Positions 1 through 64,000 of a stretch of DNA of 64,000 nucleotides are shown here, piece by piece. This stretch comes from Bacilli bacterium (GTDB lineage: Bacteria; Bacillota_I; Bacilli_A; RF39; UBA660). Location: assembly GCA_017484065.1 (NCBI GenBank), contig JAFUTX010000004.1, positions 1-64,000 on the forward strand, read 5' to 3'. Made by a program: the position numbers and the translations under genes. The notes under the pieces are model-generated. The model ran no database searches and was not told where the DNA came from. It worked only from the letters and a program-made list of their open reading frames with translations. Positions within the stretch are counted from its first letter, which is position 1. The number at the start of each line of letters is the position of its first letter.

Positions 1-2
1 CG

Positions 3-80
3 CCATGTGAGTATTATGAATATATAACAACAGGAATATATCCACTAAAGGTAGGTATTAGTAAAAAACCTTCTTCTTAA
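3..80 (+). CDS. 3' end of an unidentified CDS (partial)
   Basis: An open frame enters from the left edge and stops at a TAA ending at 80. It encodes about 25 residues ending YPLKVGISKKPSS. I do not recognise the family. It may be the tail of a real gene or part of the decayed stretch that follows. Confidence 0.3.
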   Translation, partial: PCEYYEYITTGIYPLKVGISKKPSS

Positions 81-100
81 AATTAAAAAATGTCCTTGAC

Positions 101-238
101 AAAGGGTACAGTTTAGAACAAGAAAAAGTTGAAATAGCTAAGAATTTATTGAATTTAGGTCAAACAAAGGAATTTATATCTCAAGCTACAGGTTTATCTA
201 TCGAAGAAATAGATAAAATAGAGTTAGAACAAGAATAA
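101..238 (+). pseudogene. C-terminal remnant of an Rpn/PD-(D/E)XK transposase-family nuclease
   Basis: The frame ending at the TAA at 236-238 reads LEQEKVEIAKNLLNLGQTK, then a tail with QATGLSIEEIDKI. This is the typical C-terminal helical tail of Rpn (recombination-promoting nuclease / putative transposase) family proteins. It has no start codon, no ribosome binding site and no N-terminal nuclease domain, and the same frame has a stop at 62-64. I read it as a degraded 3' fragment. These genes are multicopy and often fragmented in gut Bacillota and Bacteroidota. Confidence 0.55.
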
Positions 239-293
239 GATATTTTACTATATCTTATTTTTTCTATTTTTTTTGTGTTTTCGTTTAAAACAC

Positions 294-322
294 TTTACTT
301 ACAAACAAAAATTTGCTATACT
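294..322 (+). promoter_or_regulatory. Sigma-A-like promoter of rpsF operon
   Basis: TTTACT (294-299), a 17-bp spacer and TATACT (317-322) lie about 68 bp upstream of rpsF, a good housekeeping promoter match. Confidence 0.6.
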
Positions 323-328
323 ACCAAC

Positions 329-380
329 GAGTATTTTAAATACTCCTTGCTTCTTTTTGAAGCCAATAGACCATAAGGAG
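329..380 (+). promoter_or_regulatory. Structured rpsF leader (candidate S6:S18 autoregulatory RNA)
   Basis: Two consecutive small hairpins occupy the leader: GAGTATT/AATACTC (329-345) and GCTTC-TTTTT-GAAGC (349-363), followed by CCATAAGGAGG. In many bacteria the S6:S18 dimer binds the rpsF leader. Position and structure fit, but I cannot confirm the consensus by eye. Confidence 0.35.
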
Positions 381-389
381 GTGTAATGA

Positions 390-680
390 ATGAGAAATTA
401 TGAAATTATGTTTATTGTTAAAGCAACAATGGAAAGTGACCAAGTAAAAGCAACAGCTGACAAATTACAAGGAATAATCACTGAATATAATTCTAAAGTA
501 ATCGAATTCAAAGAATTAGGTGAAAAGAAATTAGCTTATAAAATAAACAATGAAACTAATGGATATTACTTCGTTATGAAAGTTGAAGCTAGTATTGAAG
601 CTATTAACGAATTTAACAGAAGAAGTGCATTAGATGAAAGCGTAATAAGAACTTTAGTTATCAAATTAGATGAGGAGTAA
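390..680 (+). CDS. rpsF: 30S ribosomal protein S6
   Basis: Encodes a 96-residue S6 protein that pairs with S18 on the platform of the small ribosomal subunit. It opens MRNYEIMFIVKATME and has the S6 core GEKKLAYKINNETNGYYFVM at about residues 43-62. The length is normal for the family. The start is fixed by AAGGAGGTG seven bases upstream. It is the first gene of the conserved rpsF-ssb-rpsR operon; its stop and the ssb ribosome binding site overlap (GAGGAG), so translation is probably coupled. Confidence 0.97.
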   Translation: MRNYEIMFIVKATMESDQVKATADKLQGIITEYNSKVIEFKELGEKKLAYKINNETNGYYFVMKVEASIEAINEFNRRSALDESVIRTLVIKLDEE

Positions 681-683
681 AAA

Positions 684-1151
684 ATGAATAAAGTTATTTT
701 AATTGGACGTCTTACAAAAGACCCAGAACTACGTACAACTGGTACAGGAACAAGCGTTGCTACATTTACGTTAGCGGTTAATCGTCCTTTCACTGACCAA
801 TCAGGAGAAAGAACAGCAGATTTTATTAATTGTGTAGTATGGCGTAAGCAAGCAGAAAATATGTCTAGATATACATCTAAAGGTAGTCAAGTAGCAGTTG
901 AAGGAAGAATTCAAACAAGAAGTTATGATGCTCAAGATGGCTCAAAACGTTATGTAACAGAAATAATCTGTGATAATGTTTCATTCTTATCATCTAATAG
1001 AGATAATTCAAACTCATCAAATTCATTTGGTGGCAATACAAACGATTTTGGTAATATGAACCAAGATATTGTAACAACAGATGTAAGTGAAGATCCATTT
1101 AAAGATTTTGGCGAAGAAATCTCATTAAGTGATGACGACTTACCATTTTAA
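684..1151 (+). CDS. ssb: Single-stranded DNA-binding protein
   Basis: 155-residue SSB that coats single-stranded DNA in replication, repair and recombination. The N-terminal OB fold (about 1-105) includes the family signature MNKVILIGRLTKDPELR and DFINCVVWRKQAENMSRY. A low-complexity Asn/Ser-rich linker follows. The acidic C-terminal tip SLSDDDLPF is the peptide that recruits partner proteins such as PriA and RecO. Its position between rpsF and rpsR is the standard Bacillota arrangement; it starts three bases after the rpsF stop. Confidence 0.97.
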   Translation: MNKVILIGRLTKDPELRTTGTGTSVATFTLAVNRPFTDQSGERTADFINCVVWRKQAENMSRYTSKGSQVAVEGRIQTRSYDAQDGSKRYVTEIICDNVSFLSSNRDNSNSSNSFGGNTNDFGNMNQDIVTTDVSEDPFKDFGEEISLSDDDLPF

Positions 1152-1167
1152 AAAGGAGGAATAACCG

Positions 1168-1383
1168 ATGGCAGAATTTCATCGTAAGAAGAAAAAAGTA
1201 TGTCAAATGTGTGCTGGAAAAAGCGTTGATTATAAAGACGTTAATATAATTACTAAATATATTAACGAAAAAGGTAAAATCTTACCTAGACGTATGACTG
1301 GTACTTGTGCAAGACATCAAAGACATGTTGCAAGACAAGTTAAATATGCACGTTTTATGGCATTAATACCATTTACAAAATAA
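1168..1383 (+). CDS. rpsR: 30S ribosomal protein S18
   Basis: 71-residue S18, the partner of S6 in the small subunit. It contains the conserved ILPRRMTGTCARHQRHVARQ stretch and a CQMCAGK segment near the N-terminus that may be a zinc-binding remnant. AAAAAGGAGG precedes the ATG. Last gene of the operon; a hairpin terminator follows. Confidence 0.97.
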   Translation: MAEFHRKKKKVCQMCAGKSVDYKDVNIITKYINEKGKILPRRMTGTCARHQRHVARQVKYARFMALIPFTK

Positions 1384-1402
1384 TTAATTTATAAAAACAA
1401 AA

Positions 1403-1437
1403 AATCAGTTTTAAACAACTGGTTCTTTTTTTTAGTT
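1403..1437. terminator. Bidirectional terminator, rpsR / HTH gene
   Basis: Stem CAGTT(1406-1410)/AACTG(1417-1421), extended by A-T and G-T pairs, with a T-run on the plus strand and an A-run upstream that serves the minus strand. It separates convergent genes. Confidence 0.65.
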
Positions 1438-1714
1438 AATTTTTAGTTCTCTCGTCAATCCTTGAAAAATTAGTAATATGCTTTTTATTAAATTTAACTA
1501 AATCTTCTGATTTTATATTAGTTTTCTTATCGTATTCATTAATTCTTATAGCAAATTTATCTATTGTAGATGTTTTAACATCTACTTTATTATTTTCAAT
1601 TTGGTTTAAATAAGAAAGAGTTGTACCTAGTACCTCTGCAAATTTCTCTTGGGATAAGTTATATTTTTTTCGATAATATTTTAAGTTGATTGCTAGAGTT
1701 TCACATAATTTCAT
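1436..1714 (-). CDS. Small XRE-family HTH transcriptional regulator
   Basis: 92-residue Cro/CI-type DNA-binding protein. The HTH reads LKYYRKKYNLSQEKFAEVLG then TTLSYLNQIENNKVDVKTST, matching the HTH_3 fold (about residues 8-62). A short basic tail follows. I place the start at the internal ATG (1714) because AGGAG lies nine bases upstream; a longer frame extends to 1768 without a ribosome binding site. It is convergent with rpsR. Target unknown; it could regulate the surface-protein gene that diverges from it. Confidence 0.75.
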   Translation of the reverse strand: MKLCETLAINLKYYRKKYNLSQEKFAEVLGTTLSYLNQIENNKVDVKTSTIDKFAIRINEYDKKTNIKSEDLVKFNKKHITNFSRIDERTKN

Positions 1715-1880
1715 AACTATATCTCCTATCTCTAATTTCAAGATTATTGTATCTTTTAGATAGTGCAAAGTCTTTACTAATAAAACGAAAGGAAATTATA
1801 GACAAATTATGGTTAATAATATATAATGTAATCTATAAGATAGGTATGTACATTGTTAAATTATGAGAGGTTGATAGGCT

Positions 1881-3116
1881 ATGTATCCAATAAGAGGTAA
1901 GAATTTATATTTAAAGAAGAAAAGAAATAATAAAGTAATAGTAAGTACAATAATAATAGCAATACTAGTAATAGTAATAAGTAGCTATAGTTATGCATTG
2001 TGGAGTACCAGTGATAAACAAGAAGGATATAATCAAGTTAGTATCGGTTGTTTAGATTTGAGTGTAGAAGATAACAAACCAATAAACTTGGTTAATGCTT
2101 ATCAATTAAGTGATAATGAAGCCCTAGAACAAGTACCATATACATTTAAAGTAACTAATAATTGTAATACTACTGAATATGTAAGTATTCAATTAGATAT
2201 GAAAAGTAGTAATACATTATCAACAAATAATTTAAGGGCTTCTTTAACTAAAGATAATAATTATGTAGTATGGCCATCTACTATAAGCGAGTTAGAAGAT
2301 AGTAATAATATAAATGTAGATGGATATAATACTGCTAAGAAATTAGAGATAGAAAAGATAGATGGAAACACTACCAAAGAATATAACCTATATTTATGGA
2401 TAGATGAAGATACTCCTTATGAACAAATTAATAATAAAACATTTGAAAGTAAGATAGAAATAGTAAATACAGAAGCACCCGAAAATAGTAATCCAACTAA
2501 ATGGCATATAACATATGATTTAGATGGAGGAACATTAACTAAAATAAATAGAACAGAATATGATGAAAATGATATTAATTTCACATTAAGTACTCCAACT
2601 AAAGAAGGATATACCTTTGCTGGGTGGAGTGGTGGTAAGAATTTATTTGATGAAGAAACAATATTAATGTCAATAGAAGATGCTATTTATGAAAATGATT
2701 ATTATGTGTTAAACTATTGGAATACATCGATAAAATATGAAAATGGCGTTGATATTATTAGAAATATAAAACCCAATCAACAATATGTGATTAGTTTTAA
2801 GGGACATATTACTGATGAAAGGTATTACTTAAGAGTACATTATGCTGATGGCTCATATTTTACTACTGGAATAAATTCTAAGGAAGATAGCGAATATATA
2901 TTTATAACGTCTATCGATAAAAATGTAAGCTATTTTGCTCTTTCATATAGTAACAATGGAATTGATAATTTTGCTTATATAAAATATATTCAAATAGAAG
3001 AAGGAACAGAAGCTACCACTTATGAACCTTATATAAATAATCAAAAAACAGTAGTAATTCCTAAAGGAAGTACAGGTAATAGAACTTATACCGCCAACTG
3101 GATAGCAAATAATTAA
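1881..3116 (+). CDS. TasA-like surface protein with InlB B-repeat
   Basis: 411-residue exported protein. The N-terminus is a basic patch plus one membrane helix (about 19-38) ending SSYSYALWSTSD, resembling the signal of TasA/camelysin-type, SipW-processed proteins. Residues 45-190 resemble a TasA-like beta domain (VTNNCNTTEYVSIQ, LYLWIDEDTPYEQ). A Listeria-Bacteroides InlB B-repeat (TYDLDGG at about 214, TKEGYTFAGWSGGK at about 239-252) follows, interrupted by an inserted beta region, and the repeat closes at the C-terminus with TYTANW. No LPxTG motif is seen, so anchoring is probably through the N-terminal helix. No strong ribosome binding site is visible. Related N-terminal modules occur in the gene starting at 63323. 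Confidence 0.7.
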   Translation: MYPIRGKNLYLKKKRNNKVIVSTIIIAILVIVISSYSYALWSTSDKQEGYNQVSIGCLDLSVEDNKPINLVNAYQLSDNEALEQVPYTFKVTNNCNTTEYVSIQLDMKSSNTLSTNNLRASLTKDNNYVVWPSTISELEDSNNINVDGYNTAKKLEIEKIDGNTTKEYNLYLWIDEDTPYEQINNKTFESKIEIVNTEAPENSNPTKWHITYDLDGGTLTKINRTEYDENDINFTLSTPTKEGYTFAGWSGGKNLFDEETILMSIEDAIYENDYYVLNYWNTSIKYENGVDIIRNIKPNQQYVISFKGHITDERYYLRVHYADGSYFTTGINSKEDSEYIFITSIDKNVSYFALSYSNNGIDNFAYIKYIQIEEGTEATTYEPYINNQKTVVIPKGSTGNRTYTANWIANN

Positions 3117-3146
3117 CAAAAAATACCAATTTACTAACATTTAATA

Positions 3147-3175
3147 TTGCTTAACACAAAATATCTTGTTATAAT
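3147..3175 (+). promoter_or_regulatory. Promoter of the TetR-family gene
   Basis: TTGCTT (3147-3152), 17 bp, TATAAT (3170-3175). Partial inverted copies of ATTTACTA/TAGTAAAT flank the promoter (about 3129-3200), as expected for an autoregulatory operator, though the match is imperfect. Confidence 0.55.
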
Positions 3176-3224
3176 AATAACATAAGTTACCGTAGTAAAT
3201 AGCAATGTAAATGAGGTGATATTT

Positions 3225-3800
3225 GTGAAAGAAAAAAGTTTAGTAACAAGAGAAGATATTGTCGCCGCAGTAATTAAAATGCTACATAAAGAAGGGTTTG
3301 AAAAAATTAATGCTCGTAGTGTAGCCAAAGAACTTAACATGTCAACCAAACCTATTTATCGTTTATATGATAGTATGGACGAACTAATAGAAGAGGTTGA
3401 AAAAACAGTTCATATCTTTTATGAAAACTATGTAGATAACCATATTGATAATAAAAATCCAGTAGCAACTATGTGTATTGCTCATGTTGAGTTTGCAGAA
3501 AAATACAAAAATTACTTTAAAAGATTATTTCTAGCTAAAAACTTATCATGGAATAAACTAGATGATATTTTAAATGAAAAATTAAATCAATCAATTGTAG
3601 TAAATATGGTAAATAAACATGGCTTTACATTTAAAGATGCCAAAGAGTTCTTTACTGATATGTGGTTATATACCAATGGCTTAGCAACAACTATGGCTAC
3701 TAACGATATAAAAATAACAAAAGAAGAAATAGCAAACCAAGTAGATCATATCTATAAAATATTGATTACTAAATACGAAAATACTAAACAAAATGTTTAA
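3225..3800 (+). CDS. TetR/AcrR-family transcriptional regulator
   Basis: 191-residue TetR-type regulator. The N-terminal HTH (about residues 5-50) reads VTREDIVAAVIKMLHKEGF then INARSVAKELNMSTKPIYR, followed by an alpha-helical ligand and dimerisation domain. I choose GTG at 3225 because GAGGTG lies six bases upstream; the upstream GTG at 3216 falls inside that ribosome binding site. The downstream thioredoxin-like gene starts 37 bp later with its own extended -10, so it may be a target. Ligand unknown. Confidence 0.85.
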   Translation: MKEKSLVTREDIVAAVIKMLHKEGFEKINARSVAKELNMSTKPIYRLYDSMDELIEEVEKTVHIFYENYVDNHIDNKNPVATMCIAHVEFAEKYKNYFKRLFLAKNLSWNKLDDILNEKLNQSIVVNMVNKHGFTFKDAKEFFTDMWLYTNGLATTMATNDIKITKEEIANQVDHIYKILITKYENTKQNV

Positions 3801-3805
3801 TTTAT

Positions 3806-3813
3806 GCTATAAT
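3806..3813 (+). promoter_or_regulatory. Extended -10 promoter for thioredoxin-like gene
   Basis: TGCTATAAT, an extended -10, lies 25 bases before the ATG at 3838, so the gene can be transcribed separately from tetR. Confidence 0.5.
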
Positions 3814-3837
3814 GTAAACCAAGGAGGAGTTTTTTTG

Positions 3838-4437
3838 ATGAAAAAAGTTAAATATTTAATTATTGCTGTAATATGTGCATTATGTTTAGTACCAAATTTA
3901 GTATCAGCTAAAAGTGATAAAGTAACTGTATATATGTTCCGTGGAGATGGATGCGGATATTGCAAGAAAGCTATTGCATACTTTAGAGAATTAGCTGAAG
4001 ATAAAGATTACAAAGATAAATTTGAATTAAAAACATATGAAGTATGGAACAACACAAATAATAGTAAATTAATGGCTGCTGTAGCAGACAAATTAGGTGA
4101 AGAAGTTAATGGAGTTCCATTTATTATAATTGGTGAAAAAACATTTGGTGGATATGCAGAATCATTTAATTCAGAAATAGAAAAAGCTATTGATGATAAC
4201 TATGGAAGTAAAGATTATACAGATGTAGTAGCTAAAACAATTAAAGATAGCAATTATGAAGAAAAAGTAGAAATGACTACATTAAGTGATATTAAAGAAG
4301 ATACTACTTCAAATGAAACATCAAATACAAATTCAAGTGAAGAAAAAGATGAAGAATCTAATACTGGTGTAATCATTGGTATTGCTTGTATCGTAATTGG
4401 TGGTTTAGCTGCATTAATCTATGTATCACGTTCATAA
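3838..4437 (+). CDS. Membrane-anchored thioredoxin-like protein
   Basis: 199 residues. A signal peptide (about 1-24, ending LVSA) leads to a thioredoxin-fold domain with a CGYC redox motif at residues 39-42 and a NGVPFIII segment supplying the cis-Pro. An acidic Ser/Glu/Thr-rich linker and a C-terminal membrane helix (about 178-196) follow. It is likely an extracytoplasmic thiol-disulfide oxidoreductase tethered to the membrane by its C-terminus. I chose the ATG at 3838 because AAGGAGGAG sits just upstream. Substrate unknown. Confidence 0.8.
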   Translation: MKKVKYLIIAVICALCLVPNLVSAKSDKVTVYMFRGDGCGYCKKAIAYFRELAEDKDYKDKFELKTYEVWNNTNNSKLMAAVADKLGEEVNGVPFIIIGEKTFGGYAESFNSEIEKAIDDNYGSKDYTDVVAKTIKDSNYEEKVEMTTLSDIKEDTTSNETSNTNSSEEKDEESNTGVIIGIACIVIGGLAALIYVSRS

Positions 4438-4452
4438 TTAAATAAGTATTTT

Positions 4453-4477
4453 AGAGGTTAATTAAACCTCTTTTTTT
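4453..4477 (+). terminator. Terminator after thioredoxin-like gene
   Basis: AGAGGTT/AACCTCT stem (4453-4471) with an AATTA loop followed by a run of T. Confidence 0.85.
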
Positions 4478-4583
4478 GTGCTCAAATACTTGCAAAATAT
4501 GTCGGAATTAGTCGACCGATTTTTGTTGAACAAGTAACTTTAAAATGATAAATTATAAATGTATTAGGAAAGAGGTGTTAACA

Positions 4584-4805
4584 GTGTTAGGACGTGTCAA
4601 ATGGTTTAATAATGACAAAGGATATGGCTTTATCAATTATGACAATTTAGAAGATATCTTCGTACATTATTCAGCAATTAATAAAGTTGGCTACAAAACC
4701 TTAAAAGAAGGTGACCTAGTTAATTTTAAATTAATTGAAACAGCAAAGGGACTACAAGCAGTTGACGTAAGCGAGCAAAATAATGCAGTTACCTCAACAA
4801 TGTAG
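4584..4805 (+). CDS. csp: Cold-shock domain protein
   Basis: 73-residue single cold-shock domain, an RNA/ssDNA chaperone. It carries VKWFNNDKGYGFI (RNP1) and DIFVHYSAI (RNP2), with a short Asn/Thr-rich tail. The GTG at 4584 is chosen because AGAGGTG lies 7-13 bases upstream and MLGRVKWF is the usual Csp start; an in-frame ATG at 4545 would add a stretch with no homology. The leader contains TCGG/CCGA inverted repeats around GTCGAC (4502-4519), a possible cold-responsive structure or operator. Confidence 0.92.
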   Translation: MLGRVKWFNNDKGYGFINYDNLEDIFVHYSAINKVGYKTLKEGDLVNFKLIETAKGLQAVDVSEQNNAVTSTM

Positions 4806-4854
4806 TTTTTTTTAATGAAATGTGTTATAATGAACTCAGGAAGGTAGTGATATT

Positions 4855-5385
4855 ATGAAATTAAATATCCATGGTGATAAGATTGAAGTTACAGAAGCGA
4901 TTAAAGATCATATTGCTAAGAAGATAAGTAAGTTAGATAAATACTTAGAAAATGCGGATAATTATACAGCAAATATCTTAATCAAAACTAAAAACTTGAA
5001 TCAAACTATCGAAGTAACAATAGTTACTAAAAACTTCACATTAAGAGCTGAGGAAACAACATCTGACCTTTATGAAGCTGTTAATGAAGTAGTAGCTAAA
5101 CTAGAAAGACAAATTAGAAAGAATAAGACAAAAATATCTAGAAGATATAAAACAACAGTCGCTAGTGATTTTATGGAAATAGTTGCAGATGAACCAGAAG
5201 AACCTGAAACTAAAATAGAAAGACGTAAGACCATTGATTCTAAACCAATGGATGAAGAAGAGGCAATTTTACAATTAGAATTGATAAATCATGATTTCTT
5301 TGCATTCAAAAATATTGATGAAGATTGCGTATCAATAGTGTATAAAAGAAAAGATAAAGGCTACGGAATTATGAATATCAGATAA
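4855..5385 (+). CDS. hpf: Ribosome hibernation promoting factor, long form
   Basis: 176-residue HPF. The N-terminal RaiA/HPF domain (about 1-100) binds the 30S decoding region. The C-terminal domain (about 120-176, ending KDKGYGIMNIR) is the dimerisation module that drives 100S ribosome formation in long-form HPFs. GGAAGGTAG precedes the ATG. A TATAAT box lies in the short gap after csp. hpf directly upstream of secA is conserved in Bacillota. Confidence 0.95.
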   Translation: MKLNIHGDKIEVTEAIKDHIAKKISKLDKYLENADNYTANILIKTKNLNQTIEVTIVTKNFTLRAEETTSDLYEAVNEVVAKLERQIRKNKTKISRRYKTTVASDFMEIVADEPEEPETKIERRKTIDSKPMDEEEAILQLELINHDFFAFKNIDEDCVSIVYKRKDKGYGIMNIR

Positions 5386-5417
5386 AATTACGATAAAATC
5401 GCATAATTTACGCAAAT

Positions 5418-5440
5418 AAAGAGTGAAAACTCTTTTTTTT
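5418..5440 (+). terminator. Terminator between hpf and secA
   Basis: AGAGT-GAAA-ACTCT hairpin followed by nine T residues. Confidence 0.85.
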
Positions 5441-5472
5441 TATGTTAAAATAGTCTTTGGAGGGATTAAATA

Positions 5473-7959
5473 ATGGGATTTATAAGAAAACTATTAGATA
5501 GTGAATATAAAGAATTATCAAGATTTGAAAAATTAGCAAATCAAATCTTGGAACTTGAACCAGAAATGGCAAAGCTATCAGACGAAGAATTAAAAAACAA
5601 AACAATTGAATTTAAAGAACAACTCGAAAATGGTACTGACTTAGATGACTTAATAGTTCCAGCATTTGCAACAGTACGTGAAGCTGCTTACCGTGTCATT
5701 GGTGAGAAACCATTTTATGTTCAAGTATTAGGAGGATTAGCAATTCATTTTGGTAACATTGCTGAAATGAAAACAGGTGAAGGTAAAACTTTAACTGCAA
5801 CAATGCCTACATACTTAAATGCTTTAACAGGTAAAGGTGTTCATGTAGTAACTGTTAACGAATTCTTAGCAGAACGTGACTCTGAATGGATGGGTAACAT
5901 CTTTAGATTCTTAGGTTTAACAGTAGGATTAAACTTACGTGAAATATCTTCTAAACAAAAACAAGAAGTATATAATTGTGATATCACATATTCAACAAAT
6001 AATGAAATAGGATTTGACTACTTAAGGGATAATATGGTAGTTAGAAAAGAAGATAGAGTACAAAGACCTCTTAACTTCTGTATTGTCGATGAAGTAGACT
6101 CAATTTTAATTGATGAAGCTCGTACACCATTAATTATTTCAGGAGGACAAGTAGATTCTGGTTCTCAATATGTTGAAGCAGATAGAGCAGTAAAAACATT
6201 AGTTGAAGAAGAAGATTACACTGTTGATGAAAAAATAAAAACTGCATCATTAACAGAAGAAGGAAGTGCCAAATTAGAGCGTTACTTCCATTTAGAAAAC
6301 TTATATGATTTATCACATACATCACTAGTACATCATATCAATCAAGCTTTAAAAGCTAACTATGGATTTAAAAAAGATATTGATTATGTAGTAGATGATG
6401 ATAAGGTTATCATAGTTGACCAAAATACAGGTCGTTTAATGCATGGACGTCAATTCTCAGATGGATTACATCAAGCTTTAGAAGCAAAAGAAGGCGTTAC
6501 AATTAATGCCGAAACTAAAACAATGGCAACTATTACATTCCAAAACTTATTTAGAATGTATAATAAATTATCTGGTATGACAGGTACTGCTAAAACAGAA
6601 GAAGAAGAATTTAGAAATATCTATAACATGTACGTTATTAGAATACCTACTAATAAACCAGTTATTCGTGAAGATTTAGCTGACTTAGTATATTCTAATA
6701 AAGAAGGAAAATACAATGCTATAATCAAAACAATTAAGGAAATTCATTCAACTGGGCAACCAATATTAATTGGTACTATATCAGTAGAAGCTAACGAAGA
6801 GTTAAGTGCATTACTTAAAAAAGCTGGATTAAAGCACGAAGTATTAAATGCCAAAAACCATGAACGTGAAGCAGAAATTATTGCTAAAGCCGGAGAAAAA
6901 GATGCAATTACTCTAGCAACAAATATGGCTGGTCGTGGAACAGACATTAAATTAGGCGAAGGTGTTAAAGAACTAGGTGGTCTTTGTGTAATTGGTACTG
7001 AAAGACATGAATCTCGTCGTATTGATAACCAATTACGTGGTCGTGCAGGACGTCAAGGAGACCCTGGTATGAGTCAATTCTTCGTATCATTTGAAGATGA
7101 CTTAATGCGTCGTTTCGGAGCAGAAAGAGTAAAAACTTTACTTGAAAGTGCTGGTTTAACTGGTGATGCAGCAATCCGTAACAAAATGTTAACAAAGAGT
7201 ATTGAAACAGCACAAAAACGTGTTGAAGGCAATAACTATGATATACGTAAAAGCTTACTTGATTATGACAATGTAATGAATGAACAAAGAGAAATAATTT
7301 ATGCTCGTCGTAATGAAGTATTAGAATTAGATTCAATTCATGATCGTATTTTAGAAACATTCAGAAATACTATCTCAAATTTAGTTGATAGTCATATTGC
7401 ACCAGAAGGTTATATTACAGAAGATGATAAAAAAGAAATTATTGAAAATATTAATACTAATTTCTTAAAACACAACGAAGTAACATTCGAAGAAGTAGAA
7501 AACTTAAAAGATGCAGAATTAAAAGACTATATAACTAATTTAATTATTGAAGATTATGAAGAAAAAATGAAAGAAAATCCTAATCTTGATGAATTTGAAA
7601 AAGCAATTACATTAAGAATGATTGATACAAGTTGGGTTGATCATATGAGTGCTATGGAACACTTAAAAGAAGGTGTAGGACTTCGTGGTTATGGTCAAAT
7701 AAATCCAGTTCAAGCTTATACAATGGAAGGATTTGAACTATTTGAGGAATTATTAAATCAAATAGATAATAACATTGCTGTATTCTTACTTAAATCTAAC
7801 TTTAGAATTAATATTGTTAGAGAACAAACATTAAAAGAAGCAGGAACTAATGAAGATAAATCAAGAAAAACACAACCTATTAAAAGTAATAAAGTAGGTC
7901 GTAATGATCCATGCCCATGTGGCTCAGGTAAGAAGTACAAACAATGTCATGGAAAATAG
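5473..7959 (+). CDS. secA: Preprotein translocase ATPase SecA
   Basis: 828-residue SecA, the motor that pushes preproteins through SecYEG. Visible: Walker A GEGKT at about 102-106, the DEVD Walker B box at about 206, the MAGRGTDIKLG motif, and the QLRGRAGRQGDPG motif VI. The C-terminal SEC-C zinc site CPCGSGKKYKQCHG starts at about 814. TTTGGAGGG precedes the ATG. The last 44 bases are repeated imperfectly at 18317-18360: the 3' end was recombined by an integrated element that restored the frame. The fourth zinc ligand is His here and Cys in the right-hand remnant. Confidence 0.97.
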   Translation: MGFIRKLLDSEYKELSRFEKLANQILELEPEMAKLSDEELKNKTIEFKEQLENGTDLDDLIVPAFATVREAAYRVIGEKPFYVQVLGGLAIHFGNIAEMKTGEGKTLTATMPTYLNALTGKGVHVVTVNEFLAERDSEWMGNIFRFLGLTVGLNLREISSKQKQEVYNCDITYSTNNEIGFDYLRDNMVVRKEDRVQRPLNFCIVDEVDSILIDEARTPLIISGGQVDSGSQYVEADRAVKTLVEEEDYTVDEKIKTASLTEEGSAKLERYFHLENLYDLSHTSLVHHINQALKANYGFKKDIDYVVDDDKVIIVDQNTGRLMHGRQFSDGLHQALEAKEGVTINAETKTMATITFQNLFRMYNKLSGMTGTAKTEEEEFRNIYNMYVIRIPTNKPVIREDLADLVYSNKEGKYNAIIKTIKEIHSTGQPILIGTISVEANEELSALLKKAGLKHEVLNAKNHEREAEIIAKAGEKDAITLATNMAGRGTDIKLGEGVKELGGLCVIGTERHESRRIDNQLRGRAGRQGDPGMSQFFVSFEDDLMRRFGAERVKTLLESAGLTGDAAIRNKMLTKSIETAQKRVEGNNYDIRKSLLDYDNVMNEQREIIYARRNEVLELDSIHDRILETFRNTISNLVDSHIAPEGYITEDDKKEIIENINTNFLKHNEVTFEEVENLKDAELKDYITNLIIEDYEEKMKENPNLDEFEKAITLRMIDTSWVDHMSAMEHLKEGVGLRGYGQINPVQAYTMEGFELFEELLNQIDNNIAVFLLKSNFRINIVREQTLKEAGTNEDKSRKTQPIKSNKVGRNDPCPCGSGKKYKQCHGK
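7916..7959 (+). other. attL: secA 3' end, left attachment site
   Basis: The SEC-C coding end and TAG stop. CATGTGGCTCAGG (7916-7928), AAGAAGTA (7930-7937) and AAACAATGT (7939-7947) are shared exactly with 18317-18348, so the crossover probably fell in this stretch. Confidence 0.75.
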
Positions 7960-7988
7960 CCGTAAAATAAGGCTTTGAGAAAATTTAT

Positions 7989-8107
7989 GTGCACAAAAAA
8001 AGTGCCAAAATTCTCAAATGTGCACATTTTGTGCACATAAAAGTATAAAATATTCAAAATAATCTCTTTAAAACCTTATAAATAAAGGGATTACATAATG
8101 TGCACAT
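7989..8107 (+). repeat. Left arm-type integrase binding repeats (GTGCACAT)
   Basis: GTGCAC at 7989, a tandem pair GTGCACATTTTGTGCACAT at 8020-8038 (11-bp period) and GTGCACAT at 8100-8107. The tandem pair recurs exactly at 18166-18184. Position and period resemble the arm (DR2-type) sites of Tn916-like integrases. The 7960-8181 stretch holds no gene. Confidence 0.65.
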
Positions 8108-8181
8108 TTTTGTGAAATTATGAAACTAGCATATTGATTGCTAGTTTTTCTTTGCAAAAATAAGAAAGGACAGGGAACATT

Positions 8182-9495
8182 ATGTCAGAGATTAGAATTA
8201 TGAAAAGGGGAAAGGTTTATCAATATCGATTTGAAATTGCTTCAAGAGGAGGTGTAAGAAGGTATATTAATAAAAGTGGATTCTCATCAAGAAAGGAAGC
8301 TCAAGAAGCAGGTGCTATTGCCTATAATGAATATTTTAGAACTGGAAGAAAACAAAAGATTAGAGATATGTCATATGAGGACTATTTAGATTACTGGATG
8401 ACTAATTATTGTTATTTTAATGTTAAATATGCAACGATATCATCATATTTAAATATTATTAAGAATCATTTAAAACCAGAATTAGGAATGTATAAGTTAA
8501 CTCAACTTGATTCTTATATCATTCAAAACTATATTAATAAGCTATACAAAGAAAAGCATTATTCAAAACATTATTTAAAAGGAATATTAAAATTAATAAA
8601 AGGATCACTTAAATATGCATGTTATACAGTTAATTTTATAAATGATAATCCTGCAGAAAGAGTACATATTCCAAAATATGATATAGTTACAGGAGATCCA
8701 GCACATATTTTTTCTCAAGAAGAGTTTGAAATAATATTAGATAGGTTTAAAGAAGTGCCTTATATCTATTATTCTTTCTTAACTGCATATTATACAGGAC
8801 TTAGAGTATCAGAATGTTATGGTTTAACTTGGGATAATATAGACTTTGAAAAGAAAACACTAACAGTTAATAAAAATATTATTAAGAAGAATCAAAACAA
8901 ACTACCTAAAAAATATGTAATAACAAAAGGTCATTCAGTAGAAGAATGGTATTATGGAACTTGTAAGAATCCTCAATCAAATAGAACAATAGCAATAGGA
9001 GATACATTAGTTAAAGCTTTAAAAGAATATAAGAAAGAACAAGAAGAATATAAAAAGTTTTATGGAGATACTTATCTAAAACACTATGAGAAAGAAGTTA
9101 TTAATCCATTTACTGAAAGAAAAGAAATAAAGATAGTGGATGCACCAGCAGAACTAGAATTAAATTTACCTGAATCAAAATTAATATTTGTTAAACCTAA
9201 TGGACAATATAGAGGAACTGAAACACCTAGACATGCATTTAAAGTAATAAACTATGAATTAAAAATACCATGTAGATTCCATGACTTCAGAGATACACAT
9301 GCCACAAGATTAATTGAAAATGGAGCAGATATAAAAGCTGTTTCAAAAAGACTAGGTCATTCTTCAATTATGACTACCTATAATATCTATGTAAGAGTAA
9401 CCGATAAAATGGAAACTGAAACAGTAGATAAATTTGAAGAATATACTAATACTCTAGATATACCAGATACTAAAGAAATACCTTTTAAGGACTAA
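8182..9495 (+). CDS. int: Tyrosine recombinase / integrase (Int1)
   Basis: 437-residue Tn916-family tyrosine integrase. The N-terminal arm-binding domain has VYQYRFEIASRGGVRRYINK, followed by a SAM-like core-binding domain (about 60-170) and a catalytic domain with TGLRVSECYGLTWDNID (Arg at about 208), HDFRDTHATRL (His and Arg at about 367 and 370), LGHSSIMTT and a terminal Tyr region. It sits directly inside attL, so it is the likely enzyme for secA-specific integration. AAGGACAGGG precedes the ATG. Int2 at 11215 is a paralogue. Confidence 0.93.
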   Translation: MSEIRIMKRGKVYQYRFEIASRGGVRRYINKSGFSSRKEAQEAGAIAYNEYFRTGRKQKIRDMSYEDYLDYWMTNYCYFNVKYATISSYLNIIKNHLKPELGMYKLTQLDSYIIQNYINKLYKEKHYSKHYLKGILKLIKGSLKYACYTVNFINDNPAERVHIPKYDIVTGDPAHIFSQEEFEIILDRFKEVPYIYYSFLTAYYTGLRVSECYGLTWDNIDFEKKTLTVNKNIIKKNQNKLPKKYVITKGHSVEEWYYGTCKNPQSNRTIAIGDTLVKALKEYKKEQEEYKKFYGDTYLKHYEKEVINPFTERKEIKIVDAPAELELNLPESKLIFVKPNGQYRGTETPRHAFKVINYELKIPCRFHDFRDTHATRLIENGADIKAVSKRLGHSSIMTTYNIYVRVTDKMETETVDKFEEYTNTLDIPDTKEIPFKD

Positions 9496-9561
9496 AACCC
9501 TTGATTTTTAAGAAAAAAGTGATATTATAAAAGACAATTAATTAATTGGAGCTGATGTCTG

Positions 9562-9639
9562 ATGAGAAATAAAGCACTTTTAATTTATACACGAAAACAA
9601 TTTAGTTTATTAATTAATGGATTCAATGAGAGAAATTGA
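9562..9639 (+). CDS. Short ORF upstream of the next gene (25 aa)
   Basis: ATG to TGA, 25 residues starting MRNKALLIYTRKQF, with GGAGCTGATG upstream. A second 12-codon frame (MSFSLFLLGGLE) ends in a TGA that overlaps the ATG at 9680. These may be leader peptides coupling translation into the next gene, or chance. No family recognised. Confidence 0.3.
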   Translation: MRNKALLIYTRKQFSLLINGFNERN

Positions 9640-9679
9640 CTTTAATGTCTTTTTCTCTCTTTTTGTTAGGAGGTTTGGA

Positions 9680-10291
9680 ATGATAGCGAGGGATAATGAA
9701 GGAAAATTAGATATAACTTTATTAGAAGTTCAAAGACCATTATCGGAAGAGATAATAAAAGAGTATGATCACAAAGTCATAATGAAAGAAATACATGATT
9801 TATTCATTCAATTAGAAGATAATTACTTTGATCATGCAGCCTACCAAGAATATTTAAAATATACAATTACAGAAGATCTTGAATTTATTATAGTTGAAGA
9901 TCCATCATTAAAAGTAAAGAATATAAATGAAAATAATTTAAAATTGGGAAGTGAAATCTCTTTTAAGCGATTTACTAAAAAGGATTATAAAAAATCTATC
10001 GACTTATGTGAGCATTTATTAATGAGAATACGAGATTCATTTTATAATCTTGATGAAATAGAAAAATTTGTAATGAAAAATTATGAATTTGATAAACCAA
10101 AACCTTTAACAGACGAAGTAGTAATTATGGAAACAAAAATACATAAAGATAAATACTATATTTCTAAAAAAAGTGCTTATATAAAAATGGCATTACAATT
10201 AGGATTAATGGATGAAATTAAAATGGATTCAATTTTAGTATCCGAACTTAAAAAATATATTAGTCAAAACATTGTAACAATTGAAAATTAA
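9680..10291 (+). CDS. Element-encoded protein of unknown function
   Basis: 203 residues, acidic and mostly alpha-helical, with no membrane segment or motif I recognise. I place the start at the ATG at 9680 because AGGAGGT sits five bases upstream, rather than at the longer in-frame ATG at 9617. It lies between Int1 and the winged-helix gene and ends just before a terminator. It may serve element maintenance, but nothing in the sequence shows it. Confidence 0.65.
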   Translation: MIARDNEGKLDITLLEVQRPLSEEIIKEYDHKVIMKEIHDLFIQLEDNYFDHAAYQEYLKYTITEDLEFIIVEDPSLKVKNINENNLKLGSEISFKRFTKKDYKKSIDLCEHLLMRIRDSFYNLDEIEKFVMKNYEFDKPKPLTDEVVIMETKIHKDKYYISKKSAYIKMALQLGLMDEIKMDSILVSELKKYISQNIVTIEN

Positions 10292-10319
10292 TCCGGAGTT
10301 TTTTCGGAGTAAATATAGA

Positions 10320-10348
10320 ACTCTACAAGACAATTTGTAGAGTCTTTT
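10320..10348 (+). terminator. Terminator inside the element
   Basis: ACTCTACAA/TTTGTAGAGT stem followed by CTTTT. Confidence 0.8.
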
Positions 10349-10387
10349 CGCATGGTTTAAATAAGCAATCTTATAGATAATGGTATT

Positions 10388-10405
10388 GAACAAAGGCCTT
10401 AGTTC
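10388..10405. promoter_or_regulatory. Palindrome upstream of winged-helix gene
   Basis: GAACAAAGGCCTTAGTTC is a near-perfect inverted repeat centred on AAGGCCTT, 31 bp before the ATG of the winged-helix gene. It is a candidate operator for that protein or another element regulator. Confidence 0.4.
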
Positions 10406-10435
10406 AAATCTAAAAGAAAAGGAAGTGAACTAAAA

Positions 10436-10987
10436 ATGAAAGGTGAATATATAAGAATATTCGCAATCATGCCTAGTGAAATCTATAAGACAAAGGATTT
10501 AACTAGCGAAGAAAAATTAATTGCAGAGAGAATAACGGCTCTATGCAAAAAGGAGGGATTTGCTTGGATAAGTAATAAAGCATTAGCAGATATGTATGGA
10601 ATAAGAGAAGATACTGTATCAAAACATATAAAGCATTTAATTGAATATGGATATATCAAATGTCTATATGGGAAGAATAACAATGGTAATAAAAAAAGAA
10701 CCATATATTTATCCAATAACATATGGGACAATGAAGCAATAATAAGTAGTTTAGATAATCAATCAAATATAGGTTATTCTTCCAAATATAATAATAAGAA
10801 TAAATATAAAGAGAAATATAAAGATAATGATATGGTAGATGGTCATCCTAGATATGGAAAAGATGAGAACGGTATAGAATATTGGGATGGTAAAGTAGTT
10901 CCACAAGAAATAGAACCTATAGATGATCAAGAATTTCTTGATGAATGGAATGAATTTGTAAATTCATTAGATAAGGATGAGGAATAA
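10436..10987 (+). CDS. Winged-helix (HTH_36-type) DNA-binding protein
   Basis: 183 residues. Residues 1-90 form a helix-turn-helix unit typical of replication-initiator or control proteins of mobile elements (LTSEEKLIAERITALCKKEG, ISNKALADMYGIREDTVSKH, LIEYGYIK). A charged Asn/Lys-rich linker and an acidic tail follow. It opens the wHTH-xis-int2-mob gene run, whose members abut or overlap. It could be a replication protein for the excised form or a regulator of xis/int; I cannot decide from sequence alone. Confidence 0.7.
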   Translation: MKGEYIRIFAIMPSEIYKTKDLTSEEKLIAERITALCKKEGFAWISNKALADMYGIREDTVSKHIKHLIEYGYIKCLYGKNNNGNKKRTIYLSNNIWDNEAIISSLDNQSNIGYSSKYNNKNKYKEKYKDNDMVDGHPRYGKDENGIEYWDGKVVPQEIEPIDDQEFLDEWNEFVNSLDKDEE

Positions 10988-10988
10988 T

Positions 10989-11222
10989 ATGGATGAGAGA
11001 TTAATATATACCGTTCAAGAAGTGGCTAGTATTCTTCATTCTAGTCCAAATTATATTTATGAATTAATTAGAAAAGGTTATTTACCAGCAATTAAATTAG
11101 GAAGTTTAAAAGTCTTAAAATCCACTTTAGAAAGATTCTTAATTCAAAATGAAGGAAAAGATTTATCTGATCTTAATAATATTAGAAAAGTAGTTATTCA
11201 AGTAGAGGTGGAAAATGACTAA
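10989..11222 (+). CDS. xis: Excisionase-type HTH protein
   Basis: 77 residues, MerR-like HTH_17 fold: YTVQEVASILHSSPNYIYEL then IRKGYLPAIKLGSLKVLKST, the classic excisionase/helix-turn-helix pattern. I use the ATG at 10989 with GGATGAGGA upstream; a longer frame starts at 10977. It overlaps the 5' end of int2 by eight bases, as xis-int pairs usually do. Family role: bends att DNA to favour excision. Confidence 0.8.
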   Translation: MDERLIYTVQEVASILHSSPNYIYELIRKGYLPAIKLGSLKVLKSTLERFLIQNEGKDLSDLNNIRKVVIQVEVEND

Positions 11223-12498
11223 TATTAGAATAACTAAAAGAAATGAAGTTTACCAATATAGATTTGAAATAGCAAGTGAAAATGGTAAAAGAAAATATAT
11301 AAATAAAAGTGGATTCAAAACTAAAGCAGAAGCTATGGAAGCTGGCAATATTGCATACACAGAATACATAAATGCAGGAAAACCATTCAAAGAATGTAAG
11401 ATGTCATATAGTGATTATTTAGATTACTGGATAGATAATTATTGTAAAAACAATCTAAAATATAATACCATTCAAACATATACTACATTAGCAAATAAAT
11501 ATATTAAACCTAATATTGGACATTACAGAATGTGTAATATTACAGGAATAACAATAAATACTTTTATTACCAATTTAGTTAATCAATATGATTTTTCAAG
11601 AAGTTATTTTAGAAACATATTGAAAATAGTAAAAGGCTCATTTAGAGACGCTACTAACTTATATGGATTTATTAAATATAATCCAGCACTAACAATTAGA
11701 ATCCCTAAAATGGATATTGAGAAGAAAGAAGATAAACATCTTTATACAAAAGAAGAAATAGATCTTATAATAAATAAATTTAAAGATGATTCAACATTCA
11801 TATGTGCTTTTTTAACAGCTTGCTTTACTGGAATGAGAACAGGAGAACTATTTGCATTAACATGGGAAGATATTGATTTAGAAAAAGGAATAATCAACAT
11901 TAAACATAGTGTTTATGATAAACCTAAAGACAGAGATGGTAGGTGGTATATTGGAACTACTAAAACAATATCAGGACAAAGAAAAGTATATATAGGTGAA
12001 ACATTAAAGGAAGCACTAACAAATTATAAAGAAAGACAAAATAAATTGAGAACATTATATGGAAAAGATTATAAATATTATCATATTGAAGATGTTAAAA
12101 ATGAATATGGAAAAGTTATAGAGAAAAGAATAGTTTTAAACAAAAACTGTGGAGAAAACATTTTAAATCTGGTATTTGTTAGGGACAACGGGACATATTC
12201 TGGTACAGATTTGTTAAGATATCCTTTTAAAATCATTCACGAAGAATTAGGAATAGAAAAATGTCGATTCTATGATTTAAGAGGATCATATGCAACTAAG
12301 ATATTAAATAATGGTACCGAACTTAAAGAGGTAGCAAATTTACTAGGACATAGTAATGTGGAAACAACAGAAAATTATTACATAAGAAGTTTAGAAAGCA
12401 ATAAAAGATTAGCCGTCAATGAATATGATAGTAAAAATACAACTGATGTTATAAAAAGTGTTATTGGATTTCAAATTAAAGAAGGTGAAGTAGTATGA
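11215..12498 (+). CDS. Second tyrosine recombinase (Int2)
   Basis: 427 residues, colinear with Int1 (YQYRFEIASENGKRKYINKS near the N-terminus). It has TGMRTGELFALTWEDID with the box I Arg, but the box II His is Tyr (YDLRGSYATK, Tyr at about 353, Arg at about 356), then LLGHSNVETTENYYIRS. It ends in a TGA that overlaps the mob ATG. It may be active with altered chemistry, act as an accessory recombinase, or use the different arm repeats left at 18443. The pairing with xis suggests it is the regulated excision enzyme. Confidence 0.88.
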   Translation: MTNIRITKRNEVYQYRFEIASENGKRKYINKSGFKTKAEAMEAGNIAYTEYINAGKPFKECKMSYSDYLDYWIDNYCKNNLKYNTIQTYTTLANKYIKPNIGHYRMCNITGITINTFITNLVNQYDFSRSYFRNILKIVKGSFRDATNLYGFIKYNPALTIRIPKMDIEKKEDKHLYTKEEIDLIINKFKDDSTFICAFLTACFTGMRTGELFALTWEDIDLEKGIINIKHSVYDKPKDRDGRWYIGTTKTISGQRKVYIGETLKEALTNYKERQNKLRTLYGKDYKYYHIEDVKNEYGKVIEKRIVLNKNCGENILNLVFVRDNGTYSGTDLLRYPFKIIHEELGIEKCRFYDLRGSYATKILNNGTELKEVANLLGHSNVETTENYYIRSLESNKRLAVNEYDSKNTTDVIKSVIGFQIKEGEVV

Positions 12499-13799
12499 AT
12501 TATGCAATATTCAGAAGCAAACCGATAAAAAGCACTAATGCCTTAGCTGGCATTGGTGCTCATGATAATAGAGAAAAAGAAAAATATAAATCAAATCCAG
12601 ATATAGACCTAACTAGATCTCATGAGAACATAGAATTAGTTTCATGTGATAAGAAGTATGTTGAAAAGTTTTATGAAATAACAGCTCCTTATAAAGAAGA
12701 ATGGGATGAAAGAATGAAAACTGAAAGACCGGAACGAAAAAGAACATTCACAAAGATGGTTAATGATGGTAAAAATGTTGTAGCAGATGAGTTAATATTA
12801 ACTGCATCCCATAATTTCTTTAATGATATGTCTAGAGAAGATATAACTAAATGGGGAAATAAGTGCATGGATTTTGTTTACAAAGACATCGGATATAACA
12901 ATAATCAAATAATTAGTGCTATTATTCATATGGATGAAACAACCCCACACTTGCATGTAGTAGCAGTTCCATTAATAAAAAGATTTGATAAAAGATCAAA
13001 TAAAGAGAGGTACACGTTATCTAAAAAAACATATATTCACGATAAAATGCATTTATCTGAATTACAAGATAAGTATCATAAAAGAATGGTCGATAATGGC
13101 TACGATTTGCTTCGTGGAGAGAGCAAATTTGGTAGAGAGTATATTCCAGTTAATGAATTAAAAAAGGTTACTAGATGGCTTAATAAAGACTTAAATACAA
13201 GACATGAGAAATTAGATAATGCAATTCTACAATTAGAAGATAATATGAAATCAAATAAAGAATTATTTCTTGATAAAGAGTATGTTAAGATAAAAAAAGA
13301 GACTTTTGAAAGTATAAAAGATGTAATCAACGAAACAAAAAACGTAATGGAAGTCCAACCAAAGTTGGAATCAGCATTTAAGAAAGTTGATGGATTTACT
13401 TCAAGTTATAAATCTCTTCAAATGACAACAAATAAGCTTAATAAAGAAGTAGAATCACTAAAAGATGATAATGAAAAATTGCAAAAAGAAAATAATTCAT
13501 TAAAGGATATAATTTCAAATCTATTACAAAAAATAAAAGAGTTCTTTAGGAAAATATTAATACACGGAAACGACTATTCAAAAGATGAAACAGAAAGCAA
13601 TGTTATAGATTTATATTTAGATGATAGTTTTGATCAAAGAGATGTCTACCAAATTTCAATAGGAACAACTAAAGAAGACAACTTATTTGATATAGCTGAT
13701 ATACCAGATTACTACAAAGAATATAATAAAAATCAAAAAGATAATTATTACACATATGATCAAGAAGATAAAAATAAAGATGAAGACTTTGAATTATAG
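12495..13799 (+). CDS. mobV: MobV-family relaxase (Pre/Mob)
   Basis: 434 residues. Nicks oriT to start mobilization. The N-terminus FRSKPIKSTNALAGIGAHDN is the Pre/Mob opening motif, and the metal-binding motif III HMDETTPHLHVVAVP begins at His 145. The C-terminal half is a long coiled coil (about 225-350) and an acidic tail. It starts inside the int2 stop (ATGA overlap). A 12-bp imperfect inverted repeat (12531-12542/12549-12560) lies inside its 5' coding end. Confidence 0.92.
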   Translation: MNYAIFRSKPIKSTNALAGIGAHDNREKEKYKSNPDIDLTRSHENIELVSCDKKYVEKFYEITAPYKEEWDERMKTERPERKRTFTKMVNDGKNVVADELILTASHNFFNDMSREDITKWGNKCMDFVYKDIGYNNNQIISAIIHMDETTPHLHVVAVPLIKRFDKRSNKERYTLSKKTYIHDKMHLSELQDKYHKRMVDNGYDLLRGESKFGREYIPVNELKKVTRWLNKDLNTRHEKLDNAILQLEDNMKSNKELFLDKEYVKIKKETFESIKDVINETKNVMEVQPKLESAFKKVDGFTSSYKSLQMTTNKLNKEVESLKDDNEKLQKENNSLKDIISNLLQKIKEFFRKILIHGNDYSKDETESNVIDLYLDDSFDQRDVYQISIGTTKEDNLFDIADIPDYYKEYNKNQKDNYYTYDQEDKNKDEDFEL

Positions 13800-13836
13800 A
13801 TTATTTACTAATCTTATTATCAATAAGAGTTAGTAA

Positions 13837-13900
13837 CACACTACTAAGTTGGAGACCAACTTATATGTGTGCCAAGGAATTCTCCCTTTGGAATCCCGTT
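13837..13900. other. Palindrome cluster after relaxase gene, candidate oriT
   Basis: Nested inverted repeats: CACAC (13837-13841) with GTGTG (13867-13871) enclosing AAGTTGG-AGA-CCAACTT (13846-13862). Directly after comes CCAAGG...CCTTTGG (13872-13891) and AATCCCG. Stable palindromes next to a MobV gene fit an oriT or a rolling-circle type origin, although MobV oriT sites usually lie upstream of mob. Confidence 0.4.
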
Positions 13901-13902
13901 AA

Positions 13903-13947
13903 GCACCAATACTACAAACTGATGTAAGTAGTAATGGTGCCTTTTTT
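13903..13947 (+). terminator. Terminator of the xis-int2-mob run
   Basis: GCACCAATACTAC (13903-13915) pairs with GTAGTAATGGTGC (13928-13940), one mismatch, followed by CTTTTTT. The AGCACCAAT 9-mer also occurs on the minus strand in the inverted repeat at 12531-12560. Confidence 0.75.
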
Positions 13948-13998
13948 ATTTCATCATCGAGATTCATAAAAAAGCAAAAGTCTTTTCACTTTGCTCAC

Positions 13999-14085
13999 CA
14001 CTTTCATTTAACTGTCGTTAAACAAAACGTGTACGACTTTTTAAAAATACTATCGCCACTTTCATTGCTAAAGCAACAAAACGTG
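13999..14085. repeat. Two tandem related hairpins with CACTTTCA...CAAAACGTG ends
   Basis: Copies at 13999-14031 and 14057-14085 share the flanks CACTTTCATT and AACAAAACGTG but have different internal stems (TTTAAC-TGTC-GTTAAA and TTGC-TAAA-GCAA). The stem sequence differs while pairing is kept, which suggests a selected structure. No gene lies in 13800-14201. Function unknown. Confidence 0.5.
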
Positions 14086-14130
14086 CCACGTATTTTGAAG
14101 ATAAATAAAGTAATAAGATACTTGATTTAT

Positions 14131-14154
14131 ATCGGAATATAGTAATATTCCGAT
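14131..14154. promoter_or_regulatory. Palindromic operator candidate upstream of vat-like gene
   Basis: Perfect inverted repeat ATCGGAATAT / ATATTCCGAT around AGTA, 25 bp before TATAAT (14180-14185), so it covers the -35 region. A one-mismatch copy sits 27 bp before TATAAT upstream of the methyltransferase gene at 19729. Confidence 0.55.
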
Positions 14155-14201
14155 AGGTAAGAATTATAGAAAAATATGGTATAATATTAGGTGAAAGAGA
14201 G

Positions 14202-14867
14202 ATGAACTATATGAAAGATGGAAAAATACCTAATCCAAATACAATTCATCCAATAGCTGGATACGATAAAGAAATATATGTTAAGCCAACAATAACTAAT
14301 AAAAACATAATTGTTGGAGATTTTACTTATATAGCAGATTCAGAATTTGAAAGTCATGTTACACATTTATATGAATGGAATGATGATAAATTAATTATAG
14401 GAAAATTTTGTCAAATTGCTTCAGGAGTAGAATTCATTATGAATGGAGCAAATCATCAAATGAATGCTGTTTCAACATTTCCTTTTTATACTTTAGAAGG
14501 TTGGGAGCAAACTCCGCCATCAAAAGAAGATTTACCATTAAAAGGAGATACAGTAATAGGCAATGATGTTTGGATAGGACAAAATGCAGTTATATTACCT
14601 GGAGTTCATATTGGAGATGGAGCTATAATTGGAGCGAATAGTATTGTAGGAAGTAATGTTGAACCATATACAATAGTTGCAGGAAATCCAGCAAGAGTAA
14701 TAAGAAAAAGATTTAGTGATAAATTAATTCAAATAATGGAAGAATTAAAATGGTGGGATTTAAGTATTGAAGAAATTAATGATTTAATTCCAACATTAAC
14801 TTCTAGCAATTTAGAAAAAGTCACTGAAGAATTGAATCAAAGAGTTAAAAAGATGAATTTAAAATGA
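14202..14867 (+). CDS. Vat-type xenobiotic acetyltransferase
   Basis: 221-residue left-handed beta-helix (hexapeptide repeat) acetyltransferase. The run HVTHLYEW...DKLIIGKFCQIASGVEF, then IMNGANHQM with the catalytic His (about 85), then LPLKGDTVIGNDVWIGQNA and IVAGNPARVI match the streptogramin-A acetyltransferases (Vat), close to the CatB-type chloramphenicol enzymes. It uses acetyl-CoA. AGGTG lies eight bases before the ATG. It is cargo of the mobile element. Resistance to streptogramin A is an inference from family; the true substrate could differ. Confidence 0.85.
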   Translation: MNYMKDGKIPNPNTIHPIAGYDKEIYVKPTITNKNIIVGDFTYIADSEFESHVTHLYEWNDDKLIIGKFCQIASGVEFIMNGANHQMNAVSTFPFYTLEGWEQTPPSKEDLPLKGDTVIGNDVWIGQNAVILPGVHIGDGAIIGANSIVGSNVEPYTIVAGNPARVIRKRFSDKLIQIMEELKWWDLSIEEINDLIPTLTSSNLEKVTEELNQRVKKMNLK

Positions 14868-14895
14868 TCGGAAGATTAAGATATTACGAGTTTTC

Positions 14896-14922
14896 AAGCA
14901 GATATAAAAAATCTGCTTTTTT
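14896..14922 (+). terminator. Terminator after vat-like gene
   Basis: AAGCAGAT/ATCTGCTT hairpin with a T-run. A TATAAT box for the helicase gene follows at 14927-14932. Confidence 0.8.
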
Positions 14923-14950
14923 ATGTTATAATTAAGTATAGGTGTTGGTT

Positions 14951-17900
14951 ATGTTATTTTTTAATAAGAATACAAATGAATCAATTGAGTATAAGGTATT
15001 AGAAGAATATAAGAATAATATTGGGTTATTATTATCAAGCGATGATTATATTTCAAGAAAAGATTATATTCATTTTTATGATGCCAATAAAGAAATATAT
15101 GAAAAATTATTAATGATGGATAATGAGGCTGTTTTGCAGTCTTGGTGTAAAAATAATAGAACAGATTATCCAAAATTAAAAGATTTAATAGATTTTTATA
15201 CCAACACAAAAGTATTAATCGAAAATCATAATAATACATTTGTTTTAAGACATATGCAGTCTGACAAACAATACTTAGATGAAATTTTATTAAAAGATGA
15301 TCCAAATATTAAATTAGATGAAGAGCAAAGAAAAGTAGTTTTATCTGATGAAGATTATACTTTAGTTATTGCAGGGGCAGGAGCAGGAAAGACTACAACT
15401 ATCGAGGCAAAAGTTAAATACTTAATAGACAAAAAGCATATAGATCCTAATAAGATACTTATTATATCTTTTACTAGAAAAGCAACAAAGGAGTTACAAG
15501 ATAGATGTAAAAAATTAGGGTTACCTGTAGTTATTTCTACATTTCATTCAATAGCTAATACAATAATTAAAGGCTCTGAAGATGAAAAACATAATATTGC
15601 CACAGGAGATGTTATGTTTACTTCAATAAAGAAGTTTTTACTTGAAAATGCTAATGATGAAGAATTTGTCAAAAAAATACTATTATTTTTCGCAAGTTAT
15701 TTGCAAGCTCCGCAAGGAGAAGATAATCTCGCCTTATTAATTAATGAATTAAACAAGAATGATTGCTCAACAATGAGATCGGATATAGCTAAAACAATAG
15801 AAGATTTTAAAAAGAAACAAGAAACGAATAGAAGAACAATAAAAGATGAAAAAGTTAGAAGCGCAGAAGAGTGTAGGATAGCAAATTTTTTATTTATTAA
15901 TGGAATTGATTATGATTATGAGCCAATTTACAAATATGGATTCAAAGATACTATTAAACCATATTGTCCTGATTTTTTAATTAAACAATTTGATAAAGAA
16001 ATATACTTAGAGCACTTTGGTATTTCTGAAGATGGTAAGAATCCTAGATTTAGTGAAGAAGAACTTGAAACGTATAAAAAACACGTTAACGATAAAATAT
16101 TGCTTCATAAACAGCATGGAACAAAATTAATATATACTTTTTCCAAATATAAAGATGGAAGAGACACAATAACACATTTAAAAGAAGAACTTCAAAAAGC
16201 CGGTATTTCATTTGAATTTAAAAATAGTAAAGAAGTATATAAAGCAATTATTCAAAATATTGAAGACAAATATTTTAATAAATTTATTCAGTTAGTATGT
16301 GTATTTATTTCTAGATTTAAAACTAACAATTTTACACCGTCTAAATTTGATGAATGGAAAGTATCATTAAAAGATGAAAGAACAAAGTTATTTATAAATA
16401 TTTGTTATCAGTGTTATTTAGCATATATGACTGAATTAAAGAATACAAATAGTATTGATTTTGAAGATATGATTAACAATGCTTCAAATATACTTGAAAA
16501 TAAAATAGAAAGTGGAGAAAAACTTCCTTATGATTATATTTTTGTGGATGAATATCAAGATATTTCACTACAAAGGTTTGATTTATGTGAAAGATTGTCT
16601 AAATGTTCAAATGCAAAAATTATTGCAGTTGGTGATGATTGGCAATCAATATTTAGATTTAGTGGAGCTAAAGTAGAGTTATTTACTAAATTTGAAGAAA
16701 TGATGGGATATGCAAATGTTTTGAAGATAACGAAAACATATAGAAACTCACAAGAATTAATAGATATTGCCGGTGGATTTGTAATGGCAAACAATGAACA
16801 AATTAAGAAGGAATTAAAATCCAATAAATCAATTAGTGATCCAGTGTTATTAATGTCATATAAAGATACATATGATAAGGAAGATACAGATAAACCTATT
16901 GATAGAATGTGTCAAGCTATTGAAAAATCTTTAGATATGATTGTTAAGACAAATGGAAAAGATGGAAGTGTACTTTTGGTAGGAAGATATGGATTCGAAG
17001 GATTCCAATTGGGTAATCAATCAAAATACTTTTCATTTAATAACGGAATCATTAAATCAGTAAAATATCCAGATCTGAAAATAACATATTTAACTGCACA
17101 TTCATCTAAGGGATTGGGGTATGACAATGTAATTATTATTAATGGAAAAGATGCTATATTAGGATTCCCATCAAAAATTGTTGATGATCCTGTCATGAAA
17201 TTAGTAATAAAAGATACTGAGGATATTGAATATGCTGAGGAGAGAAGACTATTCTACGTTGCTTTGACAAGAACAAAAAATAGAGTATTTATAATAACTC
17301 CAATACATAGACCATCTAAATTTATCCTAGAAATAAAGGATAAGTTTAAAAATGTTATTTTAGATGGAGAAGAATTAGATCCAGTAGAAAATTTGAATAA
17401 TATGATTAAATGTCCATGCTGTGATTATCCCTTGCAAAGAAGAGAAAATAAGCATTTTACTGCAGCTAAAAAGCTATGGGTATGTTCTAATGATCCAGAA
17501 ATATGTGGCTTTGTAACAAACGACTTATTAGGTGGTAAGATGTCAATTTCAAAATGTCCTAATTGTGAAGATGGATATCTAGTGGTAAAAAAACGTAAGA
17601 ATAAAGACAATTCTGAGCAAAGAGTATTAGGATGTACAAATTATAAAGCAGATGGTACAGGATGTAATACTATTATGATGCCTCATAATTATACGCAAGA
17701 TAAAGAAGAATTAAGTATTAGATTTTGTGATGAAGATATAGATATTCATAATGTATTTATATGTGGCCATAGATTAATAGAATTGGTTAATGTAATCCTA
17801 GAAGTAATAGATAAATATAAAGATTTAAAATTATCTTTAGGTCCAAAAATGCTATTTTCATTATTATCTGGTGAACATACAAAAATGATAGATAATTTTA

Positions 17901-18091
17901 AAATGTATAATAATCCAAGGTTTGGATTCTTAAGTGCTGAAGATAAAAGTAAATTCTATTCAGTGTTTAGTGCATTAAAAGAAGCAAGAATAATAAATGT
18001 AAACGAAGCAGATTTTGGTAGAACTACAGTATTAAAAGATAAACTGAAAGAGGAAGACTATAAGGTAATATTTGGATTAATGAAACTATAA
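14951..18091 (+). CDS. UvrD/HelD-like superfamily 1 helicase with inserted domain and zinc ribbons
   Basis: 1046 residues. Walker A AGAGAGKTTT (about 141-150), DEYQD (about 533), GDDWQSIFRFSGA, TAHSSKGLGYDNV and RRLFYVALTRTKN mark a complete SF1 3'-5' helicase. Between the first motifs and DEYQD lies an insertion (about 300-410, PDFLIKQFDKEIYLEHFG...KLIYTFS) that looks like a PD-(D/E)XK nuclease-type fold. After the helicase come topoisomerase-like zinc ribbons (CPCC at about 821, CSNDPEICG, CPNCEDG, CTN) and a winged-helix/RQC-like C-terminus. I chose the ATG at 14951, with AGGTG upstream. It is mobile-element cargo and could aid element replication or act in defence. Confidence 0.8.
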   Translation: MLFFNKNTNESIEYKVLEEYKNNIGLLLSSDDYISRKDYIHFYDANKEIYEKLLMMDNEAVLQSWCKNNRTDYPKLKDLIDFYTNTKVLIENHNNTFVLRHMQSDKQYLDEILLKDDPNIKLDEEQRKVVLSDEDYTLVIAGAGAGKTTTIEAKVKYLIDKKHIDPNKILIISFTRKATKELQDRCKKLGLPVVISTFHSIANTIIKGSEDEKHNIATGDVMFTSIKKFLLENANDEEFVKKILLFFASYLQAPQGEDNLALLINELNKNDCSTMRSDIAKTIEDFKKKQETNRRTIKDEKVRSAEECRIANFLFINGIDYDYEPIYKYGFKDTIKPYCPDFLIKQFDKEIYLEHFGISEDGKNPRFSEEELETYKKHVNDKILLHKQHGTKLIYTFSKYKDGRDTITHLKEELQKAGISFEFKNSKEVYKAIIQNIEDKYFNKFIQLVCVFISRFKTNNFTPSKFDEWKVSLKDERTKLFINICYQCYLAYMTELKNTNSIDFEDMINNASNILENKIESGEKLPYDYIFVDEYQDISLQRFDLCERLSKCSNAKIIAVGDDWQSIFRFSGAKVELFTKFEEMMGYANVLKITKTYRNSQELIDIAGGFVMANNEQIKKELKSNKSISDPVLLMSYKDTYDKEDTDKPIDRMCQAIEKSLDMIVKTNGKDGSVLLVGRYGFEGFQLGNQSKYFSFNNGIIKSVKYPDLKITYLTAHSSKGLGYDNVIIINGKDAILGFPSKIVDDPVMKLVIKDTEDIEYAEERRLFYVALTRTKNRVFIITPIHRPSKFILEIKDKFKNVILDGEELDPVENLNNMIKCPCCDYPLQRRENKHFTAAKKLWVCSNDPEICGFVTNDLLGGKMSISKCPNCEDGYLVVKKRKNKDNSEQRVLGCTNYKADGTGCNTIMMPHNYTQDKEELSIRFCDEDIDIHNVFICGHRLIELVNVILEVIDKYKDLKLSLGPKMLFSLLSGEHTKMIDNFKMYNNPRFGFLSAEDKSKFYSVFSALKEARIINVNEADFGRTTVLKDKLKEEDYKVIFGLMKL

Positions 18092-18165
18092 TGATAAATT
18101 GATTAATTAAACTATATGTTATATAATTTAGTTGACAAAGAAAATATAGGATATGCTAGAAATTT

Positions 18166-18184
18166 GTGCACATTTTGTGCACAT
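18166..18184 (+). repeat. Right arm-type integrase repeat
   Basis: GTGCACATTTTGTGCACAT, identical to 8020-8038, lies about 130 bp inside the right attachment site. Confidence 0.65.
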
Positions 18185-18316
18185 TAGACGAATATTTTAT
18201 ATAAAAAATGACAAAAATAGTACTTAAAATACAAAATGTTACCTGTCCACAAACCCTTGAAAATAAAGGAAATACGCATAATATTATAAGTATGGATAAT
18301 ATACTAAATGGCGCCG

Positions 18317-18360
18317 CATGTGGCTCAGGCAAGAAGTATAAACAATGTTGTGGTAAATAA
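18317..18360 (+). other. attR: remnant of the displaced secA 3' end
   Basis: Encodes ACGSGKKYKQCCGK and a TAA stop with no secA body upstream, matching 7916-7959 at 38 of 44 bases. It retains the Cys-Cys form of the zinc site, probably the resident secA tail before insertion, or that of a previous element. Confidence 0.75.
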
Positions 18361-18367
18361 GCCAGCG

Positions 18368-18400
18368 AACCCGCATAAAATAAGGGATTGCGGGTTTTTC
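18368..18400 (+). terminator. secA-type terminator after attR
   Basis: AACCCGCA (18368-18375) pairs with TGCGGGTT (18389-18396), then TTTC. Probably the native terminator of secA or of an earlier element. Confidence 0.75.
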
Positions 18401-18442
18401 TATGATTCAACTTTTTGGGTAATTTTTGGAGTGCCCATTGTC

Positions 18443-18548
18443 TTAGATACGTTTTAGATACGTTATAAAAACTTTGCAAAGCCTTATAAAATATGGGCAA
18501 AACGTGTATTTGGACTTTAATTTCAAATTAGATACAAAACGTATCTAA
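18443..18548. repeat. TTAGATACGTT repeats, left set
   Basis: Two perfect 11-bp tandem copies at 18443-18464 and an inverted pair TTAGATAC/GTATCTAA at 18528-18548. They share the 11-bp period of the GTGCACAT arm sites but have an unrelated sequence. Confidence 0.6.
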
Positions 18549-18641
18549 AAATTATCTAAATTGTAATTTATTATTCAAAAGTAGTAATAACCAAAATTAA
18601 TAGTAGTAATTTATGGTATAATTTATATAGGAGCTGATACT

Positions 18642-19571
18642 ATGAATTTAATAGATAAATTAAATTATAGCTATAAATTTGTTTGTGATAATTCTGAGAA
18701 TGTGAGAATTAATTATAACAAGATTGATGAAATGATAGATCAAATTAGAAATTCATCTGTTGCTTATTGGCTAGATTCAAATCCATATGGTTTAATGGAT
18801 ATGGATGTAGAAAGTATAGTTAATTTCTTATTTATATATCATGCAATAGGAGATTATTGTTTTTGGGGAGATCCTAAATGGGAAATTCAAACTGACTTGG
18901 GAACAATGGATGGATCTTATGCAATAATGTATTTAATTTTAAATAGGTTTAAAGCAAATAATAATTTTGAAATGAGTATTGATGAGTTTAAAGAATTACT
19001 AAAAGGCAATGTAACTATTCCATTATTTGAAGATAGATATAAAAATTTAGTTGAAATGAATAATTTACTTAAAAGAAGTGGAAAGTCACTTTATGAGCTT
19101 ATTAAAGATTTAAACATTGATATTCAACTTTTTGAATTTATAGTTAGTAATCTAGATTATTTCAAAGATATATCTACCTATGATGGAGAAGAAGTATTAT
19201 TTTATAAAAGAGCACAGTTATTAACTTCTGATATACTTCATGTAAGAGAAAAGAGAGAAAAAATTGATGTTGACTATTCTCACTTAATTGGTTGTGCAGA
19301 TTATAAAATACCTCAAGTAATGAGATGTTATGGAATGTTAGAATTTAGTGATAGCCTTGCTGTTAGAGTAGATAACAAAGTTGAGCTTGAAGAAGGATCT
19401 AAAGAAGAAGTAGAAATTAGAGCAAATACATTGAAAGTAATTGACTACATTTATGAAAAATTGGATAGAAAATATTCTCGTATGGATATAAATGATTTCA
19501 TTTGGCTATTAGGTCAAGACAAATCAAAGATGACAAAACCATATCACAGGACACTTACAAAGCATTATTAG
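18642..19571 (+). CDS. Queuosine 5'-phosphate N-glycosylase (Qng1, DUF2419) family protein
   Basis: 309 residues, full length for the family that releases queuine from queuosine or its 5'-phosphate so it can be reinserted into tRNA. Signature segments in order: AYWLDSNPYG (41-50), DYCFWGDPKW (71-80), DGSYA (90-94), YKRAQLLTSD (188-197), CADYKIPQ (218-225) and GSKEEVEIRA (252-261). The Asp residues of these motifs are the likely catalytic and queuine-binding positions. AGGAG precedes the ATG and a TATAAT box lies about 25 bp upstream of it. It is surrounded by integrase-type repeats, so it looks mobile. No tgt or queT is in the window. Confidence 0.88.
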   Translation: MNLIDKLNYSYKFVCDNSENVRINYNKIDEMIDQIRNSSVAYWLDSNPYGLMDMDVESIVNFLFIYHAIGDYCFWGDPKWEIQTDLGTMDGSYAIMYLILNRFKANNNFEMSIDEFKELLKGNVTIPLFEDRYKNLVEMNNLLKRSGKSLYELIKDLNIDIQLFEFIVSNLDYFKDISTYDGEEVLFYKRAQLLTSDILHVREKREKIDVDYSHLIGCADYKIPQVMRCYGMLEFSDSLAVRVDNKVELEEGSKEEVEIRANTLKVIDYIYEKLDRKYSRMDINDFIWLLGQDKSKMTKPYHRTLTKHY

Positions 19572-19602
19572 AAAATTGTAAAATATTCAACAATGGTAAA
19601 TT

Positions 19603-19623
19603 TTAGATAAGTTTAGATACGTT
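19603..19623 (+). repeat. TTAGATACGTT repeats, right set
   Basis: TTAGATAAGTT (19603-19613) abuts TTAGATACGTT (19613-19623), matching the left set and closing the decayed element. Confidence 0.55.
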
Positions 19624-19648
19624 TTTTTGTAAATTCGAAACTTATTCA

Positions 19649-19672
19649 ATCGCAATATAGTAATATTCCGAT
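19649..19672. promoter_or_regulatory. Second copy of the palindromic operator
   Basis: ATCGCAATAT / ATATTCCGAT around AGTA, one base different from 14131-14154, and placed the same way before TATAAT (19700-19705). Confidence 0.55.
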
Positions 19673-19728
19673 GTAAATAAAAAATGTATATTTTTATGAT
19701 ATAATATTTATAAGTATAGAGGTGGATT

Positions 19729-20523
19729 ATGAAATTGAATAATGAAAGCAAAACTCTTTTTATTCCCTTGTTAGGAAAAGCAATAATGAGTAAAGATCAC
19801 TTATTTTTACATGATCCAAAAGCTGAAGAAATAATATCTAAAATCGACTATGATTTTAATTCATTAAAACAATCAAAGTGGTTATCAATGTACATGAGCC
19901 TTAGAGCGTTAATAATCGACATATTATGTAATAAATATATTCAAAACCATCCTAATGCAACTATAATTCATTTGGGCTGTGGACTTGATTCAAGATGTTT
20001 AAGAGTAAATCAAAACTTTGATACTTGGTATGATATAGATTATGAAAATGTAATTGATATAAGAAAAAAGTATTATGAAGAAGATTCAAAACATAAAATG
20101 ATAGGTAGTTCAGTAGTTGATTATAAATGGTTAGAAGAAATAAAAATAAATGATAATATAATGGTAGTTGCTGAGGGATTAACAATGTATTTAAGAGAAG
20201 AAGAAATAAAAGAATTAATAAAGCAAATAAATAATAAATTAGGTAATGTTCATCTATTGTTTGACGCATATTCTAAAAAAGGAGTTAAAAGTTCTAAAAT
20301 AAAGAATCCAGTTAATCAAATGAATGCTGAGGTAAAATATGGAATTGACAATCCTGAAGAATTTTTACAATTAAATAATAATTTAGAATATGTTGCAACA
20401 CATTTGATTAGAAAAGAAGATAATAATATACATGGATTAACTAAGTTTATTTTTAATAATTTGTATTGTGGCAAAATATCACAATCAATTTATAAGATAT
20501 ACGAATTTAATTTAAAAAGATAA
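19729..20523 (+). CDS. SAM-dependent methyltransferase, leucine-carboxymethyltransferase-like
   Basis: 264 residues of the LCMT/PpmP O-methyltransferase fold: IIHLGCGLDSRCLRV (SAM-binding motif I), WYDIDYENVIDIRKKYY (motif II) and VVAEGLTMYLREEEI. Members methylate carboxylates or small molecules; many are of unknown substrate. AGAGGTGG precedes the ATG. It shares a palindromic operator with the element's Vat-like gene 5.5 kb upstream, suggesting a common regulator or a duplicated promoter cassette. A terminator (20543-20567) follows. Confidence 0.8.
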   Translation: MKLNNESKTLFIPLLGKAIMSKDHLFLHDPKAEEIISKIDYDFNSLKQSKWLSMYMSLRALIIDILCNKYIQNHPNATIIHLGCGLDSRCLRVNQNFDTWYDIDYENVIDIRKKYYEEDSKHKMIGSSVVDYKWLEEIKINDNIMVVAEGLTMYLREEEIKELIKQINNKLGNVHLLFDAYSKKGVKSSKIKNPVNQMNAEVKYGIDNPEEFLQLNNNLEYVATHLIRKEDNNIHGLTKFIFNNLYCGKISQSIYKIYEFNLKR

Positions 20524-20542
20524 TTATAATATTAAGATATTA

Positions 20543-20567
20543 AGAGAATGTAAAAAATTCTCTTTTT
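20543..20567 (+). terminator. Terminator after methyltransferase
   Basis: AGAGAAT/ATTCTCT hairpin with a T-run. Confidence 0.75.
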
Positions 20568-20688
20568 ATATGATAAAATATTAGTAGAAATTAAATTTCT
20601 TATTTATTAACACTATCAACCCTAGAATCATTTCCTGTCAAAAAAAATGTAATAAATATATTATTTTAGTGTGAAGGGAGAAAGAATT

Positions 20689-21837
20689 ATGAATCAAGAA
20701 AAAATTGGTAAGTTTATAGCTGCTTGCCGTAAAGACAAAGACATGACACAATCAGAATTAGCGGAAAAATTAGGAGTTACAGATAAATCTATTGGTAATT
20801 GGGAAAATGGTAGAAACATGCCTGACTTATCTTTATTTAAACCATTATGTGATGAACTAGGTATTACCATTAATGAATTATTAAGTGGTGAAAGATTAAA
20901 GAAAGAAGCTTATCAAGAGAAATTTGAAGAAAATATTATTAATACTATTGATTATTCTACTAAGAAGATTAACTTAATTAGAAATAATTTGGGAATAGTT
21001 TTGCTAATGTTAGGAATTCTTATATCTTTTACAGCTATGACTATGTTTGCCTCAGAAAGTTCTTGGGGAAGCATTTACTCTATTATAGGAGCTGTAATAT
21101 CCTTAATAGGTGTTAGTAAACTAACAAAAAAATATAGTTATTCAAATAGATTAATAATCTGTATTACATACTTTTTATTATTCTTAGGATCATTATTTAT
21201 CATTGATTATATAAGTGTTATTTCATTAAAACAATTACCTAGATTTTGCACTATAAAAACTAGTAATGAATATGTTTATGAATGTGATAATCCACTATAT
21301 ACAGTATATAGAGTAAATAGCAATACCCAAAATGAGTATATTATTGTAGATACTAATAAAAAATATACTATTGATACAGTACCAGTTGTACCATTTAATA
21401 GAAATAAATCCGGAATTGATAATATTATTAAATACAAAAATAAGTATATTGGTAATAATAGTAACGTAGGAAATCTAATAGCTTCCTTACCATTATCAGA
21501 ATATGGTTTTGTATTTAAAATTGACTCAGATAATCTAGGATTAATAATAGATTATCACATAACAGACTGGTATATAAATGAGAATTACTATTTAGAAAAA
21601 AGTATAGTTTATAATTCTGTTTCTATATTTACATTAATAGAAAATGTTAAATATATTAAATATAATTTTAGCGGAAAAACATATGAAATTAAAAAAGAAA
21701 ATGTTGAAAAAAACTTTCCAAATTATAAAGATATAGTCAATGATGGAGTTAACAAAGATGCCTTTAATAAGTATCTTGAACAAAAAATATTAGACAACGA
21801 ATTTATAGATTTATGTTTTAAGAAATTTATATCTTAA
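20689..21837 (+). CDS. Membrane-bound XRE-family regulator
   Basis: 382 residues. The N-terminal HTH_3 domain (about 5-60: MTQSELAEKLGVTDKSIGNW, ENGRNMPDLSLFKPLC) continues into GITINELLSGERL, a family seen with small membrane tails. Three to four hydrophobic helices follow (about 100-185), then an extracytoplasmic or soluble domain of about 190 residues I do not recognise. I chose the ATG at 20689 with AGGGAGAAAG upstream. It precedes an ABC transporter/lipoprotein module and may sense a signal at the membrane and control it. Confidence 0.78.
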   Translation: MNQEKIGKFIAACRKDKDMTQSELAEKLGVTDKSIGNWENGRNMPDLSLFKPLCDELGITINELLSGERLKKEAYQEKFEENIINTIDYSTKKINLIRNNLGIVLLMLGILISFTAMTMFASESSWGSIYSIIGAVISLIGVSKLTKKYSYSNRLIICITYFLLFLGSLFIIDYISVISLKQLPRFCTIKTSNEYVYECDNPLYTVYRVNSNTQNEYIIVDTNKKYTIDTVPVVPFNRNKSGIDNIIKYKNKYIGNNSNVGNLIASLPLSEYGFVFKIDSDNLGLIIDYHITDWYINENYYLEKSIVYNSVSIFTLIENVKYIKYNFSGKTYEIKKENVEKNFPNYKDIVNDGVNKDAFNKYLEQKILDNEFIDLCFKKFIS

Positions 21838-21852
21838 AGCATATATATAAAA

Positions 21853-21880
21853 AAGTAGCAATAATTCTGCTATTTTTTTT
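21853..21880 (+). terminator. Terminator after membrane HTH gene
   Basis: AGTAGCA/TGCTATT stem followed by a T-run. Confidence 0.75.
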
Positions 21881-21969
21881 ATTAAATATTATTAGACCAA
21901 AAAAATTGTTTATACTTGCAAAAACAACAATTTATGTTATAATAATCAACCAATTAAGGGGGGTTAAAT

Positions 21970-22671
21970 ATGGCATTCATAGAATTTAAGAATGTTGATA
22001 AAATTTATCAAATGGGAGAAATAGAGATTAAAGCATTAAATAAGGCAACATTCTCTATTGAAAAAGGAGAGCTTGTTGTAATTTTAGGCCCATCAGGAGC
22101 AGGGAAAACAACATGCCTAAATATTTTAGGTGGTATGGATAGTGCTACAAACGGAACTATTAATATAGGTCGAAAAAATATTGCTAAATATAATGAAAAA
22201 CAACTAATTCAATATAGACGAAATGATATAGGGTTCGTTTTTCAATTTTATAATTTAGTTCAAAATTTAACAGCATTAGAAAATGTAGAATTAGCAGTTC
22301 AACTTTGTAAAGATCATTTAGACCCTGAAAAAATACTATCAAAAGTTGGATTAGCAGAAAGAAAAGATAATTTCCCAGCCCAATTATCAGGTGGAGAACA
22401 ACAAAGGGTTGCTATAGCTAGAGCAATTGTAAAAAATCCTAAACTGTTATTATGCGATGAACCAACTGGAGCATTAGACTATAAAACAGGAAAAAGTATA
22501 TTAAAGTTATTAGAAGAGACTTCTAGAAAAGAAAAAATGACAGTTATAATAATAACTCATAACTCTGCAATAGCTCCAATGGCAGATAAAGTAATAAAAT
22601 TTAAAAATGGTAAAGTTGAAGATATCGTTATAAATAAAAATCCAATGAGTATAGACAAGATAGAATGGTAA
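21970..22671 (+). CDS. ABC transporter ATP-binding protein (MacB/LolD type)
   Basis: 233 residues. Walker [10 protein letters not shown] at about residue 41, signature [14 protein letters not shown], Walker [13 protein letters not shown] and the H-loop ITHNS are intact. It is the cytoplasmic ATPase for the FtsX-type permease that starts four bases after its stop. Own promoter: TTGCAA, 16 bp, TATAAT, and a strong AAGGGGGG ribosome binding site. By family, it powers export or mechanotransmission at the membrane, not import. Confidence 0.92.
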
Positions 22672-22675
22672 TATC

Positions 22676-25600
22676 ATGAAAAATAGATTATTATCAATAA
22701 GTACTAGAGAAATCAAAAAAAGCTATAAAAGATTTTTATCTTTAGTAATTATGAGTCTACTAGGTGTAGCAGTATTTGTAGGATTAAGAAATACACCAGG
22801 AACAATCCTTAAATCTTTAGATAAGTATTATGATGAAACAAATCATTATGATATAAAAATTTATTCAACAATAGGTTTCAATGATGAAGATTTAAAGATA
22901 TTAAACAGTACCGTAGCTACAACATACGGTATTCATACTAAAGATGTTATAACGAACTTCAAAAAAGACAAAAAAGTTACCAAAATTATTGGATTAAATA
23001 ATGATGTTAATAAAATTCTATTAGATGAAGGAACTCTTCCAAGTAATAAAGAAGAAATTGTAGTAGAAAGTTATTTATTAAAAGCTGAAAACTTAAAAAT
23101 TGGTGATTACATAGAAATAGAAGAAGATGAATCACTTAATAACCACAGATTTAAGATAGTAGGAGTTGTTACTAGTCCATTATATTTATATACTGGTGGT
23201 AATACTGTATCTAGAGGTACAACAGATATAGGTAATGGTAAAATAGTATATTATGCATATGCCCTTGATTCATTATTTAATATGGATTACTATACAGAAT
23301 TAGATGTTACAATACCAAATAATTATCTAACTTCTACTAAAGAGTATATTGACTTAATAAATGAAAAGATTAAAATAATTACGACATTAAAAAAACAAAG
23401 GGAAAAAGCAAGATATAATGAAATAATAAATAAATATAATATTATAATTAATGAACAAGAAGAGCTTGGAAGAAATGAACTAGCTAAAGCCCAAAACAAA
23501 TTAAATAATAGTAAAAAAGAACTAAATAATGGATATTTAGAATTATTAAGAAGTAAAAACGAACTAGATAATAGCAAAGTTCAATTAAATCAAATATATC
23601 TAACATTAAGTAATTCTCAAAAAGAGCTTGAAGACAAAGAAATGTTACTAGTAAATGCAAAAAAAGAATTAGAAGATGCCGAAAAGGAAATTAATGAACT
23701 ATTAAAACAATATGGCTTAACAATTGATGATATTAAGACAATAAAAGCAATATTAAATGATCAAGTTGTATCTAAAGAAAAAATAAAGCATATTTTTGAT
23801 AATTCAAATTATAAAGAAGAAATTAATAAATTAATCGACAAATTATATGAAACAGACTTTTTTATAAATTTACAAAGATACATAGAAACCAAGACCGAAG
23901 AAGCAAAGATAATGCTTATAGATAGTATTCCAAAGGACATAGAGAATTATGAACAAATAGTTAAAGAAATTGAATTATTTACTAAAGATACTTTAAGAGA
24001 AAATATATATGCATCTATTTTAGATAGTGCATATAACATTGATGATATAAAAAGTAGTATACCAGAATGTTTTTGTGGATATAATCAAATCATAAATTTA
24101 CTAGATAATTATGCAAATAGTGTTATAAAAATAAAAGAATTATTTGATGCTATAGATAGATTAGAGCAAGGAAAAGAAGAAATCATTAATAATGAAAGTT
24201 TATTACATGATGCTAAAAAACAATTAGAAGAAGGTTATCAAACCTATACTACTTATATGAATCAATATAATGATGGATTAAATAAATATAATGTAGGATA
24301 CAAAGAATACCAAAAAGGTTTAAATTTGTATAATAGTGGAGTAGAAGAATACTTAAAAAACAAATTAGACTTTGAAAATGAATTGGACCAAGCAAGGGCA
24401 AAATTAACTGAAATAGAAATGCCTGAATGGTACATTTATGATAGAAGTGATGATGGAGAATATACAGGTTACATAAATAATTCAGAGAGTATTAAAAATC
24501 TAGCAAAAGCTTTTCCGACAATCTTCTTTACAGTAGCAATATTTATGTGCATAATGAGTATGTCTAGAATGGCATTAGAAGATAGACAAGAAATAGGAAC
24601 ATTAAAATCATTAGGCTTTTCTAATAAACATATTATCTTAAAATATGTTTTATACTCTTTATCAGCTACGCTAATCGGCAGTATACTAGGAGGATCATTT
24701 GGGTTCTACTTCTTAACATGGTTTATATTTAAGATGTATGGTATGTTGTACTTTGTACCGGTCTTTACCTACCTTTATAATTTAATACCATTTATAGTAG
24801 GTACATTTATTGCAGTAGTTAGTATAGTTGGAACATCATTAATAACAGTTAAAAGAATAGTTACTGAAAAACCATCTAGCTTACTAAGACCATTAGCACC
24901 AAATAAAGGTAAAAAGATATTAGTAGAAAGAGTACCTCTTTGGAAAAAAGTTAAATTTTCCAATAAAATAACTATTAGAAATATATTTAGATATAAGAAA
25001 AGAATTATTATGACTATATTTGGTATCACCGGATGTACGATATTACTATTAACAGGTTATGGTATTAAAGACTCTATTGTAAATATATCAGACAAACAAT
25101 TTAAAGAAGTATTAATATATGATGATATGGTATATTTAGATAGTAAAACAAAAGATGTTACAGAAATCATTGATAGCAAATATGTTAAAAATTATGAAGA
25201 AACTCATGCAAAAAATATGAAGTTAAATGAAACAGAAATTAATTTATTTGCAATAAAAAAAGACTTTAATTATGACCTACTTAATTTAAGAGATTATAAA
25301 ACTAACAATAGATTAAAATTAGAGGATAACAAAGCGATTATTACAGAAAAATTATTTACAGAAAACCACTTAAAATTAGGGGATAAGATTAAGATAACTG
25401 ATTCAAATAATAAGACATATGAAATAGAGATAAGTGGTGTAGCAACTAATTATATAGGAAATTATATCTACATAAGTACGGATTATTATGAATATTTATT
25501 TGAAGAATATAAACCTAATCTATTATACTTAAATTTAAAAGATAGAAAGCTGGAAGAAGAATATGCCAAATTATTAATAAAAAATGAACATGTATTAAGT

Positions 25601-26053
25601 ATAGATTCATTAACCAATGCTTTAAATAATATAAATGCAATGTTAAAATCAATTGATTACGTCGTTTTAATATTTCTATTATTGTCCGGTATATTATCTT
25701 TTGTAGTTTTATATAATTTATCTTATATAAACATCAGTGAAAGAAAAAGAGAAATAGCAACATTAAAAGTATTAGGTTTCACGCATAAAGAAGTAGATAA
25801 TTATATTATTAAAGAGAACTTTATTATTACTCTAATTGGTATATCATTAGGACTTATCTTAACAAAACCATTTGTGGATTATATCGTTGATACAATAGAG
25901 ATAGATTTAGTTAGATTTATTCACGTTATTAAACCTACAAGTTATTTATATACTTTTATATTTATGCTTATATTTACTTTTATAGTAACTATCATAATAC
26001 ATTATACACTAAAGAAAATTAACATGATTGGATCTTTAAAATCTGTAGAATAA
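22676..26053 (+). CDS. Large FtsX/MacB-type ABC permease with coiled-coil extracellular domain
   Basis: 1125 residues. A first membrane helix (about 18-36) and an extracellular MacB-like core (about 45-230) are followed by a long coiled coil rich in KELNNG/ELDNS-type heptads (about 230-590). FtsX four-helix units follow: TM helices at about 610-790 and, after a second extracellular domain (about 790-970), a final TM group at about 990-1110. GxxKSLGF and TLKVLGFTHKEV are the conserved FtsX cytoplasmic motifs. It is translationally coupled to the ATPase. Such permeases export or sense lipoproteins, peptides or envelope damage. Confidence 0.85.
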   Translation: MKNRLLSISTREIKKSYKRFLSLVIMSLLGVAVFVGLRNTPGTILKSLDKYYDETNHYDIKIYSTIGFNDEDLKILNSTVATTYGIHTKDVITNFKKDKKVTKIIGLNNDVNKILLDEGTLPSNKEEIVVESYLLKAENLKIGDYIEIEEDESLNNHRFKIVGVVTSPLYLYTGGNTVSRGTTDIGNGKIVYYAYALDSLFNMDYYTELDVTIPNNYLTSTKEYIDLINEKIKIITTLKKQREKARYNEIINKYNIIINEQEELGRNELAKAQNKLNNSKKELNNGYLELLRSKNELDNSKVQLNQIYLTLSNSQKELEDKEMLLVNAKKELEDAEKEINELLKQYGLTIDDIKTIKAILNDQVVSKEKIKHIFDNSNYKEEINKLIDKLYETDFFINLQRYIETKTEEAKIMLIDSIPKDIENYEQIVKEIELFTKDTLRENIYASILDSAYNIDDIKSSIPECFCGYNQIINLLDNYANSVIKIKELFDAIDRLEQGKEEIINNESLLHDAKKQLEEGYQTYTTYMNQYNDGLNKYNVGYKEYQKGLNLYNSGVEEYLKNKLDFENELDQARAKLTEIEMPEWYIYDRSDDGEYTGYINNSESIKNLAKAFPTIFFTVAIFMCIMSMSRMALEDRQEIGTLKSLGFSNKHIILKYVLYSLSATLIGSILGGSFGFYFLTWFIFKMYGMLYFVPVFTYLYNLIPFIVGTFIAVVSIVGTSLITVKRIVTEKPSSLLRPLAPNKGKKILVERVPLWKKVKFSNKITIRNIFRYKKRIIMTIFGITGCTILLLTGYGIKDSIVNISDKQFKEVLIYDDMVYLDSKTKDVTEIIDSKYVKNYEETHAKNMKLNETEINLFAIKKDFNYDLLNLRDYKTNNRLKLEDNKAIITEKLFTENHLKLGDKIKITDSNNKTYEIEISGVATNYIGNYIYISTDYYEYLFEEYKPNLLYLNLKDRKLEEEYAKLLIKNEHVLSIDSLTNALNNINAMLKSIDYVVLIFLLLSGILSFVVLYNLSYINISERKREIATLKVLGFTHKEVDNYIIKENFIITLIGISLGLILTKPFVDYIVDTIEIDLVRFIHVIKPTSYLYTFIFMLIFTFIVTIIIHYTLKKINMIGSLKSVE

Positions 26054-26131
26054 AAAAATGTATTTTAAAAAAACAAAAAAATATGCTACGATATAAATGT
26101 CAAACAAATTGATTAGGAAGGATAAAAAAAG

Positions 26132-26983
26132 ATGAGAAAAAGGATATTAAGTATTATATTATTATTAGTTCTTGTAGTAAGTGTTACAGCATGTGGTAGC
26201 AAGAAAGATTTAGCTGAAATTGCCAAAAAATTTAATGATAGTGAAACAGTTAAAACCTACAAAGATTACGGATATGAGCTAAATGCATCTGCAACAAAGG
26301 ATACATTAACCATATCAAGTAAAACGGAAGAAAAAAAATCTAAAGTTGAATTTAAATTAGAAGGAAATATTTTAAGTAACGAAAATCTTTCTGTAAATGA
26401 TTTAATGGCAACACTTTTAGTAATTGATAGTGTAGGTCAAACTCATGGATATAAAGATGGAGAATTATCAAAAAATATAAACACATTCTCAGATGATGTC
26501 AAAAAATATACTCTTGATAAAGAAGGAATTGAGCTTGTATTAAATGATGAAAAGGTTTCTTTAAAGATAGATATTTCGAAAAAAATCCCGTTGATTAATA
26601 TGGATAAGTTTTACATGACAGCAGACGATTTTGATATGGTTAGTCAAATAATAGCTGATCATGAAAATGGTAATCAAAATGGAAAAACTGGAAATATAGC
26701 TTATGATATATTCATCGGTGATAAAGAAAGTACAATTCAAATTGGTCAAGATAAAAAACTATCAGATAGTGCATATAAGTCAATTATATCTGCCCTTGAA
26801 GTAATGTATGGTAAAGATGTTGCTAAACATTTCCAAGAAATATATCCAAAATTTGTAGATGGTAAAACCACAGTTGAAGCGTTTACAATTGAAACAAATT
26901 ACAAGGTTGAAGATCAAGATGAATCAGTCTTCAAAGATACAAAAGTTGTTTTAATAACTATTAATAATAAGAAATTAAAATAA
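26132..26983 (+). CDS. Lipoprotein of unknown function
   Basis: 283 residues. Signal peptide MRKRILSIILLLVLVVSVTA-C carries a lipobox (VTAC, Cys at about 21), so the mature protein is lipid-anchored. The rest is a soluble beta-rich domain without a family I recognise. It is the last gene of the HTH/ABC/permease run and has AGGAAGG upstream, so it is probably the client or partner of the transporter. A terminator follows. Confidence 0.8.
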   Translation: MRKRILSIILLLVLVVSVTACGSKKDLAEIAKKFNDSETVKTYKDYGYELNASATKDTLTISSKTEEKKSKVEFKLEGNILSNENLSVNDLMATLLVIDSVGQTHGYKDGELSKNINTFSDDVKKYTLDKEGIELVLNDEKVSLKIDISKKIPLINMDKFYMTADDFDMVSQIIADHENGNQNGKTGNIAYDIFIGDKESTIQIGQDKKLSDSAYKSIISALEVMYGKDVAKHFQEIYPKFVDGKTTVEAFTIETNYKVEDQDESVFKDTKVVLITINNKKLK

Positions 26984-27008
26984 AATAACTTGGATGATTA
27001 GATATTAT

Positions 27009-27038
27009 AACTCTCCGCGGTTTAGTGGAGAGTTTTCT
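27009..27038 (+). terminator. Terminator after lipoprotein gene
   Basis: AACTCTCC/GGAGAGTT stem (27009-27034) followed by TTC-rich tail. Confidence 0.75.
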
Positions 27039-27127
27039 AATAATTGGCAACACTATAAATATCTTTTTTACATTAGCAAAAATACTATATTTATGTTAAA
27101 ATAATAACGATAGTTTGAGGTGATAAA

Positions 27128-27739
27128 ATGCTAGAAAATAAACTAGGAATAACTAATACAATAGAACTTGCAAAAGAAGAAGAAAAAATTACAAAACTAA
27201 GAGCATTAGAATTATTTGATACTAATAAAATTGCTGATTTTGAGATAGGAACATTTAATGGTTTATCAAAAATCCATGGATATTTATTTTCTGATGTATA
27301 TAATTTTGCTGGGAAAATTAGAAAAGAAAATATATCAAAAGGAAATTTTAGATTTGCCTCGTCAATTTATTTAAAAGATATTTTAACAAAAATAGATACT
27401 ATGCCTGAAGATTCATTTGAGAACATTATAAAAAAATATGTGGAAATGAATATTGCACATCCATTTAGAGAAGGTAACGGCAGAAGTACTCGTATATGGT
27501 TAGACATGATGCTAAAGAAAGAATTAAACAAAGTAGTAGATTGGAGCAAAGTGGATAAAGAGGATTATTTACTTGCTATGGAAAGAAGTCCAATTAAAGA
27601 TACAGAAATAAAAATGCTCCTTGAGAATGCCTTAACTGATAAAATTAATGATAGAAATATTTATATGAAAGGAATTGATGTAAGTTATAAATATGAAGGC
27701 TATACTACTTACACAATGGATGAATTAGATAATAATTAA
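27128..27739 (+). CDS. Class III Fic protein (NmFic-like AMPylator)
   Basis: 203 residues. The Fic catalytic motif HPFREGNGRSTR starts at His 111, and ISKGNFRFASS supplies the flap. The C-terminal inhibitory helix carries SYKYEG with Ser 186 and Glu 190-Gly 191, the (S/T)xxxE(G/N) motif that makes class III Fic enzymes self-inhibiting. Overall layout matches Neisseria NmFic, which AMPylates gyrase. Own promoter region and GAGGTG ribosome binding site. The target is an inference; gyrase or topoisomerase is the best guess. Confidence 0.9.
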   Translation: MLENKLGITNTIELAKEEEKITKLRALELFDTNKIADFEIGTFNGLSKIHGYLFSDVYNFAGKIRKENISKGNFRFASSIYLKDILTKIDTMPEDSFENIIKKYVEMNIAHPFREGNGRSTRIWLDMMLKKELNKVVDWSKVDKEDYLLAMERSPIKDTEIKMLLENALTDKINDRNIYMKGIDVSYKYEGYTTYTMDELDNN

Positions 27740-27815
27740 GATAATGTATCTTAATTTTTTTTAATAATAAATTAATTATATTTGATATAATAATTACAGA
27801 TGTGAGGTAGTTATA

Positions 27816-28712
27816 ATGTTTAAAAGTAATATTAACTTAAATCTATATAAAGTGTTTTATGAAGTATCTAAATACGGAAGTTTTTCTAAAACTGCTGAAT
27901 TTACTTATACAACTCAGTCAGCAATTAGTAAATCTATCAAAAAATTAGAAGAAGAACTAGAAACTCAATTGTTTTATCGTAATTCTAATGGTATAGAACT
28001 AACAGAGAAAGGAAGAGAGTTATTATTCTATGTTGAAAAATCTTATGGTAATTTATTAACAGCTGAAAGATTAATGCTAGAAACTGAAAATTTAGAAAGA
28101 GGTAAACTTATAATTGGCTTACCATCTCATATAGCATCATTCTTTTTCTTCGATAAAATAAAAGATTTTCACAATAAGTATCCTAATATTGAGATAACTC
28201 TAACAAGTGGGTCAACCAAACAATTATTAGAACTTTTAGATAAACATAGAATAGATTTTATAATAGATACATCTCCAATTAATACTACTAATATGGATTT
28301 AGAGATTATTAAGTTATCCACAATCAAATACACTTTCTTTTGCAAAAAGGATAGCTATCCAGTTTATAAAAATATAAAAACACTAAAAGATTTAGAAAAT
28401 ATACCTCTAGTTTTACCGGTACCTGCAACAAGTAATAGAAAAGCATTAGATGAATTACTACTAAAAAATAATATTAAACTAAATAAAATAATAAATATAC
28501 ATACAAGTGAAGTAATATTAAATGCTGTAAAAAACAACTTAGGCATTGGTTATATAATATCTAAAATAATCGAAGGTAATGATGAATTTAAAACAATTAA
28601 CGTTAAAGAACCACTACCAACAACAGATATAGTATTAGTTTATAATAAGAAATTCTTAACTAATGCTCCAATGAAATTTATTGAAGATTATATAGAATTA
28701 GAAATTAAATAG
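27816..28712 (+). CDS. LysR-family transcriptional regulator
   Basis: 298 residues. Residues 1-65 form the LysR HTH (YKVFYEVSKYGSFSKTAEFT, TTQSAISKSIKKLEEEL), followed by a periplasmic-binding-like effector domain. The gene downstream is a Nudix hydrolase. An inverted repeat follows its stop. Effector unknown. Confidence 0.92.
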   Translation: MFKSNINLNLYKVFYEVSKYGSFSKTAEFTYTTQSAISKSIKKLEEELETQLFYRNSNGIELTEKGRELLFYVEKSYGNLLTAERLMLETENLERGKLIIGLPSHIASFFFFDKIKDFHNKYPNIEITLTSGSTKQLLELLDKHRIDFIIDTSPINTTNMDLEIIKLSTIKYTFFCKKDSYPVYKNIKTLKDLENIPLVLPVPATSNRKALDELLLKNNIKLNKIINIHTSEVILNAVKNNLGIGYIISKIIEGNDEFKTINVKEPLPTTDIVLVYNKKFLTNAPMKFIEDYIELEIK

Positions 28713-28732
28713 ATATTCCTGATAGGAATATC
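28712..28732. promoter_or_regulatory. Inverted repeat after lysR gene
   Basis: GATATTCCT-GAT-AGGAATATC, perfect 9-bp arms, overlapping the stop region. No T-run follows, so it may be a terminator without a U-tract or a LysR operator for the Nudix gene. Confidence 0.4.
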
Positions 28733-28822
28733 ATATATACCTAACGTTCACTTTTTAATATATCGTGTTTATCATATAATTAAAGTACCTGAAACAGGAA
28801 TAAAGATAAATAGGAGTATAAT

Positions 28823-29242
28823 ATGAAAGAGAATAAAGTAGAAGTAGTAGCGGCTGTTATTGTTAAAGATGGTAGTATCTTAGCTACACAACGCGGATAT
28901 GGTGAATTTAAAGGTAAATGGGAATTCCCTGGAGGAAAAGTAGAAAAAGATGAATTTCAAGAAGATGCATTAATTAGAGAAATAAAAGAGGAATTACATG
29001 CAGACATAAATATTATAGATTATTTAACAACGGTTAAGCATGATTATCCTGGTTTTAAATTAGTGATGCATGCCTACATATGTAATTTAAAAAATAATAT
29101 TGAATTTGTTTATCATAATAAAAATGAACTAGAACATGATAATATGATATGGTTAGATAAAGAAGATTTAGACCATTTAGATTGGCTGGAAGCTGATGTT
29201 AGTATCATAAAAGCTTATAAAAAACTAAGAAGAATAAATTAG
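28823..29242 (+). CDS. MutT/CTP pyrophosphohydrolase-like Nudix protein
   Basis: 139 residues. The Nudix box is complete: Gly 38, Glu 44, Arg 52-Glu 53 and Glu 56-Glu 57 (GX5EX7REUXEE). LATQRGYGEFKGKWEFPGG is typical of MutT-like dNTP/CTP pyrophosphohydrolases. It probably cleanses oxidised or modified nucleoside triphosphates. It is followed after 13 bp by a dCMP deaminase, so the pair forms a nucleotide-pool operon. Confidence 0.88.
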   Translation: MKENKVEVVAAVIVKDGSILATQRGYGEFKGKWEFPGGKVEKDEFQEDALIREIKEELHADINIIDYLTTVKHDYPGFKLVMHAYICNLKNNIEFVYHNKNELEHDNMIWLDKEDLDHLDWLEADVSIIKAYKKLRRIN

Positions 29243-29255
29243 GAGGTAATTTTAT

Positions 29256-29849
29256 TTGAAAAATGTTTATCACATATTAGAGCAATATCTAGGTGGAAAA
29301 AGAAAAGAAACAATTACTAAAGAAGAATTGTATATGAATATGGCACTACTATCCTCTGCCAGAAGTAAAGATCCTAACACTCAAGTAGGAGCATGTTACG
29401 TAAGTTCAGATGGAAAACTACTTTCAATTGGATATAATGGAACTCCAGATGGATGGCTAGATGATAAATTCCCATGGGGCAATAAAGAAGACGATGAGAA
29501 GAATACTAAATATCCATATGTTATTCATGCTGAAATGAATGGTATAACTAGTTATAAAGGATCTATTACTGATTTTAAAAGGTCAACAATATATGTAACA
29601 TTATTTCCATGTCAAAATTGTGCTAAACTATTGATTCAAGCCGGGGTTAAAAGAATTGTTTACTTAATTGATGATAGACAAGAAACAGAAGACAATATCT
29701 GTACTAAAACAATGCTTGAACAATGTGGGGTGGAATATATATCATTCCAAGAAATACACGATAATGATTTAAGCAGTATTAATCTAAGTTTAGATTTACC
29801 TAAAAATGAATGTATTAAACTAAAAAAATTACAAAAAAATAATAATTGA
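29256..29849 (+). CDS. dCMP deaminase-family protein
   Basis: 197 residues. The zinc and catalytic motif HAEMN (His 91, Glu 93) and PCQNC (Cys 119 and 122) with NTQVGACYV match deoxycytidylate/ComEB-type deaminases. It makes dUMP from dCMP. A C-terminal extension of about 35 residues has no known motif. It uses a TTG start with AGGAGG upstream. It is cotranscribed with the Nudix gene and followed by a terminator. dUMP feeds ThyX (61005). Confidence 0.88.
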   Translation: MKNVYHILEQYLGGKRKETITKEELYMNMALLSSARSKDPNTQVGACYVSSDGKLLSIGYNGTPDGWLDDKFPWGNKEDDEKNTKYPYVIHAEMNGITSYKGSITDFKRSTIYVTLFPCQNCAKLLIQAGVKRIVYLIDDRQETEDNICTKTMLEQCGVEYISFQEIHDNDLSSINLSLDLPKNECIKLKKLQKNNN

Positions 29850-29856
29850 AATTAAA

Positions 29857-29880
29857 ATATCACTATTTAGTGATTTTTTT
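29857..29880 (+). terminator. Terminator after dCMP deaminase
   Basis: ATCACTA/TAGTGAT hairpin and eight T residues. Confidence 0.75.
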
Positions 29881-29942
29881 TGAGATTTAAATTTTTCTAT
29901 GATAAAATGAGTTGAATTTAAGAAAGTAGGTGTTACTAACTT

Positions 29943-30884
29943 ATGAAAAAAAGAGAAGAAATATATGATTTATATTGGTATTTTGCAAATGAACGTCAAA
30001 ACATATTTTGGAAAAAATTAAATGGTGAACAATCCCCATGGACAAAAGATAAAATACTTCAAGAATATAAATTTTGTAATAGCTATCGTGTTAATGATAG
30101 AGTAAGTCAATATTTATTAAATAATGTTATATATAACGGACATCACTATTCAAAGGAAGACACATTATTTAGAATAATACTATTTAAATTATTTAATAAA
30201 GAATCAACTTGGGAATTATTATTAGCTAATTTTAAAGATATTACTTTAAAATCATTTAATCTAAAAGACTATTCTAGAGTATTAGAAAATGCCATATCGA
30301 ATAATATTAAAATCTATAATGATGCTTACATAAGTTGTGCTAACAAAGTATTTGGTTATGATAGAAAACATGATAATCATTTAGCGCTACTTGATAAAAT
30401 GTTTATAAAAGATAAAATACAAAATAAATTATTAGCATGTAAAACTATGGAAGAAGCTTTTAATATTATTAAAAACTATCCACTAATTGGCAACTTCATG
30501 GCTTATCAACTAGTTACTGATATCAATTATAGTGAAGTGGTTAATTGGAGAGAAGAAGAATTCACAGTAGCAGGACCTGGTTCTATTAGAGGAATAAAAA
30601 AATGTTTCATTGATAAAGAGAATATGAGTAATGAAGATATTATTAAATACATGTATGAACATCAAGAAGAAGAATTTAAAAGACTTAACTTAGATTTTAA
30701 AAAAATAGGTAACAGAAAACTTCAATTAATAGATTGTCAAAACATTTTTTGCGAATTAGATAAATATTGTCGTGAAGCTAAACCAAATTTAAAATCGAAT
30801 AGAAAAAAGATAAAGAAACACTACAAACCTAAATCAGAAAAGATAGAGTATTTTTATCCACCAAAGTGGCATATTGATTTATAA
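29943..30884 (+). CDS. HMUDK helical / thymine-hypermodification (aGPT-Pplase) family protein
   Basis: 313 residues. YDLYWYFANERQNIFWKKL, PWTKDKILQEYKFCNSYR, VNDRVSQYLLNNV, YPLIGNFMAYQLVTDINYS and VAGPGSIRGIKKCF plus QLIDCQNIFCELDKYCR match the helical domain family defined from enzymes acting on 5-hydroxymethyl-uracil and hypermodified thymine in phage DNA. Cellular members are of unknown activity and some are standalone, as here. It has its own promoter and lies upstream of DUF1848 and Tag genes, which suggests DNA-base repair or modification. Confidence 0.75.
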   Translation: MKKREEIYDLYWYFANERQNIFWKKLNGEQSPWTKDKILQEYKFCNSYRVNDRVSQYLLNNVIYNGHHYSKEDTLFRIILFKLFNKESTWELLLANFKDITLKSFNLKDYSRVLENAISNNIKIYNDAYISCANKVFGYDRKHDNHLALLDKMFIKDKIQNKLLACKTMEEAFNIIKNYPLIGNFMAYQLVTDINYSEVVNWREEEFTVAGPGSIRGIKKCFIDKENMSNEDIIKYMYEHQEEEFKRLNLDFKKIGNRKLQLIDCQNIFCELDKYCREAKPNLKSNRKKIKKHYKPKSEKIEYFYPPKWHIDL

Positions 30885-30940
30885 TAATTGATATTTATAG
30901 TATAATAACTCTAATATTAATTTTAGTAAGGAGGCCAACA

Positions 30941-31831
30941 ATGATACTAAATGTAAGCGGTCGAACTGATATAGTAGCATTCTATACGGATTGGTTTATG
31001 AATCGTTTAAAAGAAGGATGTATTGATGTTCGAAATCCATTTAATCCTAAATTAGTCAGTAGAATTAACTTAGGTGATGTAGATCTTATCTTCTTTTGTA
31101 CTAAAAATCCAATCCCTATCTTAGATAGGATAAAAGATATTAATAAAAAGATCTATTTCCATGTAACTTTAACTCCTTATAAAAAAGAAATAGAACCAAA
31201 TTTGCCCGACAAAAAGAGAGTAATAGAAGCTATCAAAAAACTATCTAAAACTATTGGTAAAGATAATATAGTAGTAAGATATGATCCAGTATTTTTAAGT
31301 GATACATATACACTTGAATATCATACTAAAGCTTTTGAAAAAATATGTGCACTATTAGAAGGGTATGTTAGTAAAATACTAATATCATTTATTGATGATT
31401 ATAAAAATGTCCGTAAAAACATGAATATTTTAAAATATCGTGAATTTACTGAAGAAGACTATAAGACAATTGGTACATCATTTAGTAATAGTGCTAAAAA
31501 TCATAGCATGGTAGTACATACATGTTTTGAAGATAGAGACTTAACCGAATATGGCTTTGTTAAAGATGAATGCTTATCAAAAGAATTAGCATTTAAATTA
31601 ACTGGTAAAGTATATAAGGAAGAATGGAAAGCTAGAAAAGAAAGAAAATGTCATTGCGTTAAAATGGTTGATATAGGAGTTTATAATTCCTGCAAACATT
31701 TTTGCAAATATTGTTATGCTAATTATGATGAAAAGAAGGTAATAGAAAACTACCAACATCATAATCCAAATTCTTCATTATTAATCGGAGAATTAACAAG
31801 TGATGATATAATAAAAGAAAGAAAGGACTAA
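30941..31831 (+). CDS. DUF1848 family protein with C-terminal FeS-type Cys motif
   Basis: 296 residues. The fold opens LNVSGRTDIVAFYTDWF, contains FHVTLTPY and a C-terminal cluster CKHFCKYCYANY (CX3CX2C), which is the usual radical SAM/FeS-type triad, located unusually at the C-terminus as in DUF1848. Function is not established for the family; a lyase or repair role on DNA is a common guess. AAGGAGG precedes the ATG, a TATAAT box lies 38 bp upstream of it, and tag follows after three bases. Confidence 0.8.
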   Translation: MILNVSGRTDIVAFYTDWFMNRLKEGCIDVRNPFNPKLVSRINLGDVDLIFFCTKNPIPILDRIKDINKKIYFHVTLTPYKKEIEPNLPDKKRVIEAIKKLSKTIGKDNIVVRYDPVFLSDTYTLEYHTKAFEKICALLEGYVSKILISFIDDYKNVRKNMNILKYREFTEEDYKTIGTSFSNSAKNHSMVVHTCFEDRDLTEYGFVKDECLSKELAFKLTGKVYKEEWKARKERKCHCVKMVDIGVYNSCKHFCKYCYANYDEKKVIENYQHHNPNSSLLIGELTSDDIIKERKD

Positions 31832-31834
31832 TAC

Positions 31835-32377
31835 ATGAATCGATGTTCTTGGTGTAATATAAAAAATGATTTATATATCAAATACCATGATAATGAATGG
31901 GGAGTATTAAATACCGATGATAAATATTTATTAGAAATGTTAATATTAGAATCTTTCCAAGCCGGATTATCATGGGAATGTATCTTAAATAAGAGAGAGA
32001 GTTTTAAATCTTCATATGATAATTTTGATATCGAAAAAATAATTAATTACAAAGAAGATAAAATAAATGAATTAATTAATAATAAAAACATTGTAAGAAA
32101 CAAATTAAAAATAAAAGCCAGTATCAACAATGCTAAAATATTTAAAGAAATAGTGCAAGAATATGGAAGTTTCTATAACTATCTAAAAATATTTACGAAC
32201 AACCAAATAATCTATGAAAATGATAAAACAACTAACAATTTATCAGATAGTATATCTGCAGATTTAATTAAAAGAGGAATGAAATTTGTAGGATCAACAA
32301 TAATTTATTCTTATCTTCAAGCAATTGGAGTAATTAACTCTCATGAAAAGACTTGTTATTTATATAAAAAGAACTAA
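31835..32377 (+). CDS. tag: DNA-3-methyladenine glycosylase I
   Basis: 180 residues. The zinc-binding N-terminus RCSWCN and YHDNEWGV, ESFQAGLSWECILNKRESF and the final HEKTC match Tag, which removes 3-methyladenine from alkylated DNA. Length is normal. It is three bases after DUF1848, so the two are likely cotranslated. It supports a base-repair theme for this neighbourhood. Confidence 0.92.
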   Translation: MNRCSWCNIKNDLYIKYHDNEWGVLNTDDKYLLEMLILESFQAGLSWECILNKRESFKSSYDNFDIEKIINYKEDKINELINNKNIVRNKLKIKASINNAKIFKEIVQEYGSFYNYLKIFTNNQIIYENDKTTNNLSDSISADLIKRGMKFVGSTIIYSYLQAIGVINSHEKTCYLYKKN

Positions 32378-32457
32378 AAAACAAAAACTCAACTTCTAGT
32401 TTGTGTAAGTTTAGCATTATTTAGTATATATTTTAAGCATGAAAGGAGAAAAACCAT

Positions 32458-33063
32458 ATGGATCAAATAAAAATAGGGAATTTTATTAAAGAAAGAAGAA
32501 AAGAAAAAAACATAACACAAGAAGATTTAGCAGAAAAGTTATACATTACAGATAGAGCTATATCTAAATGGGAAAGAGGTTTATGCTTACCAGATGCTGC
32601 AACAATGCCTCTATTATGTAAAATTCTTGATATCACAATAAATGATCTATTTAGTGGTGAAAAAGTAGATATGAAAAATAATGAAAAAATTCTAGAAGAA
32701 AACTTACTAACTATGACAAAGTTAAAAGAACAAAAAGATAAAGAGCTATTATTATTAGAAATAGTAATAGGCATAATTGTATCAATCACATTATTCACTT
32801 GCATAATGATTGCATCTTTTGTTGATATGAAACAATGGATAAGAATTATAATAATAATCGCAGGTATATTACAATTTATCATAGGAATGTTTTATGGATT
32901 AAGAATAGAACAAATCGCAGGTTATTATGAATGTAATAATTGTCATCATAAATATGTACCAACATACAAAAGTGTTTTCTTAGCTATGCATGTTAATAGA
33001 ACTAGATATTTAAAATGTCCAAAATGTGGTAAAAGAACATGGTCTAAAAAGAAAGTGTTATAA
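32458..33063 (+). CDS. XRE-family regulator with membrane helices and zinc ribbon
   Basis: 201 residues. HTH_3 domain (about 4-60, GNFIKERRKEKNITQEDLAE, ITDRAISKWERG) of the same type as 20689, then two hydrophobic helices (about 100-145) and a C-terminal zinc ribbon CNNC...CPKCGKRTW. Strong AAAGGAG ribosome binding site. Topology suggests a membrane-linked DNA-binding protein. Target unknown. Confidence 0.78.
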   Translation: MDQIKIGNFIKERRKEKNITQEDLAEKLYITDRAISKWERGLCLPDAATMPLLCKILDITINDLFSGEKVDMKNNEKILEENLLTMTKLKEQKDKELLLLEIVIGIIVSITLFTCIMIASFVDMKQWIRIIIIIAGILQFIIGMFYGLRIEQIAGYYECNNCHHKYVPTYKSVFLAMHVNRTRYLKCPKCGKRTWSKKKVL

Positions 33064-33091
33064 TTTAATTATGACACTATTTTTTTATTAT
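33057..33091 (+). terminator. Terminator after the zinc-ribbon HTH gene
   Basis: AGTGT/ACACT with flanking A-T pairs, then a run of seven T. Confidence 0.65.
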
Positions 33092-33140
33092 AGGGTTATT
33101 TGTTCGACCAACTAACCAATCCATTGATATATTAAAAGTC

Positions 33141-33204
33141 AAATCAACTGTCAAAATAGTCAATGATGGCAGCTCTTCCAAGCCATATAACCTATCTTTA
33201 GAAT
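33141..33204 (+). pseudogene. 3' fragment of a surface-protein gene
   Basis: The frame ending at TAG reads LKVKSTVKIVNDGSSSKPYN then LSLE. The protein at 53061 ends YLKSTVKIIAG...DGSASKPYKLTI, so this is a decayed C-terminus of the same family. The stretch 33092-33226 has no start codon or gene. A hairpin terminator AGAATAGA/TCTATTCT with T-run (33199-33226) still follows it. Confidence 0.6.
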
Positions 33205-33226
33205 AGAATAAAATCTATTCTTTTTT
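33199..33226 (+). terminator. Terminator after surface-protein remnant
   Basis: AGAATAGA/TCTATTCT stem with seven T residues. Confidence 0.75.
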
Positions 33227-33282
33227 TACAATAAAATAAAAATATGTGTTATTATATAGTTTAATTAGGGGGAATAAATAAT

Positions 33283-33861
33283 ATGTGGAGAATATGTCCT
33301 TATTATAGAGATGATAGTACATTTCTTAATACAAAAAATACTTGTCTAGTTACAGGAGAAGAAGTAAAGATTACTAATAACTATTATTATGATTATTGCA
33401 GAAATGAAGGATATAAATGCCCTTTATATGAAAAAGAATTTCCAAAAAGTAATTGTTTTATCACAACTATTACTTGTGAAATACTAAATAAAGATGACAA
33501 TGATCATGTTATGCAAAAATTACGTCAATTTAGAAATAATATCTTACAACAAAATGAATATTATTACGATATACTAAAAGAATATGATGTAATTGGTCCA
33601 ATAATAACAGAAAAAATATTACAAGATGATAATAAAGAAAAATTAGCTCAAGTAATATATAATGATATTCTACTACCTTTATGTAAGTTAATAGATGATA
33701 AAGAATATGAACTAGCTACTGAAAAATATTATGTATTAACTCTATTATTAATTAACTATTACAATTTAAAACATAATTATAATAAAATAAAAGTTGAGGA
33801 TTATAACTATCAAAATTTTGATGCTAAAAAAGCAGGACATGGTAGAATATTAAAAAAATAA
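33283..33861 (+). CDS. CFI-box domain protein of unknown function
   Basis: 192 residues. The N-terminal Cys-rich part has CPYYRDDS, TCLVTGEEV and YCRNEGYKCPLY, a likely metal site. The middle reads NCFITTITCEI then LRQFRNNIL and YDVIGPIIT, which resembles the CFI-box-CTERM domain (CFI/VTTAxCxx..LRxFRD..). The C-terminal part is helical. Strong AGGGGGA ribosome binding site and a TATATAGT-type -10 upstream. Activity unknown. It is followed by another unknown gene after 15 bp, probably one operon. Confidence 0.65.
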   Translation: MWRICPYYRDDSTFLNTKNTCLVTGEEVKITNNYYYDYCRNEGYKCPLYEKEFPKSNCFITTITCEILNKDDNDHVMQKLRQFRNNILQQNEYYYDILKEYDVIGPIITEKILQDDNKEKLAQVIYNDILLPLCKLIDDKEYELATEKYYVLTLLLINYYNLKHNYNKIKVEDYNYQNFDAKKAGHGRILKK

Positions 33862-33876
33862 GAAAGTAGTGATAAA

Positions 33877-34440
33877 ATGTATGATAATATAAATTGCCCA
33901 ATTAAGTATGCAGTATTAGAATTAAAAGAACAAGGTGGATTTGCAGACAACTATGAATATCAAACCAAAGGATATGCAGTATCTAAGTGTTATGTACTAG
34001 AAAGCAAACTAAAATATTTACCCAATGGCGATACGAAGGAAGAGTATAACGTATTCTTTCCGTACAAAAGCCTATCATGGTTTAAACATTCTTTAAAAAT
34101 TTTTCATAATCCTAACTTAGGTAATCCTAGAGAAGCTAATCTTGACAGAGATGGTAGCGTTACAAATGGTGACATAGTAACAGCAGTATTTGATACCTAT
34201 GAAGAAGCTAAAAAACTTGCCGATGAACTAAATAAAGAGTTGGAAATAATTGCTAGATGTGAAGTATCAATAGCTGATGAAAATTATAAAAGTAAAATAG
34301 TTCCTTATATCGAGAAGTATCAAAAAGAACAAGCTATTTGTGAACAATTTGAACAATTGGCTGAAGAATTAAATAAGGATATGGTTGTTACCAAATCAGA
34401 TATTAAAGTGAAAAACTTAAGAATTAATAAGAATGCCTAA
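33877..34440 (+). CDS. Hypothetical protein
   Basis: 187 residues, soluble, with no signal peptide or membrane helix. The C-terminal half is helical and acidic (KLADELNKELEI, YIEKYQKEQAICEQFEQLAE). I do not recognise a family. It lies 15 bp after the CFI-box gene with AAGTAGTGAT upstream, and a terminator follows (34433-34465). Confidence 0.7.
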   Translation: MYDNINCPIKYAVLELKEQGGFADNYEYQTKGYAVSKCYVLESKLKYLPNGDTKEEYNVFFPYKSLSWFKHSLKIFHNPNLGNPREANLDRDGSVTNGDIVTAVFDTYEEAKKLADELNKELEIIARCEVSIADENYKSKIVPYIEKYQKEQAICEQFEQLAEELNKDMVVTKSDIKVKNLRINKNA

Positions 34441-34466
34441 TTAATAATCAAAAAGGCATTTTTTTT
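34433..34466 (+). terminator. Terminator overlapping the stop of the hypothetical gene
   Basis: AATGCCT/AGGCATT stem around a long loop with eight T residues. Confidence 0.75.
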
Positions 34467-34519
34467 ATTTGTTATTGACAAGCGTAAAAAATACACATAT
34501 AATAAAATTAGGTGATGAT

Positions 34520-35194
34520 ATGGAGGTAAACAATAAATTATATAAAAACCAAGGCATTCACGTAATAACATCATTATTTACTGTTGAAAATGGAGTTGTT
34601 AAAGTTTTATTAATTAAAAGAAAGAATAATCCATACAATGGTATGTGGGTTCTAACAGGAGGGGCATTATATAATAATGAATCGCTAGAAGACGGAGCAT
34701 ATCGCGAATTATTAGAAAAAACAGGTATTACTGATGTAGAGATTAAACAATTTAAAGCATTTGGTAAATTAAACCGTTCACCAGTAATGCGTATGGTAGC
34801 AATTGGTTTCATTGGAGTTATAGATTCAAAAAGAGTTAGAATATTAAAACAAACCCGAAACACAGAAGATGCTAGATGGGTATCAATTGATGAAGTTCCT
34901 AATCTAGGCTATGACCATAATGAAATATTAACTGAAGCTATCAAAGAATTACAAAAAGAGATAGTAAAATCTAATATCTTAAAGAGTTTATTCCCAGAAG
35001 GAGTAACTATGCCAGAACTTCAAATGACCTATGAAGCTATACTAAATAAAAAATATGATCGAAGAAATTTTAGGAAAAAAATCTTGAGTTTAAACCTACT
35101 TGATGAAACAGAACAATATCAAAAATTTAATGGGAATAAACCTGCTAAATTATATGTGTTTAAAGAAAAAATTGAAGATAGAATTATTTTATAA
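34520..35194 (+). CDS. NrtR-like Nudix protein with winged-helix domain
   Basis: 224 residues. Residues 1-140 are a Nudix fold with GX5E (Gly 48, Glu 54) and Arg 62-Glu 63, but REUXEE reads RELLEK, so the last catalytic Glu is Lys (residue 67). A winged-helix domain (about 165-220, MTYEAILNKKYDRRNFRKKI) follows. This architecture is that of NrtR regulators, which sense ADP-ribose-type ligands and repress NAD genes, and which often lose catalysis. I use the ATG at 34520 with AGGTGATG upstream. It may control the following nucleotide-type genes. Confidence 0.82.
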   Translation: MEVNNKLYKNQGIHVITSLFTVENGVVKVLLIKRKNNPYNGMWVLTGGALYNNESLEDGAYRELLEKTGITDVEIKQFKAFGKLNRSPVMRMVAIGFIGVIDSKRVRILKQTRNTEDARWVSIDEVPNLGYDHNEILTEAIKELQKEIVKSNILKSLFPEGVTMPELQMTYEAILNKKYDRRNFRKKILSLNLLDETEQYQKFNGNKPAKLYVFKEKIEDRIIL

Positions 35195-35209
35195 AAAAGG
35201 AGCTAAATT

Positions 35210-35758
35210 ATGCAATATTTTATGAGACATGGAATAGACGACGAATCTTTTGTTGGAGGATGGTCTAATATTTCACTAACTGAAGAAGGTATTAAAGAAG
35301 TAAAAAAAACAGCTATATGGATAAAAAATAATCTAAAGATTGATAACATTTATTCAAGTGACATTACAAGAGCTAAACAAACAGCACAAATAGTTGGTAA
35401 AGAGTTAGACATAACACCAATATATTTATCAACATTAAGAGAACAAAATAAAGGCTCTTTAAATGGTAAACTTAAAAGCAATTTAACAAAATATGAACAA
35501 GATTTATTATATAACCAACAAATAGATACTGTATTTCCAAATGGTGAATCTTTAATAGATTTATATAAAAGATCTAGAGAGTTATTAAAAAATATTAAAA
35601 AAATTGAAGGAAACAATCTATTCATTACTCACCGAGGAGTTATCAATATGATTTACTATTTAACTGAAAATATTAATTTAGATATGAATAAGAATAGATT
35701 TAATGTAGAACATGCCTCAGTACATGTATTAGAAAAAAAGATAAGGAGGATTTATTAA
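35210..35758 (+). CDS. Histidine phosphatase family protein
   Basis: 182 residues, phosphoglycerate mutase-like fold. The catalytic RHG is at residues 6-8 and the second His in FITHRGVI, with GGWSNISLTEEG and SSDITRAKQTA as expected. Substrate unknown. Its stop overlaps the start of the next gene by one base, so the two are translated together. AAAAAGGAG precedes the ATG. Confidence 0.87.
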   Translation: MQYFMRHGIDDESFVGGWSNISLTEEGIKEVKKTAIWIKNNLKIDNIYSSDITRAKQTAQIVGKELDITPIYLSTLREQNKGSLNGKLKSNLTKYEQDLLYNQQIDTVFPNGESLIDLYKRSRELLKNIKKIEGNNLFITHRGVINMIYYLTENINLDMNKNRFNVEHASVHVLEKKIRRIY

Positions 35759-36864
35759 TGATTAAAAGAATAGTATTAACTGGAGGACCAGGCTCAGGTA
35801 AAACAACAGTAAAAGACAAAATACAAGAACACTTTGAGGAAGCAGGATACAAGGTTATAATTGCTAATGAAACCGCTACAAGAGTTATTAACATGGGAAT
35901 TCGTTCATTTGGTACAGACAGTATTCCACCACTTGCATTTCAACAAATAATATTACAAGATCAATTGCATACTGAACAGCTTATTAATGATGTACTAAAG
36001 TATTATCCAAATAAAAATATAATAATTATTTATGATAGAGGAGCTCTAGATAACAGAGCATATACGAATAGTGATAATGAATTTAATGAGGTTTTAGCAA
36101 GTGTCGACAAAAATTTAACAATTAGTAATTTATTAACACGCTATGATTTAATAATTAATTTAGTATCAAGAAAAGATTTCTACACAACTGAAAATAATAG
36201 TGCTCGAAGTGAAAATGCTGAATTTGCATTAGAGTTAGGCAGTAAAACATTAAAGTCTTGGTATGGCCATGAAAATATTAAGATAGTATTACCAAAAGAT
36301 ACTATTGAAGAAAAGAATAATGAAGTTATTAATATAATAAATAGTATTTTAAATGAAAAACAAATAAAAAGACAAGAAAAGTATTTAATAGATATAACTA
36401 ATCTTGAAATAGCTAGTAGTACGCCACATAAAGAAATAGTTCAAACTTATTTAATATCAGACCAAAATATTGAAAAAAGACTTAGAAAATCAATGTTCAA
36501 CGGTATTACGACTTATAATTTAACTGTCTATAAAATAAATGATAATAATGAAAAAATCCTAGTTAGTAAAGAACAATTGACAGAAAAGATTTACAACAAA
36601 TTATTAGAATTTGCAGATAATACAAGACAATCTATAAATAAAAAAAGATATTATTTCTCTAATGAAGATACATATTACTATATAGATATATTTGATGATA
36701 ATAATGAATTAGGAATATTAGAAGTTAATGTAATAGAGAATGAACAATTAAAACTTCCTGAGAATATAACAATACTAACTAAAGTATCAAATGATTCCAA
36801 CTATTCTAATAAAGAATTATCATTAAAGAATAATAAGAAATTGATTAGAAAATATGTTAAATAA
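35758..36864 (+). CDS. Ttd14-like fusion: AAA_28 P-loop NTPase and CYTH domain
   Basis: 368 residues. Walker A GGPGSGKTT at 9-17 and a YDRGALD stretch make an AAA_28-type NTPase (about 1-190). From about 205 a CYTH/triphosphate-tunnel fold follows, with KEIVQTYL, IEKRLRKS, TYNLTVYK, KRYYF and YYIDIF. The same pairing occurs in Ttd14-type proteins of animals and in bacterial relatives, where it is linked to nucleotide or polyphosphate binding. No enzymatic activity is certain. Overlaps its neighbours at both ends. Confidence 0.82.
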   Translation: MIKRIVLTGGPGSGKTTVKDKIQEHFEEAGYKVIIANETATRVINMGIRSFGTDSIPPLAFQQIILQDQLHTEQLINDVLKYYPNKNIIIIYDRGALDNRAYTNSDNEFNEVLASVDKNLTISNLLTRYDLIINLVSRKDFYTTENNSARSENAEFALELGSKTLKSWYGHENIKIVLPKDTIEEKNNEVINIINSILNEKQIKRQEKYLIDITNLEIASSTPHKEIVQTYLISDQNIEKRLRKSMFNGITTYNLTVYKINDNNEKILVSKEQLTEKIYNKLLEFADNTRQSINKKRYYFSNEDTYYYIDIFDDNNELGILEVNVIENEQLKLPENITILTKVSNDSNYSNKELSLKNNKKLIRKYVK

Positions 36865-37237
36865 AAAAGATATAATTAGTATATTAGATAAATATAATCT
36901 TGATAATAAAAAATATGTAGTAATATCTAGTGCGGCCATGGTATTATATGGTATTAAAGAATCAACAAAAGATATTGATATAGCGGTTACTAAAGAGTAT
37001 TATCAATATTTATTAAATAATTATAATTGTACATATGAAAGAACAAATGAATTAGGTAATAAAGTATATTTTATAGATGATATAATTAATTTTGGTATAG
37101 ATTACTATACAGATTATGAAATAATAAATAATATCCAAGTTCAAACAATAGATGAAATAATTAAACTTAAGAAAGAACTAAACCGACCTAAAGACATTAA
37201 AGATATTAAATTAATCGAAAAAAAGATGAGGCTTTAA
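36854..37237 (+). CDS. Minimal nucleotidyltransferase-like protein
   Basis: 127 residues. SSAAMVLYGIKESTKDIDIA carries the GS-type helix and the DxD metal-binding pair (Asp 40 and Asp 42) of the nucleotidyltransferase fold used in AbiEii-like and MNT-HEPN systems. It overlaps the upstream Ttd14-like gene by 11 bases. No HEPN partner is adjacent, so a toxin-antitoxin role is not supported by sequence here. Confidence 0.72.
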   Translation: MLNKKDIISILDKYNLDNKKYVVISSAAMVLYGIKESTKDIDIAVTKEYYQYLLNNYNCTYERTNELGNKVYFIDDIINFGIDYYTDYEIINNIQVQTIDEIIKLKKELNRPKDIKDIKLIEKKMRL

Positions 37238-37258
37238 TCATTAAAAGTCTCATTTTTT
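37226..37258 (+). terminator. Terminator of the NrtR-to-NTase operon
   Basis: TGAGGCTTTAA/TTAAAAGTCTCA-type stem with seven T residues. Confidence 0.65.
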
Positions 37259-37261
37259 TAA

Positions 37262-37468
37262 ATGTCAGTAGGATTAACAATCTTTAACAAAGTTACATCT
37301 AATATTATTCTTTATGCTAAATGAGCTAAAGTTAATGCGGATGGCGAAATAATCGATAACCCAGTAACTGGAGCATTTATAAGTGGAGGAGTTATTCTAA
37401 CATTTATAGCATTATCATTATTTAGTTATATGTTGTTAAGAAAGAAGAATATTATTAAGAAAGTTTGA
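37262..37468 (+). pseudogene. Remnant of a sortase-type InlB-repeat surface protein
   Basis: The frame reads MSVGLTIFNKVTSNIILYAK, a TGA where InlB repeats have Trp (TLYAKW), then AKVNADGEIIDNPVTGAFIS and a hydrophobic helix (LTFIALSLFSYMLL) plus basic tail. NPVTG is a sortase-motif variant. I read a nonsense TGG-to-TGA and loss of the 5' part. The 37238-37713 stretch otherwise holds only the promoter of the next gene. Confidence 0.65.
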
Positions 37469-37530
37469 TATAATCATTCTTTTTTTGATAAGAAAATGAA
37501 AACCACAAAAATGTTTACATAAAGTTGCAA

Positions 37531-37559
37531 AAATTAGATATTTGTAATATAATACAGAC
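37531..37559 (+). promoter_or_regulatory. Promoter and long leader of the WG-type gene
   Basis: TTGCAA, 17 bp, TATAAT gives a strong promoter, followed by a leader of about 150 bases before the ATG at 37714. The leader contains AAGGAG and a frame without a standard start codon (IVGQSFLERNF...); I see no known riboswitch. Confidence 0.5.
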
Positions 37560-37713
37560 ATTTAAGTGAATTCTAGACTTAATTTTATACTCCTATTTTT
37601 ACATAGGTTAATATATAGCAACCGTTGGAAAACAATTATTTTAAGGAGATAAATCAATTGTAGGTCAGAGTTTTTTAGAAAGAAATTTTAGGACAAAAAA
37701 AGAGGTGAATTAA

Positions 37714-38517
37714 ATGAATAATATTTATATTGATTCTATGAGGAAATTGCATTGTAACGGAATAATACCAGAAGGTTTTAGTTATGGTGTTCAAGATGTA
37801 TTTTATGATGAAAGATTTATATACGTTAGGAAAAACGCAAAATTTTATCTTTTAAATCATTTTGGAGATATAATTATTGGCTCTCAATTTGAATGTCAAG
37901 ATATAAAGGAGCCATATGAAGGTGAAGATATCGTTGTATTTAAAAGTACGGTTGCTACGTATAGACCAAACAGAAATGGAGAACTTGGCCCGGAAAGTGT
38001 TTATTCATATGGAGCTATAGACACCAAAACTGGACGTCTAATAGTAAATCCTTTTGAAAGAAAATATGCTTTTTTATGGGGTTTTAGAAATGGTTTTTCT
38101 ACTTTTATACATACTTATGATAAAAATAACATGGCAGGTTTTATTGATGACAGAGGAAATGAAATTATTAGCCATTTAAAATGCGCCCACATGCTTACAC
38201 CATTTATGAGTGATGATGATGATGATGAAATTGTTGGATATTTCTTTACTAAACATAGTAAAATTGGCTTTTTAACAAAATCTAGGGAAATAAAATTTTT
38301 TTCTAGAGAATACGATTTTCCTGATGATGTTACTAAGTTTGTCTTACATTATTATAAAGGTTTTATGATTATGTATTATCAAGGATACTATGGAATAATG
38401 GATATCAATGAAAACTGGATACTGGAACCAAAAAAACACAAAACACGAATTGATTTAAAACAATTTGTAGATGAGTATAATAATTCAATTAAAAAAGGAA
38501 AAACATTAAAAAAATAG
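37714..38517 (+). CDS. WG-repeat-like protein of unknown function
   Basis: 267 residues, soluble. Degenerate repeats with AGFIDDRGNEI, YGIMDINENWILEP and YGAIDTKTGRLIV resemble WG (Trp-Gly) beta-repeat units. An acidic loop MSDDDDDE is present. AGAGGTG precedes the ATG. Neighbours do not suggest a job. A terminator follows (38518-38541). Confidence 0.7.
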   Translation: MNNIYIDSMRKLHCNGIIPEGFSYGVQDVFYDERFIYVRKNAKFYLLNHFGDIIIGSQFECQDIKEPYEGEDIVVFKSTVATYRPNRNGELGPESVYSYGAIDTKTGRLIVNPFERKYAFLWGFRNGFSTFIHTYDKNNMAGFIDDRGNEIISHLKCAHMLTPFMSDDDDDEIVGYFFTKHSKIGFLTKSREIKFFSREYDFPDDVTKFVLHYYKGFMIMYYQGYYGIMDINENWILEPKKHKTRIDLKQFVDEYNNSIKKGKTLKK

Positions 38518-38541
38518 GATAACATAGGTTATCTTTTTTTC
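38518..38541 (+). terminator. Terminator after WG-type gene
   Basis: GATAAC-ATAG-GTTATC and seven T residues. Confidence 0.8.
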
Positions 38542-38570
38542 TTGGCTTAAATATTCTAAAATGATATAAT
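38542..38570 (+). promoter_or_regulatory. Promoter upstream of 38598 gene and prfB
   Basis: TTGGCT (38542-38547), 17 bp, TATAAT (38565-38570). Confidence 0.6.
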
Positions 38571-38597
38571 GAAAACGGAAAGATAGGTGGGTTTTAT

Positions 38598-39146
38598 ATG
38601 ACAGAAGAAAACTTAGAAGAATTAAGAGAAAAATATTATGAATTAATTAGCTTAAAAAATAATCAAGCAAAGTATCAAGAATTGCTAATGAAAAAAGATT
38701 TTTTAGAACAAAATCAATTAGTACAAGAATATATAAAAACATTAATGGAAATAAATAAAATGACAAAATACAAAAGTACAATAAATGAAAGTGCTGTAAT
38801 AGAAGATTCAATAAAATCAGTAAATATTAAAGATAATAATAATATTTATGTATATATCGGTTCATTTATCTATGCTCAAATGTATGAAGAAAAAGATAAG
38901 CAAGTACCTGACAATGATATTAATGCAGATTATCGCTTATATACCAATATCGAAAAACAACATAATGATGCATTTATTAAAATTCCACTAGATGAATATA
39001 TTAAATTTGAAAAGAATAATAAAATAATATATCCAAATATTTCAGAATATGGTATAGATCAAAAATATTATAAATATAGATATGAATTTTTTAAAACTGC
39101 AATAGAAGAAGGACAAGATAAAGCATTAAGCAAATTATTAAAATAG
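38598..39146 (+). CDS. Hypothetical protein with N-terminal coiled coil
   Basis: 182 residues. Residues 1-60 form a charged coiled coil (LREKYYELISLKNNQAKYQE, LVQEYIKTLMEIN); the C-terminal part contains YVYIGSFIYAQMY and ends in a helical segment. I recognise no family. AGGTGGG precedes the ATG. It lies 29 bp upstream of prfB and probably shares its transcript. Confidence 0.65.
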   Translation: MTEENLEELREKYYELISLKNNQAKYQELLMKKDFLEQNQLVQEYIKTLMEINKMTKYKSTINESAVIEDSIKSVNIKDNNNIYVYIGSFIYAQMYEEKDKQVPDNDINADYRLYTNIEKQHNDAFIKIPLDEYIKFEKNNKIIYPNISEYGIDQKYYKYRYEFFKTAIEEGQDKALSKLLK

Positions 39147-39175
39147 TAATACAAGAATATTAAAGGAGAGTAAAC

Positions 39176-40247
39176 ATGAACATAGAATTAAAAAAATTAT
39201 TAGAAGAAAATCAAGAAAGACTAACTGAATTAGGGAGGTCTCTTTGACTTAACTACTAAAGAAAGCAGAATAAAAGAGTTAGAATTAGAATTATCAAAAG
39301 ATAATATTTGGGATGATTATAATAAAGCTAATAAAATAAATAGTGAATTATCATCTTTAAAAAAACAAGTAAAAGAGTATAAAGATTTACAATCAGAAAT
39401 AAATGACTTAATTACATTATTTGATGAATTTACAGATGAAGAAATAAACAATGAATTATCAATAATCGTAAATAAGATTGATGAATTAGAAATAAATACT
39501 TTATTAAACGGCGAATACGATAACTTAAATTGTTATTTAGAAATCCATCCAGGAGCAGGAGGAACAGAATCATGTGACTGGGCATCAATGTTAGCAAGAA
39601 TGTACCAAAGATACTGTGAAGCAAATAATTATAAATATCAAATAATAGATAGCCAAGATGGTGAAGAAGCAGGTCTTAAATCATTTACTATGAAAGTAGA
39701 AGGGCCTTACGTATATGGTTTATTAAAAAATGAAACAGGAGTACATCGTTTAGTTCGTATATCTCCCTTTGATTCCAATAAAAGAAGACACACTTCTTTT
39801 GCTGCAGTAAGTGTAACACCCGAGTTCGATAATGATGTAACAATTGATATTAATGAAAATGATTTAAAAATAGATGTTTATCATTCATCCGGAGCAGGAG
39901 GACAATCAGTAAACACCTCTAACTCAGCAGTTCGTATAACTCACTTACCAACAAAAACGGTTGTTACCTGTCAAAACGAAAGAAGCCAATTAAAGAATAA
40001 AGAACTAGCAATGAAAATGTTAAAAAACAAACTAATTCAATTAGAAATAGCTAAAAACAATGAAAAACTAAATTCGTTAAAATCCAATGACTTAAATATT
40101 AATTTTGGTAGTCAAATTCGTAACTACATTTTAGAACCATACAAATTAGTTAAAGACACACGTTCTAACTACGAAACAACTAATCCAAATTCAATTTTAG
40201 ATGGAAATTTAAACGAAATTATCTACTCAATTTTAAGGTTAAAATGA
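39176..40247 (+). CDS. prfB: Peptide chain release factor 2, with programmed +1 frameshift
   Basis: The ATG at 39176 has AAGGAG upstream. The first frame ends at a TGA (39245-39247) in the context AGGGAGGTCTCTTTGAC: an SD-like AGGGAGG upstream of CTT TGA C. Slipping +1 at CTT lets translation continue to the true stop. The second frame carries the SPF anticodon tripeptide (RISPFDSNKRRH) and the GGQ motif (SSGAGGQSVNTS), as RF2 does. It recognises UGA and UAA and regulates itself through the frameshift. Its own stop at 40245 is TGA, so low RF2 also affects termination of its own gene. Confidence 0.95.
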
Positions 40248-40264
40248 TTGCATTTAACCTTTTT
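40235..40264 (+). terminator. Terminator at the end of prfB
   Basis: AGGTTAAA/TTTAACCT hairpin containing the stop codon, then TTTT. Confidence 0.75.
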
Positions 40265-40308
40265 ATATGTTAAGATTATAAAGAATAGGGTTGAATAGGA
40301 GTGATAAC

Positions 40309-42081
40309 ATGCAAAATGTTAGCGAATTTAATTTATTAGATATTTTAGTTAAAATGACAAATTCTAAATCTAATGCAGATACTTTAACAGCAGAATTAGA
40401 AGATATTAAATCAGAACTTAATTACAAAAGAAGAACTTTAAATAATTTACAAGATTCAATAACTGATGACAAATATTTTGATGCAAGTAGTGAAATAGTA
40501 GATCGTAACATTGAAATAAGTACATCTAAAAAGATTCGTAATCTAGAATATGTTATCACTGATTTAAACAATGAATTAAAAGAATTACAAACTACTGAAA
40601 AAAATGCATTAGATGAAATTCATAATCTAGAAAATAAAATAGCTAACTTTGAATCTTATTTAGAAGTTGTAGATTTAAGAAAACAATCAAGTCAAAACGA
40701 TGATGTAGTAAATCTATATACTGAGATTGATGAGCAAGAAAAACAAAATTTAGAAGAATTAAAAAAAGATTTAATAATTAAAAGAGACGACTATGAAGTA
40801 ATTGCTACAAAAGTAAAAGAATGTGAAGAACTAATATCTAATAATGAAACTCAATTAGCAAGTGAAAGAGATAAATTAACTGAAATTCAAAGTAATCTAG
40901 CTAATAAATCTGCTTATATAAATCATACTTTAAAGAAACAAGATGAAGAAGATTTAAATAGATTAAAAGCAGAAGTTGAAAAGTTAGAAAAAAGAATAGA
41001 TGAAATAAATAATGATCCTGTATACATAGTAAGTAATATCAAAGAGATGATTGCTAACAATGACAGAAGAAGTGTTGATAAAGAATTATCTCATTTAATA
41101 AATGAAATAGAAAAACTTCCTTATATGAATATCAATAGTGATGAAGAATTAAATGATATTTTTGATCAAGCTAAACAAGAATATGAAAATTTTATTTCTT
41201 ATATTGAAAACAAAAGATATGAAGGAATGGATACTCCTATTATTGAAGAAAGAATTGAATACTTAAAAAATGAAATAATAGCTAAATCAGAACAAATAGA
41301 AAATTTAAAATCAACAATTAATAATATTGATACTAATTCAATTCGTGAAATAGAAGGTAAAATAAGAACAGCTGAATCAATTCGTAAAGAATTAGAAGAA
41401 GAAATAAAAACTTATAAAGAAGAAAATGAACCTAATAATGGTCGCAAAAAAGCATCAGTTCAAGCATCACTTAATCGTAAAAACTCTGAATTAAAAGAAG
41501 TAAATGAATTAATAAATGCTTACTTAGCTGATCAAAGAAGTTATATTGAACAAGCTAACAACTATGAAACAAACATTATAGCAGGACTTCAAGAACAAAT
41601 AACAAACTATGAAAATGAAATCAATGAATTAAAGAAATTACTTATTTTAAAAAATAAATCTAAAGATGTAGTTGAAATGGATAAAGACCAAGAAAAACTA
41701 CAAGAGTTAAGTAAAAACTTAGAAATGATTAAATATCGTGGTGAATTTAAAACTACACCTCGTAAAATAGTATCTGATATAAGAAAGAAAATAGGATTAG
41801 ACTTTGAATATAGAACAGATAATGATACAGAAGAAAACCTAGATGAAGAGTATCAAGATATGCTAAATACTCCATCATTTAATGATGATAATGAATTAAC
41901 TGATTTACAATCGACTTTATTAAATAATCCAATATATAAACAAGAATCTCCAGCTAAGTTAAAAGTAATAAGTGTTACTCCATATGAACCTGAAGTAGAA
42001 CAATTACCAGATATCAACTTAGAAACACCAGAGGAAACATTACAAACAGATGATATTAAGGAGGATGTATTATGGGATTAA
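40309..42081 (+). CDS. Coiled-coil protein of unknown function
   Basis: 590 residues, nearly all charged heptad-type coiled coil (about 20-480), then a short linker and an acidic C-terminal tail. There is no signal peptide or membrane helix, so it is cytoplasmic. ATAGGAG precedes the ATG at 40309, which I use over the TTG at 40291. SMC-like domains, Walker motifs and hinge are absent. The next small gene starts within its 3' end. A structural or cell-division role is a guess only. Confidence 0.72.
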   Translation: MQNVSEFNLLDILVKMTNSKSNADTLTAELEDIKSELNYKRRTLNNLQDSITDDKYFDASSEIVDRNIEISTSKKIRNLEYVITDLNNELKELQTTEKNALDEIHNLENKIANFESYLEVVDLRKQSSQNDDVVNLYTEIDEQEKQNLEELKKDLIIKRDDYEVIATKVKECEELISNNETQLASERDKLTEIQSNLANKSAYINHTLKKQDEEDLNRLKAEVEKLEKRIDEINNDPVYIVSNIKEMIANNDRRSVDKELSHLINEIEKLPYMNINSDEELNDIFDQAKQEYENFISYIENKRYEGMDTPIIEERIEYLKNEIIAKSEQIENLKSTINNIDTNSIREIEGKIRTAESIRKELEEEIKTYKEENEPNNGRKKASVQASLNRKNSELKEVNELINAYLADQRSYIEQANNYETNIIAGLQEQITNYENEINELKKLLILKNKSKDVVEMDKDQEKLQELSKNLEMIKYRGEFKTTPRKIVSDIRKKIGLDFEYRTDNDTEENLDEEYQDMLNTPSFNDDNELTDLQSTLLNNPIYKQESPAKLKVISVTPYEPEVEQLPDINLETPEETLQTDDIKEDVLWD

Positions 42082-42320
42082 ATGTAAATAAAATTATTGA
42101 ATTAGAAGATAATAGCAAATACCTTCTTGTTAAAAAAACAATGTATCAAGGTAGTAAATATTATCAAGCATTCAAAGTAGATAAGAATAATAATATAGAT
42201 GAATCAGATATTACAATATTTAAAGAATCAATGTCAGGTATGGAAATATTTGTTACTAGAGTATTATCTAATGACGAACTATATCAAACTTTAAATAGAA
42301 TATTTGATGCTCAACTATAA
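42072..42320 (+). CDS. Small DUF1292-like protein
   Basis: 82 residues. KIIELEDNSKYLLVKKTMYQ and YYQAFKVDKNNN resemble the DUF1292 fold, small soluble proteins of unknown role in Bacillota. Overlaps the coiled-coil gene by ten bases with GGAGGATGTATT as ribosome binding site, so the two are coupled. A terminator follows. Confidence 0.65.
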   Translation: MGLNVNKIIELEDNSKYLLVKKTMYQGSKYYQAFKVDKNNNIDESDITIFKESMSGMEIFVTRVLSNDELYQTLNRIFDAQL

Positions 42321-42323
42321 GAA

Positions 42324-42353
42324 TAACCACTCATAATAGAGTGGTTTTTGTAA
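42324..42353 (+). terminator. Terminator after DUF1292-like gene
   Basis: AACCACTC-ATAATA-GAGTGGTT with TTT. Confidence 0.8.
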
Positions 42354-42406
42354 ATTTACAAACTACTTATAATATGATATAATGAGTCTACAAAAAGGAG
42401 GAGAAA

Positions 42407-43048
42407 ATGCAAAATAAAGTATTGGCCAAATCATTCTTATGGATGTTTGTTGGTTTGTTAATAACTTTTGCTACAGGTTACTTTGTATCAACTAATGAAA
42501 CTATGGTATACAATGTACTTGGAACAGGGTTATATTGGATATTTGCTGTAATTGAAATAATCTTAGTTATAGTTTTATCAGCTAGAATACAAAAAATGAA
42601 AGCATCTACAGCTAAATGTTTATTTATATTATATTCAGTTGTAAGTGGTTTAACATTTTCATCTATATTCTTAGTATATAAACTATTTAGTATATTCTAT
42701 GTATTTATTATATCAGCAATAATATTCTTAATATTTGGATTAATAGGATACTTTACTAAGCTTGATTTATCTAAAATATCTACATATCTATTTATGATGC
42801 TTATAGGTGTAGTAATATGTAGTATAGTAAATGCATTTGTTCAAAGTGAATCATTTAGTTTAGGATTAACTATTGTTTCATTAATAGTATTTATTGGATA
42901 CATAGCATATGATGTTCAAAAAGCCAAAAGATTAAGCGAAACTGTTGATGCAGAAGCATTACCAATAATAATTGCTTTAGATCTATACATTGACTTTATT
43001 AATGTATTCATTAATTTATTAAGATTATTAGGTGAAAACAAAGATTAA
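42407..43048 (+). CDS. Bax inhibitor-1/YccA family membrane protein
   Basis: 213 residues with seven hydrophobic helices, TMBIM/BI-1 fold. The C-terminal motif YDVQKAKRL with ALPIIIALDLYIDFINVF is typical; bacterial members such as BsYetJ act as pH-sensitive calcium leak channels. AAAAAGGAGG precedes the ATG. Single-gene transcript with a terminator after it. Function by analogy only. Confidence 0.88.
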   Translation: MQNKVLAKSFLWMFVGLLITFATGYFVSTNETMVYNVLGTGLYWIFAVIEIILVIVLSARIQKMKASTAKCLFILYSVVSGLTFSSIFLVYKLFSIFYVFIISAIIFLIFGLIGYFTKLDLSKISTYLFMMLIGVVICSIVNAFVQSESFSLGLTIVSLIVFIGYIAYDVQKAKRLSETVDAEALPIIIALDLYIDFINVFINLLRLLGENKD

Positions 43049-43080
43049 GTATTTAACGATAAGTTAGATACTTTTTTTAA
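43048..43080 (+). terminator. Terminator after Bax inhibitor gene
   Basis: AGTATTTAAC/AGTTAGATACT-type stem and a T-run. Confidence 0.7.
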
Positions 43081-43102
43081 CAATATATAGCAAAAAAAGC
43101 TA

Positions 43103-43207
43103 TTGCTTTTAATCAATAACTTTTATATAATTACATTGATAGAACGTTTAGCTTTCAGCTAGGCGGCTATGTTTGGTTTAGCCATCTAACCTAGTTAGGT
43201 GGTTTTT
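43103..43207 (+). ncRNA. Candidate antitoxin RNA, locus 1
   Basis: Promoter TTGCTT (43103-43108), 17 bp, TATAAT (43126-43131), predicting a short RNA from about 43138. It begins with GAACGTTTAG (43142-43151), contains a TAGC/GCTA hairpin and TAGCCATCTAAC, and stops at CCATCTAAC-CTA-GTTAGGTGG-TTTTT (43182-43207). It overlaps the 3' end of the minus-strand peptide gene and can also pair with that mRNA's 5' leader. The promoter-terminator layout is seen; the RNA itself is inferred. Confidence 0.65.
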
Positions 43208-43275
43208 ATTATTAAGAGAATAATTACAGCTATCAATAAAATTTCTAGCAACTTATGATGAAGTTTATCACTCAT
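43195..43275 (-). CDS. 26-residue hydrophobic peptide, candidate type I toxin, locus 1
   Basis: MSDKLHHKLLEI then LLIAVIILLIIKTT, a short polar head and one membrane-spanning helix. The ribosome binding site GAGGAGGG lies just upstream of the ATG. A 5' leader of about 85 bases runs from a minus-strand promoter: TTGAAA (43395-43390), 16 bp, TATAAT (43373-43368). A paralogous gene with the same length and layout is at 52623-52703, with identical MSD start and HKLL motif. The pattern matches Fst/TxpA-like type I toxins. Toxicity is inferred. Confidence 0.7.
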   Translation of the reverse strand: MSDKLHHKLLEILLIAVIILLIIKTT

Positions 43276-43348
43276 AAGGATCCCTCCTCTCACCAAGTAA
43301 AGTTAAGTATAACCAAAACCACCTGAATAAGAGCTAGCCACCTAACAA

Positions 43349-43358
43349 CTAAACGTTC
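43349..43358. repeat. Inverted copy of GAACGTTTAG closing locus 1
   Basis: CTAAACGTTC at 43349-43358 mirrors 43142-43151, so both convergent RNAs begin with GAACGUUUAG. Confidence 0.6.
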
Positions 43359-43498
43359 TAAAGCTTTATTATAGTAACAAAAAATGAGATTTCAACCAAT
43401 TCGACAAAGGTTGTCAAAACTTATCAATATTTTTAATATATTTTATTTGCTTTAATCTTGAATATATATTAAAATACCCTATGTAAAGAAGTGGTTGA

Positions 43499-44830
43499 AT
43501 GAAAAAAGTTTATAATTATTTAGATACCTTACTGAACTATAATGATACAGTTATAGTAGCATGTTCCTCCGGACCAGATTCAATGTGTTTATTAAACATT
43601 CTTTTAGAATATAGAAACAGGAAAAAAATAAATGTTATTTGTGCACATGTTAATCATAACGTAAGAGCTCAAAGTAAATTAGAAGAAGAGTATATAAGAG
43701 AATTCTGTAAAAATAATAACGTTGAGTTAGAATATATGAAAATCGAAAGTTATAACAACATAAACTTTCATGCTGATGCTAGAAACATTCGTTACCAATT
43801 CTTAGATAAACTAGTACAAAAGTATAAAGCCAACTATGTTATGACTGCTCATCATGGTGATGACCTTATTGAAACGATTTTAATGAAAATAATAAGAGGC
43901 AGTAACTTAGATGGTATAGCTGGTATCAGACTAGAAACAAATAAAAATAACTATAAACTAGTAAGACCACTTATCTATGTAACTAAAGAAGATTGTATAG
44001 AATATAATAATCAAAATAACATTAAATATTTTATAGATGAAAGTAACAAGGAAGACGACTATTTAAGAAATAGAATAAGACATCACATTTTACCACAACT
44101 AAAAAAAGAAAATGAACAAATACATACTAAATTTTTAGAATTTAGTGAAGAGTTGTTAATAACTAATGAATTTATTAACAACCACGTTAAAACAATAATA
44201 CCAACTATTATAAATAATAATAAATTAGATATAGATAAATTTAAAACTATTGATAAAATAATTCAAATAAGAATAATTCAATATATGTTAAAAGATAACT
44301 ATGATAATACTGACAAACTAAACAAAAAACATCTAAATGCAATTATAGAACTAATCTATGATAATAAACCAAATCTATCTATAGACTTACCAGATAATAA
44401 AATAGCTGTAAAAGAATATAATATATTTGAAATAAAAGAACATAATAGTAATAAAGATTATATAATTGAATTTAAAGATAGTATTACTATTAACAATTTT
44501 GGAACTATAAGAATTGTTGATAACTCAGAAATTACTAACAATTACTATTGTTATTTAAATTCAAAAGATATTAAATTACCAATATTTGTAAGAAATCGTC
44601 GTGAGGGTGATAAAGTAGCAATAAAGAATATGAATGGTCACCAAAAACTAAAGGATTTATTTATTAATGCTAAGCTACCACAAGCCAAAAGAGATGAATA
44701 TCCGCTAGTAGTTGATAGTAACGACAACATTTTATGGGTACCAGGTATTAAAAAAACTAAATTTGATAGCAATTCCAATACACAATATGATATAATACTT
44801 AAGTATGAGGAGGAAAAGAATGAAAATTAA
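43499..44830 (+). CDS. tilS: tRNA(Ile)-lysidine synthetase
   Basis: 443 residues. The PP-loop SSGPDS (about 23-28), VNHNVRAQS, AHHGDDLIETILMKIIRG and the C-terminal TilS domain (NRREGDK, LKDLFINAKLP) are present. It converts C34 of the CAU-anticodon tRNA to lysidine so the tRNA reads AUA codons, which are frequent here. It overlaps ftsH by 11 bases, the normal tilS-ftsH order though the usual hpt gene between them is missing. Confidence 0.95.
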   Translation: MKKVYNYLDTLLNYNDTVIVACSSGPDSMCLLNILLEYRNRKKINVICAHVNHNVRAQSKLEEEYIREFCKNNNVELEYMKIESYNNINFHADARNIRYQFLDKLVQKYKANYVMTAHHGDDLIETILMKIIRGSNLDGIAGIRLETNKNNYKLVRPLIYVTKEDCIEYNNQNNIKYFIDESNKEDDYLRNRIRHHILPQLKKENEQIHTKFLEFSEELLITNEFINNHVKTIIPTIINNNKLDIDKFKTIDKIIQIRIIQYMLKDNYDNTDKLNKKHLNAIIELIYDNKPNLSIDLPDNKIAVKEYNIFEIKEHNSNKDYIIEFKDSITINNFGTIRIVDNSEITNNYYCYLNSKDIKLPIFVRNRREGDKVAIKNMNGHQKLKDLFINAKLPQAKRDEYPLVVDSNDNILWVPGIKKTKFDSNSNTQYDIILKYEEEKNEN

Positions 44831-46805
44831 ACAACAAAATAATAATATGAGAATACTAAGTCCTTATTTAATATTAACAATTGTAGTAGTAGCTATATTT
44901 GCATTATTAAATTTTGGTGGTAATAAAGTACATAAAATAAGTACAGGTGAATTAGTAACAGCAATGGAAAAAGAACAAGTAACTGAAATTACTATTACAC
45001 CTAAAAGCAGTGAAAGTATCTTCTACGTAGAAGGTAAATTAAAAGATTACAAATCAAATGAATCTTTCAAAGCTAAAGTTATTGAAGCTGATATTGACAA
45101 CGTAGTTGAATATGCTAAAGAAAATAACTTAAAAACATATGAAACTGAAGCTGATCCAGGAAGTAGTACAATTCTATATATTATAGTTAATGTATTACCA
45201 ATAGCATTATTACTTGGAGTTACTTATATCCTATTTAGTAAGATGGCAAATAGTAACAAAAGTGGTGTTGACTTTGGCCGTAGTAGAGCTAAATTAAGTG
45301 AAGATGGCGGAAAAGTTAGATTTAAAGATGTAGCTGGATTAAAAGAAGAAAAAGAAGAAGTACAAGAATTAATAGATTTCTTAAAAAATCCAAAGAAATT
45401 CCAAAAAATGGGAGCTAGAATTCCAAAAGGAGTTTTATTAGTAGGTCCTCCAGGAACAGGTAAAACTTTACTTGCTAGAGCAGTAGCTGGAGAAGCAAAC
45501 GTACCATTCTTCTACATAAGTGGTTCTGATTTCGTAGAATTATTCGTCGGAGTTGGAGCTAGCCGTGTAAGAGATATGTTTAAAGAAGCTAAGAAAAATG
45601 CTCCTTGTCTAATATTCATTGATGAAATCGATGCAGTAGGACGTCAAAGAGGAACTGGTTTAGGTGGAGGACATGATGAAAGAGAACAAACACTTAACCA
45701 ATTATTAACTGAAATGGATGGTTTTGGAGCTAATGAAGGAATTATTATAATAGCTGCAACCAATAGACCAGATGTTTTAGACCCAGCATTGTTAAGACCT
45801 GGACGTTTTGATAGACAAGTAACAGTAAGTTTACCAGATTCTAGAGAAAGACAAGAAATATTAAAAGTTCATGCAGAAAACAAAGTGTTAGATAAAAATG
45901 TAAGTTTAAAAAACTTAAGTGCACGTACTCCAGGATTTAGTGGAGCAGACTTAGAAAACTTACTAAATGAAGCAGCACTATTAGCTGTACGTCGCAATAA
46001 AGAAAGCATATCTATGGATGAAATAGATGAAGCAACTGACCGTGTATTAATGGGTCCAGCAAAAACAAGTAGAAAAATTACAGATAAAGAAAAGAAATTA
46101 GTTAGTATTCATGAAGCTGGTCATGCTGTAATAGGTATCAAATTAGAAGATGCCAATGATGTTCATAAAATAACTATCATTCCTCGTGGTATGGCTGGTG
46201 GTTATACAATGATGCTTCCAAAAGAAGAAAAAATAGGTATTAGAACTGAAAAAGAATTAAAAGCACAAATTACAGGTTTACTAGGTGGACGTGTAAGTGA
46301 AGAGTTATTCCTAGGTGAAATAACAACTGGAGCTAGTGATGACTTCAAAAAAGCTACTAACATAGCTCGTAGTATGGTTACTGAATATGGTATGAGTAAA
46401 TTAGGGCCAGTTCAATACGAAGAAAAAAGCGAGGGAGTATTCCTAGGTAGAGATTATGGTAAACAAAAGAATTTCTCTGATAAAGTAGCTCATGAGATAG
46501 ATGAACAAGTTAGAGAAATAGTTGAAGAATGTTATGACAAAGCTGTTAAGATAATTAAAGAAAACAAAGATTTAATTATGTTATTAAGTGATGCTTTAAT
46601 GGAAAATGAAACATTAACTAAAGAACAAATTGATTCATTAGTTAAATATGGTGAAATTAGAGAAGACTTAGTTGATGAAGATGAAAAAGCTACAAAAACA
46701 TTAACTGAATTAAAAGAAGAAGCAAAAGAAAAAGGCATTAAAGGTTATACTAAAATGAATAAAGAAGAACTAGAAAATGCTATAAACGAATCAGAAGAGA
46801 AATAA
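44820..46805 (+). CDS. ftsH: ATP-dependent zinc metalloprotease FtsH
   Basis: 661 residues. Two membrane helices at about 10-30 and 120-140 flank a short extracellular domain. The AAA module has GPPGTGKT (about 209-216), [12 protein letters not shown] and [18 protein letters not shown]. The protease carries HEAGH (about 431-435) with the third zinc ligand in the downstream GASDDF stretch. The ATG at 44820 is chosen because GAGGAGGAAAAG precedes it. Membrane-protein quality control and regulator turnover. A terminator follows. Confidence 0.95.
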
Positions 46806-46822
46806 TCTCTTCTTTTTTTATT
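46795..46822 (+). terminator. Terminator after ftsH
   Basis: AGAAGAGA-AATAA-TCTCTTCT and seven T residues, overlapping the stop. Confidence 0.8.
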
Positions 46823-46876
46823 GCTTTAATATGATAAAAATAGTAAAATTAGTATAGATAAAAGGGTATGATAGTG

Positions 46877-47818
46877 ATGAGAGATAGTATTGAATTAACA
46901 TTTGGTCAACTAAATGAACTATGTATAAATCGAAAAAGATTTATTGATTTATTAGAAATTAATGGAATATCTAATCAAATAAGAAATAATAAAGCGTTTT
47001 ATAGTATTATAAATAATATTCAATCAAAACTTAAAGGCAATGTATTAAATAGAGCATTACAAAAAGATAGTATGAATCAAGTTATAACTAATTGTTATAT
47101 AGAACAAAATGCTATATCTATAAAGATTAGTGCTAATCAAAACCGAGTTATTAATAGTATTATTTACGATATTATAAGCATGTACAAATTAACTATCAAT
47201 TTATTTAATGACAGAATAGAAGTATATACTCATTTAGATACCGATAATATTGAAACTAAACATTTTCAAAACATACCTGAATATAAATCAAAAGTAATAG
47301 AAAAATCTATATATAATTTCTTAGAAGATGGTACAGCAAACTATATAAATTATTGGGCTAATGAAAACATCAAAGAAAATAATAACCAATATTATGGAAT
47401 CGTTACAACATCTAAATATGATGAATTTGGTATTGAATATGAATATGAAGAGATGAAAACTAATATTGAAAACATTGATAGTCCGAGCTTCTTATCTGAT
47501 AACACAATTTATAAATATATCGAAGAAACGCTTGAGAATAATAACATTCAAACTAAATACCATAATCAAAGAATTGGTATTAATTTAATGCAAATTGATA
47601 TAGAAGAATACTATCATAACAAGAAATATGACAAACATTTTACTAACACAATTGACTACAATAAACCATTAAAAAATTTAGAAATATTATATGAACCAAA
47701 ATATTACAATATTATGGTTAATAATCTAGATTCAAATACTCTAAATAACATTTTAAAAGAACCTCAAAATGAATTCTATGAAGAAGGCTTATTAAGATAT
47801 GAAAAAGAGCAGTATTAA
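46877..47818 (+). CDS. Hypothetical protein
   Basis: 313 residues, soluble, rich in Asn, Ile and Tyr, with no motif I recognise. The ATG at 46877 has AAAGGG about ten bases upstream; a start at 46868 would leave too little spacing. The gene faces ung convergently with a shared terminator (47806-47833). Ordinary base composition for the window, no sign of transfer. Confidence 0.65.
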   Translation: MRDSIELTFGQLNELCINRKRFIDLLEINGISNQIRNNKAFYSIINNIQSKLKGNVLNRALQKDSMNQVITNCYIEQNAISIKISANQNRVINSIIYDIISMYKLTINLFNDRIEVYTHLDTDNIETKHFQNIPEYKSKVIEKSIYNFLEDGTANYINYWANENIKENNNQYYGIVTTSKYDEFGIEYEYEEMKTNIENIDSPSFLSDNTIYKYIEETLENNNIQTKYHNQRIGINLMQIDIEEYYHNKKYDKHFTNTIDYNKPLKNLEILYEPKYYNIMVNNLDSNTLNNILKEPQNEFYEEGLLRYEKEQY

Positions 47819-47833
47819 TATACTGCTTTTACC
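47806..47833. terminator. Bidirectional terminator between convergent genes
   Basis: AAAAGAGCAGTAT/ATACTGCTTTT hairpin between the hypothetical gene and ung. Confidence 0.75.
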
Positions 47834-48479
47834 ATTTAATAGGAGTAATTCCTTTACTAATTAAAAAGTTATTAGTCTTTGAGAATGGTTTACTACCAAA
47901 GAAACCATTTCTTGCTGAAAAAGGAGAAGGATGAGCACTCATTATTATATAATGATTAGGGTTAGTTATATATTTAGCTTTTTCTTTAGCAAAATTACCC
48001 CAAAGAATAAATACTATTGGTTCTTTTCTATTATTTAAAAGTTTTATTATATAATCCGTAAGTAACTCCCAACCAATATTCCTGTGACTAGCAGGAGTAT
48101 CTTTTTTTACAGTAAGTACTGCATTTAGTAATAGCACTCCTTGTTTAGCCCAATCGCTTAAATCAGTATCAGTTCTAACAATACCCAAATCATCATTTAA
48201 TTCTTGAAATATATTACGTAGTGATGGAGGCATTTTAGTTCCTCTAGTTACTGAGAAAGATAAACCATGAGCTTCTCCTTCACCATGATAAGGATCCTGA
48301 CCTACTATAACTACTTTAGTATTTTTAAAACTAGTTAACTTAAGAGCATTAAAGATTAAATCTTTAGGAGGATATATAACTTCTTTGCTATACATATTCA
48401 TAACTCCATTATAAAACTTTTTAAAATTTTCGCTATTCCACACTATTTTTAATTGTTCATCCCAATCATTATTTATCAT
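47829..48479 (-). CDS. ung: Uracil-DNA glycosylase
   Basis: 216 residues. VVIVGQDPYHGEGEAHGLSF has the catalytic Asp of the GQDPYH motif, and SAHPSPFSARNGFFGSKPFS is the Leu-loop/HPS motif of family 1 UDG. It removes uracil from DNA. I choose the ATG at 48479 with AGGTGG upstream. Alongside ThyX and the dCMP deaminase it fits a lineage that must manage uracil and dUTP. Confidence 0.95.
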   Translation of the reverse strand: MINNDWDEQLKIVWNSENFKKFYNGVMNMYSKEVIYPPKDLIFNALKLTSFKNTKVVIVGQDPYHGEGEAHGLSFSVTRGTKMPPSLRNIFQELNDDLGIVRTDTDLSDWAKQGVLLLNAVLTVKKDTPASHRNIGWELLTDYIIKLLNNRKEPIVFILWGNFAKEKAKYITNPNHYIIMSAHPSPFSARNGFFGSKPFSKTNNFLISKGITPIKW

Positions 48480-48595
48480 AATTACCACCTATAAATAGAT
48501 TATATCAAAAAAAGAATAAAAAAATATAAAAAATGGTACTTTTATTTGGTAATATGGGTAATTTAAGTTATAATAATAATAGGTGGTGTAGGGAA

Positions 48596-49432
48596 ATGGC
48601 AGTAGTAACAAAAAATAATTTAAGAGAAGTAATTAAAGGAGGGCTCAGTAATAATTATTCACATTGTATAATTGTATATGATAAATGGGATGGAGATTTT
48701 TATCCAATATATGTTAAATATGGAGATAATCCCACTATAATAGCAAAAGAGATAAATAATGATGAATCAAATATGCTAATAGTTAAAGAAATATATAGTT
48801 ATGAACTAGATATAGAAAAACAATTAAATGAAGTATTAGCTTATCATTCTGATAGTAAAATATTAAGTGATGAATTAGTCGAAAAAGCATTAGATTTTGC
48901 AACTGAAAAACATAAAGGACAATATCGTAAAGGTGATAACCCAGTAGAGTATATAACTCATCCAATAGAAGTATCCAAATTAGTTGAATACTATAACAAT
49001 GAAAACAAAGAGTTAAATGATTTAAAAGCAGCAGCATATCTACATGATACAGTAGAGGATACTAACACTTCATTAGAAGAAATAGAAAGCTTATTTGGTA
49101 AAAAAGTAGCTTCATTAGTCGATGAACTAACTACTGATGAAGATAAAGCTCGTAGTATCGGCAAAGTAGCATATTTAAGTAATAAAATGACTAACATGAC
49201 AAATAGTGCTTTAACTATAAAATTATGTGATAGATTACATAATGTATCAGAACTGCCATACTCTAATGACGAAGAATTTATAGAAGAATATCTTGAAGAA
49301 ACATCAAATATCTTAGATAACATTGCTAATCAAAGGAAGTACAGTGATATACAGTTAGCAATAATTAATGATTTATATAATACTATTGATAAAGTTAAAT
49401 CAAATAATAACGAAAAAAGATTAGTAAAATAA
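48596..49432 (+). CDS. HD-domain hydrolase, SpoT/MESH1-like
   Basis: 278 residues. The C-terminal part is an HD domain: AHxx replaced by HKGQYRKGDNPVEYITHPIEV, then AAYLHDTVEDT, the motif of SpoT-type (p)ppGpp hydrolases and MESH1. Residues 1-100 form an extra N-terminal domain of unknown type. The ATG at 48596 follows AGGTGGTGTAGGG. No synthetase domain, so it may be a small alarmone hydrolase or another nucleotide hydrolase. Terminates against rlmH. Confidence 0.8.
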   Translation: MAVVTKNNLREVIKGGLSNNYSHCIIVYDKWDGDFYPIYVKYGDNPTIIAKEINNDESNMLIVKEIYSYELDIEKQLNEVLAYHSDSKILSDELVEKALDFATEKHKGQYRKGDNPVEYITHPIEVSKLVEYYNNENKELNDLKAAAYLHDTVEDTNTSLEEIESLFGKKVASLVDELTTDEDKARSIGKVAYLSNKMTNMTNSALTIKLCDRLHNVSELPYSNDEEFIEEYLEETSNILDNIANQRKYSDIQLAIINDLYNTIDKVKSNNNEKRLVK

Positions 49433-49434
49433 AA

Positions 49435-49463
49435 AAGTTATCACTACTTGTGATAACTTTCAT
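49435..49463. terminator. Bidirectional terminator between HD gene and rlmH
   Basis: AAAGTTATCAC-TACTT-GTGATAACTTT. Confidence 0.8.
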
Positions 49464-49881
49464 TATTGTTAATTTTAAATGCTCGATATATTTGCTCTAA
49501 CAAAATAGCTCTAAATAATCCATGAGGAAAAGTAAATGATGAAAATGACAAAGCTAAATTAGCTTGTTTTTTTATTTCATCGCTTAATCCATTAGAACTG
49601 CCTATAACAAATGTTATATGAGAATTAGTTAAGTAAATATTATCCAGTCTTTTAGCAAATTCTTCACTAGTAAAGTTTTTTCCTTCTATTTCTAAAGCAA
49701 TAATATAATCTTTACTATTAATATATTTTTTTAATTCCTGAGTTTCTTTTTCAATATCAACATTATCTTTAACTTCTATAATTTCTATTTTCTCATATTT
49801 AGAAATCCTTTTTTTATAATCATTAATCATATCATTTAAATATGATTCTTTAATTTTACCAACACACAAAATAGTTATCAT
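49444..49881 (-). CDS. rlmH: 23S rRNA pseudouridine-1915 N3-methyltransferase
   Basis: 145 residues. SPOUT methyltransferase with the knot signature FVIGSSNGLSDEIKK and LSFSSFTFPHGLFRAILLEQ. It methylates pseudouridine 1915 of helix 69 in 23S rRNA. It starts within the last bases of the upstream metallo-hydrolase gene (four-base overlap) and the pair is conserved in Bacillota. Confidence 0.95.
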   Translation of the reverse strand: MITILCVGKIKESYLNDMINDYKKRISKYEKIEIIEVKDNVDIEKETQELKKYINSKDYIIALEIEGKNFTSEEFAKRLDNIYLTNSHITFVIGSSNGLSDEIKKQANLALSFSSFTFPHGLFRAILLEQIYRAFKINNNESYHK

Positions 49882-50642
49882 AACACCATCACTTCGCTAA
49901 CTTCATCTTGTTTAGCACATTTGATATCTTTAAAATTAATTTCATATTCCTTAAAAGTATCTTTAATTGTTTTAAGAGCAAGCTTTTCAGTATTATTTGT
50001 ATCACTTAAATGCATTAAAATAATTTTTTTAGTATGATCTCCGATAAGCTTAGCTAAATAAACACTAGAAGCATTATTAGATAAGTGCCCATAATCTCCT
50101 AAAACTCTTTGCTTTAACCACTTAGGATAAGGACCGTTATTCAACATTTCAATATCATGATTACTTTCAAATAAATAAATATTTCTATTTTGTAGCTTTC
50201 TAAAATACTTTCTGTTTATATAACCAGTATCAGTTAAATATACTACTGACTTATCTTCATATGTAATAATAAAATTTCTAGAATCTGGAGAATCATGACT
50301 ACTTCTAATAGCATCAATATGAATTCCATTAAAATTCATCTCATCCTCATAAATTAATATATTAGGATATTCCTTAATACTATCTAGTTCATAAAACATT
50401 TTTTGCGATAAACACACTGTAGTTTTATATCTTCTAATAAAGGTAGGTAACGCGCTAATATGGTCATCATGCAAATGGCTAATAACAATATAATCTATAT
50501 CTTTAGCATCAACACCAATTTCCAATAGCTTTTCTTTAATGTATTTAGTATTCTTTCCAATATCAAATAAGATTTTAACGCCATTTTCTTCAATATATGT
50601 ACAGTTGCCTTTACTACCACTTGCTAACACACATATTTTCAC
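49878..50642 (-). CDS. MBL-fold metallo-hydrolase, WalJ/YycJ-like
   Basis: 254 residues. HLHDDHISALP is the metal-binding HxHxDH motif, with SSHDSPDSRNF and GHLSNNASS. The family member YycJ/WalJ is an exonuclease-type metallo-beta-lactamase often near rlmH. A GTG start with AGGAGG upstream. It sits between dnaB and rlmH with 18 bp to dnaB, so likely part of the rplI-dnaB transcript. Confidence 0.88.
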   Translation of the reverse strand: MKICVLASGSKGNCTYIEENGVKILFDIGKNTKYIKEKLLEIGVDAKDIDYIVISHLHDDHISALPTFIRRYKTTVCLSQKMFYELDSIKEYPNILIYEDEMNFNGIHIDAIRSSHDSPDSRNFIITYEDKSVVYLTDTGYINRKYFRKLQNRNIYLFESNHDIEMLNNGPYPKWLKQRVLGDYGHLSNNASSVYLAKLIGDHTKKIILMHLSDTNNTEKLALKTIKDTFKEYEINFKDIKCAKQDEVSEVMVL

Positions 50643-50659
50643 AATTTTACCTCCTACTA

Positions 50660-52018
50660 TTATCCTGCAACTGGTGGCTCCTCTAACTCAGTTTGCATAA
50701 AATTTCTAAAGTTGCTCATCTTAAGTTCAAATAACAAGTTAATTACTCCAGTTGAACCTTTACGATGTTTAGCTATAATTAAATCTACTGGAACAATAGA
50801 TTCTTTCTTTTCACTTTTAGCTTCATAATAATCTTTACGATTTATGAATAATACCATATCCGCATCTTGTTCTAGTGATCCAGATTCACGTAAATCCGCT
50901 AACATTGGCTGAGAATTTTCTCTTTTTTCAGCACTACGAGAAAGTTGGGCTAGAGCAATTACTGGAACATCTAATTCCAATGCCATAGTTTTTAAAGAAC
51001 GAGATATTTCACTAACTTCAACTTGTCTAGATTCAACTCTTTTATTCCCTGTAGTCACTAACTGCAAGTAGTCGATTACCACTAAACCTAATCCTTTTTC
51101 GCTATTAGCTAGCCTACGACATTTAGCACGTATTTCACTACTAGTTATACCAGCATTATCTTCAATATAAATATTAGTATCACTTAATTGTGAAACTGCT
51201 TCATTATATTTCTTCCAATCATTGTTTTGCATTTGTCCAGTTTGTAATTTATAAGAATCAATTTGACCAACACTAGATAACATTCTATTTACTAACATTT
51301 CAGCAGACATTTCTAAGTTAAATATAGCTACTGCTTTATCAGTTTTTTGTGCAGCATTTGTTGCAATATTTAATGCAAAAGCAGTTTTACCCATACCAGG
51401 ACGAGCAGCAAGTATAATCATTTCACCGCCATGTAATCCAGCTGTAACTTTATCTAAATCATAAAAACCAGTTTCTAAACCTGTAACTTTTTTATTGTTC
51501 TTAGATAACTCCTCTAAATGCTCTTGAGCGGTCTTTAAAACAACAGATATTGGTAAAAACTCACTAGTTTGTTTAGTTTTAACTACATTTAATATATTCC
51601 TTTCAGCGTTATCAATTAAAGCCTCAGTACTTTCTTCTTCATAAGCATTAGTAACTATATTAGTAGCAGTATTAATCAAATTTCTTCTTAATGCATTATC
51701 TTTAATAATTTGTATATAATAATCAAGATTAGCACTAGATACCACTGAATCAATAATTTCACTAATATACTCAATACCACCAACACTTGATAAACTTTTT
51801 TTCTTATTTAATTCTTCTGTTATAGTTGTAATATCAATAGGTATATGATTTTTATGTAACTCATTAATAGCATTAAAAATCTTTTGATGCTTTTCATCAT
51901 AAAAAATATCAAAAGTTAATTCTTCACATATTTTATTAACAGCATAATCATTTAAAAAGGCAATACCTAGAATATTCATTTCTGCATCTAAATTATTGGG
52001 CATTGTTCTATTTGCCAT
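50660..52018 (-). CDS. dnaB: Replicative DNA helicase DnaB
   Basis: 452 residues. An N-terminal dimerisation domain (about 1-110) and a RecA-like ATPase with Walker A ARPGMGKTAFA (about 207-217), VVIDYLQLV and ADLRESGSLEQDADM. It unwinds DNA at the replication fork as a hexamer. It follows rplI by ten bases, a conserved pair. No intein or insertion seen. Confidence 0.96.
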   Translation of the reverse strand: MANRTMPNNLDAEMNILGIAFLNDYAVNKICEELTFDIFYDEKHQKIFNAINELHKNHIPIDITTITEELNKKKSLSSVGGIEYISEIIDSVVSSANLDYYIQIIKDNALRRNLINTATNIVTNAYEEESTEALIDNAERNILNVVKTKQTSEFLPISVVLKTAQEHLEELSKNNKKVTGLETGFYDLDKVTAGLHGGEMIILAARPGMGKTAFALNIATNAAQKTDKAVAIFNLEMSAEMLVNRMLSSVGQIDSYKLQTGQMQNNDWKKYNEAVSQLSDTNIYIEDNAGITSSEIRAKCRRLANSEKGLGLVVIDYLQLVTTGNKRVESRQVEVSEISRSLKTMALELDVPVIALAQLSRSAEKRENSQPMLADLRESGSLEQDADMVLFINRKDYYEAKSEKKESIVPVDLIIAKHRKGSTGVINLLFELKMSNFRNFMQTELEEPPVAG

Positions 52019-52028
52019 TTAAAACCAC

Positions 52029-52469
52029 CTACTTCTTTAAAACAACATTTATATTAAATTTAACTTGTTTATGTAATTCAATTAAAACTTTATGAACACC
52101 TAAAGTATCAATAGTATGAGATAAACGTAATAGTTTTTTATCTATATCAAAACCTAACTTTTTTAATTCATCAGATATTTGTTTAGTTGAAATATTTCCA
52201 AAAACTCTATCGTGTTCTCCAGTTTTAACTTTAAAAGTAATATCTTTATTTTCTAATTTAGCTTTTATTTTATTGAACTCATCTATTCTCTTTTGTTCTT
52301 CTTCTTTTCTAGTTTCTAATTCTTGATTTAATATTTGATTACTAGTTTTAGTATAAGCTACTGCTAACTTGTTCTTAATTAAATAATTATTAGCATACCC
52401 ATCACTAACTTCAATAATGTCATCTTTTTTTCCTTGTTTCTTAACGTCTTTAAGTAAAATAACTTTCAT
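52029..52469 (-). CDS. rplI: 50S ribosomal protein L9
   Basis: 146 residues. [20 protein letters not shown] and [17 protein letters not shown] are the L9 N-terminal signature, followed by the long connecting helix and a C-terminal domain. AAAGAGGAT precedes the ATG. First gene of the minus-strand run rplI-dnaB-metallo-hydrolase-rlmH. A type I toxin-like locus follows on its upstream side. Confidence 0.96.
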
Positions 52470-52529
52470 AAGTATCCTCTTTTCTCAAAATATATTATAT
52501 CATTGTTAACAATCTTTGTAAAAAAAATC

Positions 52530-52638
52530 TTGCAAGTTACTAACAACTTCTATATAATCAAATTGATAGAACGTTTAGCTTTCAGCTAAATGACTATCTA
52601 AGTAGATAATCATCTAACCTAGTTAGATGACTTTTTTT
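52530..52638 (+). ncRNA. Candidate antitoxin RNA, locus 2
   Basis: Promoter TTGCAA (52530-52535), 17 bp, TATAAT (52553-52558). The RNA would start near 52565 with GAACGTTTAG (52569-52578), hold an ACTATCT/AGATAAT hairpin, and end at TCATCTAAC-CTA-GTTAGATGA-CTTTTTTT (52610-52638). It overlaps the 3' end of the minus-strand toxin gene. Same layout as locus 1, but the loop and target segments differ, so the two antitoxins are probably cognate-specific. Confidence 0.65.
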
Positions 52639-52703
52639 AATATGAAGATAATTACACCAATTAGTATTATAATCAGTAACTTATGGAAACCATTGTCACT
52701 CAT
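52623..52703 (-). CDS. 26-residue hydrophobic peptide, candidate type I toxin, locus 2
   Basis: MSDNGFHKLLII then ILIGVIIFILKKVI, paralogous to 43195-43275: same length, MSD start, HKLL and a single membrane helix. AGGAGGGAGGAG precedes the ATG. Its minus-strand promoter is TTGAAA, 16 bp, TATAAT (52818-52791), giving a leader of about 80 bases that contains GTTAGATGGCT, complementary to CATCTAAC of the plus-strand RNA. Confidence 0.7.
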   Translation of the reverse strand: MSDNGFHKLLIIILIGVIIFILKKVI

Positions 52704-52771
52704 AAGGACTCCTCCCTCCTAGTAAAGACTGGATTAACCAAAACCCCACTAAAAGAGTAGCCATCTAACAA

Positions 52772-52781
52772 CTAAACGTTC
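52772..52781. repeat. Inverted copy of GAACGTTTAG closing locus 2
   Basis: CTAAACGTTC at 52772-52781 mirrors 52569-52578, as in locus 1. Confidence 0.6.
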
Positions 52782-52911
52782 TGGGCAACTATTATAGGGA
52801 TAATTTCTCGGATTTCAAGCGATTCGACAAATATTGTCAAAACTTATCAATTTTTTTATTGCGTAAGTTACAAGATAATGATAGAATTATTTTAGATAAA
52901 AATAGATTTGT

Positions 52912-53029
52912 GGGTAAAATAAATTGCAAAAAATCGGGTAAAATAATTCACAAATTTTAAAATTGAAAGGTGTTGTTAAATATGATTTTGAGTAATAGGG
53001 GGGGTATCTTTACAATAAATTAAGATACC
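52912..53029 (+). promoter_or_regulatory. Structured leader before surface-protein gene
   Basis: The gap 52839-53060 has GGGTAAAATAA twice (52912-52922, 52936-52946, 24-bp period), a 13-codon frame MILSNRGGIFTIN (52982-53023) with GAAAGGTG upstream, and an inverted repeat GGTATCTT/AAGATACC (53003-53029) that overlaps the frame's end. It looks like a leader-peptide/attenuator or operator, but I cannot name the regulator. Confidence 0.4.
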
Positions 53030-53060
53030 TTTCTAAAACTTTAGCAGTAGGTGAGTCAAT

Positions 53061-54221
53061 ATGAGTCGCTTACATAAATTTGATTATCGAATAAAAGATA
53101 ATAGGAAAAGAAATACATTGTTAGTAAGTATATGTTTATTAATACTAATTGTCGTTGGAATAAAGCTATATAAAAGTTATGCTAAATTTGAAGTTGAGTC
53201 CGATAGTTATGAAATGATAAATGGAACAGTAGTAGAGCCAGTAAATGCCGTAGAGTATTTATCAAGTATAGTAGATGATAATGCAACTACTATGTTTATA
53301 GATGATACACCAGATGAAAATATTAGATATATGGGTAGTAATCCAAATAATTATGTTAAGTTTAATAATGAGCTATGGCGAATAATAGGTGTAATGAATA
53401 ATGTAGATGGTGGAGAAGTTTCAGGTGATAGAGCTAGCAGAGTTAAACTTATTAGGAATGAAAGTTTAGGGAGATTCCCATATTATGATAGTTGTGCTGA
53501 TGAAAATTGGACAAATAGTGGTGATGGTACTTATATTTGTAGTAAGAAAAGAACTGATAATAACTGGACAGGTAGTACGATAAATGAAATATTAACTACA
53601 TATTATAATAATGGAACATATGCACCTTATCATGGCTATATGTATATTAATAATAAGTGGGTAGATTATCCAACAAATGAAATAGATTATACAATTAGTG
53701 GCATTAGAGCAACAGCAAAAAAATTAATAGAATCAGCAACATATTATTTAGGAGGATATTTACTTAATAATAATTCATCAATAGACACTTTTTATTATCA
53801 AAATATGAATTGTAACACTTGGTATAATGCTGAACGAAAAAATAATGGAACAAATAATTCATTAACATGGACAGGAAATTTGGGCTTAATGTATATAAGC
53901 GATTATGGTTATGCAACAAACGGAGGTTCTAATGATAATAAGTTATTATGTTCAAATTACTCAATTTATTCTTGGAGTGAAAGTGAAAAAAGTTTCTGTG
54001 TAAATAATGACTGGATACATAGATATAGTTTTCCTGAATGGAGTATAGTTCCATTAGCAGATAGTAATACTCATGTTGCAAGTGTATCTAATGCTATTGC
54101 TAATAGTACATATCATGGTTTTGAAACTCGTCCTGTAGTTTACCTAAAATCCACAGTCAAAATAATCGCTGGACCTAATTCTGATGGTAGTGCAAGTAAA
54201 CCATATAAGTTAACCATTTAA
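53061..54221 (+). CDS. Surface protein with WRIIGV-type domain
   Basis: 386 residues. A cytoplasmic basic head, a membrane helix (about 20-35) and SYAKFEVESDSYE. From about 55 the conserved domain begins: VNAVEYLSS, NIRYMGSNPNNYVKFNNELW, RIIGVMNN and VKLIRNESLGRF, ending PVVYLKSTVKIIAG and SASKPYKLTI. This module is common in surface proteins of uncultured gut Bacillota; its job is unknown. Cys residues suggest disulfides outside the cell. The gene at 63323 has the same domain start, and 33141-33204 is a dead C-terminus. Confidence 0.72.
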   Translation: MSRLHKFDYRIKDNRKRNTLLVSICLLILIVVGIKLYKSYAKFEVESDSYEMINGTVVEPVNAVEYLSSIVDDNATTMFIDDTPDENIRYMGSNPNNYVKFNNELWRIIGVMNNVDGGEVSGDRASRVKLIRNESLGRFPYYDSCADENWTNSGDGTYICSKKRTDNNWTGSTINEILTTYYNNGTYAPYHGYMYINNKWVDYPTNEIDYTISGIRATAKKLIESATYYLGGYLLNNNSSIDTFYYQNMNCNTWYNAERKNNGTNNSLTWTGNLGLMYISDYGYATNGGSNDNKLLCSNYSIYSWSESEKSFCVNNDWIHRYSFPEWSIVPLADSNTHVASVSNAIANSTYHGFETRPVVYLKSTVKIIAGPNSDGSASKPYKLTI

Positions 54222-54297
54222 TAAACTCTAACCATTGATTTAACTACTTTCATTGTGGTATCATACTAATATAGTAAGAAGTAAAGGGTAGTTGTCT

Positions 54298-55797
54298 ATG
54301 AATAGAAAATATATAAAAGAGGAAGCTCGTTCTAATCTATTTTCACAATACTTTAAAAGTATATTAGTAGTATTTATTGCTAGTATAGTAATAAGTGGTT
54401 TTTATCATTTTAACTCCGATTATAATAGTAACATCTATAACAATGTTATAACGCAAAATGATCAAGAAAAAATATATGATAATAAAATAGTTGAACATAT
54501 TAAAGATAATAATCATAAAGAAGGCGTAATCGGCCCTATAGTTCATAATACAATAGAGAATCGTTCCATAGTTAAAGGCTTTTTGAATTACTTAAATAAT
54601 CTTCTATTTAAAAGGAACTTTAGTGCAGCTATAATATCTTTTATAGCAACTTATATTACTTTAATGATCTATATTTTTATTCGTAATGTCATTCAAATAG
54701 GGGAAAAAAGATACTTTTTAGAACAAAGAAGATATCATAAAACTCCAGTAGATAGATTATTGTTCCCTTATAAATTAAAACGTAATTTTCATATAGCAAT
54801 AACATTAATCTTAAAAGATATATTTCAAGTATTATGGGATTTAACAATAGTTGGTGGATTTATAAAACATTATGAATATAAAATGATTCCATATATTTTA
54901 GCTGAAAACCCTAATATCAAAACCAAAGAAGCTTTTAAAATATCAAAAGAAATGGTTTACGGTTATAAATGGGAACTATTCAAATTAGACTTAAGTTTAT
55001 TTGGTTGGGTTATATTAAATATAGTAACAGTAGGTTTCAGTAATCTTCTATTTACAAATGCTTATGTAGAAGCAATAGATGCTGAAGTATATATGTATTT
55101 AAGAAAGAAAAATCACAAAAATATAACTAATAATAAATTACTTAATGATAAATACTTAGATATTAAGAAAGCAAAAGATGGTATATATCCCAGTGATAAA
55201 TATCAATTTGAATTTCATAAATCACATAAAACAACATTAGATTACGATAAAAAATATACTATTCAAGATTATATAATGTTCTTTTTTACATTTGCCTTAG
55301 CAGGATGGCTTTGGGAAGTAATGTATCATTTAGTAACAGAGGGTACATTTGTTAATCGTGGTACAATGTTAGGACCATGGTTACCAATTTATGGGTTTGG
55401 GGGCATTTTAATATTAATTATCTTAAAACCAGTTAGAAAAAAACCAGCATTATTATTTGTATTAGCAATGCTTTTAGCTGGAGTACTAGAGTATTCTACA
55501 GCATGGTATTTAGAAACATTTAATGGTCTAAAGTGGTGGGATTATACTGGATTCTTTATGAACATTAATGGTCGTGTATGCCTAGAAGGTTTATTAGTCT
55601 TTGGCCTAGGCGGAGCAGCAGTAACATACTTTATTGCACCTATACTAGAAAGTGTTTATAAAAAGATAAATCATAAAACTAAATGGATTATATGTTCTAT
55701 ACTATTAATACTATATGGCATAGATTTTATCTATTCAACTTATCATCCTAATACTGGTGAAGGAATTACTGAATTTAAAAATGAGGTTATCAAATAA
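54298..55797 (+). CDS. Membrane protein: DUF975 plus ABC-transporter type IV-like domain
   Basis: 499 residues. Residues 1-270 are DUF975-like with three or four helices and an internal polar segment. From about 320 a second membrane domain follows (YTIQDYIMFFFTFALAGWLW, EVMYHLVTEGTFVNRGTMLG, PWLPIYGFGG), matching the putative ABC-transporter type IV family (PF06541, CmpB-like). The fusion of the two is notable. The ATG at 54298 has AAAGGG upstream; a TTG at 54292 is the alternative. A terminator follows (55784-55806). Confidence 0.75.
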   Translation: MNRKYIKEEARSNLFSQYFKSILVVFIASIVISGFYHFNSDYNSNIYNNVITQNDQEKIYDNKIVEHIKDNNHKEGVIGPIVHNTIENRSIVKGFLNYLNNLLFKRNFSAAIISFIATYITLMIYIFIRNVIQIGEKRYFLEQRRYHKTPVDRLLFPYKLKRNFHIAITLILKDIFQVLWDLTIVGGFIKHYEYKMIPYILAENPNIKTKEAFKISKEMVYGYKWELFKLDLSLFGWVILNIVTVGFSNLLFTNAYVEAIDAEVYMYLRKKNHKNITNNKLLNDKYLDIKKAKDGIYPSDKYQFEFHKSHKTTLDYDKKYTIQDYIMFFFTFALAGWLWEVMYHLVTEGTFVNRGTMLGPWLPIYGFGGILILIILKPVRKKPALLFVLAMLLAGVLEYSTAWYLETFNGLKWWDYTGFFMNINGRVCLEGLLVFGLGGAAVTYFIAPILESVYKKINHKTKWIICSILLILYGIDFIYSTYHPNTGEGITEFKNEVIK

Positions 55798-55806
55798 CCT
55801 TGTTTT
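55784..55806 (+). terminator. Terminator after membrane-fusion gene
   Basis: GAGGTTAT/ATAACCTTG hairpin with TTTTT. Confidence 0.75.
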
Positions 55807-55888
55807 TATTAATGTTTAAAAGTATAACTATCTTGTTTTATGTTAACAATAATGATAAGATATTTATGTTTAAAAAAGAGGTGACATC

Positions 55889-57850
55889 ATGTTTCAAATA
55901 GTATCAAAATACAAGCCAAGTGGCGATCAACCAGCTGCTATAGAAAAATTAGTTCAAGGAATTAAAGAAGGTAAAAAAGAGCAAGTATTACTTGGAGCTA
56001 CTGGTACTGGTAAAACATTTACTATGGCTAATGTAATAGAAAGAGTAAATAAACCAACATTAATTTTAGCTCATAACAAAACCTTAGCTGGACAACTATA
56101 TGCTGAAATGAAAGAGCTGTTTCCAAATAATCATGTTGAGTATTTTGTCTCTTACTATGACTATTATCAACCAGAAGCTTATGTCCCATCTAGTGATACA
56201 TATATTGAAAAAGATTCAGCTATTAATGATGAGATAGATGAACTAAGACATAGTGCAACAAGTGCACTAATTAACTATAATGATGTCATCGTCGTATCAA
56301 GTGTTTCTTGTATCTATGGTATCGGTGAAAAGGAAGAATACATTAAAAATATGTTAGTATTAAATGTAAATGATAAAGTAAACCGAAGAGTCTTAATAAA
56401 TAAGTTAATTGATATGACATATGAAAGGAATGATTTAGACTTCCATCGCGGTACTTTCCGGGTAAGAGGGGACATTATTGATGTTGTTCCAATCAACGAA
56501 AAAAGTCATGGTATACGTATAGAACTATTTGGTGACGACGTCGATAGTTTGTCAACATTTGACCCGATAACAGGTGTTACTTTAGAACAAAAAAAGACTA
56601 TAACAATTTCACCTGCCAGTCACTTTGTAACAAGTAGTGATAAATTACAATTAGCTATCCAAAGAATAGAAGATGAATTAAAAGATAGATTAGAATATTT
56701 TAAAGAGAATAATAAATTATTAGAAGAACAAAGATTAAGAGAAAGAACAAATTATGATATAGAAATGTTAAAAGAAACCGGATTTTGTAATGGCGTTGAA
56801 AATTATTCAAGACATCTATCCTTAAGAGGTGAAGGAGAGACTCCAACTTGTTTGATTGATTTCTTCCCTAAAGATTTTCTTCTTATAGTTGATGAATCAC
56901 ATGTAACATTACCCCAAGTACGAGGAATGTATAATGGTGATAGAATGCGTAAACAAACACTTGTTGATTACGGCTTTAGATTACCAAGTGCCTTAGATAA
57001 TCGTCCTTTAAAGTTTGATGAGTTTGAAGATAAAATTAACACGGCAATTTATGTATCAGCTACTCCTGGTGATTATGAACTTGAACATACTAATAATGAA
57101 TATGCAGAACAAATAATACGTCCAACTGGATTACTTGATCCTACAATTGAAGTTAGAGAAACTACTGGTCAAGTAGATGATATTATTAATGAAATTAATA
57201 AACGTATTGAAAAAAATGAAAGAGTATTAATTACTACTTTAACAATTAGAATGAGTGAAGAACTAACAAATTATTTAAAATCTATGAATATTAAAGTGGC
57301 TTATTTACATAGTGAAATTGATACACTAGATAGACTTAAAATAATCCACGATTTAAGATTAGGAGAATATGATGTATTAGTTGGTATTAATCTTTTAAGA
57401 GAAGGGATAGATATTCCCGAAGTAAGCTTAATATGTATTCTGGACGCTGATAAACAAGGATTCTTACGTAGTAGTAGAAGTTTAATTCAAACAATAGGTA
57501 GATGCGCAAGAAATGCTAGTGGTCATGTTATTATGTATGCAGACGTAATGAGTGAAGCTATGAATACTGCTATAACTGAAACTAATCGTCGTCGTTTAAT
57601 TCAACAAAAATATAATGAGGAACATGGTATTATTCCAAAAACAATTGAAAAAGAAATCAAAGAAGTTGTTTCCAATACAGTTAAAAAAGATAAAAAGAAG
57701 ACATCTTCTAAACTATCTAAACAAGAACAAACAGAAATACTTAAAAACATTGAAGAAGAAATGCGTATTGCAGCTCAAAACATGGACTTTGAAAGAGCAA
57801 TGGAATTAAGAGACATAATGTTTGAAATGAAAAAAGATAATCAAAAATAA
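55889..57850 (+). CDS. uvrB: Excinuclease ABC subunit B
   Basis: 653 residues. Walker A GATGTGKT (36-43), the beta-hairpin [21 protein letters not shown], and motifs V/VI ([28 protein letters not shown]) are intact; the UVR domain (about 610-645) that binds UvrC closes the protein. Core nucleotide-excision repair. uvrA, usually next in Bacillota, is not adjacent; a minus-strand Fic gene follows across a shared terminator. Confidence 0.97.
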
Positions 57851-57868
57851 TATGATTATCTTTTTATA
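57833..57868. terminator. Bidirectional terminator, uvrB / Fic gene
   Basis: AAAAAGATAATCA/TGATTATCTTTTT stem around the uvrB stop. Confidence 0.75.
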
Positions 57869-58966
57869 TTATCTAATTGGCTTACGTTTTTTAATTAAAG
57901 CAGTAGCTAAATCTGTATTATTAATATTATCATATTCTCTTAATTCAGATATATATGTTGGTAATGTTTGACTTATTAACAAATAAATATGTTCAGCTAA
58001 ACCATTATAATTTTTTTCTTGAATAAATTTTTTATAAAGTTCTTCAGCACCACTATTAACAAAGATAGGAGTAAGACCATTTCTAATCAAATTAGTATTT
58101 AAAATAATTCTTCCAGTTCTACCATTACCATCACCAAAAGGATGTATTCTTTCAAATTCTATATGAAAAAAAGCTTCTCTATAACATAATCTTAAAACAT
58201 ACTTTTTTCTTTCATCTCTATCTAAAGAGTTTATATCTACACCAGCGATATCATCCTTAAATAGATTATGGTAGTTATCAATTAATTGTATTATTTTATT
58301 TCTAACTTCTTCTTTACTACAAGTTTCAAAACTAGATCCAATAATACAATTATTAACTCTTTTAAATCCGCTATCTACATCATCTTGACTTTGATTAACT
58401 ATTTCGTTAATTTTAATAATAGAATTTATATTTATACTATCTAAATTTAGTGCATACTTAAAAGCTTCAACGTGGTCTTTTCTCATATTATGAGCTTTAT
58501 CATAAGCGACATTTCTTTGAGGAACTAATTGAAATAATTTCATTATAATTCTAGCTGTAGCATTTTCATCAAATTTATTGTTCTCATCAAATACTATTGC
58601 ATCATAAATATAATCATCAAAGTAATTAAAGTCTCTTTTATATATTGCTCTAATTTCCATAGCATTATCCAAATTAACTTTAGTAATACCATATTTATTA
58701 ACTAAATACATAATAATAAAACGTAATCTTGCCTTTATATGTTTCTTATCATTATGTTTTAATTTTTCATATTTTTCTCGAGAATTAGTATTTGTAAGTT
58801 TATTAATCTCTCTTTCATAATTCTCTAGTTCATCAAAAGCTAGTTCACACGATAAACTAGTATGAGCAAACGCCTCCGCATAATTTCTCATTAATTTATC
58901 AAATAATCTTTTAGGAAATTGGAATCCAGATATAGTTATGGTTTCTTCCTTATATTTGAAAGTCAT
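57869..58966 (-). CDS. Fic-family protein (second copy)
   Basis: 365 residues. The motif HPFGDGNGRTGR is complete, in a longer Fic scaffold with N-terminal helices. I see no clear (S/T)xxxE(G/N) inhibitory motif, so class is uncertain. It is of a different type from the one at 27128. GGGGAG precedes the ATG. Probable AMP- or UMP-transferase with an unknown target. Confidence 0.88.
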   Translation of the reverse strand: MTFKYKEETITISGFQFPKRLFDKLMRNYAEAFAHTSLSCELAFDELENYEREINKLTNTNSREKYEKLKHNDKKHIKARLRFIIMYLVNKYGITKVNLDNAMEIRAIYKRDFNYFDDYIYDAIVFDENNKFDENATARIIMKLFQLVPQRNVAYDKAHNMRKDHVEAFKYALNLDSININSIIKINEIVNQSQDDVDSGFKRVNNCIIGSSFETCSKEEVRNKIIQLIDNYHNLFKDDIAGVDINSLDRDERKKYVLRLCYREAFFHIEFERIHPFGDGNGRTGRIILNTNLIRNGLTPIFVNSGAEELYKKFIQEKNYNGLAEHIYLLISQTLPTYISELREYDNINNTDLATALIKKRKPIR

Positions 58967-59019
58967 AATATCTCCCCTTTTTTTTGAGATAATCTAACAT
59001 AAAATAGAAAATAAGTCAA

Positions 59020-59050
59020 TAAAAAAGCTAAGTAGTTCTACTTAACTAAT
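59020..59050 (-). terminator. Terminator after the YitT gene
   Basis: GTTAAGTAG/CTACTTAGC-type hairpin with TTTTTT on the minus strand. Confidence 0.7.
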
Positions 59051-59053
59051 TTT

Positions 59054-59914
59054 TTACTTCAATTTCTTTTTAGTACTTTTGATATGGCTACCAACGATTT
59101 CACCTACATCACTAATAGTAACAAAATTACTATGTTCATCATCATTAATAATTTTCTTTAATGTTTGTATTTCAAGTCTTGTTATAACAACATATAAAAC
59201 TGCTTTTTTACCGCTAATTAGACCATTACCTTCTAAAATAGTACAAGTTCTACCTAATCCATTATAAATATTATGTGCTAACTCTTTACCGTTTTCAGTA
59301 ATAATCATCGCTGCTTTAGCTGATTCAAATCCTTCACTAACTAAATCGATTACTTTAAAAGTAACAAAATAAGTAAGTAGGGAATATAAACCTCTATCAA
59401 TTCCAAATAAAAAACTAGCTACAAAGAAAATTACACAGTTAAATAATAATACTACTTGTCCTACTGATAATGATGTATTCTTACTTACTACCAAAGCAAC
59501 TGATTCAGTTCCATCTAAGCAACCACCAAATTTAATGACTAATCCAACTCCAGCTCCTAATAATAATCCACCATAAGCTAAAGCTAAAATCATATCATCA
59601 GTAACTTCAGGTAAAGTATGAAATACTTCTAGAAAGATAGAAAATACTACCATACTAAATCCAGCTTTTAATAAAAAATGTTTTCCTAAATTTTTATAGC
59701 CGATATATAAAAAAGGCATATTTAATATAAATACAAGAATACTTAAATTAATTTTAGATAACTTATTAAATATAATAGCAATACCATTAATGCCACCATC
59801 TAAAATAGAATTAGGAACTAAAATACATTCCAAACTATAGGCGGCTAAAACACAACCAATTATTATTAATGAATAACTTAATAAATTATTAAAAAAACTA
59901 TCTTTTGTTTTCAT
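59054..59914 (-). CDS. YitT/DUF2179 membrane protein
   Basis: 286 residues. Five or six hydrophobic helices (DUF161 type) and a C-terminal cytoplasmic DUF2179 domain (about 200-280: ITENGKELAHNIYNGLGRTC, TILEGNGLISGKKAV). Family of YitT/YpjC proteins of unknown function in Bacillota. I use the ATG at 59914 with GGAGGATGG upstream; a longer frame begins at 59941. Confidence 0.85.
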   Translation of the reverse strand: MKTKDSFFNNLLSYSLIIIGCVLAAYSLECILVPNSILDGGINGIAIIFNKLSKINLSILVFILNMPFLYIGYKNLGKHFLLKAGFSMVVFSIFLEVFHTLPEVTDDMILALAYGGLLLGAGVGLVIKFGGCLDGTESVALVVSKNTSLSVGQVVLLFNCVIFFVASFLFGIDRGLYSLLTYFVTFKVIDLVSEGFESAKAAMIITENGKELAHNIYNGLGRTCTILEGNGLISGKKAVLYVVITRLEIQTLKKIINDDEHSNFVTISDVGEIVGSHIKSTKKKLK

Positions 59915-59939
59915 AACCATCCTCCGTATTAATTCTAAC

Positions 59940-59968
59940 AAAAAAAGTAGCTAAATTCCATAGCTACT
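59940..59968 (-). terminator. Terminator after hypothetical gene
   Basis: AGTAGCTA/TAGCTACT hairpin with a T-run on the minus strand. Confidence 0.75.
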
Positions 59969-59970
59969 TC

Positions 59971-60894
59971 TTAAATAAAATATTTATCTCTATTATTTAA
60001 AGGTACAGATTTTTTTATTAACTTCAATTCTTTTTTGTATTCTTCTTCAATATGACTAGTAATACCATATGAATTAAGTATAGCTTCTTCAAATAATTGA
60101 GTATTAGTATTAAAATCAATTCTTGGTAAAGATACAATGTTATAATCCATTAATATATAGTTAAAATAGTACTCATAAGGATTTAATTTAGTTGTAGTAA
60201 TAGTTTTAGTTACTTGACTTTCTATTTTATCAAAACCTATAGATTGAACTACAAAGTCTTGCATAAAAGAAGTCTTAATTATATTATTTAATCCATATTT
60301 ATTATCCTCAATTAATATCGTTTTCATAAGCTCAATATTTATATTATACTTATCTTTTAATTCATTTAGTTTATTAATCTTTTCACTATAATCATTTTCT
60401 TTTAGTTTAGGATAATTCTTCATAGTTTCATATAAGCTAGAACAGTTATTAAATAAAGCAATAAAATAATCACAAACTTGTATTTTGCTATTTAATAACA
60501 TTAATAAGATATTACGACAATCATCACTATATACATTCTTTTCGTATGCATTATAATAAAATACTCTAAAACAATCTATATCTAAATAAATTCTTATATG
60601 TCCTGCTAATATATCATTATTTTTAAAACGATTATAATCACTTACTAATTTACTTTTTAACTCTAATAATCTATCAATAGTTAAAACACCACGTCTAATT
60701 GATTCAAAAATATTTTCGATTTCTTCATAAAAGTTAGCGCTATAATGGTCAGTAGTACTGTAATATAAACTATTATCAGGCATTATGAAAGCTGGCGTTA
60801 TATCTAACTTAGTAGATACAACATTTTCATTTGTACAATTTTGATTTACAAAATCTAATGTTTTTGTACTTAAATCAGTATACGGTAAAGTCAT
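59971..60894 (-). CDS. Hypothetical protein
   Basis: 307 residues, cytoplasmic, alpha-helical through about 60-210, with no motif I know. Asn and Tyr rich like its neighbours. AAGGGGA precedes the ATG. It is divergent from thyX, 110 bp away, and has its own terminator. No evidence for transfer. Confidence 0.65.
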   Translation of the reverse strand: MTLPYTDLSTKTLDFVNQNCTNENVVSTKLDITPAFIMPDNSLYYSTTDHYSANFYEEIENIFESIRRGVLTIDRLLELKSKLVSDYNRFKNNDILAGHIRIYLDIDCFRVFYYNAYEKNVYSDDCRNILLMLLNSKIQVCDYFIALFNNCSSLYETMKNYPKLKENDYSEKINKLNELKDKYNINIELMKTILIEDNKYGLNNIIKTSFMQDFVVQSIGFDKIESQVTKTITTTKLNPYEYYFNYILMDYNIVSLPRIDFNTNTQLFEEAILNSYGITSHIEEEYKKELKLIKKSVPLNNRDKYFI

Positions 60895-60975
60895 AAAATC
60901 CCCTTCTTTAGGAAGGTATTATAACATTAAATCATAAAAATACAATAAAATCTTTTAATGCCTAATTTTATTTGT

Positions 60976-60981
60976 TATAAT
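60976..60981 (+). promoter_or_regulatory. -10 box of thyX
   Basis: TATAAT 24 bases before the thyX ATG; no clear -35 box. Confidence 0.4.
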
Positions 60982-61004
60982 TAAATAGATGGGAGTGTAG
61001 GGAA

Positions 61005-62195
61005 ATGAATGAAACAAAAATAAATATGAACATACTACCAAATATGTTCTTAAAAGAAAATGGAACTTTTAATTTAGAGGAGGCTTTAAAGTTTAGCGGT
61101 TATATCGCCGGAGTTTGTTATGACGAAGAAGGATATGAACATATAAAGAATGAACCTGAAGAAACAACACAAAGAAGAATAAAAAAAACACTAGTAAACA
61201 AACATCATAGTGTATATGATCATATTACAATTAACTTTGATATCAACAACATACCAAAAATACTTGCTATGGTAATAAACAATGAACATCAATATACTAC
61301 AGCAGAAAAATCAGCTAGATTTACAGCAGTAGATAGCAATAATGACATTATTACTGCAACTGAAGAAGAAGTTTATAATAAGTGGGTAGAAATATTTAAA
61401 AATAAAATTACTAATGAATATAATGGAATACCTAATAGAAAATTAAAAACTTTATGTCAAGAAAATGCTAGATATCTAGTTACAGTATTTATGCCAACTA
61501 AAATGATTTATTCAACAACTTTTAGACAAATAAACTATTTAGCCAGTTGGATGAATGAATATATTAAAAATGCTAGTACACCATTTGAAGTTAAATTAGC
61601 AGGATATATGCAAGAATTTGTCGATGAACTAAAGAGTAAAAATGTATTAGAACCAAGGTTAATGGAAAATGAAAAGAATAGAAAACTTACTTTATTTGGT
61701 ACTGATTTAAAGAATAAACAACAATATTATAGAAGTACATACTCAACTCTATATAAGAGTAGTTATGCAGCATTAGCACAAGCTCAAAGACATAGAACAT
61801 TGAATTATGAAATGGAAATGTTAGATAATAAAGAAATTTATATACCACCATTTTTAATGGATAATAAAAACCTAATGAATGAATGGTTAAATGACTATGA
61901 AAAAGTAAAAGATTTATATCCTCAAGGAGAATTAGTTTTAGTACATGAAGTGGGTACATTTGAAAACTTTATATTAAAATGTAAAGAAAGATTATGTAGT
62001 GAAGCACAATTAGAGATTATGAATCAAACTAGAGATACAATGATGAAATATCGTGATTATACAGAGGCAGAACATAACCCTTTATATCAAGAATTGGAGA
62101 AATACTCTCATGGAGCAAGATGTACTTTCCCAGACTATAAGTGCAGCAATGATTGCCATAATCTAGAAGGAAAGAAGCTAACAAGAAGAATATAG
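61005..62195 (+). CDS. thyX: Flavin-dependent thymidylate synthase, two-domain form
   Basis: 396 residues. The C-terminal half holds AQAQRHRTLNYEMEML (about 258-273), the ThyX RHR motif. The N-terminal half has a related but degenerate HHSVYDHITINF and EHQYTTAEKSARFTAV. The protein looks like two fused ThyX repeats, which occurs in some Bacillota and Mollicutes-like lineages. It makes dTMP from dUMP with FAD and methylene-THF. ThyA is not in the window. AGGGAA precedes the ATG; a terminator follows. Confidence 0.88.
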   Translation: MNETKINMNILPNMFLKENGTFNLEEALKFSGYIAGVCYDEEGYEHIKNEPEETTQRRIKKTLVNKHHSVYDHITINFDINNIPKILAMVINNEHQYTTAEKSARFTAVDSNNDIITATEEEVYNKWVEIFKNKITNEYNGIPNRKLKTLCQENARYLVTVFMPTKMIYSTTFRQINYLASWMNEYIKNASTPFEVKLAGYMQEFVDELKSKNVLEPRLMENEKNRKLTLFGTDLKNKQQYYRSTYSTLYKSSYAALAQAQRHRTLNYEMEMLDNKEIYIPPFLMDNKNLMNEWLNDYEKVKDLYPQGELVLVHEVGTFENFILKCKERLCSEAQLEIMNQTRDTMMKYRDYTEAEHNPLYQELEKYSHGARCTFPDYKCSNDCHNLEGKKLTRRI

Positions 62196-62224
62196 AACAC
62201 TTAAATAATAGTAGTGTTCTTTTT
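62194..62224 (+). terminator. Terminator after thyX
   Basis: AGAACACT/AGTGTTCT stem with TTTTT. Confidence 0.8.
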
Positions 62225-62332
62225 GAATGCAAAATAATATAATAATTATATAAGAATTATATGAAAAATACATAATAATTATAGATATAACATATAATAT
62301 ATAATAAAATTACAAAGAAGGAGATGGTTTTA

Positions 62333-62647
62333 ATGGCTGGTTTAACAACTGCTATAAGTATCCAAATTGATAAAGAAGATAAAGAAAAAGCAACTGAAAT
62401 TTTACAAAAGCTAGGTGTATCAATGAGTGGGTTAATAAATATGACTATTAAACAATTGATAATGAGAAAAAGTATACCTTTTGAAGTAGCAATTCCTAAA
62501 GAAGAACAAGAGTTATCTCACTATTTTACCGAAGAAGAATTAGATAGAACAGCAAAAGAACTTGCATATATGGAAAAACATCCAGAAAAATATAATAGTT
62601 ATAATAATATTGGCAAACTTAAAGAGGCTTTATTATCAGATGATTAA
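62333..62647 (+). CDS. RelB/DinJ-type antitoxin
   Basis: 104 residues. The N-terminal ribbon-helix-helix reads TTAISIQIDKEDKEKATEIL then LGVSMSGLINMTIKQLIM, matching RelB/DinJ (RHH) antitoxins. I use the ATG at 62333 with AAGGAGATGG upstream. Near-palindromic AATTATAT-rich sequence precedes it and may be its operator. The toxin gene beginning in its stop codon is broken, so it is an orphan antitoxin. Confidence 0.82.
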   Translation: MAGLTTAISIQIDKEDKEKATEILQKLGVSMSGLINMTIKQLIMRKSIPFEVAIPKEEQELSHYFTEEELDRTAKELAYMEKHPEKYNSYNNIGKLKEALLSDD

Positions 62648-62767
62648 ATATAATATAAGATACTCTAAAGAGTTTAAAAAATCATTCAAGAAGATTTCAA
62701 AGAGCCTAAAGAAGAATTGATTTTACTTCTTGATAATACAGGAAGCCATAGTAAAGTATTAGATTAA
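62640..62767 (+). pseudogene. Broken YafQ/RelE-type toxin gene
   Basis: The ATG overlaps the antitoxin stop. The first frame gives MIKYNIRYSKEFKKSFKKIS and stops at 62720. The C-terminal motif of YafQ toxins survives in another frame: ELILLLDNTGSHSKVLD (compare LLLVRTGTHSELF-type ends). The middle, including catalytic residues, is deleted, so it is inactive. Confidence 0.78.
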
Positions 62768-62777
62768 TAATACTTTT

Positions 62778-63215
62778 TTATTTGGTATTAATCCTACCAA
62801 GTATATAATCAATACTAACATTACTTTTAATACATAAAGTTATTAATGGCTCACAATTAATAAGTTTTTCTCCTCTTTCATAACTAGCTAAAGAAGAAAA
62901 AGAATAATTAAGCAATGTACCTAACTCTCTTATATTAAGACCTAAATTATTTCTAACTTCTTTTAATCTTTTACCTGTTTCAGTTAAATTAAGTTCAGTA
63001 TTATTTATAAATAATTTCTTATTAGTTAGTTTAAGCAGATAATCTATATTAATATTATAATAATCAGCTATTTGTATAAGTCTTTTAGTAGGTATAGGAA
63101 TACGATTATGTTCCCATTCAGAATAAGTAGAGTATGCTACATTTAATGTTTTAGCTACATCTTTAGATTTTAAATTGTTTTCTTCTCTTAACCCTTCAAG
63201 TCTGTTTTCAAACAC
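62778..63215 (-). CDS. Double-HTH (XRE) regulator
   Basis: 145 residues with two tandem HTH_3 domains: SKDVAKTLNVAYSTYSEWEH and GLNIRELGTLLNYSFSSLAS, each with the usual turn. A GTG at 63215 is the best start, with AAGGA about ten bases upstream; a longer frame to 63275 lacks a ribosome binding site. It diverges from the surface-protein gene at 63323, which it may control. Confidence 0.75.
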   Translation of the reverse strand: MFENRLEGLREENNLKSKDVAKTLNVAYSTYSEWEHNRIPIPTKRLIQIADYYNINIDYLLKLTNKKLFINNTELNLTETGKRLKEVRNNLGLNIRELGTLLNYSFSSLASYERGEKLINCEPLITLCIKSNVSIDYILGRINTK

Positions 63216-63322
63216 TCGTTTCACATCCTTGATTAGATTTTCCCATTTTAAATAATTATAAATAAAAAAATTCACTAAATACGCACAATTATGTTATAAT
63301 GATTTTGTTAGGTAGTGAGAAT

Positions 63323-64000
63323 ATGTCTAAATATAAAAAAATAACATATATAATTTTAATAATAACATTAATAGTAATAGGGACCTCTTTAGCTTTATGG
63401 ATAAGAATTAGAGAACAAAACGGTAAAAATGAAGTAGCAAGTACTTGTATATCATTAGAAATAGATAGAAATACTGAAGGGGATGCTATAACTATGGATG
63501 ATGCGTTTCCTCTAACTGATATAGATGGTTTAAAAGAGAAAAGATATACTTTTACTATTGTAAATGGATGTAGTAGCTATATATTTTACAATATTAATTT
63601 AGAAAGTTTAACTAGTGTAGCTGAAGAAGAAAGAATACCAATAGAGTATATTAAAGCAATAATAGATAATAACCCTCCAATTACACTAAATAACTATGAT
63701 GAGGTAAATTCACTACTATCAAGTGGAACTGCTTATGATACTAGAATGTTAGATAATGGAATACTTTATGGTAACGAAAGTAGAACCTTTAACTTAAAAT
63801 TATGGTTAGATGAAGATACACCTAAAGATTATATGGAACATGCATATGAAGCAAAAGTAACTGTATATGGAGAATTAATGAAAATAGATTATGGTCCAGT
63901 AAATGCAGTAACTTACCTTACTAATAAAGTATCTACTGATAATGATTTAGTATATGATGATGCTATTGATACTGAAAATGAAGCTAATAACAATATTAGA
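63323..64000 (+). CDS. TasA-like surface protein, 5' part (runs off window)
   Basis: 226 residues visible. Membrane helix at about 8-24 ending SLALWIRIREQ, then a TasA-like beta domain (CISLEIDRNT, FTIVNGCSSYIFYNIN, LKLWLDEDTPKDYMEH). From about 193 it starts the WRIIGV-type domain (VNAVTYLTNKVST...NNNIR), cut by the window end. So it combines the head of the protein at 1881 with the domain of the one at 53061. TTAGGTAGTG precedes the ATG. Confidence 0.75.
   Translation, partial: MSKYKKITYIILIITLIVIGTSLALWIRIREQNGKNEVASTCISLEIDRNTEGDAITMDDAFPLTDIDGLKEKRYTFTIVNGCSSYIFYNINLESLTSVAEEERIPIEYIKAIIDNNPPITLNNYDEVNSLLSSGTAYDTRMLDNGILYGNESRTFNLKLWLDEDTPKDYMEHAYEAKVTVYGELMKIDYGPVNAVTYLTNKVSTDNDLVYDDAIDTENEANNNIR

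Follow-up and report, generated by a model that had tools for sequence, protein, structure and literature searches.

Few type I toxin-antitoxin (TA) systems have a known physiological trigger, and such systems are difficult to predict. In hok/Sok and AapA/IsoA, the toxin mRNA contains a long-distance interaction between its 5' and 3' ends, hairpins mask the Shine-Dalgarno site, and the antisense RNA covers the 5' region of the toxin mRNA. AapA/IsoA occurs in several chromosomal copies, and its pairing is locus-specific, as for AapA3/IsoA3 (PMC6733600). The par/Fst locus of pAD1 and its chromosomal homologues have convergent genes, a shared bidirectional terminator, and a small membrane peptide. 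TxpA/RatA, BsrG/SR4, and BsrE/SR5 of Bacillus subtilis encode small one-helix peptides, and their reported regulation involves glucose, heat, and stress. In TxpA/RatA, the antisense RNA binds the 3' region of the toxin mRNA and leads to its decay, with the duplex as a likely substrate for RNase III (PMC6562991). The SigB-controlled type I TA modules of Clostridioides difficile are tied to a regulatory programme of the host (PMC6563280).

The locus described here lies in a stretch of DNA of 64,000 nucleotides (the window). As in hok/Sok and AapA/IsoA, a 5'-3' long-distance interaction and hairpins over the Shine-Dalgarno site are predicted for the toxin mRNA, and as in AapA/IsoA, there are several chromosomal copies with locus-specific pairing. 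In contrast to both, the antisense RNA lies at the 3' end of the toxin mRNA, the peptide is unrelated, and the locus occurs in a Gram-positive lineage behind a Spo0A-type promoter. A small one-helix peptide is shared with the three B. subtilis systems, although here it is mostly shorter (22–33 amino acids) and without a sequence match, the antitoxin is about 65 nt, the 5'-3' self-complementarity is strong, and no copies were seen on prophage contigs. The C. difficile modules are likewise linked to a host programme, but they have other peptides, and in our case the regulator is of the Spo0A type, with sites on the toxin promoter only. The geometry had been likened in a preliminary description to both TxpA/RatA and par/Fst. 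The 3' overlap is indeed similar to TxpA/RatA, but the analogy with par/Fst is weaker. Convergent genes and a small membrane peptide are present, and a repeat permits leader pairing at the copy at position 43198, but there is no shared bidirectional terminator and no match to the Fst family, and the leader pairing is not conserved.

Organization of the Locus

The sequence features of the 43198 locus are the following.

43400..43427, minus strand: 10-bp-periodic array TTGATAAGTT TTGACAACCT TTGTCGAA adjacent to the toxin -35; its end is formed by a perfect Spo0A box, TTTGTCGAA
43368..43395, minus strand: toxin promoter TTGAAA-16-TATAAT, from a promoter scan
43349..43358, minus strand: 5' block of the toxin mRNA, GAACGUUUAG, complementary to the 3' region of the same RNA
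43278..43288, minus strand: Shine-Dalgarno region GAGGAGGGATC, with predicted pairing to leader CUCUUAUUCA
43252..43278, minus strand: start-codon hairpin CUUAUGAGUG...CAUCAUAAG, with CUUAUG/CAUAAG invariant in 5/5 copies
43198..43275, minus strand: toxin-like peptide ORF, 26 amino acids, MSDKLHHKLLEILLIAVIILLIIKTT, stop codon at 43195-43197, based on paralogues and codon pattern
about 43093..43125, minus strand: predicted terminator of the toxin mRNA, AAAAGUUAUUGAUUAAAAGCAAUAGCUUUUUUU, which overlaps the antitoxin -35 and was located by eye
43103..43131, plus strand: antitoxin promoter TTGCTT-17-TATAAT (TTGCTT 43103-43108, TATAAT 43126-43131), conserved in 5 copies
43138..43208, plus strand: predicted antitoxin RNA of about 65–70 nt, antisense over its whole length to the 3' portion of the toxin mRNA
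43142..43151, plus strand: 5' block of the antitoxin RNA, GAACGUUUAG, which on the toxin strand reads CUAAACGUUC and is the 3' arm in the predicted 5'-3' pairing
43180..43204, plus strand: intrinsic terminator of the antitoxin, which overlaps the final codons of the toxin, from a terminator scan

The preliminary description had reported a minus-strand gene of 26 codons for a one-helix peptide with a good ribosome binding site, a TTGAAA, 16, TATAAT promoter, and a convergent TTGCTT, 17, TATAAT promoter whose terminator overlaps the 3' end of the peptide gene, and each of these was recovered at the positions given above. The toxin promoter (43395-43368) scores 11/12, which is the top of 20 promoter-like sites in the region. 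The ORF (43275-43198) is preceded by GAGAGGAGGGAUCCUUAUG, a strong ribosome binding site, so that a short hydrophobic peptide has its own translation signal, as in type I TA systems. There are 2 terminator-like sites in the region compared with 0.1 expected, and antitoxin terminators comparable to the one at 43180-43204 are present at 21 of 31 loci compared with 4.8% of shuffles. At the sequence level, the antisense RNA gene has its own promoter and terminator and is complementary to the toxin mRNA. The toxin mRNA terminator, which has few G-C pairs, was placed by eye and was not flagged by the terminator scan. Transcription of the toxin gene seems to continue across the antitoxin promoter, while the antitoxin seems to terminate inside the 3' end of the toxin gene, an arrangement like that of TxpA/RatA. 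This terminator, the Spo0A-box array (43427-43400, minus strand), and the additional copies in the genome were absent from the earlier inventory.

The block GAACGTTTAG is situated 10–11 nt past each -10 element, at 43142-43151 on the plus strand and 43358-43349 on the minus strand, so the RNA starts are probably 1–4 nt before the block. Both RNAs had been described as beginning with it; the block is common to both, but the starts themselves are probably slightly earlier.

No convincing match to the peptide was found in Pfam, NCBIfam, PHROG, PADLOC, or PDB, and solved structures and defence libraries also gave none, in agreement with the earlier statement that it belongs to no known family. There was no homology to hok or AapA toxins (Pfam, NCBIfam), to the Fst family (Pfam, NCBIfam), or to the TxpA/RatA toxin or antitoxin (Pfam, NCBIfam, Rfam). 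Rfam gave nothing at the gathering score, only weak chance-level matches at E values up to 5. Comparison of the paralogues yields per-position figures of 75/50/87 for the peptide codons, an order of 3>1>2. Single changes in the ORF are synonymous in 46 cases and non-synonymous in 38, in compared pairs that are not independent. The codon-position order together with the synonymous excess favours a translated, constrained peptide.

A leader motif, CAGGGGG-UUUUGG, is present in the window at 43307-43320 (minus strand) and at most related loci, about 20–40 nt before the ribosome binding site. It occurs in 20 of 31 toxin leaders compared with 5.5% of shuffles, and candidate roles are a standby site, a protein site, or a metastable fold.

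Copies in the Genome

Pattern and profile searches of the 1.19-Mb genome revealed five close copies of the locus (C6:43198, C6:52626, C11:48267, C19:4348, and C22:14603), and the peptides of the other four are 58–73% identical to that of C6:43198. All five have retained the two promoters, the two GAAC blocks, the ORF, the terminator of the antitoxin, and the CUUAUG…CAUAAG start-codon hairpin. The retention of these elements in five paralogues makes the locus more than a chance arrangement. The second copy in the window contains the following features.

52791..52850, minus strand: toxin promoter and Spo0A-box array, from the array search
52626..52703, minus strand: peptide MSDNGFHKLLIIILIGVIIFILKKVI, a close paralogue
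52530..52558, plus strand: antitoxin promoter TTGCAA-17-TATAAT, read from the sequence

This second full module (52511-52850) is situated upstream of a gene for a large protein (53061-54221) with an N-terminal membrane anchor, which looks like a surface protein.

A search with the array uncovered two divergent subfamilies. Subfamily B (MKKDINPVFIIVLFFIIIVLLILY) has RNAs that both start with GAACGCAAG and is found at C2, twice at C11, and at C27, and subfamily C (MTEKSTYKLLIFLLLALIVLQCITIIYLTEKIA) has the start block GAACGUUUAAG and is found at C12. The total is about ten copies, five close and five from the two divergent subfamilies, with decayed copies at C1, C12, and C26 in addition.

Complementarity within the Toxin mRNA and with the Antitoxin

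The preliminary description had proposed that the antitoxin pairs with the leader of the toxin mRNA. At the 43198 locus, UAGCCAUCUAAC and GUUAGGUGGCUA can form 12 pairs, one of which is G-U, and locus L004 has an equivalent pairing. When cognate and non-cognate combinations were compared in two tests on 33–35 loci, the cognate pairing was no better or barely better (p=0.23 and 0.05). The proposed pairing is therefore good in these two loci but not significant across the family, and a conserved leader:antitoxin contact was rejected for lack of family-wide support in either test.

The start block is common to both RNAs of a locus, and the 5' end of the toxin mRNA is therefore complementary to the 3' end of the same molecule. 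The complementarity is locus-specific: among 46 loci, the mean energy is -32.5 kcal/mol for a locus with itself and -17.0 kcal/mol across loci, with a p value of 5.8e-27 that is indicative rather than exact because the loci share ancestry. The sequence of the start block varies among these loci, and the complementarity within each is kept. Divergent copies have other peptides and other start blocks (GAACGCAAG, GAACGUUUAAG, and, for G001, GAAACAGCUGAG), and the block is still common to both RNAs of the locus.

The 5'-3' helix closes the predicted structures of all ten full-length toxin mRNAs that were examined, and the Shine-Dalgarno site and start codon are in hairpins in most of them. The fold z score is -6.45 for the mRNA of the 43198 locus and -8.2 on average over 31 loci. 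By prediction, the full-length mRNA thus has the 5'-3' interaction and the masked Shine-Dalgarno site of the hok/AapA architecture, and the locus-specific complementarity suggests an inert long-range fold of that kind. The shared 5' block would be better explained as a long-distance interaction within the toxin mRNA than as a contact between leader and antitoxin.

Spo0A-type Array and Sporulation Genes

The Spo0A box TTTGTCGAA at the end of the array sits 26 nt upstream of the toxin -10 and thus near the promoter; TGTCGAA is the core Spo0A (0A) box (PMC3485338). The 10-bp direct repeats TTGATAAGTT TTGACAACNT TTGTCGAA, or a degenerate form of them, lie upstream of the toxin -35 in every copy; all five subfamily-A copies have the array, which is degenerate in two. 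The genome encodes Spo0A with a recognition helix, TTSSRVERAIRHAIEV, which we take to be nearly identical to that of B. subtilis Spo0A. Exact occurrences of TTGNNANNNTTTGTCGAA in the genome number 13, with 11 at toxin loci or remnants and 2 at cellular genes.

The first cellular gene encodes a STAS protein, with SpoIIAA as the best equivalog, and is directly followed by a gene for a SigF/SigG-like sigma factor, both calls being below the strict equivalog cut-offs. The spoIIA operon is a classical Spo0A target. At this locus (L199; G000:C7, about 940-1935, minus strand), the spoIIAA-like and SigF/G-like genes stand behind a four-unit Spo0A-type array and spoIIAB is missing, a loss from the operon that resembles the one reported for the order RF39 (PMC10868615). 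The second cellular gene is a 41-amino acid ORF before a DivIVA-domain gene (L204). ORFs of 35–41 amino acids that precede a DivIVA-domain gene behind a Spo0A-type promoter are conserved across genera (L128 and L132 as well as L204 in the genome itself).

Since the peptide gene has the same control sites as the sporulation operon, the array suggests that the toxin is switched on at the start of spore formation. The position of the box just upstream of the -35 suggests activation by Spo0A rather than repression.

Relatives in Other Genomes

Searches with the single peptide and the A2 profile gave cross-genome matches that were mostly discarded as long open frames or unrelated genes. The only real match from the peptide search was G001, which led to a search based on architecture. 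Of the 386 genomes of the family, 41 contained the array promoter pattern, in 19 of 150 genera. A genome often had 5–10 such promoters, and reversed-pattern controls were near zero. Among 84,980 species there were 53 exact matches to the array promoter, nearly all of them in uncultured Bacilli or in gut metagenome-assembled genomes (MAGs) labelled Erysipelotrichales, from rabbit, rumen, mouse, and other sources. A small hydrophobic ORF together with a 5'/3' inverted repeat followed 31 of the 89 array promoters that had enough downstream sequence, compared with 1 of 2219 control TATAAT sites. The 31 positive loci span at least 15 genomes of gut Bacilli, so that the homologous loci for which the preliminary description had called are present in relatives. 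IMG/VR viral contigs contained no match to the family, and a prophage or viral origin was rejected on this ground.

Many toxin loci were located by means of the array, and the association of array and toxin is therefore partly ascertained. Searches with peptides lessen this bias; a 22-amino acid peptide profile from the relatives, itself built from array-derived loci, identified 17 loci, of which 15 have a 0A box within one mismatch. The box is absent from L219 and L220, so Spo0A control is not universal. In L220 (G171:C21), a related toxin locus, the 5'/3' repeat is present, which indicates that the TA family extends beyond the loci linked to Spo0A. Across relatives, the Spo0A-toxin link appears strong but not universal.

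Some array promoters drive genes other than toxins. In L137, L138, and L139, from other genera, a Spo0A-type promoter precedes an ORF-less RNA with the same GGGTTTTGG motif as the toxin leaders, and an inverted GGGTTTTGG copy lies about 100 nt downstream, just before a miaB-like gene. In some genera, several copies of the promoter precede Rpn-type (PD-(D/E)XK) nuclease-like genes (L129, L130, L131, L133, and L134). The miaB-like and nuclease-like genes were named by eye.

Discussion

The proposal of a type I TA module is well supported by paralogy, codon pattern, predicted structure, and relatives. We consider it probable that the 43198 locus belongs to a multicopy, chromosomal, Spo0A-activated type I toxin family with a 5'-3' mRNA lock. 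Transcripts, silencing, antisense action, Spo0A binding and activation, and toxicity are what we infer from the sequence; the support at that level is paralogy, promoters, terminators, locus-specific 5'-3' complementarity, and an array identical to that of the sporulation operon.

A Spo0A~P-responsive sigma-A promoter would produce an mRNA of about 268 nt for a one-helix membrane peptide of 22–33 amino acids. The full-length mRNA would be silent, with its first ~25 nt paired with its own 3' end and hairpins over the Shine-Dalgarno site and start codon. A constitutive antisense RNA of about 65 nt would cover the last codons of the ORF and the 3' UTR, and it would probably inactivate or destroy the mRNA as a duplex, which by analogy with TxpA/RatA is a likely RNase III substrate. 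A rise of Spo0A~P at sporulation entry could then let the mRNA exceed the antitoxin. Trimming of the 3' end or strand exchange would free the 5' end of the mRNA, so that the peptide would be made and the membrane perturbed.

The peptide could instead be a non-lethal small membrane protein under Spo0A and antisense control, for example a membrane regulator of a sporulation stage, and not a toxin. The purifying constraint on the peptide, the promoter in common with the sporulation operon, and the lack of a match to known toxin families agree with this, but toxins typically show diverged and decayed multiple copies, layered predicted silencing of translation, and an antisense RNA of their own, and a harmless peptide rarely needs such layered control. 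We therefore regard a non-lethal role as unlikely. A system of the par/Fst type, in which direct repeats in the leader contact the antitoxin first at a shared convergent terminator, would explain the pairing seen in the 43198 copy and in L004. It is very improbable in view of the two tests of cognate pairing, the lack of an Fst-family match, and a toxin mRNA whose 3' end appears to lie beyond the antitoxin promoter and not at a shared terminator.

It is also highly doubtful that the locus is repetitive or mobile DNA, a cassette bounded by terminal inverted repeats, in which the ORF and antisense promoter are incidental, even though the copies are dispersed, some are decayed (C1, C12, and C26), and inverted repeats lie near the ends. 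The inverted blocks are situated just downstream of the two promoters and away from the ends of the element, and their sequence varies with each locus yet stays complementary. The codon-position signal in the ORF and the absence of IMG/VR matches also speak against a cassette.

The individual parts of the Spo0A-activated toxin locus are of known kinds. Three things appear to be new: the families of peptides, the joint presence of a 5'-3' mRNA lock and a 3'-overlapping antisense RNA, and a Spo0A-type promoter on a multicopy type I toxin. In the open-access literature, we found type I systems tied to SigB or stress and none linking a type I toxin promoter to Spo0A. The trigger would here be readable from the DNA, with the Spo0A-type array of the sporulation sigma operon on about ten toxin genes in a genome of ~1.2 Mb. 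The 5' and 3' ends, which vary but are always complementary, serve as a natural test, by covariation, of the long-distance-interaction model. The family would also extend RNA locks to gut Bacilli with small genomes, for which there is no cultured model.

More tentatively, the loci may be part of a large type I toxin superfamily, so far undescribed, that uncultured gut Bacilli possess and that has been captured by Spo0A, so that about ten membrane toxins with private RNA locks would fire at the commitment to sporulation. If this is true, the toxin battery may act by killing cells in which sporulation fails, by arresting or lysing the mother cell, or by tying the genome to the pathway of sporulation.
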